From Sabellastarte sp. h YS-2021 (lineage: Eukaryota; Annelida; Polychaeta; Sabellida; Sabellidae), in assembly GCA_964017235.1 (NCBI GenBank), contig OZ024930.1:31376614-31440613 (forward strand): 64,000 bases of DNA, given 5' to 3'. Below are positions 1-64,000 of this stretch, one piece after another; position 1 is the stretch's first letter; every line of letters begins with the position of its first letter. Below the pieces are notes generated by a model that saw only the letters and a program-made list of their open reading frames with translations, was not told the origin of the DNA and searched no databases. The position numbers and the translations under genes are program-made.

Positions 1-301
1 ATTGTTATTACAAGTACTGACAAAGTGAAAAGTAGTTGTAATAAAGTAGCTGTAAAGTACTCACCCACTTATGAAAGCAGCATGCTGTACTGTACATAAT
101 ATAACATCTATGAATCCCATAAGTAGTGCAGGGGGTCAAAGGTCAGCTGTGCCCAGTTGAATAAAACTCCAACAGTCAGAGTGCAGCTGTCCTTCAAGCC
201 AAGCAGTCATAACATGAAATCTTATCCATAGTCGTGTTCAAAAATCAAAGTCCTACTACATTTCAGTCCAATTCCATACATCCTGAAAAAATAAAGACTG
301 A
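1..301. other. Flank of the DIRS element, no gene seen
   Basis: No coding region or RNA gene is recognisable here. The stretch lies just downstream of the recombinase end of the DIRS element on the minus strand and may contain its terminal repeat, but I could not pair it with the other end by eye. Confidence 0.4.
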
Positions 302-1248
302 TTAAACTATTAAGTCCCAATTGTTCACTATATGCTGTGCAGACACAATGGGACCTAACTTAAAAATATCATCATTTTCCCAGCAAATATCTTTCAAATA
401 AAAGTTTGTGAAGGTATTGTGGGATCTCCAATAACATGAGCTCAAGACCTGCTCTAAGGAGATACCTCCTTTGAACGCAAGTGATGCAGCCATAGCTCTA
501 ACATCATGAGCTCTGACCTGAGTGACCTGTTGATCAGTCATATCCGAAGACTGATAGCAAGTGTGAATGGTGTGTTTGATCCACTGGGAAATGGTTATTC
601 TTGAGATATCCTTGGAATAACCTTCCCTAAGTGATACAAAGAGAAGAGCCTTGCCCTTTCTCATTGATTTGGTCTTGTCTAAGTAGACTTTGAGGGCCCT
701 AACTGGACAAAGTGACTTGTCCTCCACCAGTGAACTGTCCAACATGGTAGTAAGAGCTGGTATAACTACTGGTTTAATGGAATCAGGGCCATCTGAAGCC
801 AACTGGTTTTTTTGGCCAGGAATGCTGGAGAAGGAGAAACAGTGACCTCTGACCAATTTCTCCTTAAAGAGACAGAAGAGTGAGTCCAAGCATGTATCTC
901 ACTCCTTCTTTTACCTGAGGCTAAAGCCAGCAGGAAAACTGTCTTGTAAGTTAGCCACTTCAAAGGAGCCTCAGATAAAGGCTCAAAAGGAGGTTTTGTC
1001 AAACCTAAGAGGACCAAGGAGAGGTCCCATGTAGGTATGGACCTATTTGGTTTAGGTCTATCCCTGGTGAAGCTGGCAATAAGTCTATTCAGTTCTAGAC
1101 TTTTTGAGATGAGTTCACCCTGAGAACCCAAAGCATCAGCTATTGCTGTTCTATAACCAGTAATTGTAGCTGGTTTGAGGTTTTTGACTGTGAACAGGTA
1201 GTTTAAAAATTCTGCTACCTGGGGAACAGTTGTTGAGGCGATGTCCAC
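302..1248 (-). mobile_element. DIRS tyrosine recombinase region (fossil part)
   Basis: An N-terminal SAM-like core-binding part (TGYRTAIADAL) is followed by a catalytic part with SGKRRSEIHA, the HxxR box as AHDVRAMAASLAF (about 490-520), and a C-terminal WRSHNTFTNFYL motif carrying the expected nucleophilic tyrosine. This is the recombinase that integrates circular cDNA in DIRS elements. The region is broken. Confidence 0.82.
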
Positions 1249-3340
1249 CTTATTCTGTGAGCACCATTGCCCATAAATGGCCCACCTTCATTGATAGACT
1301 TTTCTTGAGGATTCCCTCTGAGGTGCCTTAATTCTTTCTGCCACCTCAGATGAGAATCTTCCAGAATTGGATTCCTGGAATCCAGAAGCCACACATGTAG
1401 ATTCAGGTACTCCACGTTTTTGTGGAACCTGTTGGAATGTGGCTGTTTCAGAAGTGTCTTCCAGTGAGGGAGCTGTAGGGGTACCCTGGTCGAGAGATCC
1501 ACCAGATCCCAAAACCATGGCATCCCTGGCCACCCTGGGGCCAGTACTATCATCCTGCATGGGTATGTTATTATTTTTTGAATTACTTGTGGCAGGATGG
1601 CTACTGGACAGAAGACATAGCCGTCTAGGCCTTCCCAACAGATATTCAATGCATCTATTTTCCAAGCCTTTTTGTCTGGGACAGGAGATACATAAATTGG
1701 AAATTTGTAATTTAGATGAGTTGCAAACAGGTCTACCATTGGTGTGTGCCAAATTTTGCAAATTTGGTTGAATATCTGTTGGTGAAGGGACCACTCTGTT
1801 TGTATGACCTTGTCCCTTCTTGATAGGGAGTCTGCTATCACATTTAGGGATCCAGGTACATGTCTTGCTCTTATCTGGATCCTTCTGGAATTTGTAAATG
1901 CCAGAATTCTCCAGATAAGAGCACACATTTCTATGGAATGGGTGCCTCCTTCTTTGTTCAGATAAGATACTACTGTACTGTTGTCTGAACAGATGAGCAC
2001 GCTTTGACCTTGCAAGTGCTCCTGAAACCCCTTTAGGGCCAGAAGCACCGCTTTTAGCTCCAATACGTTGATGTAAAGCTGAGCCTCCTTGTTTGACCAG
2101 AGGCCACTGAGGACTATTTCGTTCAAGTGAGCTCCCCAGCCTTTTTGGGAGGCATCTGTGAACACCAAAGTGTTGTGAACATGAGGATGGAGAGGAGAAC
2201 CTGCCATAAGATTTTGTAGATCCTCCCACCATTTGAGATAATTCAGGAAATCCCTTGTTACTGGAATGTTTTTGTCCAGTGACTGGGGAAACTTCCAGTT
2301 TGACCTTAGGTACCACTGAAAAGGTCTCATGTGCAACCTTCCCAGAGGTACTGTTTTTTCTAAGGAAGCTAATGTCCCTATGAGTGACATGAGCTTTCTT
2401 GGAGTCAAGACTAATGACTTTCTGATGGAAACAGTCTGAAGTTTCAACCGATCGAGTTTCTTTTGGGTTGGAAAAACCAGACCCCTCTGAAGATCGAAGT
2501 GATAACCCAGAAAATCTAGATTTTGTGTGGGAACCAATTCCGATTTTTGGAAATTGATGAGCCAGCCTAGTTCTTGGACCAATTTCACTAATTTTTCCGA
2601 ATCTTTGAGACATTGATCTTTTGTTGGTGACCGAAGAAGCCAGTCGTCCAGATATTGATGGATTCTGAGGTTCCTGGCTTGAGCTATGAGTTTTACCTCT
2701 TTCACAATGCGAGTAAACTCTAGGGGAGCTGTTGCGACACCAAAAGGGAGAGCCTGAAATTGGAAAACCCTTTTTTTGTTTGAAATCTCAGATATTTTTG
2801 AGATTGTGGGTGAATTGGAACATGAAAATAAGCATCTGTGAGGTCTATCGAGGTGACCCAATCCCCCTGTCGAATCGACTTCCTGATAGATTCGGCTGTT
2901 TCCATTTTGAATGTCGGTACATGTAAATGGTTGTTTAACATACTTAAATCTATCACTGGTCTCCACCTTTTCATAGGTTTGGGTACCAGAAATAGTCTGC
3001 TGTAATATCCCAGAGTAGTGGGTTTCCTGACATGAGTTATCGCCTTTTCTGCAAGCATGGCCTGAACCGCTTCATGGAGAGCGCCATCTTTGTTTTTGTT
3101 GTGATATTTGCTCAAAATGAGCGGAATTTTCGACAATTTTTGTAGAATTTTGAAGTCTAGGCGATAACCATGTTGTAGTAAACTTACTACTCTGGGATGT
3201 GCTTGATTTTTTGCCCATACCTGCCAAAAATCCTGCAATCTTGTCCCTGGAAAGTCACTTCCTCTTTCCGCCTCTGCCTCCTCGCGATGCGCGCGCAGAG
3301 AAGTGGTTATAGGTTGAGTTTTGCTGCATTCGTTTGTCAC
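1215..3340 (-). mobile_element. DIRS reverse transcriptase, RNase H and methyltransferase-like region (fossil part)
   Basis: RT motifs seen include RPVIDLSMLN, TSIDLTDAYFHV, LPFGVATAPLEFTR and the active-site motif YLDDWLL (about 2650). RNase H follows, with the FTDASQKGWGAHL motif (about 2140) and the HVPG.LN.IADSLSR tail. The last part has VDLFATHLNYKFP.YVSPVPD and LAPGWPGMPWF, the C-terminal domain found in DIRS elements and often compared with Dam-type adenine methyltransferases. This reading of the last domain is from memory of the family. Confidence 0.85.
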
Positions 3341-4841
3341 GAAACGACCAGGTATTCTCCTGAGATTTTGGATGTGAAGATCTCCCGAAATCGAAGTTCT
3401 TAACAGAATCTCTGTATGACTTGGACTCAGAATCCTTCAAAATGGAGAGTCTTTTGATCATGTTATCCTCAACCTGGGATAGGATATCTGAATTGAAAAC
3501 TTCCTGCTGGTCAAAATGATCAGTACGCAAGTTTGCCAAGTCCTTAGGACCTAATTTTGAGCTGCAGTCCTTCAATAAGCTGTCTCTCCTTGCAAGTAGC
3601 ATATTGCAGGCCAGAGTCATATTTTGTTTGAGGACTGTATCCAGAGCTATCTCTAAGGAGGATGTGACAGAAGCCTGTAGCTGTGAATATTTAATCATGA
3701 GATCTGCTGATTCCCTGATGGTATCCAGATCTTCTGAGCCTTTAATTTCAGTAGCTAACTCCTGGATTCTATTGTTGAGCTCCTCAATGGCCATTTTAAA
3801 CCACACTACATGGCCCAGGATTTGAACATTCTCTCTGCAAACTGTCTCTTGCACAATAAATTGTTTGGAATGTACAGATATGGAAGCTGACAAAGACTTT
3901 ACTTTGGATATGTTGAAGTATGAGTCAGGTAGTTTTGGAGCTCTCAAAGGAGTATTTTGAGGAGAGGTAGTGTAGTATATCATGTCAGGCCTCTCAAAGG
4001 CCAAAACCTGTCCCTGAGATAGTGATTCAGAGCTGGACTTATCTTTTACTGTGGTTCCAGAAGCCTTCCTGAACCTGTAGTCCCACATGGACTGTATATC
4101 CTGAACAGGAGGTAAAGCCAGATTCTACTTTCTCACCACCTGCTTGGAAGGTTTCTTAGAAAATGCAGAGGGAGCCACAAGGCACTCCACTTGTGGTACC
4201 TCTAAATCCAATAAATTCCTGATGGCATTGAGCATCTCTACATAGGAGGGATCTAACTCCTGGGAGTGAGAGTCTGTATCCCCCTGAGGAGACCTAGATC
4301 TGTGGCGTTTCGTTGCAGGTAAAGAGGATTCCTCATCAGAAAGTTCCCCCTCTGAGGGGACTGGTCTGGTCTGGGAGACAGGGGCACACATACCCTGCTC
4401 CTGAGAGAGAGGAAGAGCTGTTTTGGAAGATGTAGGTTTATCCCTGCGCTTGAGCTCCTCAAACTGAGAAGCCAGGGAAGTTAACTGATGATTCATAGCC
4501 TTTAGCATCTCCTGAAGAGACGAATCAGGAGTAGAAGAGGTGGAAGTTGAGGACTTTGAAGGAGTTGGCTCATCCAACAGAGAATCATCGAACTTCTCAG
4601 TAACTTTACTTTTTGAAGATTTCTTCCTATGAGGAATTTTCAAAGCACCAGCACAAATAGTGCACTCAGATTCCTTACCAATAACACATTTATCCTTGCC
4701 TTTCTTGTCGTTTCTACATTTCAAGCAAGCCTGGTGATTGTCCCAAGGCAACATGTCACCCAAGCAAATGGAGCATTTTCTTTGTTTTTCGGACATCTTT
4801 GAAGCACTAAAAAGAACGTGTGTGTACTTGACGGCGGTCAA
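3255..4841 (-). mobile_element. DIRS gag-like region (fossil part)
   Basis: The N-terminal part has paired CxxC motifs (CSICLGDMLPWDNHQACLKC near 4715-4780 and a second CTIC), then a Ser/Thr-rich acidic linker, then a helical region with long heptad-like stretches around 3450-3830. This matches the gag-like first ORF usual in DIRS elements. A more likely translation start than the first methionine is the downstream MSEKQRK near 4796. Function in the element: probably particle or RNP formation, inferred only from position. Confidence 0.7.
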
Positions 4842-4984
4842 AATAAGAATGACAACTTACAGTGGAGATATAACCTCCAGCAGGTGCCTGCTGGGGTTTA
4901 CGTGTGTACTTTCAGTAAAAAAAATGGCGTGCCACATTGTCTGTGTCCTTGACCGAACGGTAGGTCACGTAAGCATTTGTTAGG

Positions 4985-6120
4985 ATTATGTAAGTACGTT
5001 TTATGCAATAAAAAAATGCGTTGAAAGCAATTTCACTGGCAAATTTTGTTATTTTAAATGATGATTAATTGTCCAAGTTTGTCGCCTACCAAAAGTTGTC
5101 ACCCACCTTAAAATTGTTAAGGATAAGCAACATTGATACCAAAACAAACAGAATATACATACTATTCTAACATGACACGCTTGTGTCCGCGATTCTGATT
5201 GGTCAATAGCCGTTGTAAAACCGAGCATAACCTCATGGCAAGTTTTTCATATGTGGGTGATAATCCCACTTCACTTTTTAAAAGTCAAATTAAAGAATAT
5301 GCACTACAAATATTCATAAAACAGTAAGAAAACAAGGAATAAATGTTAAATGTCATGTTAGAATCGCAATAACACACTCCTAGCATGGGGTTATGCATAA
5401 TTTTACAACCCGATGATTCAGGCTTCGCCTTCGTGTTACTAATATTGCTATTCGTTGTAAAACCCTGCATTACCCCATGCTAGTCGAGTGTCATTTCTAC
5501 AATAATGATAATGTACAACTGTACAAGGATAGATAATTGTGGTGAGACTTTTATATCGTCAAAAAATGCAAGTGACGAACTTGGGTAGCTTAGCAGTAGA
5601 AGTTTTTGTCCTTGACGTCTAACAAAGAAATATAAGGCGGGCATTCACTGGTAGACGGGCGTTTACTGGTAGAAACCCACTACAGGTGGGGACATGGATA
5701 GACGGTTTTTCATCTATTTGTTTAATAAGTCATTTATCAAGCTCAGGAAGGAAAATTTTGTATTTACTCAACGTAAACAATGTTTGTATACTTCATTTAC
5801 ATACATTAGATTTTTAAATGATTTTGTGTTGTTATAGCAACCCCATATTATGTGTCATGTCAGCCATTTTTTCACTGGGGACATGGATAGACAGTTTTTA
5901 TGTAAACATGAAAAAGCCCCATATAGCAATTAACTGAAGTATTGAATACAAGAAATGACAACAGCATTGATATGTGGTGGAATTTTTATAATTGTTGTAA
6001 GCTGTCACTGCCATTACATACACATTTCTGTAAGATTAAGCACTATAAAAGTCTAGATTAGCTAGCCTACTCCCAAACACTCTTAACGAAGAAAATGCAT
6101 GTAAAGAAAAAAAAAACGAG
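4985..6120. repeat. Non-coding stretch with nested inverted repeats
   Basis: No gene is visible. Around 5380-5409 and 5454-5483 there are two 30-bp arms pairing at about 26 of 30 positions (core CTAGCATGGGG), with a related third copy at 5190-5240. This looks like a degraded MITE or foldback. The phrase GGGGACATGGATAGAC occurs at 5687 and 5878 and, inverted and diverged, near 9648, so a dispersed repeat is present. A LINE-tail motif (GATTAAGCACTATAAAAGT) lies at about 6034-6053. Confidence 0.45.
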
Positions 6121-6127
6121 AAAAAAC

Positions 6128-6203
6128 TGCTGTCCCTGCAGGTATTTGAACCCTCAACCTTTCAACATTGAGTCCAGTGCTCTACCACTGAGCTATCAAG
6201 TCA
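6128..6203 (-). ncRNA. tRNA-like sequence (SINE head or tRNA pseudogene)
   Basis: Read on the minus strand it has a good D arm (TAGCTCAGTGGTAGAGC, box A) and a T-loop/box B (GGTTCAAAT), at tRNA-like spacing, and ends GGGACAGCA. The acceptor, anticodon and T stems pair poorly, so this is not a working tRNA gene. A tRNA-derived SINE head or degraded tRNA fits better. Confidence 0.5.
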
Positions 6204-6544
6204 AATGATATTTAATGGCACTGTTCATATATTTATAGATAGTTTTGGCACAGTGGTCAAGTTTTTCAATCTTTTAAGGGGGCATTATGAAATTACAAAT
6301 AGTCAGCCTCTTTTTTTTCAAAATAACTTTTATTTACACTTTACATATAAGAAGATGTGTATAAATATACTTAGTAATAATTGTACTCTTTAAGATGTCT
6401 TGATATTGAGAGATCTTCTGGTTGCCATATAGTTATTTTAAGACAAAGCAGAATTGAAAATGTGTCTTTATCAGATTCTAAACTAATCTACTGCTTTGCA
6501 GGTGCAATATCTTCCCCATTAAGTGTGCTAGTTAACAAAAATAA

Positions 6545-7950
6545 TTTTTAATAAGGAGAGTCGAGGGGCGTTCAAGGTCAGTAATCCGATGTTGTGGGTG
6601 AGACCGAGAGGGAAGGAGACTAAGTTGGGAAACTGGAATTGAAAAGGTGGGTTTTGAGGAGTTTCCTGAAAGATGCGACAGAGTTACTGTTTCTTATTTG
6701 GAGGGGGAAAGAGTTCCAAAGAACTGGGGCGTAGTGACTAAAAGAATTAGAAAAGTGTTTAACTGATTTAAGAACTCTGCGGTCAAAAGTGGGGGTATGA
6801 AGGAACTTGAGTTTAGGGGTACTACGCCTTGTATTTCTGGAAGAAGTGTAGGTGTGAATTAATTCAGGTAAACTGGTTGACCTTGGTTAAGGATATTGTA
6901 CGTAATGAGGCCTATTTTAAATTGTACCCTGTACCTGACTGGCAGCCAATGGAGTTTTTTTCAGTTGAGGGGTGATTCGAGAAAATTTTGAGGAACGGCT
7001 GACAACCCTACAGAGTGAGTTTTGGACTAGCTGCAATCTCCTTAACTCAAAATCAGTGAGTGATAAGAAAAGGGAACTGCAGTAGTCCAATCTGCTGCTC
7101 ATCAAAGCATTTGCTGGAAGAACTGATGTTTTAAGGTTTAGAAGGGGACGATTTCTGTAGAGGTCTCTCGCATGAACTCTGGTGGACTTTATGATCTGTG
7201 ACACATGGTCAGAGAAGGTAAAATTGGAATCAAACACAACTCCGAGGTTCTTGACACTTTGTGCTGGTGAGACCTGATTACCAAGAATATTGATTGGAAA
7301 GTGAGGAAGGAGTTGTTTACGGTTGTTTTTTGAACCTATCAAAATGAACTCGGTTTTGTCAGGGTTGACTTTTAATTTATTTGTGAACATGAAATTTTGA
7401 ATGTCATTTAGGCAATTCTTTAGTTTTTGTATAGAGTGAAGGAAATTTCCTGGAGAGAGTAAAATGTATAACTGGGTGTCATTGGCGTAGAGATGGTAAT
7501 TAATACTACTTGAGAGTGAACGACTGAGCTGATTGGCTTAGTGTAGAGAAAAAAAAAGAATTGGACCAAGGACAGATCCCTGGGAGACCCCATACTGTAG
7601 GGCCACAGGATGTGCGTGCGTGCTGCATACCTTGACCGAGCGTGTCCTTCCCGACAGGTATGATTTGAAGCAGGCGAGTGCCAGTTCACTGATACCATAG
7701 TAACCATTTAGTCTGTCCAGGAGAATGGTGTGGTCGATGGTATCGAACGCAGCGGAGAGATCTAGAAGAGTAAGGGCTTTGACAGACCCTTCGGCCATAT
7801 TGAGAATATCATTGTGAATATTAAGGATCGAGGGCACTTTCAGTAGAATGGTGTTTTCTATAAGCCGACTCGAAGGCAGTCATCAGGCTAGCTTCATCAA
7901 AGTGAGTTTGTACCTGGAGTGCTGCTACCCTTTCAAGTATCGGAGTGGTT
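6545..7950 (-). mobile_element. 5'-truncated CR1/L2-like LINE (C-terminal half of RT and 3' end)
   Basis: The minus strand encodes a non-LTR reverse transcriptase from the thumb-proximal fingers onward: TLLDLSAAFDTIDHTILLDRL, GVSQGSVLGPILF (about 7555-7600), then YANDTQLYILLSP in place of YADD (about 7460), NKLKVNPDKTEFI, and the C-terminal DYCSSLFL. The 3' domain continues to about 6560 with FRKLLKTHLF. The 5' end is cut at about 7950, where it abuts the palindromic minisatellite. The reading frame is shifted at least twice, so it is dead. The endonuclease is missing. Confidence 0.85.
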
Positions 7951-9477
7951 ATTTACCCAACGGCTGTGTACGCTAGTTGTGATATTGGTCTAGCGTACCC
8001 AATGGCTGTGTATACAAGATTTATATCATCGCTAGCGTACCCAACAGCTATGTACACAAAATAAGTGCTAGTGTACCATATTTTAATCACTTTTTCCTTA
8101 AATTAACTTTGTTAAAATGTAACAATAAGCTGAATAAGTTTAATTCCGAGAGTGGTCCTTGGTCCATTAGTGACTACTCAAAAAAATTCCTTAAAAACTA
8201 ATTACTTCACAATGCCTTGGATACAGACCTGTTGAGTACGCTATGAAGGATACTGATATCGAGTGCACAACCACTGAGTGCATACTACCTTGGGTAATGA
8301 GAAATTGGGCAGGCTGTAAAAAATTTGGAGTTGTTGGGTACACTAGCAGCGATATAGATCTTGTGTGCACAACCACTGGGTACACTAGACCAATATCACA
8401 ACTGCTGGGTACGGTAGCAGTGATATGGATCTTGTGTACACAGCCACTGGGTATGCCAGCAATGATACTGATCTTGGGTGCAAAACCATTGGGAACACAG
8501 AGTTTACTGCCTTGGGTACAGCGTAGTTGGGTATGCCAGTACCTTAAACAGCTTTTGGTTACACTAACAAAAGAAAATATCAATGACGTTGATCTAGGGT
8601 ACATAACCATTGGGAAAACAGAACTTAGTGCTTTAACTGGACGCAGGAGAGTTGCATATGCCATTAGTGTACATACACAGCCGTTGGGTATGCTAACAGT
8701 GATATAGATCTTTTGTACACAACCGTTGGGTAGGCTAGACCGATATCACTGTTAGAGTACACAACCGTTGGCTACACTAGCAGTGAAATACATTTTGTGT
8801 ACACAACAGTTGGGTACACTAACAATGCTATGGCCCTAGGGTGCACAACCATGGGAACATAGGGCTCACTGCCTTGAGTGCAGGGTAGCTGGGTATGCCA
8901 GTAGTGTATGTATACAGCCATTGGGTAGGCTAGCTGCGATATAAATCTTGCGTACACAACCGTTGGGTATGCTAGACCAATATCACTGCTAGCGTTCACA
9001 ACCGTTGGGTACGCTAGCAGTGAAATAGATCTTACGTACACAACCATTGGGTACGCTAGACTGAGACTGATATCCCGGTTAGCATACAGAACCGTCGGGA
9101 ACGCTAGCAGTGTAATACATCTTGCGTACCCAACCATTGGCTACACTAGCAGTGAAACTGATCTAGTGTACACAGCTTTTGGGAACATAGGGTTCAATGC
9201 CTGGGGTGCAGGGTAGTTGGGTATGCCAGTAGTGTATGTACACAGCCGTTGGGCACACTACCACTGATATAAATCTTGGGTACACAGCCGTTTGGTACGC
9301 TAGACTGATATCTCTGTTAGCGTACCCAACCGTTGGGTACGCTAGCAGACTAGCAGTGATATAAATCTTGCGTACCCAACCGTTGGGTATGCTAGCAGTC
9401 AAATATATCTTGCGTACACAACCGTTGGGTATGCTAGCAGTGAAACTGATCTAGCGTACACAGCCGTTGGGTAAATA
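7950..9477. repeat. Palindromic minisatellite element with perfect 27-bp terminal inverted repeats
   Basis: The array is built of roughly 40-60-bp units containing ACAACCGTTGGGTACGCTAG and spacers such as CAGTGATATAGATCTTG. The unit core is itself nearly palindromic (see 9318-9344). The two ends, 7950-7976 and 9451-9477, are exact reverse complements of each other. A non-repeated patch lies at about 8070-8240. Open frames here on both strands are by-products of the repeat and are not genes. Confidence 0.85.
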
Positions 9478-9689
9478 TCCTCCACCTTCAAGTATCTTTG
9501 TCATTTAGGCATTTATGAATATTTTGTACGTAGAAATAAATACTATAATACAGTTTCATTCATTGGATTATACAAAAACATCTATATACTACATCTTCAA
9601 AAATTTGTTAAGCTAGTGATTTTACATGAACATTAAAAAAAAAATTGTCTATCCACGTCCCCACCCGTAGGCCAAAGCGTTTTATGGAC

Positions 9690-10745
9690 AACTCGGTCCA
9701 CTTCAAACTCGGCCCATTTTAAAGTCGGCCCATTTCAAAGTCGGCCCCCTGCAAAGTGAACATGAGAATAAGTCTATAATATTCACAATAATATTCACAT
9801 TTATGTGTAAAATATGAAATCACAGTATTCTTTACGATTTTCTAACAATATGTTATAGAAATGCTGCTGGGAGATCAAGTATGTTACCTGGAAACTTTTA
9901 CTTAGCTGACGAATTAATATTTCAATTTCGTGGACTTACACAATTCAATTATACTCATTTATACATAAAAATATAGGGTCACAGAATTCCGTGTGGTTTC
10001 CTTGCAACATTTTATCAATAGAAATGTTGCATAAAAGTTAAATAATTTACGTGAAACTTTGTTTAGGCGCAACTGCAGAATCCCCCTGACGGAAGTAGAA
10101 ATATGCTAATTGATATTTAAGTTTAAAAATTAGAAAACAATTATGCAAATGATTTGTAAGTTTAAAATTATTTAGGTTGCCAGGTCGACAAGTCGACAAA
10201 GTGGACATAAAGAAAGGAATGTATTTAAGGATATGAATGATGGGTCGACAGGTCGACAAATGAGATATCTGTTAAATATATGGTGTTGTTGAAGGTATCA
10301 GAGTAGGAAGGTCGACAAGTTGACAAGGTCGACAAAATACTACAAATAGTAAGAAAGCAATGGTAGGCAGGTAGAGGGTCGACAAGTCGACAAATTGGAT
10401 ATCTAATGAAAAGTGACCAAATATTTAACAGATATCAAATTTGTCGACTTCTCGACCTTCTAGTACCTGTCTATCATTGGTTTCTTACTATTTGTAGTAT
10501 TTTGTCGACCTTGTCGTCCCGTGCCTGCCTTAACAACATACATTTATTGTGTAATTTGTACCTGTGGATTAATTATCGTAAATATTCATGAATTTTGTTT
10601 CAACTAAAATTACCATATTTTAACTTCCGTCAGGGGGATTCTGCAGTTCAGCCTTTGTTTAACCCAACTACCTTAATAAGGCTTATAGTTTGTATGGGCC
10701 GAGTTTGCAGGGGGCCGACTTTGAATGGGCCGAGTTGACCAGATT
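9690..10745. repeat. Foldback element with nested inverted arms
   Basis: Outer arms (9690-9757 and 10690-10740) share ACTCGGCCCATT and GTCGGCCCCCTGCAAA in inverted orientation. Middle arms at 10069-10103 and 10617-10650 share the inverted core CTGCAGAATCCCCCTGACGG. The innermost arms, about 10320-10402 and 10432-10520, surround a short loop and share GATATCT, GTCGAC and TACTACAAATAGTAAGAAA. No coding sequence is seen. The whole can fold into a hairpin of about 1 kb. Confidence 0.8.
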
Positions 10746-10769
10746 CCGGCCAAAGCTAGTGGACCCTTC

Positions 10770-11880
10770 GTATATTATCGCCCAAAATACAGCTAAAAAT
10801 GTTTCAAATTGATACAAACTAAATTTAAGTATGACTGCTTTGCTAAGATTTGACATGTTATCTAAGGACTAATTTGCTAACACTTGGCATTTTATCTAAG
10901 GACAAAACAGTAAAGAAACCTTTCCCTTTATGTGTTACGGGGGCGTGGGGGGGGGGGGGGCAATTAACGAGATCATCCTACAAACTTAAGTTTTCGAATC
11001 AACTAACCCCGAAACATTATATTCTAATGTTCGTGGTGATTTTTTAAATGATTCACCTCGGTTTTGAAAGATGATTTAAACTTACCAATGTTAAAATCTA
11101 TACTTTTTGTTGACTTAAGTGTTAAATATTTCCACTTTTACCGTTGGTGAAACTAACTTGAAGTGTTAAACTTGTCGCATTTTAACTAGTAGACAAGACA
11201 AAAAGACAAGGGAATTGGAAGTCTGATCTGATTTGGGGCAAAATCATGTACTTATCTAGATTATTATTAGTCTTTTATTAAGCTTGCACAAGGATGACCT
11301 TTGGCGGTTATATTTCGCAAGATAAAACGTGTGCATGTTTGTTTGTTAACTCATGCACTGAATGGCTGGGAGAAGAATTTGTGCTTGTAAAGCAGTAGAT
11401 CAGATAAGATTTTGATTTCAAAATATTTAAAGCAATATATTTTCTCAAGATACATACCACTTTATTTAACGTTTTTATCAAACCATAGCACATCAATTCT
11501 GCATTTTTCTAGCCATTTTTGTTGTCATTATTGGTGAAGATCACAAATAGTGAAGCTTTAGTAGTTATACACTGGTCATGAGGGGCATTTGTTACTAGTA
11601 ATGTAGTTCTATGCACAAAATGCTGCATTCGGGTGGAAATTTATGACTCATTAACATGAGCTTATGGCCTGTAAATTTGCAAAGAACGATGTCACAGGCC
11701 ATATTTACCACCCGTGAGTAGAGTACCTCCAGAAACTTTCTAATTTATGACCTTCACCTCAAAGATGCGAAATACATGTGCTTTCATGTTAAGTGTTTTC
11801 ATTTTTTTTAATTTTGGTATAGTGACATGTATCATACATTTTTATAACTACATTAATAAATATTAATGAAATACAGGATA
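10770..11880. other. Non-coding stretch, nothing recognised
   Basis: AT-rich sequence with one run of G (about 10946-10959). I see no conserved coding region, RNA gene or clear repeat. Confidence 0.4.
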
Positions 11881-12185
11881 CCCAGCCCTCTAAATAGGCT
11901 TATCGCCTTGGTAGGGTGGGTTTGCAAATGCATCCCAAATGAATGGAACAGACACCACAATCAGTCCAATCCAAGCACACAATAACAGGTTTCTGAAGCC
12001 AGCTAAAACCTCTTTATTTAGATAGTATTAGATAGTATATGTCCCCCGGTGTGCGTTAATTTGGACCTCGGCTTGATTTGTCCCTGGACTTCACCTTTTT
12101 GACCTCGAGCACATGAGAGGATGTTATATCAATTTTGTGCTGTATAAATGCTTCTATATAAATGTTTCTATTCTATTCTATATGT
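11880..12185 (+). mobile_element. Possible LINE/SINE 3' tail fragment
   Basis: The stretch ends in GTGCTGTATAAATGC followed by short TATTC-type repeats (12160-12183), which resembles the 3' end of CR1/L2-type elements. No coding part is left. The call rests only on the tail. Confidence 0.35.
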
Positions 12186-12199
12186 CACTATAGACATAA

Positions 12200-13110
12200 C
12201 AAGTGTTAGATAATAAAGACATTAACAACTTTTAATTTTCAATAAAGAGTGCAAACAGAATCTTCACAATATAATATTTCTTTCTACCAGGATAAAAATT
12301 CAAGGATCAGCTTCCTCTTATTCCAGATGGTTTCTACAAAGATTGGCATTTCCTTACATTTAAGTTGCATTATGTACACAAATTTTTCATTATCTGACAT
12401 CTCAAGAATATTGTTTCCCTTTTTAGCTACTTTAGTGAGAAATAATAAATGCAAAATGTGGACAAAAGGTTTATAACAGCAGAGAAAGTGGATCTCATCC
12501 TCAATTTTTCATTTTAGCAAAATTGGCAAAATCCGTTAGTGAGCCATATAGTGATCTTTGAAATCCAGATAAAGATAGTTTAAGGTACCCTCATGTTTCA
12601 ATATGTTGATTAAATTTAACATAATTTCTCAACTTTGATTTTGTTGGAATGTCTTTTGACCATTCATAGTGCATTTCATCTCAAAACTTATCATTTGAAG
12701 ACTAACAGTTGAATTGTAGTGGGTAAATTGTTTATCCAAAATGCCGATATTTATTGCTTTGGATGAGGGTTGCCAATATCAATGTAGAAGTGTGTATATC
12801 AATATGAGCCAACTGATGTATAACATAAAACTTACATTTAAATATTTAAAATAAACCTTAAATCTGAAGAAATTATAAACTTTTACCTCATATTTTTGTA
12901 GATTTTCAAACGTCTTTGAACAGAACTGCTGTGTTGTGTTTTGGTTAATTTTGCTTTCTGTTCTAGAAATCTCTACTAGCAGCCATTAAGAACTAACCAT
13001 TGTGCATGTCCTAATATAAAATTTTATGAATATGTATGAGAATAAAATTCCCATTGTCATGTTGTAATTGTCCCTATAAATAAAAAAATAAAGCTTTTTC
13101 AGTCTCCTGG
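12200..13110. other. Non-coding stretch, nothing recognised
   Basis: AT-rich sequence without a supportable gene. Short open frames here have no recognisable motifs. Confidence 0.4.
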
Positions 13111-13111
13111 A

Positions 13112-14250
13112 TTTGGGGAATGAATGAATTGGGAGCCAGTGTAGTTCGTGTAGGAAGGGTGTGACATGAATAAATTTATTTAAATTGCACACAGTACGAA
13201 ATAAGGCATTTTGAACTCTTTGTAATCTGACAGTATATGCCTTTCTTGTGTAATAAAGCAGTGAGTTACAGTAATCCAGGGACAGCTAGCCAAGGCATTT
13301 GCCACCTTTACAGCTGTTTTATGATTTAAGTACCTGTGAACCCTTCGTAGTTCCCGGAGATGGTAGTAACATATGAGACATATATTAGCCATGTGTCTTT
13401 GCATTGAACTGTCAGCATCCAGGATTATACCAAGGTTATTGACCAATTCAGCTGGTTCCATGATATTGCCAAAAAAACTTACTGAGAAAGATGACTCTAG
13501 GGAGCTTCTGATTTGATCATCATCAATCACTATGAATTTCATTTTGTCAGGATTTAATTTAAGTTTATTATTTCTAATCCACACCTGAACAGCCTCTAGG
13601 CAATTTGCTAGTTCAGTGGTACTAGAATCATAGTTCCTTATAGAGTCAAGTTCCAAGTAAATTTGTGTGCCATCTGCATATAAGTGATGGGTAATATTGA
13701 ATTTAGATATGACTGAACTGAATGGGGATGTATATTTATAGGGTAAAAAACAGTGGCCCCAGCACTGAGCCCTGAAGTTGACCCTTTCCAAGACAGTGGC
13801 TACCCATAAGGTACCGTTGCATCTTCAAGACTGCCTTGCTGCTATACAAATACCTACATACTAACTGTCCAAAATATTTCAGCCCATTCCTCAAAGTTAG
13901 ACAATGTGCCTATAATACTCGGTTGAGTCAATCTGATGGTATAATTTTACATGTTCCTCAATACCAACCATCTATTTACAAATCCACAAAGCAGTTTGTT
14001 CTAAGCTTTGCATATGATGCTCCCAAAATATGGAATGAACTCCCGGATGATGTACGATCTGCCACTTCTATTGCTTCCTTCAGAAAAAAACTTAAGGCAT
14101 ACCTATTTGCCAAGCTTATCCTCCTTAGTATTTTCCACCTCATATGGCGTTTTCCGTGACTATGCAACTATGCTTATGATGTTGCGCCTTAGAGTCTGTC
14201 ACTTTGGCAGAGATTAAGCGCTATAAAAGTTGAATTGGAATTTGAATTTA
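13112..14250. mobile_element. CR1/L2-like LINE copy with inverted 5' half (twin-priming structure)
   Basis: 13112-13785 encodes, on the minus strand, a LINE RT segment running from the QGSVLGP region through HHLYADGTQIYLEL (about 13670) to FLHELHWLPI (about 13120). 13786-14250 encodes, on the plus strand, the part that follows directly: WLPI, LLYKYLHTNCPKYFSPF and ELPDDVRSATSIASFRKKLKAYLF, ending in the tail GAGATTAAGCGCTATAAAAG and short GAATT repeats. Both segments meet at the same HWLPI motif, as expected for one insertion whose 5' part was inverted during integration. Both halves are short and dead. Confidence 0.82.
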
Positions 14251-14639
14251 TGAAGCAGTAATTTTACTTCATTTTATATTATGTTGTATTGTACACACAG
14301 ATCTGAGTGACAAATATCCTCGTATGATGGAGCACAGTTTCAGGGAGGGATCCGTTTGTTTTTCCAAGCGTCATATCTAACTGGCTTTTAATGTGCTTTC
14401 TAGTGAGAGATTGAAGATGAAACTTGGCAGGTGTGTTGTTACAGAAGGCCACTACATGTTGTGACATATATTTGGGCTGACCTTGCTCTGCTGATGCAGA
14501 TATTTTTGTAGGACAGCAGGTGACAAATAAGAGTGTAAAATAAATGTGCATGTTTAAAACAATGAAAAGCTGTGGTCTCACACCAAGGCTAACAAAATGA
14601 CACCTAGCTGTATGTACACATAAATAAATAGCATCAGAG

Positions 14640-14990
14640 ATGCCAGTACCCCACAGCCTAGGGAAATATTTTTAACACCATGAGATATATAAGTACTGTA
14701 TTAGTACAAAGTTCAGGATACTTTCAGAGCACTGTCAGTTATAAAAAGGTCCAAACAATGTTTAAATAGAGAAAATAATGTCTAAGAGATAGATAATGCA
14801 TGTACTCTTTATCTACATATGGCATGGCCGAATTATGGTTTAGATGTTTTGAATATTACCATGCATACAGAAGTGGTAATACATTCAATGAATGCTTATG
14901 TGTGGTGTTGGAGCAAAATCTGTGGCTCATTTGATGAAATTCCATCTGTTACAATGGGAAGTAAAATTCTTAATGAATTATAATATGACT
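14640..14990 (+). repeat. Dispersed repeat, inverted copy at 51040-51480
   Basis: Phrases such as CCCACAGCCTAGGGAAA, AGTTCAGGATACTTTCAGAG, GAATATTACCATG and AGTGGTAATACATT recur in the same order, reverse-complemented, at 51040-51480. No coding capacity is seen. In both places it sits next to LINE fragments and the ~145-bp satellite, so these pieces may have moved together. Confidence 0.75.
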
Positions 14991-15255
14991 TTAACAGTGC
15001 TTAATCTGCATCAAAAGACAGACCCAAAGGTGCAACAAGATTTTAAAGGTCAAGGTCACTACAACAAGGTCAAAGGTCAAATCAAGGTCACACCATGATG
15101 CTGCACACCTACAACCCCTAGCTAATGTCCCTACCAAGTATCAACTTTTTACACCTTACGGTTTCCGAGATATAGCCCAGACACGATTTTATAGGTCAAG
15201 GTCACTACGGCAAGGTCAAAGGTCAAATCAAGGTTAGACTAGTACGCACCATGGA
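14990..15255 (-). repeat. ~145-bp satellite, part 1 (interrupted by a LINE)
   Basis: About two units with the phrases GTCAAGGTCACTAC, GGTCAAAGGTCAAATCAAGG, CCCTACCAAGTATCAACTT and GGTTTCCGAGATATAGCCC. It is the same family, in the opposite orientation, as the array at 50318-51010. It continues at 18918-19320 after the LINE. Confidence 0.8.
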
Positions 15256-15544
15256 GACATTTTTCTAGAAATTTCATCTGTCGTTTTGATACACATAGTA
15301 TTTTACATGGGAAAACTACCTCAAATATTGCTTATTATGTATTATCTGTAGTTAGATGGTGTTTTTATATTTTTATCTCTACTCAACCTACTGTTATACC
15401 TACTTCCTAAAATAGCAGGTATTATCACACTTTCAACCGGGAATTATCGTCCATTTGCATGAAATATTTTAAATAACTATAATATTATGTGAATCCAACC
15501 AACAAACTTGTGTCTTGTTTGTTTTTTTTTGTTAATTTTCATTC
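15256..15544. other. Unassigned stretch between satellite and LINE
   Basis: This may be the 5' untranslated part of the LINE that follows, or an older insertion. No motif decides between these. Confidence 0.3.
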
Positions 15545-18500
15545 AGTTTATATATACTACTCCTGTGTTGGTGTCTGGTGGGTTGGCACTTAGCTTAAGG
15601 TGAGACTGTAGTGTGGGGTGTTAGGGTACCTGTGAGTCGCCCACAGGACGAAGAGTTGTGATTGAGTTAGATTAGGGACATATTCTTGAGACCCTCCACA
15701 GGAGAGTCTAGATTAGGGTGACATACTTGAACTGTCCCACCAGTCATGATTAGTCTTTGGGTACTCCTCTTTATGGCACTGTTTACAGTTGCATTGGCTC
15801 ATAGGTCTGAGTGTTTCCACAGTAGTGTATCCAATACATTAAGTACCACAATGATCAGAACTGTAAAAAATTTTCGTACTCTTGTTCAAGTCACAATTTT
15901 TCTAATATGGTCAATGGAAGATGGCTAATGTTGTTACTATTACTGGGTGGGGATGTGTCCCTCAACCCTGGTCCTCTTACATTGGGTGTATTGAATACCA
16001 GATCCGTAAGGAATAAGGGCCCTCTCCTTGCCGATATTGAAGCATCAAATGACCTTGACATTCTTTGTTTCACTGAAACACAGGTTCACCCCTTTGATTC
16101 AGATAGCTTTTTATGATCCATTACTCCTGCTGATTACATATTTCCTCAAAGGCCTTGTCCCTCAGGTATTGGTGGCGGTGTTGGTTTTTTCATTAGATCA
16201 TCCTACAGCCCCTATCTCTATCAGTCATTTGAGAACATGATGGTGTCTCTTGGGCTTCATGGCCATTCATTGTTGCTTGCCTGTGTCTATAGCCCTCCAG
16301 TATCATGTACCTGCAATTTTCAGGAAGAATTTATGTCCTTTGTTGGTTTCTTGTCATCCGTCAACTCCTCATATCATATTTTTGGTGATTTTAATATTCA
16401 GGTCGATGTACCAGGTGATGATGATCATTAATTTATGACCTTTCTTGACTCATGTGATCTGAAACAGTTAGTTAAACAACCTACGCATCTGCATGGTCAC
16501 ACACTAGATCTCATTCTTTCTCCCAGCGATCAGGATACTATTGTCGATGTCAACATTTGTGATTTTGTATCTGATCATGCATTAGTCAAATACTCAATTG
16601 TCCTGCCTCATCAAGCTACTCATACTCCAAATAAGGTTAAATGCAGAAGGTACCACCGTATCAACATGTCCAATTTCTGCTCTGATCTTAAGAATACTTC
16701 CTTTGTTAAATCTCCCGCTAATACTGTTGTTGACCTTTATGACCAGTATGTACATGACTTGGTGGATGTTCTCGACAAGCAGACACCACTGATATCTAGA
16801 CTGAAAAAGAAAGATTCTGCAGATTGGGTGTCTGATTCTTATCGACATGCTAAGTCCCTTAGACATCAGTTTGAAAGAACTTGGCATAGGACCAAGAATC
16901 CACTGAACAGGTCAGATTCGTCACCAAATAGCTTGGTGTAATTCACTGGTTAACAAGGATAGGTCAGACTACTATAGTAAACTTTTCTCTGATAATAGTC
17001 AAGACCCTAGAAAAATATGGCAGGTGCTGCGAAAAACCCTGAGTAGGGTCTCTGAGGTGACACTTCCACCTCACGAGTCTGACAAGGCATTGGCTGATCA
17101 GTTTGCCTCCTTTTTCCATAATAAAATCAAGACAATTAGAGATACTTTCATCCCCTCTGGCACTGAAAAGGATGTTCATCCTTCTTCGGATCCTCCGAAA
17201 ATTATTGCCTTTACAAAGTTCCTCAAGATACTGTCGACAAGATCATCAGAAACTCGCCTGCGAAATCCTGCCTGTTGGATCCATGGCCTACATTTCTCAT
17301 CAAAGAGTGTAGTGACATACTTTTACCATCAATTACAAAGTTGGTTAACTGCTCACTAATGGAGAGTTGCATCCCTGACGGTTTCAAAACTGCTGTAGTT
17401 ACTCCTCTTATTAAAAAGGCTACTCTTCCTGCAGATGATTTAAAAATTATCGTCCTGTATCTGGCCTTAGTTTCATATCTAAATTGGTTGAACGAGTGGT
17501 TCCTAAGCAACTGTTAGAACATATTCATAACTTAGACAATCCATATCAATCAGCATATAAAGCAGGTTGCTCGACTGAGACAGCTCTTCTTTCTATAAAA
17601 AATGAAGTTCATCTATCTTTGTCAAGAGGCGAACTGACTGCCCTGATACTGCTTAATCTCGCGGAAACATTTGATACAATTAATCATTCCACCCTTCTTC
17701 ATTGTCTTCAGACCTGGTTTGAAACTGGTGGTTCTGTTCTGAAATGGTTTACCTCCTACTGATCTGAGCGCTATCAGTCAATAAAAATTGGTTCCACTCT
17801 CTCTGATCTTTGTAAACTCCTGTTTGGTGTGCCCCAAGGATCTGTCTTGGGTCCTTTATTATTTTCTCTGTACAAAACCCCCCTTAGTGTGGTTATTGGT
17901 AAACACAAAGGAGTAAAGTTTCACTGTTATGCAGATGATACTCAAGTTTATATCCATCTATCCCAGAAGAATTCATCTGCTGCCTTTGAAAAGTTGAACA
18001 GGTGCCTGGACGATATAAAGAAGTGGATATCAGCCAGTAAACTCAAACTTAATCCAGATAAAACTATGTTTATTGTATTTGGTTCAAAAAGACAGAGAGA
18101 CAAATTGAAAGGATATTTTCCATCTACCAACTTGGGTAGTCTTCTCCACCCTGCTGAGTGGGTCAAGAATCTGTTTGTGCGGTTTGATTCTGATTTTTCC
18201 TTGTCCAAACATGTTCAGAATGTCTGCAAAAGTTGTTTTGTGCAACTCTGTGATTTTAGACATGTCAGGCATGATGCTTCTGTTCTTGTGTCCAATGCTC
18301 TTGTTAGTAGTCAGCTGGACTACTGTAACTCACTTTTCAGGAGTCTTTCGAAGTTCAATCTTCATAAATTACAGTGCATCCAAAAGAGTGCAGCCAGAAT
18401 CGTATACCAAATACCAGCAAGTACACTATAACTCCTGTTCTTAAGAAACTGCATTGGCTTCCTGTTGAACATTGCTCAGTCTTTAAAATATCCACTCTTG

Positions 18501-18918
18501 TTTATAAGTTTTTCCACACTGATTTTCCAAAGTATTTTGCTCCATATATCTCTTCCTACACTAGTTCTTACAGTACCAGGCGCAGTCAGAATGGTGGAAA
18601 TTTCCTTGTCATACCCAAGTTTCAATCCTCAGTCCATAAATCTGTCAAACAGTTTGGTCATATTTTTCGCTTTTGATACTCTTACAGTTTGGAATGCTCT
18701 TCCTGTGGAGATTTCTGTGTCCCCCTCTCTTGCTTCCTTCAGAAAACGCCTCAAAACCTACCTTTACACCAAGGCATACCCTCCTTAGTCTTACTTACCC
18801 CTGGTGTTCTCTGTGGTGCTTGAACTCTTTTCTGTCCTCTTTTTGTTTTGTTGCAACTTAGAGTCCCCTTTGAATTGGGGAGATTAAGCACTATAAAAGT
18901 CCAATTAGAATTAGAATT
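15545..18918 (+). mobile_element. Near-full-length, decayed CR1/L2-like LINE with 2A-like motif
   Basis: Plus-strand order: 5' untranslated part; a hydrophobic leader and 2A-like motif (15907-15975); an APE-type endonuclease (VLNTRSVRNKGP, ETQVHPFDSDSF, IFGDFNIQ at 16380, DFVSDHALV at 16560); and a reverse transcriptase (YQSAYKAGCSTETALL at 17545, FDTINHSTLLH, GVPQGSVLGPLLF at 17830, CYADDTQVYI at 17925, SKLKLNPDKT). A C-terminal domain follows (WLPVEH, FRKRLKTYLY), then a 3' tail with GAGATTAAGCACTATAAAAG and ATTAGA repeats. The frame is broken at least six times, with stops (for example at 16429 and 17761) and frameshifts, so it is inactive. It sits inside the ~145-bp satellite. The 5' limit is uncertain. 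Confidence 0.88.
15946..15975 (+). other. 2A-like ribosome-skipping motif in LINE
   Basis: The codons read GGDVSLNPGP, close to the 2A consensus D(V/I)ExNPGP, with Ser in place of Glu. It follows a Leu-rich hydrophobic run (RWLMLLLLL). 2A-like motifs at the N-terminus of CR1/L2-type LINE proteins are known from sea urchins, molluscs and lancelets. In such proteins the break falls between the last Gly and Pro. Whether this variant is active cannot be read from sequence. Confidence 0.6.
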
Positions 18919-19325
18919 AGTTGTACACCTACACCCCCTAACCAATGTCCCTAGTAAGTATCAACTTCTTACACCTCACAGTTTAAGAGATATAGCCCGG
19001 ACAAGATTTTATAGGTCAAGGTGAATAAAGCAAGGTCAAATCAAGGTCAGACCATAACGGTGCACACCCACACCCCCTAACCAATGTCCCTACCAAATAT
19101 CAACTTCCTACACCTTACGGTTTCCAAGACATAGCCCGGACAAGATTTTATAGGTCAAGGTCACTACAGCAAGGTCAAAGGTCAAATCAAGGTCAGACCA
19201 TGACGTTGCACACCTACACATCCTAACCAATGTCCCTACCAATATCAACTTCCTACACCCTACGGTTTGTGAGATGCACCCCAGACAAACTTTTTCCCGC
19301 CACCCGCCCTTAAGGGCTTAGAGGT
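18918..19325 (-). repeat. ~145-bp satellite, part 2, ending in a GC-rich hairpin head
   Basis: About three units of the family seen at 14990-15255. The end at 19290-19325 reads TTTTTCCCGCCACCCGCCCTTAAGGGC, the inverted counterpart of the hairpin-plus-GC head at 50318-50410. This shows the array belongs to a unit with a defined head. Confidence 0.78.
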
Positions 19326-19329
19326 AAAA

Positions 19330-20220
19330 ACCTGTTGGAACTAAGGTCACACATTAATTTGTTCAACTCTGCCAATGGGAATTTTATTTATCTGTGGTCT
19401 TTAACAGGCATCTGAGACTCATTTAAGAACAGTAATATAATATTTAAATATTATATACCTACCGATTCACTACACTAATGTTGATGATTGGTTGCGTTAT
19501 GGAGGTGGCATTATGGTTTAGTGGTGTTTTGATTGGTTTTCAGTTTTATAATATGTTTTGCAAATTTGGTATGCGCATATGTTTCTTACAAAGGTTGGAC
19601 TGTAAAGACTTAACAAGTCTTTATACCACTGATCCAGAATGTCTTGTCTGTCAGTGGTTAAGTTACCATTCTGATACACCTTATTAATTTTAACATCTGT
19701 TTTGGTCCCAGGTTGTGCTATTTATTCCAAAACTTCTTAGGATTATTTTAACTGGAATTTTCAATTTTGGAAAAGTAGGATTGGTTATATCATTTTTCTG
19801 TCTGTCTTAATATTTTCTCAAAAGTTTTTTGAGATTCCAGAAACTTACATCTCAGTCTATTTTTACAATTTCTATGCCCTCTGAAATTTTGAAATTTCTT
19901 TTTCATGATTAACCATTGCCTGCCATGACTTTTTAAAATTCCTGTGACCAATAGGGTTTTGAATTTTGCATTTTTTCTTTAGCTGCTTTTGTATTCATTT
20001 AAAGTTTATATATTTGTCTATTTCATTAACAATGACATTAAGCAAATTGTCATAGATACAGTCAAATGATTTTTTCATTCTATGATCACGACTTGTTGTT
20101 CATGAAAAATTATGAAATGTTATGGTAATCATAAATTCTTTATCCAATAGTACATTTGAATCATCATTTATAAGTTTTTTTGTCTGCACATTTGTCAAAG
20201 TGTTCATATTAGTAGTATTA
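19330..20220. other. Non-coding stretch, nothing recognised
   Basis: T-rich sequence without a supportable gene or clear repeat. Confidence 0.4.
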
Positions 20221-20930
20221 GGGGGTGATTATACTGGGTTTGAGGAGGAAGGAAACTTGAGGAGTTTAAGTTTATCCTTAAATTTATGGGTTTTTTAAAG
20301 TTACGGCTTTAAGTAAGGTCATAAATTTAAGGAGTTTAAGATAAAATGATAGTTAAGGGGGAAGAATGGATCATTTAAAGGACTTTTTTTAAAAAGAAAA
20401 AATTAGGGCTGTGAGTTTAAGACTTTAAGTAGAGGAAAGTGTTTGTAAAAGGTCTGTTTATATGAAAACATGCACAAATCATTTAAAGGACTTTAAAAAG
20501 ATTAGGGCTTTGAGTTAAGACTTTAAGTAGAGCAAAGTGTTTGTAAAAGGCCTGTTTATATGAAAACATGCGAGGCACAAGAATTTGACAAACACTTCAA
20601 ACTGTATAATGCTGTTTTTATGAAAACATGCACGAGGCACAAGAATTTGACACTTTAAACTGCATAATGCATAAAATTTGGATAACATTTTGAAAATAAA
20701 GCATAAAAGGTACACAGTATCAAGCAAGTCCACGCACACACACAAGCTTAATAATAATAATTTATAGATCATTTATACACATGATCTAAGGCACACCATA
20801 TGGTCAATGTTTATAAATCTCTTTAAATCCCATTTGAATGAAGTAGGCACTGAACGGAAACCCATAAATTTAAGGATAAACTTAAACTCCTCAAGTTTCC
20901 TCCCTCCTCAAACCCAGTATAATCACCCCA
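20221..20930. mobile_element. MITE with ~70-bp terminal inverted repeats
   Basis: The left end (20221-20296) and right end (20862-20930) are inverted copies sharing GGGTGATTATACTGGGTTTG, GAAACTTGAGGAGTTTAAG and TTATCCTTAAATTTATGGG. The inside has direct repeats around TTTGTAAAAGGCCTGTTTATATGAAAACATGC. No transposase is encoded. A partial inverted copy is at 26850-27345, and the few bases outside the left end (AGTAGTATTA) recur there, so the true end may lie slightly further out. Confidence 0.78.
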
Positions 20931-21845
20931 TATTATAAACAAAAGCAATAAACAAATATGCAAACAACAAACGGACAGACAGAGAGGTATTAACAGACAC
21001 TTACATCTCATGCTGAAAGTTTAGAACTAGTTGTTTATTTTGAAATTAACATGTTTTACACATATGTAATAAAAGTTTTATTGATTGGTCCACTATTACA
21101 TTTCGTTCAAATATAGTCTTGCATTGCCTAATCACGATAACCAGACAGACACTTGTATACATCAAATATACATGAAATATGTTTAAACACAAATTTTCCA
21201 GATTTAGTTTTAATCCCTAGCATTTTTGTACTGTTTGTAATTAGAAAAGCACCCTGACCTAAAGAAGGCAAAACATCTTTTTAATATCTCCGAAACATAG
21301 ATGACCAGCTTGGCCTCTAACTTCTCATACATCGCTCGACCAAAGTTGTTATCCTATTGAGATATTGTTGAGACAGTAGTATGGGAAATGAGAAAGCTAT
21401 AAGTGGGGTGTAACCCAAGTTTTCTGCCACTGACATGATATTACCACTTTCCAAAAAAAAAAAGATGTTTATCCCATGAATTTTAGCATACGAATCCTGT
21501 TTCCAGGATGTGTGTCCCAGTCTCATTTTATTGGATAATACCAATATCATATCAAGGTGCCAAAATTTCTACAAGTGAGAATGACTTGCTGTGGTTCCAG
21601 ATTCTCAAGTTAAGTTCCAGTTCTACATGTCTCAAATCAAGATCTTGCACCTGTCATGGAAGGAAAATAAAAGTGTCTAGAGGAAAACCGTATTGAAGAT
21701 TAGGTATCAGTAATTTTACACATCAATCAGAGCATTTCAAGTCGTGATTGATACTAAGTGTTCTCATTGATTTGCCAAATAGTGGAAAGTGGCAGCTGAA
21801 GAGCCTGAAATTTTGATGGTCATAGTCATTACTTTTACTAAGGTA
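20931..21845. other. Non-coding stretch, nothing recognised
   Basis: AT-rich sequence without a supportable gene. Confidence 0.4.
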
Positions 21846-21849
21846 ACCT

Positions 21850-21990
21850 TGCATCCTCTCTAGTATGACCTGGCTATGATATTGGACTCACAATCACTGA
21901 ATTTGATACATGATCAGTTGCATCTTAATGTCTGTCTTTTGATGGAGATTAAGCCATATAAAAGTCTACATTAGAATAGATTTACATTAG
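21850..21990 (+). mobile_element. Possible tRNA-derived SINE with LINE-type tail
   Basis: GACCTGGCTATGATATTGGA followed by CTCACAATCACTGA resembles the D and anticodon arms of a tRNA-derived SINE. The end has GGAGATTAAGCCATATAAAAG and ATTAGA repeats, close to the 3' tail of the LINEs at 14250 and 18918. Such tail sharing is how SINEs borrow the LINE machinery. Box B is not clear. Confidence 0.4.
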
Positions 21991-22530
21991 AAAGTGCTCT
22001 ATAATGCCAAATAATGGGTATCTTTAGCATAGAGAAACATCAAAATGTAAAATTGAACACTGATTTTTTGATAAAATAACGAAATAAGGTACAAGCTTTT
22101 TTATTGACTGACAGCATGCATTCTAAAGCTTCTCAAATGTGATAACTATTTACATAAAAAAGTTTTACATAAATAAAATTTTACAGATTTTACATTAAAT
22201 AATATATTTTGTGAAGTACATGAATTTCATTAAAGTCAATTATATAATATCTATGAATTAATCTAAGCACATTATGGCCAATATAAGAGATAGGAACACC
22301 ACATTGAATAATTAATGGTGGCTTTTATTCTGCTCACACTTGCTGCTACATTGAAAAAATACACATTTTATTTAAAACGATAGATAAAGGTATACTACAA
22401 ACTGTCAGTGATGTGTCCCATGTAGTTGTTGCTATAACAGATTCTTTTCAGCTGCTGTCTTCAATAGCATGATTCTGCAGTATGCATTAAAACATTTACA
22501 CACACTGTCTTTTCACTTTTTTCCTTATAT
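21990..22530. other. Non-coding stretch, nothing recognised
   Basis: AT-rich sequence downstream of the ATPase fossil. No gene is seen. Confidence 0.4.
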
Positions 22531-22531
22531 C

Positions 22532-23276
22532 TTAAAATGAAAACACTGCACCACTTTGGCTTGTGTTTTTATAAGCATCATCATCAGTACCACTGTTGTT
22601 GTCTTCTGATTCCAAATCACTGGCATCACTCTCGGCCTCATTGTTTTCTGATTGCGTATCGGTTGTATCGGCATCCTCTGAATCATCTGAATCATCCTCT
22701 TGGGAAAATAGATCTTCAAACATAAATTTGTTTTTGGCCAAAACCCATCGGATAATCTTTTCTACATTGCGGTGCTTGCCAACAAGTTCATTGATTTCTT
22801 CCAAGATCAAATTATGCACGCCATTCTTCTGAAGGTTGAACATGGACTCTAAAAGCTGCTTGTACTGACTGAGAAAGTCCTGTTTATACTTTTCCAGCAT
22901 CTCAGCATGAGCTTTTCTTGCTGATTCTTTTTCCGATGTGCCATCAGCAATATACTGGTCACAAATTTCCTCCCATTCGTCCCTATGCATTTCTTTAGCA
23001 TCTTCAAACAGTTTTGTTTTTGCTCTCTAGATCCTCATCAAAAGCATCCTGTAGTTTCTGTTTTTTATTCCTTGGTTCCTTTGGAGAGACCTCTTCATTC
23101 CCCTTTTTATCATATACACACCCATACATTAAATGTTTTTGTAAGTTATCCCAGTCATCGAATAATATGCCACAGTATCTGCATGGTATGGTGTTTGAAA
23201 CTTCCATGTCACTTTCTGAATCTTCTGCTTCAGAGAAGGAATCAGATGGTGTCACAGCATTTATACCCCTACCCAC
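22532..23276 (-). mobile_element. Zinc-finger and acidic region next to the packaging ATPase (fossil part)
   Basis: The minus strand shows a C2H2-type finger (CRYCGILFDDW...LQKHLMYGC, about 23120-23185), a basic patch, a helical stretch (YKQDFLSQYKQLLESMFNL), and an Asp/Glu/Ser-rich tail (about 22540-22700). It follows the ATPase on the same strand and probably belongs to the same old gene unit. I do not recognise a family for it. Confidence 0.55.
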
Positions 23277-24187
23277 TTGCTCTGTATTTGGGATACCCGG
23301 TGGGGTGGTAGACTTTGATTGGGTTGTGCCATTTCAGATGGGGGTGTCTGCTTTTGTTTATCAATAAAGTTTTGACTTTGCACAGAAATTCCAGATCCAT
23401 TCTGTTTGTCCACTGGTGGAATGAAAATATTTGTAACTAATCTCTGGCTCATTGGTGTGTTTACTTTTCCATCGATAAGCAAATATCCGAATGCTGGTAA
23501 TGTAGCCTTTCTGTACACTGACAAAAATGTATCCAATTTGCTGGGAAACATAAACCTGCCAAGCTGTGCTATTTGGTCCTGAGACATTGGCGATTTAAAT
23601 AGTACTAAATATTGTGTGTTCCTGCGCTGTGTTACACTATTTTTGCCCTTAGGAAAAAGTGACTGAGTCAAAATAATAACACTTAAATTTCGATGATGAG
23701 AGCCTTGTGTGAATAAATCTGACACTGCCTTGTTATTTCCCGCGATATCCATCATATCATCTAATACAATAACATTATTGTTGTCTGTATGGAAGAAGCG
23801 GTCTGCATCTAAATCATCTGGAATGCCTCTGATAAATTCTATTTTTGGCTTTACATTCATCATCAGTGTATCATACAGTGGTTGCCAACGTTTATACAGG
23901 TAAATTATTCTCTGTGGAATTGGATTGATTTTATAATTTTCCAGCACTTTCCTGATAAAAAAAGTCTTCCCCGAACCCGTTGGGCCACTGATTGTCATAG
24001 TGAATGGGTGCTGAAATGCATAGTCTACATCCTCAATCAGTTCCATGATGCTGTTATCCATCGGTGTCTGCATAATGTGATTATCTTTGTGCTTTAACAT
24101 TTGGTGTCGTTTAAGATTGCATTTCCAACGGTAGCACTTGTCACAGGAAAAGCACTTAAATGTCTTTGGTGTAGTCATGATGTGCAT
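23261..24187 (-). mobile_element. Fossil A32-like (FtsK/HerA) packaging ATPase, Polinton/adintovirus type
   Basis: Motifs in order: a C2H2 finger (KCFSCDKCYRWKCNLKRHQM, about residues 12-35), Walker A (TISGPTGSGKTFFIRKVL, about 68-85), Walker B (VIVLDDMMDIAG, about 145), and the box SHHRNLSVIILTQSLFPKG with RRNTQYLVLFKSP. This set is typical of the genome-packaging ATPases of Polintons and related virus-like elements. The motifs look preserved, but no capsid, protein-primed polymerase, integrase or protease gene is nearby, so this is an isolated relic of a larger element or a gene carried away from one. Age not determined. Confidence 0.7.
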
Positions 24188-24299
24188 GTGAATGATAGGT
24201 TAACAATGATGCAATACAGGCAAAAATACCCCATTTCATATAGAAGGTTAGAGGCATTAGGACACGTTTCTCTGCAATAAAGGCTTCTTAATTTAAGTT

Positions 24300-25735
24300 C
24301 ATGTTGTAGAGTTATGGCCATAGGACCTCCGATCTAAGGCTTAGCCTTACACGCATAGAGGCTTTTAGAGGCTCTGTTTTATACGTCATGCTGTATAATA
24401 GAGCCTTAGATTTAAGGCTTAGTCTTACATGTGCAAAGGCTCAGTTTTATAAGCCATGGCCTATAATTGGCCATAGAGTAAGTAAGTAATTTAAAATTAA
24501 AGTGCAAAAACACTTACGTGTTATACTGCACTATTAAAAAACACAATAAATACATTAACTAATATTTACAATAATAACCAAAATTATATATACATATAAC
24601 AACAAATAATACAATTAACAAGTAGCCAAAAAGACCAAGAAAACAACATCATAAGAAATGACTAGAATAATCAAAGTGAAAAACAGCAATAAACAACAAA
24701 GAAAACAAAATACAAATATAAAATAAGAGACAAAGTATAAAACTATCACAGTATAATAGTCACCAAGACTAGACTTAAAAAGTGTAAAATATACAAATGA
24801 TCAAAAAACAAAATAAAAATTTATTGTGTAAAATCCAGTCAAGATTTGTGTCTCCTCCAATTAGTCGCCTCTTACGACACGCAGGAGGACACGTTGGGCC
24901 TATTCTACTTCCCCGGACCCACAGGGGGATATAATTGGCCATAGAGCCTCAGACTTAAGGCTAAGCCTTACACACATAGAGACTTATAGATGCTCCGTTT
25001 TATAAGCTGTGGTGTATAATATACTATAGAGCCTCAGATTTAAGGCTTAGCCTAACACACATAGAGGCTTTTAGAGTCTCAGTTTTATATGCCATGTTCT
25101 ACAATAGGTTATAGAGCCACAGATTTAAGCCTTAACCTTACAGGCAAAATGGCTTTTAGAGGCTCAGTTTTATATGTCATGATGTATAATAGAGTCTTAG
25201 ATTTAAGGCTTGGCCTTACATGGGCAAAGGCTCAGTTTTATAACTCATGGTCTATAGTTGGCCATAGAGCCTCAGATTTAAGGCTTAGCCTTACACGCAT
25301 AGAGGCTTTTAGAGGCTCCGTTTTATATGGCATGTTCTACAATAGGTTATAGAGCCACAAATTTAAGCCTTAGCCTTACATGCATAGAGGCTTTTAGAGG
25401 CTCAGTTTTATACGTCATGCTGTATAATAGAGCCTTAGATTGAAGGCTTAGTCTTACATGTGCAAAGGCTCAGTTTTATCAGCCATGGCCTATAATTGGC
25501 CATAGAGCCTCAGATTTAAGGTTAAGCCTTACACACATAGAGACTTTTAGATGCTCTGTTTTATAAGCTGTGGTGTGTAATATGTTATAGAGCCTCAGAT
25601 GTAAGGCTTAGCCTTACACACATAGAGGCTTTTAGAGTCTCAGTTTTGTATGCCATGCTCTACAATAGGTTATAGAGCCACAGATTTAAGCCTTAGCCTT
25701 ACACGCATAGAGGCTTTACATGATTGTATCTATGA
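24300..25735. repeat. Tandem array of ~80-bp units (AGAGCCTCAGATTTAAGGCT family)
   Basis: Units contain GAGCCTCAGATTTAAGGCTT, AGCCTTACACGCATAGAGGC and TTTTAGAGGCTCAGTTTTAT. Variants recur in a higher-order pattern (for example the GTGCAAAGGCTCAG variant at 24431, 25223 and 25461). The array is interrupted at 24479-24929 by a SINE-like insertion. Confidence 0.82.
24479..24929 (-). mobile_element. SINE-like insertion with 17-bp target-site duplication
   Basis: The 17-bp sequence TATAATTGGCCATAGAG is present exactly at 24462-24478 and at 24930-24946, flanking the insert. On the minus strand the insert begins CCCCCTGTGGGTCCGGGG, carries the conserved core TGCGTGTCGTAAGAGGCGAC (24863-24882), becomes AT-rich and ends in short TTAC repeats at 24479. 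That core is widespread in invertebrate SINEs; the superfamily (possibly MetaSINE) is from memory and not certain. No ORF. Confidence 0.78.
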
Positions 25736-26250
25736 AATAAACGGACAAACAAACAGAATTACACCAATTTCAAAAGCAACTTAACTATGATGGTGATCTA
25801 TCTCCCTGTCAAGTTTGAATTCGATTGGACAAAGCGTTTTTGAGTTAGAGTCCGGAAACGGAAATGTTGACGGACAGACAAATGGACAAATGAGCACACA
25901 GAATTACACCAGTTGTGAAAGGAACTTGCCTATGATGATGATCTATTTCCCCGTCAAGTTTGAATTCAATTGGACAAAGTGTTTTTGACATAGAGTCCAG
26001 AAACAGAAATGTTGACGGTCAGACAAACAGACAAAAAAACAGACAAATAAACGGACGGACAGAATTACACCAATTATGAAAGGAGCCTAACTATGATGGT
26101 GATCTATTTCCCTGTCAAGTTTGAATGCGATTGGACAAAGAGATTTTGAGTGAGAGTTCAGAAATGAAAATGTTAACAGACAGACTGACTGACAGATGTC
26201 AGACACATCAATCTAATAGGCGGGTTTGTTACATGCAACCCGGCTAAAAA
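25735..26250 (-). repeat. ~155-bp tandem array with GACAGACAAA tracts and a hairpin end
   Basis: Three units with TCAAGTTTGAATTCGATTGG and ACAAAGCGTTTTTGAG are separated by GGACAGACAAA-type tracts (around 25870, 26020 and 26170). The right end, 26219-26245, is a hairpin-forming GGCGGGTTTGTTACATG then CAACCCGGC. Read on the minus strand the plan is hairpin, GTCTGTC tract, array, the same as the other hairpin-headed elements of the window. Confidence 0.7.
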
Positions 26251-26849
26251 CGAATGATTCCATTATTGAGTATTTCCGATTTCTTCATGAAAAATCTCAG
26301 ACATTTTTAATGTCAAGACAGTTATCTATTTTTTTCACAAATGTTCAAGAATTGTCCTCAGATTGCCTTTTGCATTGCCATCGTTCCTATGGTAATAAAT
26401 AGTAGTGTCAATTCTTAAGAAAAAATAAAGATTCTTAAAATTAAAAAAGGGGGAAATTGTTCCATTGTGGACTATTTCATATATTTTTTTGGAAGAAAAA
26501 GTTTTTTAGAAGTATGCAGTTTGTAAATATATCCATTAATTTTACTAACAGAGAGCCTGCCCTCAGTTACCTTCATTGTTATCGGATTGTTTACATTTAC
26601 CCTCTAGAAGGATAAGACCTTGTCATTTGTTTTCCCAAGGTAGAAATGTGAAGGGCACAGTTTTTAGGACTTGTCTAGTGGCTACATTGCACATATTAGC
26701 ATAAGTAATAAGTATGCTTTTGATGTTAGTTAATCTTTAATTGATTTCTTATTGCTTAAAATTGCAAAGAGAAAACAAATGCTCTCAGAATAAATGAACA
26801 TCAAAAGAACTTTGAGTTGTTTCTGTTCACCTTGGTGTTGGTTACTCAG
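26250..26849. other. Non-coding stretch, nothing recognised
   Basis: AT-rich sequence between repeats. No gene is seen. Confidence 0.4.
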
Positions 26850-27345
26850 CCCGTTCAGTGCCTACTTCATTCAAATGGGATTTAAAGAGATTTATAAACA
26901 TTGACCATATGGTGTGCCTTAGATCATGTCTATAAATGATCTATAAATTATTATTATTAAGCTTGTGTGTGTGCTTGGACTTGCTTGATACTGTGTACCT
27001 TTTATGCTTTATTTTCAAAATGTTATCCAAATTTTATGCATTATGCAGTTTAAAGTGTCAAATTCTTGTGCCTCGTGCATGTTTTCATATAAACAGGCCT
27101 TTTACAAACACTTTGCTCTACTTAAAGTCTTAACTCAAAGCCCTAATTTTTTCTTTTTAAAAAAAGTTCTTTAAATGATCCATTCTCCCCCCCCCCCCCT
27201 TTAACTATCATTTTATCTTAAACTCCTTAAATTTAAGACCTTACTTAAAGCCGTAACTTTAAAAAACCCATAAATTTAAGGATAAACTTAAACTCCTCAA
27301 GTTTCCTTCCTCCTCAAACCCAGTATAATCACCCCCTAATACTAC
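26850..27345. mobile_element. Partial inverted copy of the long-TIR MITE
   Basis: This is a reverse-complement match to most of 20221-20860, ending at 27334 with CCCAGTATAATCACCCCC. The opposite terminal repeat is missing at about 26855. It encodes nothing. Confidence 0.75.
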
Positions 27346-27596
27346 TCATATTGGTAACTACATGCAAATTTGAGACAAATAATGCTATGATCTTGTGCTT
27401 TACAAGTACTTGACAAATCATCGATACCAAGTTAACTAATCAAATCAACGTTTTTGATGCATGAAATGAAATCATTTTAAAACTTTGGCTTTTGTAAATA
27501 ACCTCAGAAAATGTAAAACAAATAAAATATACCAAAGTGATCCCAATCGAAGACGCGTTTAGACAACTAATTACAGAATGCTGCATAAATTGTGTT

Positions 27597-27666
27597 ATTA
27601 TTATTATTATGTATTTATACTCAGCGCAATATCTCCATATACTACAGGACTCAAAGCGCTATTTAA
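27597..27666 (-). mobile_element. 3' tail of an old LINE/SINE, split by piggyBac
   Basis: On the minus strand TTTGAGTCCTGTAGTATATG leads to a GCGCTGAGTATAAATACATA tail and ATT repeats. The matching body appears to continue on the far side of the piggyBac at 30336-30570. The piggyBac therefore inserted into an existing repeat. Confidence 0.5.
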
Positions 27667-30335
27667 CCCTTCCGCTACCATGTCTGTCGACTAGCAGGCG
27701 ACACTCAAGTGTATTCCCAGGGACCATGTTTGTTGAGAGGGTTCCACGATTTTATAATAAAAATATAAGTTCCTTCAGTACATTTTTATTAAATTTTATT
27801 CAGTTCAGGGGACTTCTATCGACACATTGTGACATCATTTATTGGTTGTGACGTCATAAAAACGTCAATCTAACGCAAAATAGACGTTTATATGCCTCTC
27901 TAAAACGTGGTCTGTTTATGGTATGTGTGCTGTTTGATTTACATACTACTTTTTGGTGAAATATTTTAGTAGCATATCATAAGAAAGCAGTGATGAGTAC
28001 ATGCCAAGGGAACCTCAAAGAAATACTGTGGTTATGGGGAGGGGTAGAGGGGATGGCAGGGGTGGTCGCAGGGGTCAAGGAAGGGCTGGTTGTAGGGGTC
28101 AAGGCAGGGCTGGTCGAGGAAGGGATGGTGGTCGAGGAAGGGTTGGTGGTCGAGGAGGGGCTCGTGGCAGGGGTCAAGTGAGGGAGATAGATATAGAAGA
28201 AGCTTCTGACTCTATGGAGGAGGGTATATCTGAAGGGGAAATGGCTGATACAGCTTCTGAAAGTGGGGCAGGTGATGAGGTAGATGGTAAACCAGTTGTT
28301 GGTGATCTTGAGGTCAATGTTCAAGATATAGATTGGGTAGAACCAAATTTGGCCATGCCTGATATTCCAAGGTTTCGTGCATGACCAGGTTTCCTAGTTG
28401 ATACTACTAATTTGCATTCCCCACATGAATATTTCAGACATTTTCTAAATATTGATATCATGAATCTGATAGCTGAAGAGACCAATAGATATGCTACAGA
28501 CTCCCTTGAGGGCCACCCAAACTTGCCTCGTTTTTCAGATTTGAGGAGATGGTCTCCTATTGACGTGACTGAGTGAGAATTATTTTTGGGACTGTGCCTC
28601 CTTGTTGGCATTGTCAAAAAACCTAGATACAGTGATTACTGGGCCACAGAACCTTTGATGTATACCCCTATTTTTTTCTACTATTTTCAAGAGAGCCAGG
28701 TTTCAACTGATCATGCGCTTTCTTCATTTCAACAATAACAACAATGAGCCTAATCATAATGACCCAGACCGTGACCGCATGTTCAAAATACGACCAATTA
28801 TAGATCATTTCAATGATACTTTCCAGGCTGCCATACAACCAGAGCAAGAAATTGCACTAGATGAATCTTTACTTTTATTCAAAGGTAAACTTCACTTCAA
28901 GTAATATATTCCAGCAAAAAGGTCACACTTTGGCATAAAGATATTTCAAGGTTGTGAATCTAAGACAGGTTATTCATACAAATTCCTTGTATATCAAGGC
29001 AAGATGGCACCAACTTTTGGCATAGAAAATCAGATGGCTAATGTTAGAGGGGCCACCAATACAGATAAGCTGACTGTAGCTATGATTGAACCATTGCTAG
29101 ATCAAGGGTACCATTTGTATGTGGACAATTGGTATACAAGTCTAAGACTTTTCAAATATTTAGATGAACATGAGACCCCAGCTTCTGGAACATTGAGAAA
29201 AAATAGGGTGCCACGAGGTTTGAGGGATGTAAACATGCAAGTAGATGAAACCAAAGCTCTCAGATCTGATAATATTCTAGTTCTGAAATACAGGGCCAAG
29301 CTCAAAAAATATGTGAATGTCATGACCACCATCCACAACGAAGCTACTTCTGCAGTAAATGTTCGTGGAAGGCATCAGCTGCGTGTGAACAAGCCTTTAG
29401 CAATACAGGAATACAACAAATATATGGGAGGGGTGGATCGCATGGATCAGGTGAGTTTTTCTAATTTTTTTTACTATTTTATGACAATTTATTTTCATGT
29501 GCACATTCCATGCATTTAGTTGTAATCGATTAGCCATGTATTTTTTAAAACATTACCTAAAAATTGTGTAAACTATCACACAACTAAGAAGTGGCATATA
29601 CTTACCTGAACTTACCTGACATATACTTACCTGAACTTACCTGACCTTGCCCTGCTTGTTACAATTACTTCATGACTTCTTGTAGGTTCTGTACTACTAT
29701 GACTGCACTCGGAAATCTTTGAAATGGTACAGGAAACTTGCATTTCACCTGATGCAGATTGCCTTGTGGAATTCTTGGATTTTGTTTGTGAAAGAGACAG
29801 GCTCGAACATGACTTTCTTGAAGTTCCAGTTACAAGTAAGTAATCTAAATAACATGTAACATAGTTTTGCATGTGTGAAAATGTGATTTTCAAACAGGAT
29901 CCTGTTCCAGCTCAAGCCAATGAAGATTTCATTCGTTTGACAGCTCGCCATTTCGCTAGTTTGCTTCCTCCTACTGGAGCCAGGCAGCATCCTTATAGGA
30001 GATGTAAGGTGTGTCGTGTGAGGAGAAACATCAGGAGGGAAACCAAGTACTTTTGTGCAAAGTGCCCCAGTCAACCAGCCTTGTATGTTGATGGCTGCTT
30101 TGAGATGTACCACACACTTCCTGATATTTGAACTATTAACTTTGCATACCACTGGACTTATTTGGCCATCTTTGTGCTTGTTTTTACCATGTTACTTCAA
30201 ATAAATGAAAATAAAAGACTGTTCATATGTTTAGCTTTATTTTTAGTGCACTTTTATGTAATTTACAAGTGATGACATCATATGACGTCCAATGCCACAG
30301 TCCCACAGAATAATGCTCCTTCAGTAGCGAAAGGG
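27667..30335 (+). mobile_element. piggyBac DNA transposon (decayed), TTAA target sites
   Basis: The ends are CCCTTCCGCTACC at 27667 and, inverted, CCCTTTCGCTACTG at 30335, each bordered by TTAA (27663-27666 and 30336-30339). This is the signature of piggyBac integration. The element is 2,669 bp and contains one transposase gene on the plus strand. The terminal repeats differ at a few bases and the transposase is disrupted, so the copy is inactive without help. Confidence 0.92.
28001..30131 (+). pseudogene. piggyBac transposase pseudogene with two introns
   Basis: A Gly/Arg-rich N-terminus (RGRGDGRGGRRGQG, 28040-28180) and an acidic stretch precede the DDE core: IALDESLLLFKGK (first Asp, about 28859), HLYVDNWYTS (second, about 29123) and MGGVDRMDQ (third, about 29432). 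The C-terminus is a Cys-rich CxxC domain (CKVCRVRR, FCAKC, 30006-30066). Two introns with GT-AG ends fit the family alignment: 29451-29685 and 29836-29897. In-frame stops lie at 28382 (TGA), 28574 (TGA) and 28902 (TAA), and the frame shifts once between about 28640 and 28712. Each stop is one C-to-T change away from Arg or Gln codons. Confidence 0.88.
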
Positions 30336-30640
30336 TTAACCAATCCGACTGTACAGGTACAGCCCCAACTCACAAGTAACTGACATTCCCCTAACTGGAC
30401 GATAGAGGCTCAAGGATGACCATTTATCAATGTTCTTGAGGTTCTTTAACCTGCCACTGGTGATAGGACCCAATGACAGAGGACCGCCATTTTAAGTGAT
30501 CATCCGAGCCACTATGTATCTGCCTGTACCTGGGACCCACGTCCTCTGAGTTCTATAGTTCTTACATCTATGTTAATAATAATTTTTGGCTAGAAAATAT
30601 TGAGTATTTTACAAGAATTTTAACATAGCCTTGGATTTCC
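30336..30640 (-). repeat. Remainder of the repeat split by piggyBac
   Basis: Non-coding. It probably continues the element whose tail lies at 27597-27662. No family recognised. Confidence 0.4.
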
Positions 30641-30649
30641 CAGTGTTTT

Positions 30650-30941
30650 TTAATTGGGCGATTTTTTCCGTGGATTTGGTCCATGGATATCTTGCTTTTA
30701 GGCTATATTATGCAAAGTTTCCAGTTAAGTTTCCAGTTATGTTACCTAAAAGAGTTGTGGATTTAATTTTTGATGTTGCTGTTCAAGAGGTCATTTTAAA
30801 GTAAATTAGGCGATATTTTGGGCGATTTTAGGCGATTTTTAGGCGATATTTAGACGATTTTCCGTATCCCGAACTTTAGAAACAACCTACGTAAACACAC
30901 GTCCGTCTAGCCACTTTTGGTTGCACCAAAATTCGGGAAAT
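30650..30941 (+). promoter_or_regulatory. Putative CIAO2B promoter / 5' UTR with GGCGAT repeats
   Basis: Immediately upstream of the CIAO2B start codon are about six copies of a GGCGAT motif followed by T runs (30655, then five between 30808 and 30858), which stand out in AT-rich DNA. No TATA box is evident. Promoter function is inferred from position only. Confidence 0.4.
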
Positions 30942-31056
30942 ATGTCAATTGAAAACAGTAATCCGGTTATATATGACAAGCTTAAAGAACGAGAGGTGTT
31001 ACCACAAGATGAAGATGATAGTGTATTTGATGACATAGACGACAGAGAAATATTTG
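30942..31056 (+). CDS. CIAO2B: CIAO2B exon 1 (coding part)
   Basis: Starts at the ATG of [12 protein letters not shown]. An open frame runs upstream, but without another ATG. It ends in REIF plus one base before a GTAAAAG donor, and the split Asp codon is completed by exon 2. The acidic [13 protein letters not shown] stretch is typical of the family N-terminus. Confidence 0.92.
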
Positions 31057-34000
31057 GTAAAAGCTTGATGAGTCGTGGCCTACTTACAGTTCAGACATTC
31101 CCGAAAACAGTGCCTTTCGGCTACTGCTCTCTGCCGAAACTTGATTCAACTTGCATACAACAACCTCATTTTTGCTCATTTCGTGGATATATTTTGATTA
31201 AGATGTGCATTGATTCATGCACTGGTTTTGAAATATTTCACTGCCTTCTACCAATTAGATAGACGTGGTTACCTCGGCTCTACTTACTTGCGTGTAGAGC
31301 CGTGGCACTCCCCCACATAAAACTAGAGATTTGCAAAAAATCATTTTCTTTTGAATAAAACTTGATAAAATGACTCCAAATGGTTTGATATATTTAAAAG
31401 CAGTTGATATTAAGCCAAGGGCACAACAAATACAATATGTATATAACATATATGCTATTTTATACAGTTTTTATAACAAAAGAGCATTTTCAAATTTTTG
31501 GAGAAATGGTCCAAAAAGTATTGATAATGAGGGAATATAATTTATTTTTTTGTCAAATATGTTTGCATGTTGACTGACTGTTGAGGTCAATGTAACAAAA
31601 TAGTTGTGGGAACAGTTGTGTGTATAATTTTTATGGTATTTGTGTTTTATGCAAATCTCTAGTTTTATGTGGGGTAGTGCCACGGCTCTACACGCAAGTA
31701 AGTAGAGTCGAGGTAACCACGTCTACCAATTAGACTGAGTTTTCTGTCCCAAAATATGCCTTTTTAAAGCTGATGGATGGCATTTTGGGACAGAGTTCCT
31801 CGCCACACAAAAAACTTCAATATCTGAAAGTTACAGTCGCTTTAAACTTTAAAATATCCACTTAAATGTATTAACACAGTAATATAGACACTTTTTCTGC
31901 ACTTTCTGTTTGTATAAACAATGATGAAATTTTGCAAGTGAAATAAATTTTGTTAAATATATCCATTAACTATGCAAAAAGTTTATTTCTTTTAATGCGG
32001 GGAACATCCTTGATACTCAAGTTGGTAGCCTAGTACATGTTTAATGTCAGGATGTGTGCCATTTGTTGCCCTTCAGGACGTTTATGTTTTTTGCATACTT
32101 ATGCCATCTGTCTGTCGCCAATACATCCATCTTTTAAATATTGGCTGAGAGACAGATTAATCGGTCTATCTACCAGTTATCATAAGGATAGCTCGATCAC
32201 TCCGCTTCCAAGACATTTCATGGGTCAGGCTATTTACCGCAAGGAGGCAAATACCACAAGGAGACCGCAAGAAGATTGATATACCACAAGGAGATTTATA
32301 ATGCTAGAATAGAAGGTTTTTAGTGTATTTTTGTCCTGAAGTTATCTATTTATAGCCAGTATTTATTTGATTTATCCAACTTTTAAGGCCTGAGTTCATT
32401 TACCTGACTCCTAACGGAGGAAGATTGACCTTAATCTTCGAAAGAGAATAATACAGATAAAAATTTAGATTTAATTTAACAACTTATTAATGACACCATA
32501 TTAATATTAATTTGACATTTATTAAATCTAATATAAAATATCCACAATACAAGTACAATAATACACCACACACACCTAAATTAAATTGTATTACTGTAGT
32601 AAAAATACAAAATATTAATATTCCTAGAGGCAAAGTTTTAAACTAAAATTACTACTGTTAGGGAAATATTTTCAAATATGTTATTCATCTAGTTTTTGAT
32701 GAGCTATCAGATAGTAAAGCTGCAAACCTGTTGCACACTGGACAGCTGAGTAATAGCTACTTTGAAATTGTGACAGTTGAGTAAATCCATTGTAACTCAA
32801 AAACTACTGCAGTTACAGGATTTTCCTAAAATAATTTGTTCAGCTACTTTTTCCTTAACTATAAGATGGCATATCGTTTGGGGTTCCATTGCATGTCATA
32901 AGTGAGCAAAAGCTATTTTCTTATTTGTAGCAAAATTATGATGGAAATAAATGTCAAATACCTTCACAAGTACCAAAGTTAGGCAAATCTTTTCATTTGT
33001 TATTCATCTAGTTTTTCAAAAGCTTACTTTCCTGTGTAGGTCAATAGCTAAGTGAGTAGATAGCTGAGCAAGAGCTACTAAAATGAGTAAATGTCTTGTA
33101 TCTCTAAAAGTATTACAGGTAGGCAATTTCTTCTAAATAAGTCATTCACCCACTTTTGTGTGATCTACCACATAGTGAAGTTGCAGAACTGTAGGTCTTT
33201 GGATAGCTGAGTAATAGCTACTAAAATGAGTAAATGTCTTTTATCTCTAAAAGTATTACAGGTAGGCAATTTCTTCTAAATAAGTCATTCACCTACTTTT
33301 GGGTGATCTACCACATAGTGAAGTTGCAGAACTGTAGCTCTTTTGATAACTGAGTAATAGCTACTAAAATGAGTAAATGTCTTGTATCTCTAAAAGTTTT
33401 ACAGGTAGGCAATTTCTTCTAAATAAGTCATTCACCTACTTTTGGGTGATCTACCACATAGTGAAGTTGCAGAACTGTAGCTCTTTGGATAACTGAGTAA
33501 TAGCTACTAAAATGAGCAAATGTCTTTTATCTCTGAAAGTATTACAGGTAGGCAATTTCTTCTAGATAAGTCATTCACATACTTTTGGGTGATCTACCAC
33601 ATAGTGAAGTTGCAGAACCGTAGCTCTTTGGATAGCTGAGTAATAGCTACTAAAATGAGTAAATGTCTTTTATCTCTAAAAGTATTACAGGTAGGCAATT
33701 TCTTCTAAATAAGTCATTCACATACTTTTGGGTGATCTACCACATAGTGAAGTTGCAGAACTGTAGCTCTTTGGATAGCTGAGTAATAGCTACTAAAATG
33801 AGTAAATGTCTTTTATCTCTAAATGTATTACAGGTAGGCAATTTCTTCTAAATAAGTCATTCCCCTTATTTTTGGGTGATCTACCACATAGTGAAGTTGC
33901 AGAACTGTAGCTCTTTGGATAGCTGAGTAATAGCTACTAAAATGAGTAAATGTCTTTTCTCTCTAAAAGTATTACAGGTAGGCAATTTCTTCTAAATAAG

Positions 34001-37000
34001 TCATTCATCTACTTTTGGGTGATCTACCACGGTGAAGTTGCAGAACTGTAGCTCTTTGGATAGCTGAGTAATAGTATTGTAAAATACCAGACTCACCAGT
34101 AGTTATCTGTAGTGATGCTGTAGGATTTCTTTTAGGTGTTGTTCCTTTGGATATGCACAGATAACTGACTAGTCTTTAGGTTCATTTCCTGTTACAAGCA
34201 CTTCCAGTGGGGAGATGCTAAAACTCACTCGGCAGGCGTACGGCTTTCCGGACGAAACTCCCGGGCGGTAGCCACAACATTCCCCCCTGTTTTGTTGAGA
34301 ACAGGACCCTCAGATATCTGTGGTTGGCCGTGATGGTAGTAGACAGACCAGGGTTTTGATCGTGGACACAACGGTTCTGAACTTGTAGAACAATGTTGGT
34401 AATCCCTCTGTTTTCTTTTGAGATTCCGCAACAGTTCTGAAACTGGTAGAACAATGTTGATAATCCCTCTGCTTTGAGAAATTTGAGCACGTGAACATTC
34501 TGATCATCTCTCCATTTTGAAAGATACGTAGCAGTAAAACGCTTGGAACAATGTTGATGATTCTTGCATAACAGTTCATGACATAGAACAATGTTAATAG
34601 GTTCTTTTAGAAACACACAACAGTTCACTTACAATGCAAAACAATGTTAACGTATCCAGGTGTACACTCTTATTTGAGACCGTACAGGTCCTTGGCGTTC
34701 CAGCTGGTCACCTGTAACACCTCTTTCACAGTTGTGTCTTTCAATTGCGCCACCTGGCGAGCCACTTCTTTTAAACCATAAGGAGAGTTGTAATTACACT
34801 TACTGTGGACAGGGGCTGTAATGTAAGGCGAGTCTGTTTCCAAGAGGATCTGGTCCAACTCCAGGCGCTGTACGACCTTCTCCAGTTCAGGGTGACGGTC
34901 CTGACGCAGCAGGAGGGCAGTGAACCCAAACATCATCCTCGGAAAACACGCAAGCCAATTACGGAGTTGAGTAATTTCCCCGTTGAAACATGATGGTGGA
35001 TCTTCATCACATCCCTGTCAAAGGTTGGCAACTCCTCACCAAAGATTTTTAGACAGGTTTCTGATGCTTCCATGCTCCCCTTCTTGTCCCGACAGTGGAT
35101 GACCAAGACCTTGCTGAACAATTCCTCCTTGACAAACAGCTGTAGGAATTTCCTGCACAGTGTAATTTGCTGTTTCTTGTAGGAACTGAAATGCGCGGAG
35201 TAGTCAAAGCCAAACTCACCAATACCAACACAACGTGGATCCTTGATGATGGCACTCCTCACATCAGTAAAATCCTGGGCAGAGGCGGTGTGAGCAAACT
35301 TTGGGTGAATTCCGTGGGAATGAAATATCCTGGAATCCCTCTTCCACATTTGACGAAGTTTCTTGCCAGGCAACTCATGACAGAAATTGGCGACAACGGC
35401 CTGTAAATACACTGGAGTCGCTGGCATTGGCCCCCTGTCAAGGATATCATCGATGTCCTGACATCTGCTAGCCCTTTGAAGTGCATGTGAGAGTCGATGA
35501 AACTGACTCTGTCTGAACTTTTGGCCTTCAAGAAAACTTCTTTCCTCTTCTTCCAGGTCGCATAGTCATATGGTACGCCGACATCCTGGATTGCCTCCTC
35601 CTTTGGTGGACTTCCTAGAATGGATGATCCGACGCTTCTGGCTTCCTCAACAGGTGAATCCAGTAGTGCAGCTTCCTCTGAGAGAGCAAGACTACTTGCT
35701 AACTTCCCAGATTCTGACTGACTACAGGGAACAGATGATGCAGCTTCCTCTGAGAGAGCAAGACTACTTGCTAACTTCCCAGATTCTGGCTGATTACATG
35801 ATTCCACCTCCATTTCCTCTTCCTGCTGTTTCACACTGCTATCCTTTGGCGATGAGACCTTTTCCTCAGCACTGACATCTGTAGGTTCTGGCAGTGTCAC
35901 CTTCTCCCCGACACAATTGATAACAGTTGAAAACACTCTCCAGTGAGTCAACACGGCGACACAATTGGGCGGATCGATGGATGGTACAGATGCCAAAGTT
36001 TCCCCGGACAACCACTGGGGATACTCCTTGATGATTTGGACATCCTCCTCACCTAGGGTAAACCTTGTGTCCACGGGATACCACTTCTTTTCAAGAACTG
36101 TGCTGAGCAATTCATCGTGGGTTGTTAATCCAAGGACCTTTTCTACAGCTGCCAAGGAATCACTGTAACTAGTGAAACGCTTGTCACGTGACATGCTTTT
36201 CCAAGTGGCAAAAGCTAAGGATAGATGCTTGCCCACTACATGCTTCTTAAGGCTGGGTATGGCCTGGCCGCAGTCTATCATGTAGCAAACTGGCCTCCTT
36301 GGTTTCTTCTTTATAACCACTACCTCCAAGGATTCAGATGATGGCCTTTTTAATGAGGTGTCATTATTGTTAGAGTCCTTTACCTTCACTGTCCTGGTCT
36401 TGGGCGGAGTTGGTTTAGAAACAACCGAAGACATAGTGGTCTTGGACGTGGTTGGCTTGCAGATAACCGAAGACACAGTAGTCTTGGACACAGTTGGTTG
36501 GGAGACAACCGAAGACACAGTAGCAATGGGGGTGTGGAAACTGACAGATGAAGATGTCCTAGTTGTTGGAGTGACCTCTGACTCTGAGCTCGAGGAAAAA
36601 CTCGGAAAACCTGATGCTTCTGCCAACATCTCTCTGACTCTCCTGCTACTTGTTTCCATAAGCGGACCTTGATTGTGGGATTTCATTTCCGATGCTGTAC
36701 GTTCAACAATATCGCAGATACGGTTGAAATCCACAAATTGGTAGAGCTCTTTCAACATGTTTGTAACTTGCTTATTCTGAGATCTGCGGGAAGAATATCT
36801 TCTTGGAGAATGTTCACGTGCTCGTGAGGTGTAGGTGCGAGTGCCATAGGCACTGGTATAACGAGACCTATCACGGTCTTCCCTGTAAGATCCTCTAGAA
36901 TGACGAGATCTTGAACGTGATCTATGACGAGATGCACGTGATCTATGTGATTCTGAGGGACGGGATCTTGACTGTGATCTTCGTTGATGCGATGCACGAT

Positions 37001-40000
37001 TTTGTCTGGACTCCTTAGCTGGAGAATGTGAATTTTTCTTTGATTTTTCCATAGCAACGCCTGTAGTAAGAAGAGTAGATAATCAATATTTGTGACTTCC
37101 CAACAGAAATACGAGACACTGATGTTAGGGACTTGACTAGTCATGCTAACACCAAACCCTCATGCACTTGACTAGGAAATTTCAACGAATCATCTTATCT
37201 AAGTCTTAACTACTTAAATATAGTCCTGCAAATGACGCGGTCTCCTCCTTTCACGACCACTTCTGCTGGGCTGTAATTCAGGTAGCTGATCTCCAGAATC
37301 AAGATGTTGTTCAATCTCGAGCGTAGATTTTGGCGAAACTGGGTCATCTGGAAACAATTGTACTTTCTCCTGACAGTATCCTGGCAGACTGACATCTGTA
37401 TCATCTGGCTCATTTTCGAATAGCCAATCCAAACAGAAATGATCTTCATTTTCAGGATCCTCTTGGTCAAGGTCGTTCAAAATTTTACTTCGTTTTCTGC
37501 GAAGCCACAAAGGAATGGCACGATCTTCACAAGGCTTTAACCTATCATGATGTAGGACAAATGACTTCCTCTTGTCAGCTACCTCAAAAATAATAGGTGA
37601 AATAACCTTGGAGATGACATATGGGCCTTTCCATACCGGCTGTAACTTAGGACTTATGCCAATTTTTCTAGCTGAATCAAGGACATACACGAGATCACCA
37701 ATCTCATACGTAGTCACTTTCAACTTGAGGTCATAGTCCCTTTTCTGTCTTTCTTGACTGGACTGCAAGGACTCCCTTGCAAGGGTATGGACTTGACGAA
37801 GAATTTGCTGTAGCTTTGTGACATATTCCGCAGAAGTTGTTTCTTCTTGACCGATAGAGCCGAACATCAAATCAACTGGCAACATGACTTCTCTGCCAAG
37901 CATCATCATGTTCGGGGTAAATCCAGTGTGTCTATTGACGGTTGAGCGAATAGCACCTGCTAGTTGCTGTAGGTGTTCATCCCAGGACTTCTGATTGCTT
38001 TTCAGGAAACACCGAATTAACTGCAGTAGGGTGCGGTTATAACGCTCTACCTGACCATTGGAGCATGGTCTATAGGGTGTAGTCCTTGTTTTGGTAATCT
38101 GGAGCAAATCACAGACAGTTGCGAACAGTTTACCATCAAAATTCTTTCCTTGGTCAGTGTGAATCTCCACTGGGCATCCTAAACGTGAGATGAATCCATC
38201 AACCATACATCGGGCGGTTTCTTCTGCATTCTGATGTGGTAATGGAAAACATTCAAGCCACTTAGTGAACTGATCCACAATCATTAGGACATATTGGTTA
38301 CCTTTGGTACTTGGAGTAAATGGACCTAGAATATCCACATACACACGTTCTAATGGAGATCCTATGTGGTACTGTCCAAGTCCTGCTTTGGCTTTGGTTT
38401 TGGCTTTTTTACTCCTGTTGCACACCTGACAGGATTTCACGAAAAGTTCAACATCCCTTGACATCTTATACCAAATAAAAGACTTTCGGATACGCAAGAG
38501 CGTCTTTGCGATACCCATGTGTCCAGTTAATGGTATATCATGATTAAGGGATAAAACTTCTTGTTTTAGGCATTCTGGAACCACTAGTAGTTGTTTCTCT
38601 CCAATAACATCCTTCCAGGAGTACCACAATAAGTTGTTTTGGTAACTTAAACGACTTCCATTGAGGTAGAAATACTTAACTGCTGGGCTGCATAAGGACA
38701 ACTCCCTTTGACTAGGGGTTATGTCAGTTTGTAGCCAAACAATTAGTTTTTTCAAACAAGGATCATTCTGCTGAAGTTTTGACAACTCTTCTTCTGTATA
38801 AGAGAGAATCCACTGGACATCTGGCGAGACAGAAGCTGTTCTAACGGCTAGAGGAACGACATCATCGACATCAGATTCAAACCTAGACCACTGCTGATGG
38901 GCCCTGGTACAGAATTTACAACCTTGACAAGGTAAATCTGCCAGGTCAACACCAGCTTGGTAACAGTTGCAGAAACTTGTTTCATCTGGGATTCTGGACA
39001 ATCCATCAGCGTTTCCATGTCTGTTTCCAGGTCGATGTTGGACGATCATGTCGAATTGACTCAGTTCTTCTAACCATCTGGCTAGTTGACCCTCTATGTA
39101 CTTGAAACGAAGAAGCCAAGTTAGGCTATTGTGGTCTGTCCTCAGGTAGAATTTTCGGCCTAAAAGATAGTGACGGAACTGTCTTGTGAATCTGATTACA
39201 GCTAGGAGCTCTCTTCTGGTCACACAATACTTGCGTTGTTCTGGGGTCAGAACTTAACTTCCGTAGCTAATCACTTTTTCATCACCATCTTGCAGTTGTG
39301 ATAGCACAGCACCTATTGCTGTTCCGGAAGCATCCGTATCCAGAATGAAAACGTCTGTTGCATTCGGATAAGCCAAAATGGGCGCATTGACCAACTTCTC
39401 CTTGACGGCGTCAAATGCTTCTTGGTGATTTTCCTGCCATTCAAAAGTTGCTTTACTTCCCGTCAGTTTGTAAAGTATGGAAGTAAGACCTGCGTAATCC
39501 TGGATATGATCACGATGGTAATTCACAAATCCTAGGAATTTCTCTACATCTTTCACAGACTGTGGAATTGGCCATTTCTTTACTTTGGTAATGTTGTCTG
39601 GATTCACAGCAACACCTTCGAAACTAACCACATGTCCCAAAAATGTAGTTTCAGTATGGTACAGGCTACACTTTTTGGGCTTAAGTTTCAGATTGTGCTG
39701 ACGAAACCTTTGAAATGTCAACTCAAGGTTAGCAACATGATCTGTGAAGTCTTTGCCTAAGACAATCACATCGTCAATGTATGCCAATGTTTTGGTCCAT
39801 GTTAACCCTCTTAGGACAAATTGAATCACTCTTTGGAATGTGGCGGGAGCATTACAAAGCCCAAACGCCATCCGTTTGTGTTCAAATAGTCCATACTTGG
39901 TAATAAAGGCTGTTTTGTGCTGATCTTTTTCATTAATTTCTATTTGCCAATAACCACTCGCCATATCAAGTGTGGAAAAGTATCTATTACCAGACAGCTG

Positions 40001-43000
40001 ATCCAGACATTGTGATATGGATGGTAATGGAAATAAGTCTTTGACTGTTTTGGCATTCAAAGAACGGTAATCCACACAGTATCGGACAGAGCCATCTCTC
40101 TTCCTCACAAGAACTGGTGCAGAGGCCCAGTCTGAGGAAGACTCTGAGATCACCCCGATATCCAACATCTGCTTCAGGTTCTCCTCTTCTTCACCTTCAA
40201 AACCCATAGGTGTACGCCGCATAGGATGTTTGACTGGACGTTCTGTACCAGTGTCTATGGTGTGTTTAATTTCCTTGAAACATCCTATATCATGACTCCC
40301 CTTGGAAAATATATCCTGATACTTCAGTAGTAAAGATCTCAAGATGGTTGCTTCCTCTTCATTCAAGAACTTCTTGGAACGCTGGAACAATCCTTCAAGA
40401 TGATCTGGAAGACTAGTATGAAGTTCAAGACTGGTAGAAGGTTTCTCAAGATCGCTTGAATGTTTTTCAAGACTGCTAGTGTTGATCTTTTTGGAATTCT
40501 CAGTCAAAACAACGTCACATTCCATTGCATATCCTAACACATGACCAACATGAATTAGAATTGGAACGTCTGTGTCATTGACTAATTGAATTGGGACCAT
40601 TTCCGCTGCCTGAACAATAGTGTTAGGTAGCAAAACACCTTTGTTTTTACCGGATGGTGAAATAACTATTTCACCGGACAAAGTTTTTGCTAACCGAGCA
40701 CTAGTTGGGCAATAACTGGGACACAAGAGTATTGATTCCCCTCGCTAGTTTTGAATTGATTCAACCTCAGTGAATACCTATTCAACATGAGAGTACCTTT
40801 ATCCAAGTTCAAAACAGCTTTGAAATGACAAAGAAAATCTAAACCAATAATTAAAGGTTCAGCTATATTAGCGACATAGAATTTCCATGTGAATGATTGC
40901 GACTCACTGAAGGAGACTGTTACTCCCTCGAACAGTTTTGCATCAATTTTCACATCTTGAATAATTCCTTCCAATTTAAGCATTCCCTTTAAATCAGGTT
41001 TGTTTTCAATCTGTTCATACAGTTTACTACTCATCAAGGAAATCTGAGCGTCGGTATCTAGTAGTGCTTTGGTTTTAACACCTTGAACAGTGCAATCTAC
41101 TACAGTGCTAAGGTTATCCTTGTTACTTTCGTGTTTTTCTACACCAAACTCTCTTACATGTCTTGTGATTCACCCAATTATTCATGTTGAGGGTCGGGGC
41201 AACGGGTGAATTACCCCTCCCTGTTAGTTTAAAGACTTTACAGAGTCAGAAAAGGTTACGTTGGACTTCTCACCCATGGAGCTAGGTCGCATGGTGGAGT
41301 CAGAACTACCTTTAAAACCCTGTGTAGTCCTAGGTGGTGGTGGTGGACTATGGTAGCGTTGGTTATCCCTTCTTGGGCTGGTCCTCCAGTTTGAATCATC
41401 ACTCCGCTGTGGACTTCTCCTGTAGTCTCTGTTTTGTGATGGATGGTACTGTCCAGAACGGGGACTGCCATAGATATTCCTCTGATATCCTTGACTGGAT
41501 GAAGGAAACCTTTCAGGGGTACCCGGTGGTGTGTACCTATCACGTCTAGGACCGTTATGCTGATAACCAGGTAAGTTCCATGTTGGGTCATAACCCTGAT
41601 GATCTCTCCAGTTGGGTTGATCGCTCCTGGTTGATGACCATTGTTTTCTGTCGTAACCATCATATCGCCTCCTGGGACAATTTTGTGCAAAATGTCCTGG
41701 TTCACCACAGTTATAGCATCTCAGTACATCCTGTCTGTTTTTATTGTCTTTTAACACTTTGTGTAGACCCGAGATGACTTTGTGAAACTTCTTGTGGTGA
41801 CGACCATCTCTTCTAGATGTATGGCCCCGGGCTTGTAATGTCTTAGCCACAGTTTCCTCTGATGTGGTAGAGGTATCAGAATCAGTTGAGGGACTTGACG
41901 AGTCAGACTCAACATATTTGACACTCCTCGCAGAAGCCTTCTTCCCAAGGATAGCTTTGCGTAGTTGCATAGCATCCTGAACAAATTTATAAGCATCTTC
42001 AAGGGTGGTGGGATGTTTACCAGCAGCTGCAAGCACTGCTGCTTTGTCACGACAGCCCTTCATGAAAGCATCCACGAAAAATGGACTGCATGCCTCTTGC
42101 TTCTGCTCATCTGGGAATAGGGAGACTATCATTCCTTGCATTCTGGCCAAGTACTTTTCAAGATTTTCATCCTCACGCTGTTCAGTTTGTAAAAGTTCCC
42201 ATCTCAAGGCGGCAGGGGATTCTGTCTTCCCAAAGTGATCCTGGAATCTCTTCTTCAGCCAATCAAAGTCCGATTCTTTACGGTTTGGCAGGATTCCATA
42301 ATACTCTGCTGCTCCTTTCTTCAGGGACATGGCAAAGTTATGGATCTTCTCAGACTCGGTCCAGGCTAAGGTCTTAGCCACAAGCTCAAACTGAGAAATG
42401 TATCCATTCCAATGTTCACCTTCAAAGGACAGCTTTGGTACGTGAATCTTGCTCTTCGTCTTGTCTTTATGGGTCACGGTTTTCTTCTGAACTTCATCTT
42501 CAGAGCTGTCAGATGAGACATGGACATTGTCATTCACCTGACTGACTACACTGACACGTGGTGTCTTGTTGTTGTAAACCCCGTTTGGGCTTTTTTCACA
42601 AATAGCAGCTGATACACGCTGAATACACTCATCCTGATCTTCAATCCTTGGTGTTGAACATCTACTAGTTGTCCTAAGATAGCTAGGTACAGGAGTATAC
42701 AACGACTGAGACATCCTGACCTGCTTCTGAGGAACCTTCGCAATAGTTTGTTCTTCTGAAGACCCTGGGTAATTAAACTCTGAAACTGGCCTCAAGTCCA
42801 ATCCTGTCCACTGAAGACCTGGTAAATTGGACGGAAGCTCATATTCCAAATTAAATGTATCTCTCATGGTTCTGAGCTGGCGGTTCACTTTCTCCAATGT
42901 AGGCTTACGCTTGGCTTCAAATATCTTGCTTTGGACATTGACATTTCGCTCGAAAGCTTTTTCAATGTCATCAAGACAATTCTCATCGGCCACACCTTCC

Positions 43001-46000
43001 AGTTGTTGCTTTTGCTGGACTAAAATCTGTTCATGCTTCTGTAATGCAGCTTCGTTCTCGGTCACAAGCTTGGATAACTCTGTAAAGGAATTTTCCAAGT
43101 CCTTCTGTAAAGCTTGAAAAGCTAGATCCTGCTCCACACCAGTTCGATGTTTACTGATCGAAGGATTGTGGTCACAGGGAGCATGCTTAAGGTTCTGCAC
43201 TTCCTCTTTGACAACCTGCACCTGTTGAGCTAGACCATCTAGATCTTGATGCAGCAAAGAGACTTCTTGTTGACGTTGGTTTTCAGCAATTTCAAGTTGT
43301 TGAAGAGAAGCTATCGCTTCCTCTTGGGATCTCTGAGTTTCTTTGACCGACTCCAGTTCCCGGTCCAACATCACTTGATGTTGTGTCACCCTGGACTTCA
43401 AGGAAGAAAACTCAGTTTTCTGCTGGTCGTACTCTTCAACTTGTCGATCCAAGCGAGAATCAAGTCTTGAAAACCTAGACTTTGTTTCTTGTATCTTGGA
43501 CTGTAACTGCTGACTAAGGTTCGAGACATCCCTATAGCAGTTGAACATCACTTCCTGCTGAGAAGACGTCAAACCGGACACATCACTCTTCAACATTGCG
43601 GTGTCACTTTCCACTCTGTCAAGTTTTTGATGTTTCTCCTCAACATCAGTCACTCTCTGATCCAAGCCATCTACTCTGGACTTAAGCTCAAGTTGAGCCG
43701 TATGGGTTGAATGAACTGAATGGTTCAATTCTTCCACTGTGCGGAACAACTTTGTCACTTTGTTGCTGGTATCAACCTGGGTAGATTCCAATTTCTTCAC
43801 AGACTTCTCTGTTTTTGATGTGTTTCCCTTGATTGCGATCAGAACTGACCAAATATCATCAAGTCCTGGCTTTCCAGTAAGTATTGGAATAGAGTCCGAA
43901 GTCTCGGGTTCAAGTCCTGCAGTTCCCTGACTGGGAAAAACCTGATAGGATGAGCCCGACAACTCTACTTTTGGCGACTGCAACTTCTGCTGATCAGTTG
44001 ATGTTCCCGACAAATGCAAAGATTCTTTGTCAGGGAAAGCATACTGGTCATCCGAATCTTCATTGTCCATCTCCTCCACCTCACGGGAATCTTCCGCGCC
44101 AACCTGAACTACAAGGTGTTCCTGACTGGAGCAAACCTTGTTATCAGACGACACATTTTTGTCACTGAATATGATGAAACCTGAGTGTTGGAGTTTCTTG
44201 ATCACTGAATTGCTGACAACTTTTGACTTCTGAAGGTCATGCAAGGTCAGCGTACCACCATTTTCTTCCCTCAGGTTCAATATCCTGTCTGCCTTTGCTT
44301 CACCAATGCTTTTTATTGACAATAAATCAGCCTTGGTTACATCTACAATGTGGACTGGTTTTTTTCCACCGGTAGCCATTTCCAGTTTTTTTTTAAAAGT
44401 GAATTTACTCAATTCAACCAACAAAAAACCTGACAAACAACAAACTGACAAATTCAATAACCAACTAGCAAAACAATGCCAAGTCAATTAATGAAACTGT
44501 ACACAAATAACACACAAATCCGATAATCTAACTTGCAAGGCGGAGCAAAGTTAAACCAAATTAAATCAAACCCAATCTGCACGACAATGCAAAGATATAG
44601 GTCAAAGTACAATAAATAACTTGCAAGACAAAGCAAAAGTTATTTAGCAAAAATCACAATAGTTACAAATGAAATGAAGAAAATGTGAAATACTGGTCAA
44701 AAATTTACACTTTTACAGAAAATGCTGTAGCTTAATTTTTTGTCCCAAAAATAAATAATATACAATTTACACTACAAGTAATTCAGATTGGATTTAATTT
44801 TGTTATTGAAACTCAATAAATTTTAAACAAGGTTAAATAAATTTTTACGCAATAAAAGATTAGATTATTGTAATGCAATAAAAAAGGTTTTTTTTTTTTT
44901 TGCCTATTGAAAAATCTTCGCAATAAAAATTTGACTACAAATTTTAACTACAACATATAATCATGCAACTAAATGAAAAATAATGGGTCTTAACTACGGT
45001 TAGTAAGGGCAATTTCTTTCAAAGTTCAATATAAAAATAATTTAAAATAATATTCAGAATACTATTCAAAATTTAATTCAAATCACTAGAAAATTACTAC
45101 AAAATACTACCAACAGAAAATTAAATTTACTTGCAAATGTGCTACTAATTTACTATAAAGACAAATATTTTACTACAATTACTGTCAAAAATACTATATT
45201 TACTTCAAATTTCCACAAAAGAACCATTATAAATACACTAGAAAAAATGTACTACATACACAGTACCAATAACACTACTTTGCTTTGGAAAAATACAGTT
45301 GTGTGGAACAATACAGGTATTTTATTTACCAAATAACGGTGCCGACGACCGACCAATTATTTGCAAACAAAAAGTACCCAATCGATCTGAGTTGTAACAA
45401 ACAACTGACAACCAACTCGAGCGATGAACAAATATGACAAGAAAAGCAATAAATAGCAGTAGAAAAAACGAAATTTATACTGCCACACACACACAAATAT
45501 GAGATTTACAAAATCAATGTACCGAAACCGTACACTGTTATAAAGCAAATATATTTGTGACAATAATTTAAAACAAAATACCTACAAATATGAAGTAAAA
45601 TAGTGTATATTTTATAGAAGTTTACCGGAAATCACGCTAAGATCGCCGATTAACACACTACAAAAACGAAAATTCACGCTAAGAATTGCCGATAATTCAC
45701 GCTAAGAATTGCCGATAGGTGAATTTCAGAACACTAAATTACAGCATATTATAGACAAACAAAGTAAAAAATAACAATGAATCGAAGAAATACCTGTTTT
45801 ATTCACCACAAAACACCAAGCAAATTCAAACAAAGTTCAAATTCACGTGGTGAACGAAAATTAAAGATTCATCACAAATAAACAGAAATACCTACAAAAC
45901 CAATACCAGAATGTAGTGGGTGATAAAATCACACACTTCTGGTACCAGTATTGTAAAATACCAGACTCACCAGTAGTTATCTGTAGTGATGCTGTAGGAT

Positions 46001-49000
46001 TTCTTTTAGGTGTTGTTCCTTTGGATATGCACAGATAACTGACTAGTCTTTAGGTTCATTTCCTGTTACAAGCACTTCCAGTGGGGAGATGCTAAAACTC
46101 ACTCGGCAGGCGTACGGCTTTCCGGACGAAACTCCCGGGCGGTAGCCACAACAATAGCTACTAAAATGAGTAAATGTCTTTTATCTCTAAAAGTATTACA
46201 GGTAGGCACTTTCTTCTAAATAAGTCATTCAGCTACTTTTGGGTGATCTACCACATAGTGAAGTTGCAGAACTGTAGCTCTTTGGATGGCAGAGTAATAG
46301 CCACTAAAATAAGTAAATATCTTTTATCTCTAAAAGTGTTACAGATAGGCTATTTCTTCTAAATATGTCCTTACCTACTTTAGGTTGATCTACTGCATAA
46401 TAAAGTTGCAGAACTGTAGCTCTTTGGATGGCAGAGTAATAGCTACTAAAGTGAGTAAATGCCTTTGGTCTTTAAAAGTATTGCAATCAAACATTAAACT
46501 TGTTGTCACTTCTACATGTGCCTCCATCTCACAAGAAAATTTATATTCCACTCTCTTTAGTACATCTAATGTATACGGCGGGAGATAAATGCATGCGTCA
46601 ATTCTTGTATCTACTTTAAAACTACTCTTCTTACAAACTATAGCATTTATTATGTCCACCCCCCTGGGGGGTGGATATATTATTTTTGCTTTTTTCGCCG
46701 TCCGATGTCCGATGTCCGATGTCCGGCGTCCGGCGTCCGGCGTCCGATGTCCGGCGTCACGCATGGTTTCCGCTCATTTAAAGGAAAAGTATTAGAGCTA
46801 TTGTCACCAAATTTGGTATGCAGGCTTATTGGGTCAGTAGCTTGCTTGGGATTGCTTTTGGCTGTTGTACCTCTTTTGCTTACTGAGTAATACTTAAGTA
46901 CAGCTATTTTCAGTACCCATTGGTTTCCGTGCATTTAAGCCAAAATAATTAAAGATATTTTACTACAATTTTGAATACAAGATTGTTATGTCCATAGCTC
47001 GCTTGGTATTGCATTTGGGACTGATAGCTTTGTCAGTACATGAGTAATAGCCATTTAGGTACTTCATTGTGTATTTTCAGTACTACTTTTGAGTAATTTG
47101 CTTCTATCTCCTTAACCGTGCGAGATAGAGCGATTTCGGCAAAATTTTCGACCCGCAGGGTATCTGAGGAGTGTACTCTTTGCAATTTTCAAAAAATTTT
47201 CCCCTCCCCAAAAATGGCGGCCATTTTGAATTTTCGAATTTTTGCCAAAAATGGCAAAACACAAATTTGCTTCTATCTCCTTAACCGTGCGAGATAGAGC
47301 GATTTCGTCGAAATTTTCGACCCACAGGGTATCTAAGGAATGTAATATTTGCAATTTTCAAAAAATTTTCCCCTCCCCAAAAATGGCGGCCATTTTGAAT
47401 TTTCGAATTTTTGCCAAAAATGGCAAAACACAAATTTGCTTCTATCTCCTTAACCGTGCGAGATAGAGCGATTTCGGCAAAATTTTCGACACACAGGGTA
47501 TCTAACCAATGCAATCTTTGCAATTTTCAAAATATTTTCCCCTCCCCAAAAATGGCGGCCATTTTGAATTTTTGAATTTTTGCCAAAAATGGCAAAACAC
47601 AAATTTGCTTCTATCTCCTTAACCGTGCGAGATAGAGCGATTTCGTCGAAATTTTCGACCCACAGGGTATCTAAGGAATGTAATATTTGCAATTTTCAAA
47701 AAATTTTCCCCTCCCCAAAAATGGCGGCCATTTTGAATTTTCGAATTTTTGCCAAAAATGGCAAAACACAAATTTGCTTCTATCTCCTTAACCGTGCGAG
47801 ATAGAGCGATTTCGTCGAAATTTTCGACCCACAGGGTATCTAAGGAATGCAATCTTTGCAATTTTCCAAAAATTTTCCCCTCCCCAAAAATGGCGGCCAT
47901 TTTGAATTTTCGAATTTTTGCCAAAAATGGCAAAACACAAATTTGCTTCTATCTCCTTAACCGTGCGAGATAGAGCGATTTCGTCGAAATTTTCGACCCA
48001 CAGGGTATCTAAGGAATGTAATATTTGCAATTTTCAAAAAAATTTCCCCTCCCCAAAAATGGCGGCCATTTTGAATTTTCGAATTTTTGCCAAAAATGGC
48101 AAAACACAAATTTCCTTCTATCTCCTTAACCGTGCGAGATAGAGCGATTTCGGCAAAATTTTCGACCCACAGGGGATCTAAGGAATGCAATCTTTGCAAT
48201 TTTCCAAAAATTTTCCCCTCCCCAAAAATGGCGGCCATTTTGAATTTTCGAATTTTTGCCAAAAATGGCAAAACACTAATTTGCTTCTATCTCCTTAACC
48301 GTGCGAGATAGAGCGATTTCGGCAAAATTTTCGACGCACAGGGTATCTAAGCAATGCAATCTTTGCAATTTTCAAAATATTTTCCCCTCCCCAAAAATGG
48401 CGGCCATTTTGAATTTTCGAATTTTTGCCAAAAATGGCAAAACACAAATTTGCTTCTATCTCCTTAACCGTGCGAGATAGAGCGATTTCGTCGAAATTTT
48501 CGACCCACAGGGTATCTAAGGAATGTAATCTTTGCAATTTTCAAAAAATTTTCCCCTCCCCAAAAATGGCGGCCATTTTGAATTTTCGAATTTTTGCCAA
48601 AAATTGCAAAACACAAATTTGCTTCTATCTCCTTAACCGTGCGAGATAGAGCGATTTCGTCGAAATTTTCGACCCACAGGGTATCTAAGGAATGCAATCT
48701 TTGCAATTTTCCAAAAATTTTCCCCTCCCCAAAAATGGCGGCCATTTTGAATTTTCGAATTTTTGCCAAAAATGGCAAAACACAAATTTGCTTCTATCTC
48801 CTTAACCGTGCGAGATAGAGCGATTTCGTCGAAATTTTCGACCCACAGGGTATCTAAGGAATGCAATCTTTGCAATTTTCCAAAAATTTTCCCCTCCCCA
48901 AAAATGGCGGCCATTTTGAATTTTCGAATTTTTGCCAAAAATGGCAAAACACAAATTTGCTTCTATCTCCTTAACCGTGCCAGATAGAGTGATTTCGTCA

Positions 49001-52000
49001 AAATTTTCGACCCACAGGGTATCTGAGCATTGTACTCTTGGTAATTTCTAAAAAATTTTCCCCTCCCCTAAAATGGCGGCCATTTTGAATTTTCAAATTT
49101 TTGCCAAAAATGGCAAAACACAAATTTGCTTCTATCTCCTTAACCATGCGAGATAGAGCGATTTCGTCGAAATTTTCAACCCACAGGGTATCTAAGGAAT
49201 GTAATCTTTGCAATTTTCAAAAAATTTTCCCCTCCCCAAAAATGGCAGCCATTTTGAATTTTCGAATTTTTGCCCAAAATGGAAAAACACAAACTGGCCT
49301 TAACCGTGCAAAATAGAGTTATTTTGTTGAAATTTTCGACCCATAGGGTATCTAAGAAATGTACTCTTGGCAATTTTCAAAAAAATTTCCTTTTCCCAAT
49401 AATGGCGGCCATTTTGAATTTTCAAATTTTTGCCAAAAATAGAAAAACAGGAATTGGCTTCTATCTTCTTAACCGTGCAAGATAGAGTGATTTCGTCAAA
49501 ATTTTCAACCCAACCAATGCAAAAAGGCATGAAGCTGAAATAAATTACATCTACACTATCAAATATTTAAGCATCATTGATATATTTTACAAATGAAACA
49601 GGGTCTTGTAAGACTACTGTACAATTTGGGCAAAAGGTTCATGGGTGGACATTACACATGATAATGTGTGTTCTTCTATGCTATCCTGTTTCTATTCGCA
49701 TCTACTATCAACAGGGCGGCCTATTTCTAGTTAAATTAACTTTACAAAATTTATGATAGTGGTCGGACCGGTTCTGAAAATAAAAACTGGTTTTTGGGAC
49801 TTTGAACCGAACAAAATCTGGGATTTCGAAAGTTCACAGAGATATGATAAAAAGTTTTACGCGAGCGTACATGAGCGATATTATCAAGAGGAAACATATA
49901 TTCGCGGGATATTTTGAAGTTTGTAAAGTTCATTTACCATGAATATAAAGTAAAAATGTAAGGTGTTTCCTTAAATGTATATGTTCTTTATTGTTTTGAT
50001 GAATTATTAATCAGTAGAAAGCCTAATGTAATGACGTTTTCAATTACCGATACTTAAATATTCTTTGCAGATTTTGTCATTTCTACCTAAACGAAACGAA
50101 AGGCGATATACCGGTTTACCATTCACACCACTAATTTATGACCATAGAAAACAAAATAAAGCTTACATTTTTCTTTCATGTTGATGCATAAACTTCCACA
50201 CTGTCTGCTTAACTTTAGCTGCTTCTCTCAGTGCTGCATGTTTTTCTTTTCAAAAACCTTTTTTCTACTTAATACTATAAAACATCTAACCTTTTGGGAC
50301 ACTTTGTTACCCCACAGCCCTTAAGGGCTGTCGGGGTATTGTTTTCACCCATGGTGTCCGGATGGGCGGGCGGGCATCCTGCGGGCGGGTGGGTGGGCGG
50401 GCGGCGGGAAAAAAGTTTGTCCGAGCTGTATCTCAGAAACTGTAAGGTGTAGGAAGTTGATACTTGGTAGGGACATTGGTTAGGGGTTGTAGGTGTGCAA
50501 CATCATGGTGTGACCTTGATTTGACCTTTGACCTTGCCGTAGTGACCTTGAGTTTGAAAATCTTGCAGGGCTATATCTCAGAAACCGTAAGGTGTAGGAA
50601 GTTGATACTTGGTAGGGATATTGGTTAGGTGGTGTAGGTGTGCAACGTCATGGTGTGACCTTGATTTGACCTTGCTGAAGTGACCTTGACCTATAAAATC
50701 TTGTCCGGGCTATATCTCGGAAACCGTAAGGTGTAGGAAGTTGATACTTGGTAGGGACATTGGTTAGGGGGTGTAGGTGTGCAGCACCATGGTCTGACCT
50801 TGATTTGACCTTTGACCTTGCCATAGTGACCTTGACCTATAAAATCTTGTCTGGTCTATATCTCGGAAACCGTAAGGTGTAGGAAGTTGATACTTGGTGG
50901 GGACATTGGTTATCGGCTATAGGTGTGTATTATCATGGTGTGACCTTAATTTGACCTTTGACCTTGCGTAGTGACCTTGACCTTTAAAATCTTGTTGCAC
51001 CTTTGGGTCTGTCTTTTGATGCAGATTAAGCACTGTTAATTCATATTAGAATTTATTAAGAATTTTACTTTCATAACTTTCCATTGTAAGAGATAGAATT
51101 TCACAGATTCACAGATTTTGCTCCAACACCGCACATAAGCATTCATTAAATGTATTACCACTTCTGTATACATGGTAATATTCAAAACATCTAAACCATA
51201 ATTCGGCCATGCAGATAAAGAGTGTTGTAATTTTAGTTTACTGATTAATGCTGTCATCTTGTTATTGAATTATCTTATTTTAATACTTCATCTTTACATG
51301 CATTATCTTTCTTTTAAACATTATTTTTCCATTTAAACATTGTTTGGAACTTTATATAACTGACAGTGCTCTGAAAGTATCCTGAACTTTGTACTGGTAC
51401 AGTACTTCTATATCTCATGGTGTTGAAAATGTTTCCCTAGGCTGTGGGGTATGGGCATCTCTGATGCTATTTTTTTTGTTAACAAAAACATTTTTCTAGT
51501 TTAAGTTTATTATAGCCAATTCACGACTGGACGGCCTCAAGGCAGTTTGCCAGTTCAGTGGTACTAGAGTCAAAGTTCCTAGAGTCAAGAGCCAAGTAAC
51601 TTTGTGTATCATCTGCATATACTTGATGGGTAACATTGAATTTAGATATGCCTGAACTGAGAGGGGTTGTATTATTGTATATAGGGTAAAGAGGAGTGGG
51701 TCCAGGACTGAGCCCTGAGAAATCCCATAAGGGAGTTGAAAAGCATCTGTAAGATATCCATCTGTTTTGATCCTCTGTTTCCTTGCGTTAAGGTATGACT
51801 GAGGAACCTGGGACAGGGAGATCGGCATCAGTAGACAATAATCCAGATCTTAGTTTCGCAATTTTATCTGCAAAATACGTTGGTGTTGGTTAAACTGTTG
51901 ATAGTAGTATGATCTGGGAGTGCAATTTTTGGTGAACTATAGAGGACTTTCTGTATGGAATTCCACAAAGCCTTGGGGTTATCCTCATTTTGCACATTCC

Positions 52001-55000
52001 AAGAGGCAGTTGAAATGGTTCACTGCAGCTCTATACCTACTACGATTTATGGCAGAGTTGTCCCTTCGCCACTCCCTTTTGAGTTTGTGTTTGCATCTCT
52101 TTGCTGCCAAAATCTCACTTTTTATGAACCCTTTATTGACAAGTTATGGAGTTTTGCGTTCATGTATAGGTGCGTACTTGTCAGGTTCCTAAGTGTATGG
52201 AAATATTGGTGTGATAATAAATCAGCTGTCTTGTAAGGAGCCTGGATAAGCTTAGAAAGTTAGAATTTGTAACATCAGATATGAATTCACATTTATTTTG
52301 CCAAGTTTTCTGACATTTGAGCATTTTACTGTAAGAATTTCTGGCCGGAAACGTTGTTGTGAAAAAGACAGGCAGGTAGTCTGATATGCCATCCTTTACA
52401 TAATGACAAACTGAGGAACTGAGGGATTTTTACTAGTACAAAGTACGTCAAGGATATGTTCTTGTATATGTGTAAGTGTTGACATCTGTTGGATAAAATC
52501 CAAATCTGACAAAACATCTCCCAGGATGATGTTTTCATGTGGTGACAAAGCAGCCGCTTCTATGAAACTATTAAATTCCTCAATGAATTGTATCCACCGG
52601 AAGCATCTGGTGGATACTTTGATTTAGCGTTTGTTACGCCGCCGCTGCGCGTAGAGAGATTTTCGGCGTTAACGCTCTAAGAGGAAAACGACAGCAGCTA
52701 GGTTCACCAAATTTGCAGGATATCTTCATTGGGGGTAAGCTTCTCTGGGAAGGAAAATAGCCTCATTCTGAAAAAAATTCTTTGAAAATAATCGACATTT
52801 TTCTACTGGCTGTTTCTCATAGGTAGAAGGTTGAATCTCTTCATAGGTGATATGTATAATAGATATACATGTCCTCTACAACCTTGCACATATTTGACCT
52901 TGAAGCTCTTAATTCAAGGTTATCCACGGAGTGCCGAGGTAACCCACATAGCGGACTTTAAAAGTGCCTATATCTCCCTTATTATTGGTCCTAGAGGTTT
53001 GCAATGTGAAACCAACCTATAGGAAATCATGTGCTGCGAATCTTCTGATGTTGTCAGAATTGACCTTGGACCCCTCCTTCCAGGTCAAACAAGGATAGCC
53101 AAACTTAAAAGTGCTTATAACTCGCTTATTATTGCTCCTAGAGGTTTGGGATGGTAAACCAGCATATAGGAAATCATTGGCTGGGAATCTTCTGGCGTGG
53201 TCGGATTTGACTTTGGGCCCTTTCTTCAAGGTCAAACAAGGATAGCCAAAGTTAATAGTGCTTATAACTCACTTATTGCAGGGCAACAAAAGCAATGTTG
53301 CAACTGTCCAAAGAGGATAGTAGACTTGGGTGAATAATTTTTGGTGATGGCAATTTATTTTCGTTGTTGGGATCTGTTGACCGAGCAGTCAAAAGGATTA
53401 AAAAACAAAATCAAAAATTGCAATGCATGACCAGTGGAGACGAAAAATTAAGATTTAGAAAGAGGTGCACCTACCTTTCGTATCTACAAACCTGTCTTTC
53501 ACAGCAGTACAATACCAAAAACAAAAGTTAATAGATTAGGAATTAGTGAAAAAAAACATGTTGAAATTTGCCCCTTTGGGCATACTATTATTGAGGACCT
53601 TAAGCAGTTTATTGAAGCATGAAAAAGTTAGATCCTCATGTTAATGTTACCTTAACACAGCCACATAAGGTGTCTTTGCTATGTAGTGTACAGGCAGAAG
53701 AGATTTATAAAAGGTTAAATGATTACATATCTCTTTCACTTTTGCATCTGGAGCTTTGAAATGTATTGGGAGGTAATAAGAAACCATGGTCTTGGATTCC
53801 AAAAAGTACATCAGAATTTCCTCCTGAGCCCCTTCAAGGTGAAACTGGGGTCATAAAATTGAATTTCGTGTATTTTGCAGCGTATCTACAAAATTCTTGC
53901 CAGAAATCCTATAAAGCATAATTGAGTTTTGTCTTCGAGACTATTCAAACCTAGGGATGTGGCTTTCTGCTCTCTTATTGCCTTTCAAGGTCAATTTCAT
54001 GATCCTAAATGGGCCAGATTTTCACTTATTGCTTAATATTATATTAATTATTGCAATTAGAGCTGTGAAATTTATCTGGAGGTAATAGAAAACAAAGCCC
54101 TTGTTTTCCAAAAGAGCCCATACAATTTGTCCCATACAATATTTGGAGGAGATACTAAATAGTGAAAATTATATATCAAGGAGATAAGGGGATAAGTCAG
54201 AGCGGCCTTTTGGGATGACATATGAGAAAATGAGTACTGGTACCCAAAGATGGAAAATCAAACTTGTAGACTCATATGAGTTCATATATATATACTGCCT
54301 CCCGCTGTAACTTGGCAAAACTTGGACACAAAAATCTTATTTTTGCTTATTTTAAGTGTAGTTTCGTGGATTTCTTTTTATTAAAATATGAATTGACACA
54401 AGCGCAAGTTATTAAACTATTTTACTAACATAAAATGAAAACAATAAACCCGTTAGAATCGTTTTTAAGGGGCGATAATATCATTTCTACATGAAATCAG
54501 CGCCTCAAATTGGCACAATTTGCATACGGAAATTGCTGAAGATATTTAAATTATTTCTATCGTCACTTCCACTTCCTTATTTGTTAAGCAGAAATGCATG
54601 AGTAAGGGCGATAAAGAACCATTGTTATTAAATATTTTAACTTCCGTTTTGTGCCAATTTGAGGCGTGTGCCATTATATGGCACCAAGCAGTATACTAAA
54701 TGGGACCACAGCCAAATTGTTGCCACCCCAGGATGGGGTTATCACTAAAAACAAAAATCATTGTTCCAAGCGAAAGCAAGTGCCAGAGCCAACATGTTCA
54801 AGACTGGAGGCAGTATTGTGAATTTGTTCATGTTTCATTATGTAAACTGCTGAAAAGTCAAGAGTCTGCTGAAAAGGGCACTTATTTATTTTTGGGTCGA
54901 CTGTTCTCACCACTGCCACCATGGCCACATTATGGTCTGCCATGAATATTTCCCTTATTAGTGGATGTTTTATAACCATTTTTGGCAGTTATATACCTTA

Positions 55001-58000
55001 AGCATGGGAATTTTGTTCTACAGATTTATACTTAACTTTTAACCTTAATCAGATCACATGTTCAAAATAAGTTTTTTGGGAAAGCCGACTTGTCATCACT
55101 GCTCAGCCAAGGCATGTCAATAGACTCAATACTGTAAATAGTTCGAGTTGATTAAATATTGGGAGCAATTGGACCAAAACTGAGCAACTAAAAGCATTTT
55201 ATACTGGGTAGTAAAGTACTACTACTAGTAATCAGAAAGCTTAGACATATGAGAACATCCCCCCCCCCCCCCATTGTCTCCTTATCTGTTGCATTTAGGA
55301 CCTTAAAAGAAGGGAGTCTAGATAGCTCATCCAATTTACCCCCTGTCCTCCCAGTAAGGGTAAAGCTGGGGTCATAACATAGATTTTCTGTTTTTGACTT
55401 TTATCTCCTTTATTATTAAGCATCCCTTGAAAAGGGCACTTACTTGTTTTCATTTTGAGTTTCGCTACCACTGCATTATCATCTCCCTTAAATGTCTCCC
55501 TTATTAGTGGGCAGATTCTAACCATTTTTGGTAGCTTTAATTTTAAGATCACCCTAAGGTCTCTAAAATGCCCGCAGAGACCCAATTTATAGCCTTTTCG
55601 CCACTTTTAAGCCCTATAGCTCCACAACTGTGGTTCATTCACCTAAAATCTCATCAGGTAGTACCTGTGCCGAAATCAAGGATTTAAGTTGACATTTCTA
55701 CCTGTGTATGAGGCCCATAACCACCCCACCCTGGGGGTTTTTTGGCATTCTTCATATATTTTGTTATAACTTAAAATGGCAAATCTGACCACACCTAAAC
55801 TGTGGTAGGTGTAACTTCCACATGTGATCTTTGTGGAGAATTTGAGGTCTGTAGTTTTAATTTTAAGGTCACTTTCAGGTTTTGTAAAATGGCCACAGCG
55901 ACCAATTTTATAACCTTTTCTCACTTTAAGCCCTATAGCTTTCACTCTATGTCCCTCATCCAGTTAATATCTGATAAAAAATTAATATGTTCTTTTACTA
56001 TGTACACAAAATTGAGGCTTTAAGCTGACATTTAAAATGTTTATGATGCTCATAAAGACCCCACCCAGAGGAATTTTTTTTCTACTCTTTTCACAAATTA
56101 AGCTTAGTAACATGGAAACATGAAGTCTGACCAGCTTCAAAGTGTAACAGGTACAGGTGGTTTCAATTTTGATCTTTTTATCCTCTGTTGCTAAATATTT
56201 GTCATGTTTTTGCCATTTTGTTGCCTTTTTTGTTGACCTGTGATGTTCAATTATTTGTGTCTCTTTCTAGATTTGATCCGATCTATAAATGACCCAGAAC
56301 ATCCACTCTCACTGGAAGAGCTCAATGTTGTGGAAAATTCTAAAATTTCGGTACGTATTTATTTTCAGTGTTGTTTAAATATTGTTTATGGTGTCATCTC
56401 ATGCCCAATAAAACTAGGTTATATAGCTGCCCACTTTCATGTAGGCAACTTCCTTTACCTTTACGTCATTTTTAACCCATTTATATATTTTTTTCTTTGG
56501 TTACCACTGCACATGAATTGTTCATTGATATGGCATTTAAAAGTACTAAGTTATTTTTCTGTTTTCAGTTGAACTTAAAACAAGTTATAACCATGATAAA
56601 CAAATTAAAAATTTGTTTAATAGCTGCTTTCTGACTTTCCAATTCTGTCCAGAATGAAATCACTGATGACTTGAAAACTGTCACATATAGAGCATTTTGT
56701 TGGATACATTGCTCAGCTACTTTTTTCATAACTAAAATGTGGTTAGTAGTTGAAAGTCTATCTCCATAGCAAAGTAAGTAATATAAACAAAATCTGCTTT
56801 CACACATTTCAGCAGTTATCTTGAAAAGAAATGGCTGATATCTTCAAAAGTGTTGCAGCTATACAATTTCTTTCAAAGGTGTTGTTCATCTACTGTTTGT
56901 GAATTATGACATAGTTTCAAAGTTGTTGCTCAGTGTGTGAGGCATCTGACTTTTGGCGGCCATCTTAAATTTCTGCATTAAACACAAAAACCTGTTTATC
57001 TCGGCAACCAAGATCGAGCGATTTTGATGAAATTTTTGACCCACAAGGTATCAGCAGGGCTACTGGCGACTTTTCGCAAAAATTGTTTTCCAGTCACTTT
57101 TGGCAGCCATCTTGAATTTCTGCGTTAAATGCAAAAACACGTTTATTTCGGTAAGGGAGCGAGATTGACAAAATTTTTGACCCGCATGGTATCTGCAGAG
57201 TCTACTGGTAATTTTTTGCAACAATCGTTTTCCCGCCACTTTTGGTGGCCATCTTGAATTTCTGCGTTAAATGCAAAAACACGCTTATTTTGGACATAGA
57301 GAGATAGAGCGATTTCTACGAAATTTTTGACCCACAGGGTAGCTGCAGAGTCTACTGGCGCTTTTTGGCAAAACTTGTTTTCCCGCCACTTTTGGCGGCC
57401 ATCTTGAATTTCTGCGTTAAACGCAAAAACGCATTTATCTTGCTAACGGAGCGAGATTGAGCGATTTCAACAAAATTTTTGATCCTCAGGGTATCTGCAG
57501 AGTCTACTGGTGTTTTTTGGTAAAAATTGTTTTCCCGCCACTTTTGGCGGCCATCTTGAATTTCTGTGTTAAACGCAAAAATGCTTTTATCTCGCTAACA
57601 GAGCAAGATTGAGTGATTTCAACGAAATTTTTAACCCGCACGGTACCTGCAGAGTCTACTGGCAGCTTTTTGCAAGAACCGTTTTCCCTCCACTTTTGGC
57701 GGCCATCTTGTATTTCTGCGTAAAACACAAAAACATGTTAATCTCGGAAACGGAGCAAGATAGAGCGATTTCAACCAAATTTTTGATCCGCAAAAATACT
57801 GTATAAGTCGTTTTTTTCGCGGGTACTTAAGTTCGCGAATGTACACTGTAGGCCTGGTTTGCGAGAATTTATTTTCGCGGTGAAATATATTCAATTATCG
57901 CCCAAACTAACAACATGTTCAAATTAAAATATTACGCGGACTTCTGCTGGTTTGATTGGAAATGCATAGTTAACGTCTTTTCTTTTATACACGTTGTCAG

Positions 58001-60587
58001 TGTGTGGACCTACTCTGGGAGATTATAAATTTACGAAACCCAATCGAACACACTTTCATTGATCGGCGCATTATCAAAGAAGTTGTGTAGCGGGGTCGTG
58101 TAATTGAATTAATCCCTCCCTATTGGTGATAAAGATCAAAGAAGTTAGGCGTTTCTGTGAATGGTACATTTGATAAAGCAATGGAATTTATTGTTTCCGT
58201 GGCAGTGTCAAATATTGTATCTTGCATGATCTTGTATTATCGCTCACGCTAGACTGGTTCTGATAAATATTGGCTAGAAGTTATTTTCGCGTTTTGTAGT
58301 CACTCGCGAATATAGCGAAAATTAATTCCACGCAAAAATAACCACTTATACAGTAATTTTCCAGCCACTTTTGGTGGCCATTTTGAATTTCTGCATAAAA
58401 CGAAAAAAAAAAAAAAAAAAAGTAAATAAAAAAAATAAACAAACCAGATTCATCTAGGAAACCTTGCATTTTATCATAAATGGAAAAACATATTAAACAC
58501 AGGAAGACCGTCATTTCTACAAACTGATTAATACTTATTGGGACGTTTTGTTTTTGCTGTGCAAAAACAATTTCTTTTTCTCTTGCGGAGCAATACTCTA
58601 GTTTTGAATTTTACCACAGGAAGGCCCTGGCTACCTTAACGTTATCTATGAATTACATTATGGCCACCTTAAGTTACGAAATAGGGTTTTTAGACCACAC
58701 CTCGGTTAACTTTTTAAATCAAAACTTAGCCCACATTATAAAGGTTTTCATAAATTCCCAGTTCTAAGTGCATTAATTTTATGGCCACCATGATTCCATT
58801 CTTGTGAAGTGGTGTAATGCTGATTTGGAATTGCAGTTTTAATTTGGATAAATACACCTCTTGTAGAATCAGTTTCAAGTGTTGTTTGGAGTATTGGTAC
58901 CTTGAGCAACTAGTATATACAACTACTTTTATGTATAGGGTATGAAACAGCTAGTGCATATCAATTTTGCAAATGACCCGTGATGGATACATTTAGAAAT
59001 ATTTTATAAATATATAAAAGTGATTCAGTGTCATGGCTTCCTATTGGCTTAAAGTGTTGGGTATATCAGATATGGACATATGGACATGGACATATGTTGG
59101 AATATGGCACTTGTTTTGTGATCCTGCGGAGAAATAGGCATCAGGGAATGCGTTTAAACCTTGATAAAATATAATACTCTAAGTTTTGAGTGAAAATAAT
59201 ATGCATAACATGTTATTCCTAAGTAGAGATTAATGGTTTCACCAGAAATTAAATGAACTGAAAACATAGAAGAAGTGAAATAAATACTTACAAAGATTCT
59301 TGGCCAGAAACTGTAAAAAGCTACACAGGGATTTTGTACAATTGCAGTTATAGCATTGCCTTATCCTTTAGGTAAACAATGGTGACAATTGTGTGCAGAT
59401 TGAGTTCACACCAACTATACCACACTGCAGTATGGCTACTCTAATTGGTCTATGTATCAGAGTAAAATTACTTCGATGTCTACCCTCAAGGTTCAAGGTT
59501 AGTATTTCAGCCTATTGATATATTTAGTGTTTAGTGATTTAGTGTTACAAAAGTATTGTAGTTAACTACACCAGGTACGAAAATGTTTCCCTTTATCCGA
59601 GTTTTGCGTTTTATGTATGTCAGTGTTAGGAATTTTTAGTTGGTATGGCTGAGGCTTCATTGATTTGTTATTTTTATATTTTAAGTAAAAACTGTAAAAT
59701 TATTTTGCACTTCATCAATATTCTGTTTCAGTGACTATCTTTTACTTACTTCTTATAATCTTGGTTTATTTAGACCATATTGGTACTATCCAAAACCAAA
59801 ATTGTTGATTTGTCAAAGGGATAATACAAAATGACTCCAAAACTCAAAAGAATGAAAAAGCATGATTGATCAACTACTTGGCTATACCCACACTCATTTA
59901 GAAATTCTTGTGTTCTGTTGCAATCACTCTCAAGAAACCAAATATCAACTACCTTCTCACTGCAGTGTACTTAATTGCACTAAAATTGGGGATAATAATT
60001 TTATCATAATATCTATTGTCTGGGATTATATTGTAAAATATTCAGTTTTATTAAAGGTTTTTCACCTTCCCAAATTGTTTTTACTGAATCACATCTTCTT
60101 TCTATCATCTTAGCACCTATTCCAGCATGTTGAGATCATAGATGGTCTGCTATCGCCATATTTCAGTAAGAAGTAATTTGTAAAGGCAAAATCATTCTTT
60201 GGGCCTAGTGGCCAATATGGCAGGTGCTTTAATCCCGTGTTGTTGGCATGAAGTGATTCCGATTATTACTCCTGTAAACAGGATATCACCCTATCACAGG
60301 TTTTCCTCCCTAACTATTGTTGGTACCCATGTGTACTCCTGGGTGAAGACGGACACATGGATGTAAACTACCTTGTCCGAGCGCACAATCTGCGTAGCCC
60401 AGCAAAGTTGTGAACCCAAGACATTCCACTCTGAAGTCCAACACCTTGACTGATTTGATCATTAAGATATTTGATTCCATGCTTTTATGAGGCCGGGTAT
60501 TTCAAGTTGTCACGCTGATTGAGTATTATACTTTCTGACAGGTAGATGTAGTTATCACACCAGGAAGCCATGTTTCCGAAGAAGCAA
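30942..60587 (+). CDS. CIAO2B: CIAO2B (FAM96B/MIP18), cytosolic Fe-S cluster targeting factor; partial, four exons in window
   Basis: CIAO2B works with CIAO1 and MMS19 to deliver iron-sulfur clusters to cytosolic and nuclear proteins such as DNA polymerases and helicases. Four exons are seen: 30942-31056, 56271-56350, 59372-59497 and 60542-60587, all with GT-AG borders and matching phases (1, 0, 0, 1). They encode 122 residues of an expected ~160, including [54 protein letters not shown] (with the conserved reactive Cys) and [26 protein letters not shown] separates it from the paralogue CIAO2A. The last exon (expected to begin around NKQL.DKERVAAALEN) is not found before 64000. Intron 1 is 25,214 bp and full of mobile elements. 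Confidence 0.93.
31260..31725. mobile_element. 466-bp MITE with ~75-bp TIRs and 9-bp target duplication (Mutator-like)
   Basis: The ends are long inverted repeats (31260-31335 and 31650-31725) sharing TAGACGTGGTTACCTCGG, CTACTTACTTGCGTGTAGAG and CCGTGGCACT. CCAATTAGA flanks the element exactly at 31251-31259 and 31726-31734. A 9-bp duplication with long terminal repeats suggests a Mutator-like origin. No transposase. It lies 200 bp inside CIAO2B intron 1. Confidence 0.88.
31735..32650. other. CIAO2B intron 1 sequence, nothing further recognised
   Basis: No exon or complete repeat is seen. Short CCACAAGGAGA repeats lie at about 32250-32295. Confidence 0.4.
32650..34074. repeat. 143-bp satellite, left part
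   Basis: Seven or so units spaced 143 bp (GAGTAAATGTC at 33085, 33228, 33371, 33514, 33657, 33800 and 33944), preceded by older diverged copies from about 32690. Unit phrases are ATTACAGGTAGGCAATTTC, GGGTGATCTACCACATAGTG and TGGATAGCTGAGTAATAGCT. The array is split by the Gypsy element and resumes at 46154. Confidence 0.88.
34075..34279 (-). repeat. 3' LTR of the Gypsy element
   Basis: 205 bp, same sequence as 45949-46153. Ends TGTTGTGG and CAATA on the minus strand. Confidence 0.93.
34280..34290 (-). other. Polypurine tract of the Gypsy element
   Basis: ACAGGGGGGAA on the minus strand, directly next to the 3' LTR, where plus-strand DNA synthesis is primed in this family. Confidence 0.8.
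34290..34665 (-). repeat. Imperfect repeats in the 3' untranslated part of the Gypsy element
   Basis: Five or so copies of GAACAATGTTGATAATCC-like sequence (near 34389, 34449, 34547, 34587 and 34639), alternating with CAACAGTTC phrases. AACAATG is also the core bound by SOX-family HMG factors. No role can be shown here. Confidence 0.6.
34670..37052 (-). mobile_element. Third coding region of the Gypsy element: RS-rich N-terminus, zinc-finger-like motif, TatD nuclease
   Basis: The N-terminal ~100 residues are rich in Arg-Ser repeats (about 36740-37050). A C-x4-C...H-x4-H motif follows ([14 protein letters not shown], about 36230-36290), then an acidic linker with an internal repeat ([14 protein letters not shown] twice), then a TatD-type metal-dependent DNase domain. 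Its metal-ligand motifs are recognisable: FIDSHMHF (about 35480), GIGEFGFDY (about 35210), VIHCRD (about 35095), IHHH (about 35000) and LLETDSPYI (about 34830). The layout resembles animal TATDN2. It lies between the LTRs on the same strand as gag and pol, so it travels with the element. The region is interrupted in a couple of places. Role in the element is unknown. Confidence 0.85.
37214..41190 (-). mobile_element. pol region of the Gypsy element (protease, RT, RNase H, integrase)
   Basis: Domains on the minus strand: retropepsin-like protease (about 40700-41110, with the flap-side [10 protein letters not shown]); reverse transcriptase (about 39700-40350, with [36 protein letters not shown] and the active site [10 protein letters not shown] near 39778); RNase H (about 39000-39350, [13 protein letters not shown]); integrase zinc finger (HMGIAKTL to CQVCNRS, about 38410-38525); integrase core ([28 protein letters not shown], about 38040-38350); and a GPY/F module ([11 protein letters not shown], about 37630). 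This order defines Ty3/Gypsy. No chromodomain. A few breaks are present. Confidence 0.92.
41224..44379 (-). CDS. gag of the Gypsy element with N-terminal helix-hairpin-helix
   Basis: The likely start is the Met of [10 protein letters not shown] at 44379, giving about 1,050 residues; an upstream Met in frame is less likely. Order: a helix-hairpin-helix domain (residues ~10-50, [20 protein letters not shown], like the ComEA fold); an acidic/Ser linker; a long coiled coil (~180-450); a gag capsid-type domain (~650-830, [27 protein letters not shown]); and a CCHC knuckle ([15 protein letters not shown], about 41675-41715) with an Arg/Pro-rich tail. Most Gypsy gags are 300-500 residues, so this one is unusually long. 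The reading frame looks whole. Confidence 0.88.
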   Translation of the reverse strand: MATGGKKPVHIVDVTKADLLSIKSIGEAKADRILNLREENGGTLTLHDLQKSKVVSNSVIKKLQHSGFIIFSDKNVSSDNKVCSSQEHLVVQVGAEDSREVEEMDNEDSDDQYAFPDKESLHLSGTSTDQQKLQSPKVELSGSSYQVFPSQGTAGLEPETSDSIPILTGKPGLDDIWSVLIAIKGNTSKTEKSVKKLESTQVDTSNKVTKLFRTVEELNHSVHSTHTAQLELKSRVDGLDQRVTDVEEKHQKLDRVESDTAMLKSDVSGLTSSQQEVMFNCYRDVSNLSQQLQSKIQETKSRFSRLDSRLDRQVEEYDQQKTEFSSLKSRVTQHQVMLDRELESVKETQRSQEEAIASLQQLEIAENQRQQEVSLLHQDLDGLAQQVQVVKEEVQNLKHAPCDHNPSISKHRTGVEQDLAFQALQKDLENSFTELSKLVTENEAALQKHEQILVQQKQQLEGVADENCLDDIEKAFERNVNVQSKIFEAKRKPTLEKVNRQLRTMRDTFNLEYELPSNLPGLQWTGLDLRPVSEFNYPGSSEEQTIAKVPQKQVRMSQSLYTPVPSYLRTTSRCSTPRIEDQDECIQRVSAAICEKSPNGVYNNKTPRVSVVSQVNDNVHVSSDSSEDEVQKKTVTHKDKTKSKIHVPKLSFEGEHWNGYISQFELVAKTLAWTESEKIHNFAMSLKKGAAEYYGILPNRKESDFDWLKKRFQDHFGKTESPAALRWELLQTEQREDENLEKYLARMQGMIVSLFPDEQKQEACSPFFVDAFMKGCRDKAAVLAAAGKHPTTLEDAYKFVQDAMQLRKAILGKKASARSVKYVESDSSSPSTDSDTSTTSEETVAKTLQARGHTSRRDGRHHKKFHKVISGLHKVLKDNKNRQDVLRCYNCGEPGHFAQNCPRRRYDGYDRKQWSSTRSDQPNWRDHQGYDPTWNLPGYQHNGPRRDRYTPPGTPERFPSSSQGYQRNIYGSPRSGQYHPSQNRDYRRSPQRSDDSNWRTSPRRDNQRYHSPPPPPRTTQGFKGSSDSTMRPSSMGEKSNVTFSDSVKSLN
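44380..45930 (-). other. Long AT-rich leader of the Gypsy element
   Basis: About 1.55 kb between the 5' LTR and gag without a supportable ORF. It contains several direct repeats, such as AATTCACGCTAAGAATTGCC near 45670-45715. It may hold packaging signals, by analogy with other LTR elements. Confidence 0.5.
45931..45947 (-). other. Primer-binding site, tRNA-Leu-like
   Basis: TGGTACCAGAAGTGTGT on the minus strand, one base inside the 5' LTR. It resembles the complement of the 3' end of a leucine tRNA (…ACTTCTGGTACCA), the primer used by many Gypsy elements of marine invertebrates. Confidence 0.7.
45949..46153 (-). repeat. 5' LTR of the Gypsy element
   Basis: 205 bp, same sequence as 34075-34279. 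Expected to hold the promoter and polyadenylation signal of the element. Confidence 0.93.
46154..46480. repeat. 143-bp satellite, right part
   Basis: Continues the unit in register after the Gypsy insertion (CTACTAAAATGAGTAAATGT) for about two diverged copies. Confidence 0.85.
46653..47097 (+). repeat. Hairpin-headed element: head and GTCCG tract
   Basis: GTCCACCCCCCTGGGGGGTG (about 46656-46675) is a strong hairpin. It is followed by a run of GTCCGATGTCCGGC repeats (46697-46758) and then unique-looking sequence with CACCAAATTTGGTATGCAGG. The same plan of hairpin, GTCCG-type tract, then array is seen elsewhere in the window. Confidence 0.7.
47098..49512. repeat. 169-bp tandem array, about 14 copies
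   Basis: Unit phrases: GCTTCTATCTCCTTAACCGT, GCGAGATAGAGCGATTTCG, CGACCCACAGGGTATCTAAG and CCCAAAAATGGCGGCCATTT. Spacing is 169 bp almost throughout, with the last two units shortened and diverged. Open frames on both strands recur with the repeat and are not genes. Each unit contains AAAATGGCGGC, the YY1 consensus core. Confidence 0.93.
49515..50315. other. CIAO2B intron 1 sequence, nothing recognised
   Basis: The start may still belong to the element carrying the 169-bp array (GTGGACATTACACATG near 49644). No gene is seen. Confidence 0.4.
50318..51012 (+). repeat. Hairpin-headed ~145-bp satellite element
   Basis: Head: CCCTTAAGGG hairpin (50318-50336) and a GGGCGGGCGG-rich tract (50362-50408). 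Then about four units with CTATATCTCGGAAACCGTAA, GTGTAGGAAGTTGATACTTG and GTGACCTTGATTTGACCTTT. Same family as 14990-15255 and 18918-19325, in the opposite orientation. The plan resembles the non-autonomous pearl/Helentron-like elements of bivalves, but this link is inference. Confidence 0.78.
51013..51480 (-). repeat. Dispersed repeat, inverted copy of 14640-14990
   Basis: Same phrase order as 14640-14990 in reverse. It is bounded on the left by a LINE-type tail (GCAGATTAAGCACTG at 51021). Confidence 0.7.
51495..52590 (-). mobile_element. CR1/L2-like LINE fragment (endonuclease end, linker, part of RT)
   Basis: The minus strand shows [14 protein letters not shown] (52490-52530), the linker with [20 protein letters not shown], then a jump into RT with [18 protein letters not shown] (about 51690-51740) and [13 protein letters not shown]-like sequence. 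RT blocks between linker and QGSVL are missing, and several frameshifts and stops are present. Most similar to the LINE at 13112-14250. Confidence 0.75.
52588..53290 (+). repeat. Hairpin-headed element with ~150-bp repeats
   Basis: The hairpin GTATCCACCGGAAGCATC/TGGTGGATAC (52590-52617) is followed by a GC tract (ACGCCGCCGCTGCGCG). A sequence with TTCACCAAATTTGCAGGATA follows, then units with GTGCTTATAACTCGCTTATT and CCTAGAGGTTTGGGATG. Same plan as 46653 and 61349. Confidence 0.68.
53290..54690. other. Degenerate satellite-like sequence and possible MITE
   Basis: Loose repeats such as GGAGGTAATAGAAAACAA (53770 and 54080) suggest an old array. 54293-54698 begins and ends with inverted TATACTGC and may be a MITE, but the shared ends are very short. 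No gene. Confidence 0.35.
55340..56170. repeat. ~300-bp degenerate tandem units
   Basis: Phrases TTTTAAGGTCAC..T.AGGT.T, AAAATGCCCGCAGAGACCCA, CACTTTTAAGCCCTATAGCT and TGTGTATGAGGCCCATAA recur at about 300-bp spacing. The same family continues at 61800-62100 and 62940-63510. Ends just upstream of CIAO2B exon 2. Confidence 0.7.
56271..56350 (+). CDS. CIAO2B: CIAO2B exon 2
   Basis: Preceded by a pyrimidine-rich acceptor TTTGTGTCTCTTTCTAG and followed by the donor GTACGT. Encodes the end of the split Asp codon and [26 protein letters not shown], the most diagnostic block of CIAO2B. Confidence 0.95.
56351..56940. repeat. Old diverged relatives of the 143-bp satellite
   Basis: Around 56690-56940, phrases such as GGATACATTGCTCAGCTACT and TTGTTCATCTACTGTTTGTG resemble the 143-bp unit. 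This is intron 2 of CIAO2B. Confidence 0.45.
56945..57798. repeat. ~149-bp tandem array related to the 169-bp array
   Basis: Six units with TTTTGGCGGCCATCTTGAAT, AACGGAGCGAGATTGAGCGA and ATTTTTGACCCGCAGGGTAT. They share the GCGAGAT.GAGCGATTTC, TTTTTGACCC.CAGGGTATCT and TGGCGGCCAT blocks with the 47098-49512 array, so the two come from one ancestor. Confidence 0.85.
57799..58353. mobile_element. 555-bp MITE with CTGTATAAGT termini and TA duplication
   Basis: The ends CTGTATAAGTCGTTTTTTTC and, inverted, CTGTATAAGTGGTTATTTTT are flanked by TA, as for Tc1/mariner-type MITEs. The inner arms are rich in TTCGCG. It lies in the 149-bp array, whose last partial unit resumes at 58358. No transposase. 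Confidence 0.75.
58420..59371. other. CIAO2B intron 2 sequence, nothing further recognised
   Basis: AT-rich sequence upstream of exon 3 without a clear repeat or additional exon. Confidence 0.4.
59372..59497 (+). CDS. CIAO2B: CIAO2B exon 3
   Basis: Acceptor CCTTTAG, donor GTTAGT. Encodes 42 residues in phase 0, with [20 protein letters not shown] and [13 protein letters not shown]. The Cys in PHCSMA is the conserved reactive cysteine of the MIP18 fold. Confidence 0.95.
60165..60475 (-). mobile_element. tRNA-derived SINE in CIAO2B intron 3
   Basis: On the minus strand: AAGGTGTTGGACTTCAGAGT and GGGTTCACAAC (box B-like) form a tRNA-like head. The core ACCCAGGAGTACACATGGGT (about 60330-60350) follows, which I recognise from widespread marine invertebrate SINEs of the Deu/Nin type. 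The tail is near 60180. It ends about 65 bp before exon 4. Confidence 0.65.
60542..60587 (+). CDS. CIAO2B: CIAO2B exon 4
   Basis: Acceptor TTTCTGACAG, donor GTAAGT. Encodes [15 protein letters not shown] plus one base. The family continues with NKQL.DKERVAAA, which must come from an exon beyond the window. Confidence 0.9.
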
Positions 60588-60589
60588 GT

Positions 60590-61340
60590 AAGTAAGCAGA
60601 TCTATAGTTGTGTAGACCTGAAATTTATCATTTCAAGTATGTTTGTATCTTTCATGTGTTAGATGTACTTCATTGTTGATATTTTATTAAAAAAAACTGT
60701 GGTAAAGCTGGTTTCTTTCATGCCTGCACCTCTGCATTTTGTACCCATCATTAAAATACATGCAGTGGCATTTCACATGATCAAAATGTGGTAACAGCAG
60801 TACTAGTTTTAAGGATCTTAATGCAGGGACAAAACTAGGATGTCATGAGTATCCATTGCCCCATTTTACCCACTCCTGTCGAAGTTTGGGTTGTTACAAT
60901 TTTCACTTGGCTCTGAAAATCTCAAATAATCCCATACATTTTGCTGAATTTTAGCAGTATTTTCTTTCATATGTATGAAAGTTTTTCTATGGTTGTTGAA
61001 TTTTTAAAGCTGGCATTGAATTGCTGTTGTTTATGTTTAAAAGCGTCCCCACATCAAATGTGTTCTCTGGCCTCATAGTTCGGGCATTGGACTAAAGAAT
61101 CAAATTTCAAATTCAGTTTTCAAATCAAATTAATGGCCCTGTGGGAATGTAGTCCTGAGGAATTAATTTATTATTATTAAGAGCTTGTGCTTCTAGAGAT
61201 TCCCCCACCCCTTCTGCTCAAATTTCTGATTGCCTTGCAATTCGCACTTGTAGACCAAAACAATTTTCAACCTTGTTATGCTTTAAATTGGTGGCTTGAC
61301 TGGCTTCTTGCATTATTATCTAATTGCTTGTATGTATGTA
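60590..61340. other. CIAO2B intron 4 sequence with a possible SINE remnant
   Basis: 61065-61190 has a tRNA-like phrase (GGCCTCATAGTTCGGGCATT followed by GGACT) and ends in ATT repeats, as a SINE might. Otherwise nothing is recognised, and no exon 5 was found. Confidence 0.35.
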
Positions 61341-61348
61341 ATTATATC

Positions 61349-62105
61349 CCCAGATGAAAGTCGGGGATATACTGGTTTCACGTCCGTCGGACCGCTGCCT
61401 CTGCCACCGTTATACATTTTCAGTTGTGTGTGCTATAACTCAAAAAACACTTTCATGAATTTCTTTCAGACTTGGAACACACATATATTTGGGTTAGGAG
61501 AGGAACCCTTTTAAACGGTGACCTTAAACTCCCAATAATAAAGAAGTTATGGCCACCTTAAGGTCAGGAATTTGACCTGTGGCCACTTTATGCTCTCTAG
61601 GTTACAAACCATGTGGTTTATCTGGCTCAAATTTTACTTGGGAACATATTACTATTTTCTCCTTACATGTGCCAAAAATGATGACATTATGGTGATGTTG
61701 AAATTGCGTTTGAGGCCCATAAAGAACCTACTTAGACATTTTTGTCAACATTTTCACATATTTTGCACTGTAGCATGGTAATTGTGATTCTGACAAGTGT
61801 CAAACTGTAGTAGATATATCTTCTTTATGTAATCTTTGTCCGTCGAAAATTTGAAGTCTGTCACTTTAATTTTAAGGTCATGTTAAGGTCTTTAAAATGC
61901 CCACAGAGACTTAGTTTATGGCCTTTTTGCCACTTTTAAGCCCTATATCTGTCTTACTATGTGACTTATAGAACTGAAATCTCATCTGGGAATATATTAA
62001 CATGTTCTTTTTACATATGCCAAAAAGCAAGGCTTTGAATAAACATTTAACCTGTGTATGAGTTTTAGGGTCACAGGTCAAACACGGTAGCAATTTATGG
62101 TTTCT
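61349..62105 (+). repeat. Hairpin-headed element with ~300-bp units
   Basis: The hairpin ATATCCCCAGATGAAAG/TCGGGGATAT (61349-61372) is followed by a short CGTCCGTCGGACCG tract (61380-61395). A stretch with GTGCTATAACTCAAAAAACA and TTTCAGACTTGGAACACACA follows, then units of the 300-bp family (AAAATGCCCACAGAGACTTA). Confidence 0.7.
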
Positions 62106-62930
62106 TTCAAGTTGCAACAGGAAAAGACAAAAGTAAAACTTTATTTATTTATTAAAACTTATTTAATAATTAAATTAATAATTACAGTCAACTAAAATAC
62201 TCTTTTAAGAGTTTGTACAGTATTACAATAATGAAACCAATCTGACCTGATCATGGTTTTGAGGTCCTTTTGGCTTCCACTTACATACAAATGTTTGTGT
62301 CCTGTTATCTGTTTAGCATCCAATAACACAAAATGTCCATATCCTGTAATCATTTCAGTTTCCACTAACACAATATATCCAGATATTCAGAGTTGCTGCA
62401 CAACTATGCTGTTTGTTCACTTCAAAATATGAATAATATCCAAAACAGCAAATCCACTCTCTGGTAGATCCACACACTATGTCCAGTTCACTCCAATAAG
62501 AGTTCAGCACAAAATGTATATACCTAGTACTAAGTAGTATTTATCCACTTGAAGTTGTGACACAAAATGTAGCAGGTTACAAGCTGCTATGGCATAGTAG
62601 CTTTAAGATAAAGTTAACTTTCCTCAAAGCAAGCAAAATCCATTATAATCTGTGATTAGGCTTACAGCACTTATATATAGCTGGGGAAATGCCCAGATGT
62701 TATAGAAATCACTTGATGATAGGTATTGATACAAGAACTAATGAGGAGGTTCTGGAAACCTAGAGGTTTTTCCCCCAAATCTTTAAATAGATCACTCTAG
62801 CAGAGTGTAACAAACATCAGTACTAACTTGACAAGTTCGTTAAAAAACAGAAAAATCAATAACTCAGTTACTTTATATTGCAACACACACACAAAAAAAA
62901 TTTCTTGTATAAAATCATGCATTGGTACAG
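62106..62930. other. Insertion-like stretch splitting the 300-bp units
   Basis: The 300-bp family stops at about 62105 and resumes at about 62935. The left edge starts with AAACTTTATTTATTTATT, like a minus-strand retroposon tail. No coding sequence or family is recognised. Confidence 0.4.
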
Positions 62931-62934
62931 TGCC

Positions 62935-63520
62935 AATTTATGTAATAAGGAGGACCATAAATGCCCACCCTTTTTTTGACATTTTCACATATTTTGACCT
63001 CTAACTTGGAAATGGTAAGTCTGACAGTCTCAAACTGTATTAGATATAATTTCTATATCTAATCTTTGGAAAATTTGAAGTCTAGCTTTAATTTTAATAT
63101 CACCTTTAGGTCTCTAAAATGCCCACAGAGATTTATTGACTTTTTGCCGTTTTTAAGCCCCATAGATGTCAAATGTATGTGACTGATAGAGCTGAAATTT
63201 CATCTGGTATATTAATATGTTCTTTTTACATGTGCCAAAAATCAAGACTTTAAGTAGACATTTAACGTATATATGAGGCTCATGATTAAATTTACGCAGA
63301 GGACTCTTTTTGCATTTTTCAGATATTTTGTCTTAAAACTTGGAAGTGGCAAATCTGACCTGACTCAAATTGTAGGTGATATAACTTGTGTATGTGATCA
63401 TTTTTGTGGAAAATTTGAGCTCTGCACTTTCAATTTTAAGGTCACATTAAAGTTTCTAAAATTAATACAGGGACCCAGTTTATACCTTTTGGACCACTTT
63501 TTTTCAGAAATGATGTAACA
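62935..63520 (+). repeat. 300-bp units, continued
   Basis: Two units with AAAATGCCCACAGAGATTTA, TTTTTACATGTGCCAAAAAT and ATTTTAAGGTCACATTAAAG. Confidence 0.7.
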
Positions 63521-64000
63521 TGACTCTATCTCTGCGTTATCTCCGTTAAGATAAAAGAAGTTTGACCAATAAGGAAAGTGAAAAAAAAGTGTGTAAAAAT
63601 TGTGAATCACACAAAATGGGTTCTATAATAATATCCAGTGAATGCCTGTGGCATGAGAGATGGCCTGTATGGGGATATGTTGACCCAATGTAGTTCTGTA
63701 ACCTTAAAATTACCTGTTGCTGTGACTGCTGGATATTGTCTTTGAAATAATGGTGTAATTGTTTTCAAAATCAAAACCACTTTTAAAATAACATCTGGTA
63801 GTTAATAACAGGACCTTGAAATAATTCATGAAACAAGTGAAATCGTCGACTTTCTCACTTCTTTATTCTAGGACTATAAGGTAACACTGGAAACAAAAGC
63901 ATGAAACTATGTAATCTATTTTTTGGCTGCAGCATAAAGTCAATAACACAGTCCATAAGGATCAGTTAGAAATTATGAAATTGAGATTAAAACACCTTTT
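63521..64000. other. CIAO2B intron 4 sequence to window end
   Basis: No exon, RNA gene or clear repeat seen. Confidence 0.4.

What the first reader, a model, noticed from the sequence alone, without database searches (positions are those of the whole stretch)
34670..37052. A Ty3/Gypsy element carries a TatD-type nuclease ORF in the env position
Between pol and the 3' LTR, on the same strand, lies a coding region with recognisable TatD metal-ligand motifs ([30 protein letters not shown]) behind an RS-rich N-terminus, the layout of animal TATDN2. Gypsy elements normally have nothing or an env gene here. A nuclease of this type could trim cDNA ends, process RNA-DNA hybrids or counter host defence. 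It could also explain why TATDN2-like genes are often reported in many copies in marine invertebrates. I do not know of a published description; a literature check is needed.
Basis: partly seen in the sequence, partly recalled or inferred. Interest (0 to 1): 0.9.

Follow-up and report, generated by a model that had tools for sequence, protein, structure and literature searches.

The report
Jumping gene that carries a nuclease
A family of virus-like jumping genes in an animal genome carries its own copy of a DNA/RNA-cutting enzyme (TatD) where such elements usually have nothing or an envelope gene, and the enzyme gene moves with the element, is probably made from its own spliced message, and shows signs of being kept working.

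Summary
The window has a complete minus-strand Ty3/Gypsy element: 205-bp LTRs 205/205 identical, 4-bp target duplication, empty site in the surrounding 143-bp array, gag-PR-RT-RH-IN. A real but frame-broken TatD ORF lies between pol and the 3' LTR (34670-37052; Pfam E 1.8e-16 and 3.5e-18 on two pieces). It is not a nested insertion. In the window's 1.79-Gb genome, TatD follows pol in 39 of 40 sister copies examined (integrase 89-99% identical) and in 4 of 4 at 69-72%; 20 further rows were not examined. At least five TatD types exist. Intact 821-aa copies exist, 10 of 11 aligned proteins keep every catalytic residue they span, and dN/dS is 0.14 in the TatD domain between two variants. Splice signals (donor in the LTR, best acceptor 0-8 nt before the TatD start in 8 of 8 stretches) suggest a spliced TatD mRNA. 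Two types at 55% protein identity sit behind pol ends 97-100% identical in DNA, with a sharp breakpoint just 3' of pol: the module has been swapped. Ten literature searches found no description. Substrate and role are inferred.

The parts
45949..46153 (-). 5' LTR, 205 bp (TGTTGTGG...TTTTACAATA)
   Evidence: 205/205 identical to the 3' LTR
34075..34279 (-). 3' LTR, 205 bp
46154..46157 (+). target-site duplication ATAG (one side)
   Evidence: empty site matches 51/51 in two array units
34071..34074 (+). target-site duplication ATAG (other side)
45933..45947 (-). candidate primer-binding site TGGTACCAGAAGTG..., one base after the LTR; tRNA not identified
   Evidence: sequence; TGGTACCAGAAGTG follows the 5' LTR in the 12 copies with an LTR pair
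45965..45973 (-). predicted splice donor CTG|GTGAGT inside the 5' LTR; intron would start at 45970
   Evidence: highest-scoring of 815 GT sites in the element (tied with its copy in the 3' LTR), weights recalled; present in all 12 LTR pairs found
41224..44379 (-). gag ORF (zinc knuckle; weak Retrotrans_gag, PNMA and N-terminal HHH matches below the curated cut-offs)
   Evidence: ATG read
40690..41169 (-). protease domain ORF
   Evidence: weak aspartyl-protease matches below the curated cut-offs
39254..40744 (-). reverse transcriptase and start of RNase H; ends at a premature in-frame stop
   Evidence: RVT_1 2.7e-30
37214..39253 (-). rest of RNase H and integrase
   Evidence: H2C2 4.4e-18, rve 7.3e-14
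37060..37080 (-). predicted splice acceptor ...CTTCTTACTACAG|G, 8 nt before the TatD ATG
   Evidence: highest-scoring of 918 AG sites in the element; rank 1 at the equivalent place in 8 of 8 stretches of the various types
34670..37052 (-). TatD ORF (intact relative 821 aa): RS-rich N-terminus, zinc-finger/helical region, acidic linker, TatD nuclease domain; two frame breaks in this copy
35898..36287 (-). zinc-finger-like/helical region (C-x4-C ... H-x4-H) of the TatD ORF; approximate
34670..35500 (-). TatD nuclease domain, in broken frames; approximate
   Evidence: fold of the intact relative
34294..34669 (-). 3' untranslated region with repeated AACATTGTTCTA-like motifs; resembles the tail of relative P0011
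   Evidence: tblastn E 6e-9
34280..34293 (-). polypurine tract AAAACAGGGGGGAA next to the 3' LTR
   Evidence: AAAACAGGGGGGAA or AAAACCGGGAGGAA before the 3' LTR in the copies whose LTR start was covered

Best explanation
This is a lineage of Ty3/Gypsy retrotransposons with a fixed accessory gene for a TatD-type nuclease in the env slot. Shown by sequence: the gene is an integral, inherited part of the element, it is catalytically equipped, and its nuclease domain is under purifying selection. Strongly suggested: it is expressed from a spliced subgenomic mRNA, with the donor in the LTR and the acceptor at the TatD start codon. Inferred: the protein has no membrane segment but (in most types) an RS-rich basic N-terminus and a zinc finger, so it works inside the cell, probably in the germ-cell nucleus, as a two-metal nuclease on RNA:DNA hybrids or structured nucleic acid made during the element's transcription, reverse transcription or integration (as TATDN2 is reported to do on R-loops). 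My probabilities: integral gene 0.97; active nuclease in intact copies 0.85; spliced mRNA 0.85; nuclear action on hybrids or element nucleic acid 0.4.
Against: No RNA data: splicing is a sequence prediction with recalled weights, and only in the window was the whole element scanned. No assay: substrate unknown. The 8 intact type-A copies differ from each other with pN/pS 0.84 and L050 v L052 gives 0.54, i.e. little or no selection visible among young copies. Many copies, including the window's, have broken TatD, so it may be dispensable or supplied in trans. Two copies (L030, L047) keep only about 38% of it and one (L039) none, although L039 is rearranged. RS-richness varies: 0 RS/SR pairs in the first 110 aa of P0019 and P0020, 1 in P0007, 4 in P0016 (some of these predictions start late or off-frame). 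Only 44 of the 64 other integrase rows were examined downstream. Presence outside this genome was not tested with context.
Confidence: 0.6

Rival explanations
1. The TatD protein is mainly an anti-defence factor: it degrades or blocks host RNA/DNA intermediates used against the element (small-RNA precursors, R-loops, foreign-cDNA sensing), and the swapping of TatD modules between elements reflects an arms race.
For: Separate, probably spliced gene, as for accessory proteins; modules at 55% identity exchanged behind near-identical pol ends; mosaic history inside the ORF (N part pS 0.71, TatD pS 0.26 between L017 and L034); fast-changing N-terminus and linker.
Against: The TatD domain itself is strongly conserved, not fast-evolving; no host target known; recombination between co-packaged RNAs needs no arms race.
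Confidence: 0.22
2. The protein works on the element's own cDNA: 3'-5' trimming of ends, removal of primer RNA, or AP-site incision and repair before integration.
For: TATDN1, TATDN3 and E. coli TatD enzymes have 3'-5' exonuclease and AP-endonuclease activity (PMC10085689 abstract); complete metal site.
Against: Made from a separate mRNA (predicted) rather than as part of Gag-Pol, so packaging into particles would need an extra signal; most Gypsy elements manage without it (general knowledge).
Confidence: 0.22
3. It is chiefly a nuclear RNA-handling or export factor, like CERV of Cer1, with the TatD fold used for binding.
For: RS-rich N-terminus in type A and others, zinc finger, predicted spliced mRNA; CERV is encoded by a spliced Cer1 mRNA and needed for genomic-RNA export (PMC10309623 abstract).
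Against: Catalytic ligands are kept in 10 of 11 aligned proteins as far as each reaches (P0006 ends before the last one; P0018 has K for E), which argues for catalysis.
Confidence: 0.12
4. A captured host pseudogene or nested insertion in one copy, of no significance.
For: The window's own copy is broken in frame.
Against: 39 of 40 and 4 of 4 copies have it, five types, intact ORFs, purifying selection between variants; P0011's tail shows the same flank in another copy.
Confidence: 0.02

Closest known systems
Ty3/Gypsy (Metaviridae) LTR retrotransposons
   Same: LTRs, PBS-like and PPT-like sites, gag, PR-RT-RH-IN order, short target duplication
   Different: A conserved nuclease gene in the env position
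Animal TATDN2
   Same: N-terminal disordered region and C-terminal TatD domain (so described in a passage of PMC12709183), HxH group
   Different: Lies in an LTR element as an uninterrupted ORF of 821-1017 aa in many copies; has an additional zinc-finger-like/helical region; orthology not tested
Cer1 of C. elegans (CERV)
   Same: LTR retrotransposon with an extra nuclear protein encoded by a spliced mRNA (PMC10309623, abstract read)
   Different: The abstract does not describe CERV as a nuclease
Phalaenopsis Gypsy elements with an AlkB-like RNA demethylase ORF
   Same: Ty3/Gypsy lineage that fixed an extra enzyme gene, thought to relate to host surveillance (PMC9289625, abstract read)
   Different: Different enzyme, plant host, 25-kb elements
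Env-bearing Gypsy elements and retroviruses
   Same: Extra gene after pol; env made from a spliced mRNA (general knowledge), predicted likewise here
   Different: No membrane segment; an enzyme instead of an envelope glycoprotein

Membership tests
Ty3/Gypsy LTR retrotransposon | Domain order PR-RT-RNaseH-integrase | tested here: met
   (PR matches are below the curated cut-offs)
Ty3/Gypsy LTR retrotransposon | Paired LTRs and short target duplication | tested here: met
Ty3/Gypsy LTR retrotransposon | Gag with zinc knuckle | tested here: met
   (zf-CCHC 3.5e-07)
Ty3/Gypsy LTR retrotransposon | Placement inside a named Gypsy clade by RT tree | not tested
   no reference RT set used
TatD nuclease family | Profile match over curated cut-off | tested here: met
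   pieces 60.7 and 66.4 bits v cut-off 27; P0001 140 bits
TatD nuclease family | Metal ligands H-x-H, E, H, H, D | tested here: met
   of 11 proteins P0018 has K for E and P0006 is truncated before D
TatD nuclease family | TatD TIM-barrel fold | tested here: met
   (predicted model of P0001)
TatD nuclease family | Metal-dependent nuclease activity | not testable with these tools
   needs an assay
TATDN2 | Group II HxH motif | tested here: met
TATDN2 | N-terminal disordered region plus C-terminal TatD | tested here: met
   P0001 model: pLDDT under 50 at residues 1-89, 148-250 and 391-516; TatD part mostly about 60-96
TATDN2 | Tree placement with TATDN2 rather than TATDN3 or TATDN1 | not tested
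   no sequence named TATDN2 returned by any search; TATDN3 is the top Foldseek hit
Env-bearing (errantivirus-like) element | Membrane glycoprotein in the third ORF | tested here: not met
   no strongly hydrophobic segment in six proteins; no env Pfam match
Env-bearing (errantivirus-like) element | Third ORF from a spliced mRNA | tested here: inconclusive
   sequence signals strong; no RNA evidence
Troyka LTR retrotransposons | 3-bp target duplication and CG...CG termini (PMC12440569 abstract) | tested here: not met
   4-bp duplication and TG...TA termini

The most novel reading that the evidence does not exclude
A Ty3/Gypsy lineage has turned a TATDN2-like nuclease into a spliced, swappable accessory gene that clears RNA:DNA hybrids or blunts germline defence. 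Many of the multi-copy 'TATDN2-like genes' annotated in marine invertebrates are this retroelement gene, and elements trade nuclease modules by recombination just 3' of pol as retroviruses trade env.
Probability: 0.4. Interest if true: 0.87.

Novelty: new variant of a known kind. Interest (0 to 1): 0.77.

Why it matters
An LTR retrotransposon lineage with a selected, catalytically complete nuclease gene in place of env would be a new kind of accessory function for Ty3/Gypsy elements. It makes testable whether retroelements use hybrid-resolving nucleases to get through the germ line, offers a source of natural TatD enzymes, and may explain inflated TATDN2 gene counts in invertebrate genomes. 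The exchange of nuclease modules behind almost identical pol ends is a clear natural case of modular retroelement evolution.

Tried and rejected
Nested insertion or single captured pseudogene: rejected by the sister copies. Chance motif matches: rejected by Pfam, fold and homologues. TatD as an envelope protein: no membrane segment. A Troyka element: wrong duplication length and termini. Relatives in IMG/VR and GTDB contigs: none confirmed in 5 viral and 2 genome scans. tRNA genes in the window: none. Literature: 10 searches showed no paper that couples TatD with a Gypsy or LTR element, judged from listings and the few texts opened; one search listed 20 of 242 papers, and the one paper that held TatD, retrotransposon and Gypsy (a wheat genome) was not opened. 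Most subscription journals are not in the library. The PDB sequence comparisons listed no chain named TATDN2, so no tree against it was made.

Limits: 20 of the 64 other integrase rows were not examined downstream. Counts are lower bounds, because only the best candidates are scored (55 of 1956, 65 of 7743, 147 of 649, 65 of 1086). The type C count (P0017) was never obtained. Splice weights are recalled textbook values. dN/dS is by Nei-Gojobori with Jukes-Cantor correction. A v B breakpoints rest on two pairs of copies. The context of TatD families F and G was not seen. The zinc-finger/helical part was not fold-searched alone.
Full report
THE THING ITSELF. The finding's coordinates are exact. 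On the minus strand, between the pol stop (37214) and the 3' LTR, an ORF begins with ATG at 37052 and its TatD domain ends with a stop at 34670. In this copy the frame is broken twice. Pfam finds TatD_DNase in the two downstream pieces searched apart (E 1.8e-16 and 3.5e-18) and nothing in the first piece. The element around it is complete: LTRs 34075-34279 and 45949-46153, identical over 205 bp. ATAG is duplicated on both sides, and the joined flanks match two units of the surrounding 143-bp array at 51/51 (best of 20 shuffles 30). Gag has a zinc knuckle, and protease (weak matches), RT, RNase H and integrase follow in Ty3/Gypsy order. Pol carries one premature in-frame stop. A polypurine tract adjoins the 3' LTR, and a candidate primer-binding site lies one base after the 5' LTR.

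INTACT RELATIVES. A protein search with the first frame of the ORF gave 14 hits, among them an 821-aa protein (P0001, cluster of 33) with a whole TatD domain, and a 709-aa relative (P0008, cluster of 70). A search with P0001's TatD domain gave 13, including P0016 (cluster of 60) and P0017 (cluster of 115). A profile search gave 16. None has a name from its source except the metagenome protein P0019. In the alignment of 11, the residues of the H-x-H, E, H, H, D metal site are present in every protein except P0018 (K for E) and P0006 (truncated before D). Two cysteines and two histidines upstream (C-x4-C and H-x4-H in P0001; the cysteines are closer in P0020) are conserved wherever the protein covers them. 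The tail of P0011 runs on into sequence resembling the window's 3' untranslated region (tblastn E 6e-9), so that copy has the same neighbour.

THE GENOME. The window lies in a 1.786-Gb genome of 647 contigs, species not named. P0001 has 73 matches there. Twelve span residues 1-821 at 98-100% identity with no stop inside, and others span nearly the whole protein at 54-57%. P0016 has 84 matches, some of them cross-matches to type A. The TatD family has 147 scored places, all over the cut-off, out of 649 candidates; host TatD genes may be among them. All are lower bounds.

DOES TATD BELONG TO THE ELEMENT? I searched the genome with the window's integrase piece: 65 rows, one of them the window. 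I fetched 5 kb downstream of 40 rows (integrase identity 89-99%). TatD follows in 39: 16 best match P0001 (type A) and 23 best match P0008 or P0006 (type B). An LTR match follows TatD in 36 of the 39 (not in L033, L038, L042). L039 has no TatD and looks rearranged (integrase match ends at residue 603, LTR inverted); L030 and L047 keep only 315 and 305 of 821 residues. Of the remaining 24 rows I fetched four (two at 69%, one at 70%, one at 72%); all four have TatD in the same place: P0017-like (type C, L049), P0016-like (type D, L050 and L052) and a further type E (L051). Twenty rows were not examined. With about 650 TatD candidates in 1.79 Gb, chance placement within 5 kb would be about 0.2% per copy (inference). 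The first 8 TatD loci also have integrase upstream, 8 of 8.

MOBILITY. For 14 copies I fetched the 5' end. LTR pairs were found in 12, at 99-100% identity, two of them (L056, L059) only partly covered; none was found for L061 and L063. The 4-bp target duplication could be read in 10 and was present in 10; in L064 this is after setting back two bases of the alignment end. The elements moved recently with TatD on board.

MODULE SWAP. In two A-B pairs of copies, DNA identity is 97-100% over the last 300 bp of pol and continues for about 22 nt beyond its stop. Then it falls to 43-73% per 150-bp window through the TatD ORF, while within each type it stays at 98-100% over the same stretch. TatD proteins of A and B are 55% identical overall, 70% in the TatD domain. 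Against type A, types C, D and E have 69-72% identical integrase (to the window's) and TatD domains 47-49% identical, so A and B are far too different in TatD for their pol. The simplest reading is recombination that replaced the 3' module. L017 and L034 show a second mosaic inside the ORF: pS 0.71-0.78 in the N-terminal and zinc-finger parts, 0.26 in TatD.

SELECTION. In the TatD domain, L017 v L034 gives dN/dS 0.135 (dS 0.32), and L029 v L034 0.136; A v B has pN 0.19 with pS 0.81 (saturated). Against this, eight intact type-A copies compared with each other show pN/pS 0.84 (28 pairs) and L050 v L052 gives 0.54, as expected for young copies that drift after insertion.

EXPRESSION. With simple splice weights (recalled), the highest of 815 donor sites in the window element is CTG|GTGAGT in the LTR, and the highest of 918 acceptor sites ends 8 nt before the TatD ATG. 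The donor is present in all 12 LTR pairs found, which are of types A and B only. In 8 of 8 stretches of types A, B, B' (L034), C, D and E the top acceptor in the first 3 kb lies 0-8 nt before the TatD start, although the sequences there are different. For D and E I take the ATG directly after the acceptor as the start; in the fetched D and E copies the frame from that ATG is interrupted, so the script listed later ATGs. Other D copies have open frames of up to 938 aa without a stop. No RNA was examined.

HOW IT LIKELY WORKS. Shown: integral gene, intact copies, conserved active site, selection on the TatD domain between variants. Strongly suggested: spliced mRNA. Inferred: a soluble protein (no strongly hydrophobic segment), RS-rich at its start in type A and several others but not in all relatives, acts in the nucleus. 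TATDN2 in vertebrates is reported as an RNA exo/endonuclease that resolves R-loops and protects germ cells (passages of PMC12709183). TATDN1 and TATDN3 have 3'-5' exonuclease and AP-endonuclease activity (PMC10085689, abstract and sections 12 and 14). I commit to nuclear processing of RNA:DNA hybrids or structured element nucleic acid as the most likely role (0.4), with defence antagonism and cDNA processing as close rivals.

KNOWN OR NEW. Extra enzymes in Gypsy elements are rare but known: an AlkB-like demethylase in orchid elements (PMC9289625, abstract). A spliced nuclear accessory protein is known from Cer1 (PMC10309623, abstract). Ten searches of the paper library showed no TatD-bearing LTR element. 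One squid genome paper's figure legend lists 'TATDN2' among non-Hox genes in the Hox cluster, with POGK, a pogo-element-derived gene (PMC6962438, one passage), which fits. I rate it a new variant of a known kind.

Noticed in passing
L067, L068, L069, L072, L075 (G000 C18, C3, C6, C15): A further multi-copy TatD-like family (F), 26-34% identical to the element types; L067 and L075 also show the conserved PPNSVGSLxHWRL stretch upstream. Whether it sits in a mobile element was not seen.
   Followed up: partly
L070, L071, L074; G000 C19:30984941, 31011159, 31037368, 31063588: Another TatD-like family (G), with four TatD places at regular 26-kb spacing on C19.
   Followed up: partly
window 28385-30131 (+): Broken piggyBac-type transposase (DDE_Tnp_1_7 pieces and zf-Tnp_2).
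   Followed up: partly
window 41224-44379 (-): Gag N-terminus resembles a helix-hairpin-helix DNA-binding motif (HHH_3, E 3.3e-4, below the curated cut-off), unusual for a gag.
   Followed up: no
window 33059-34074 and 46153-46482; 47095-49512: The element split a 143-bp tandem array; a 169-bp array of 14 copies lies nearby.
   Followed up: partly
L033, L036: In these copies TatD matches start only 2.8 and 2.1 kb into the stretch, i.e. extra DNA lies between pol and TatD.
   Followed up: no
window 34294-34669 (-): Repeated AACATTGTTCTA-like motifs in the 3' untranslated region, resembled by the tail of P0011, a type B relative; possible RNA function unknown.
   Followed up: partly
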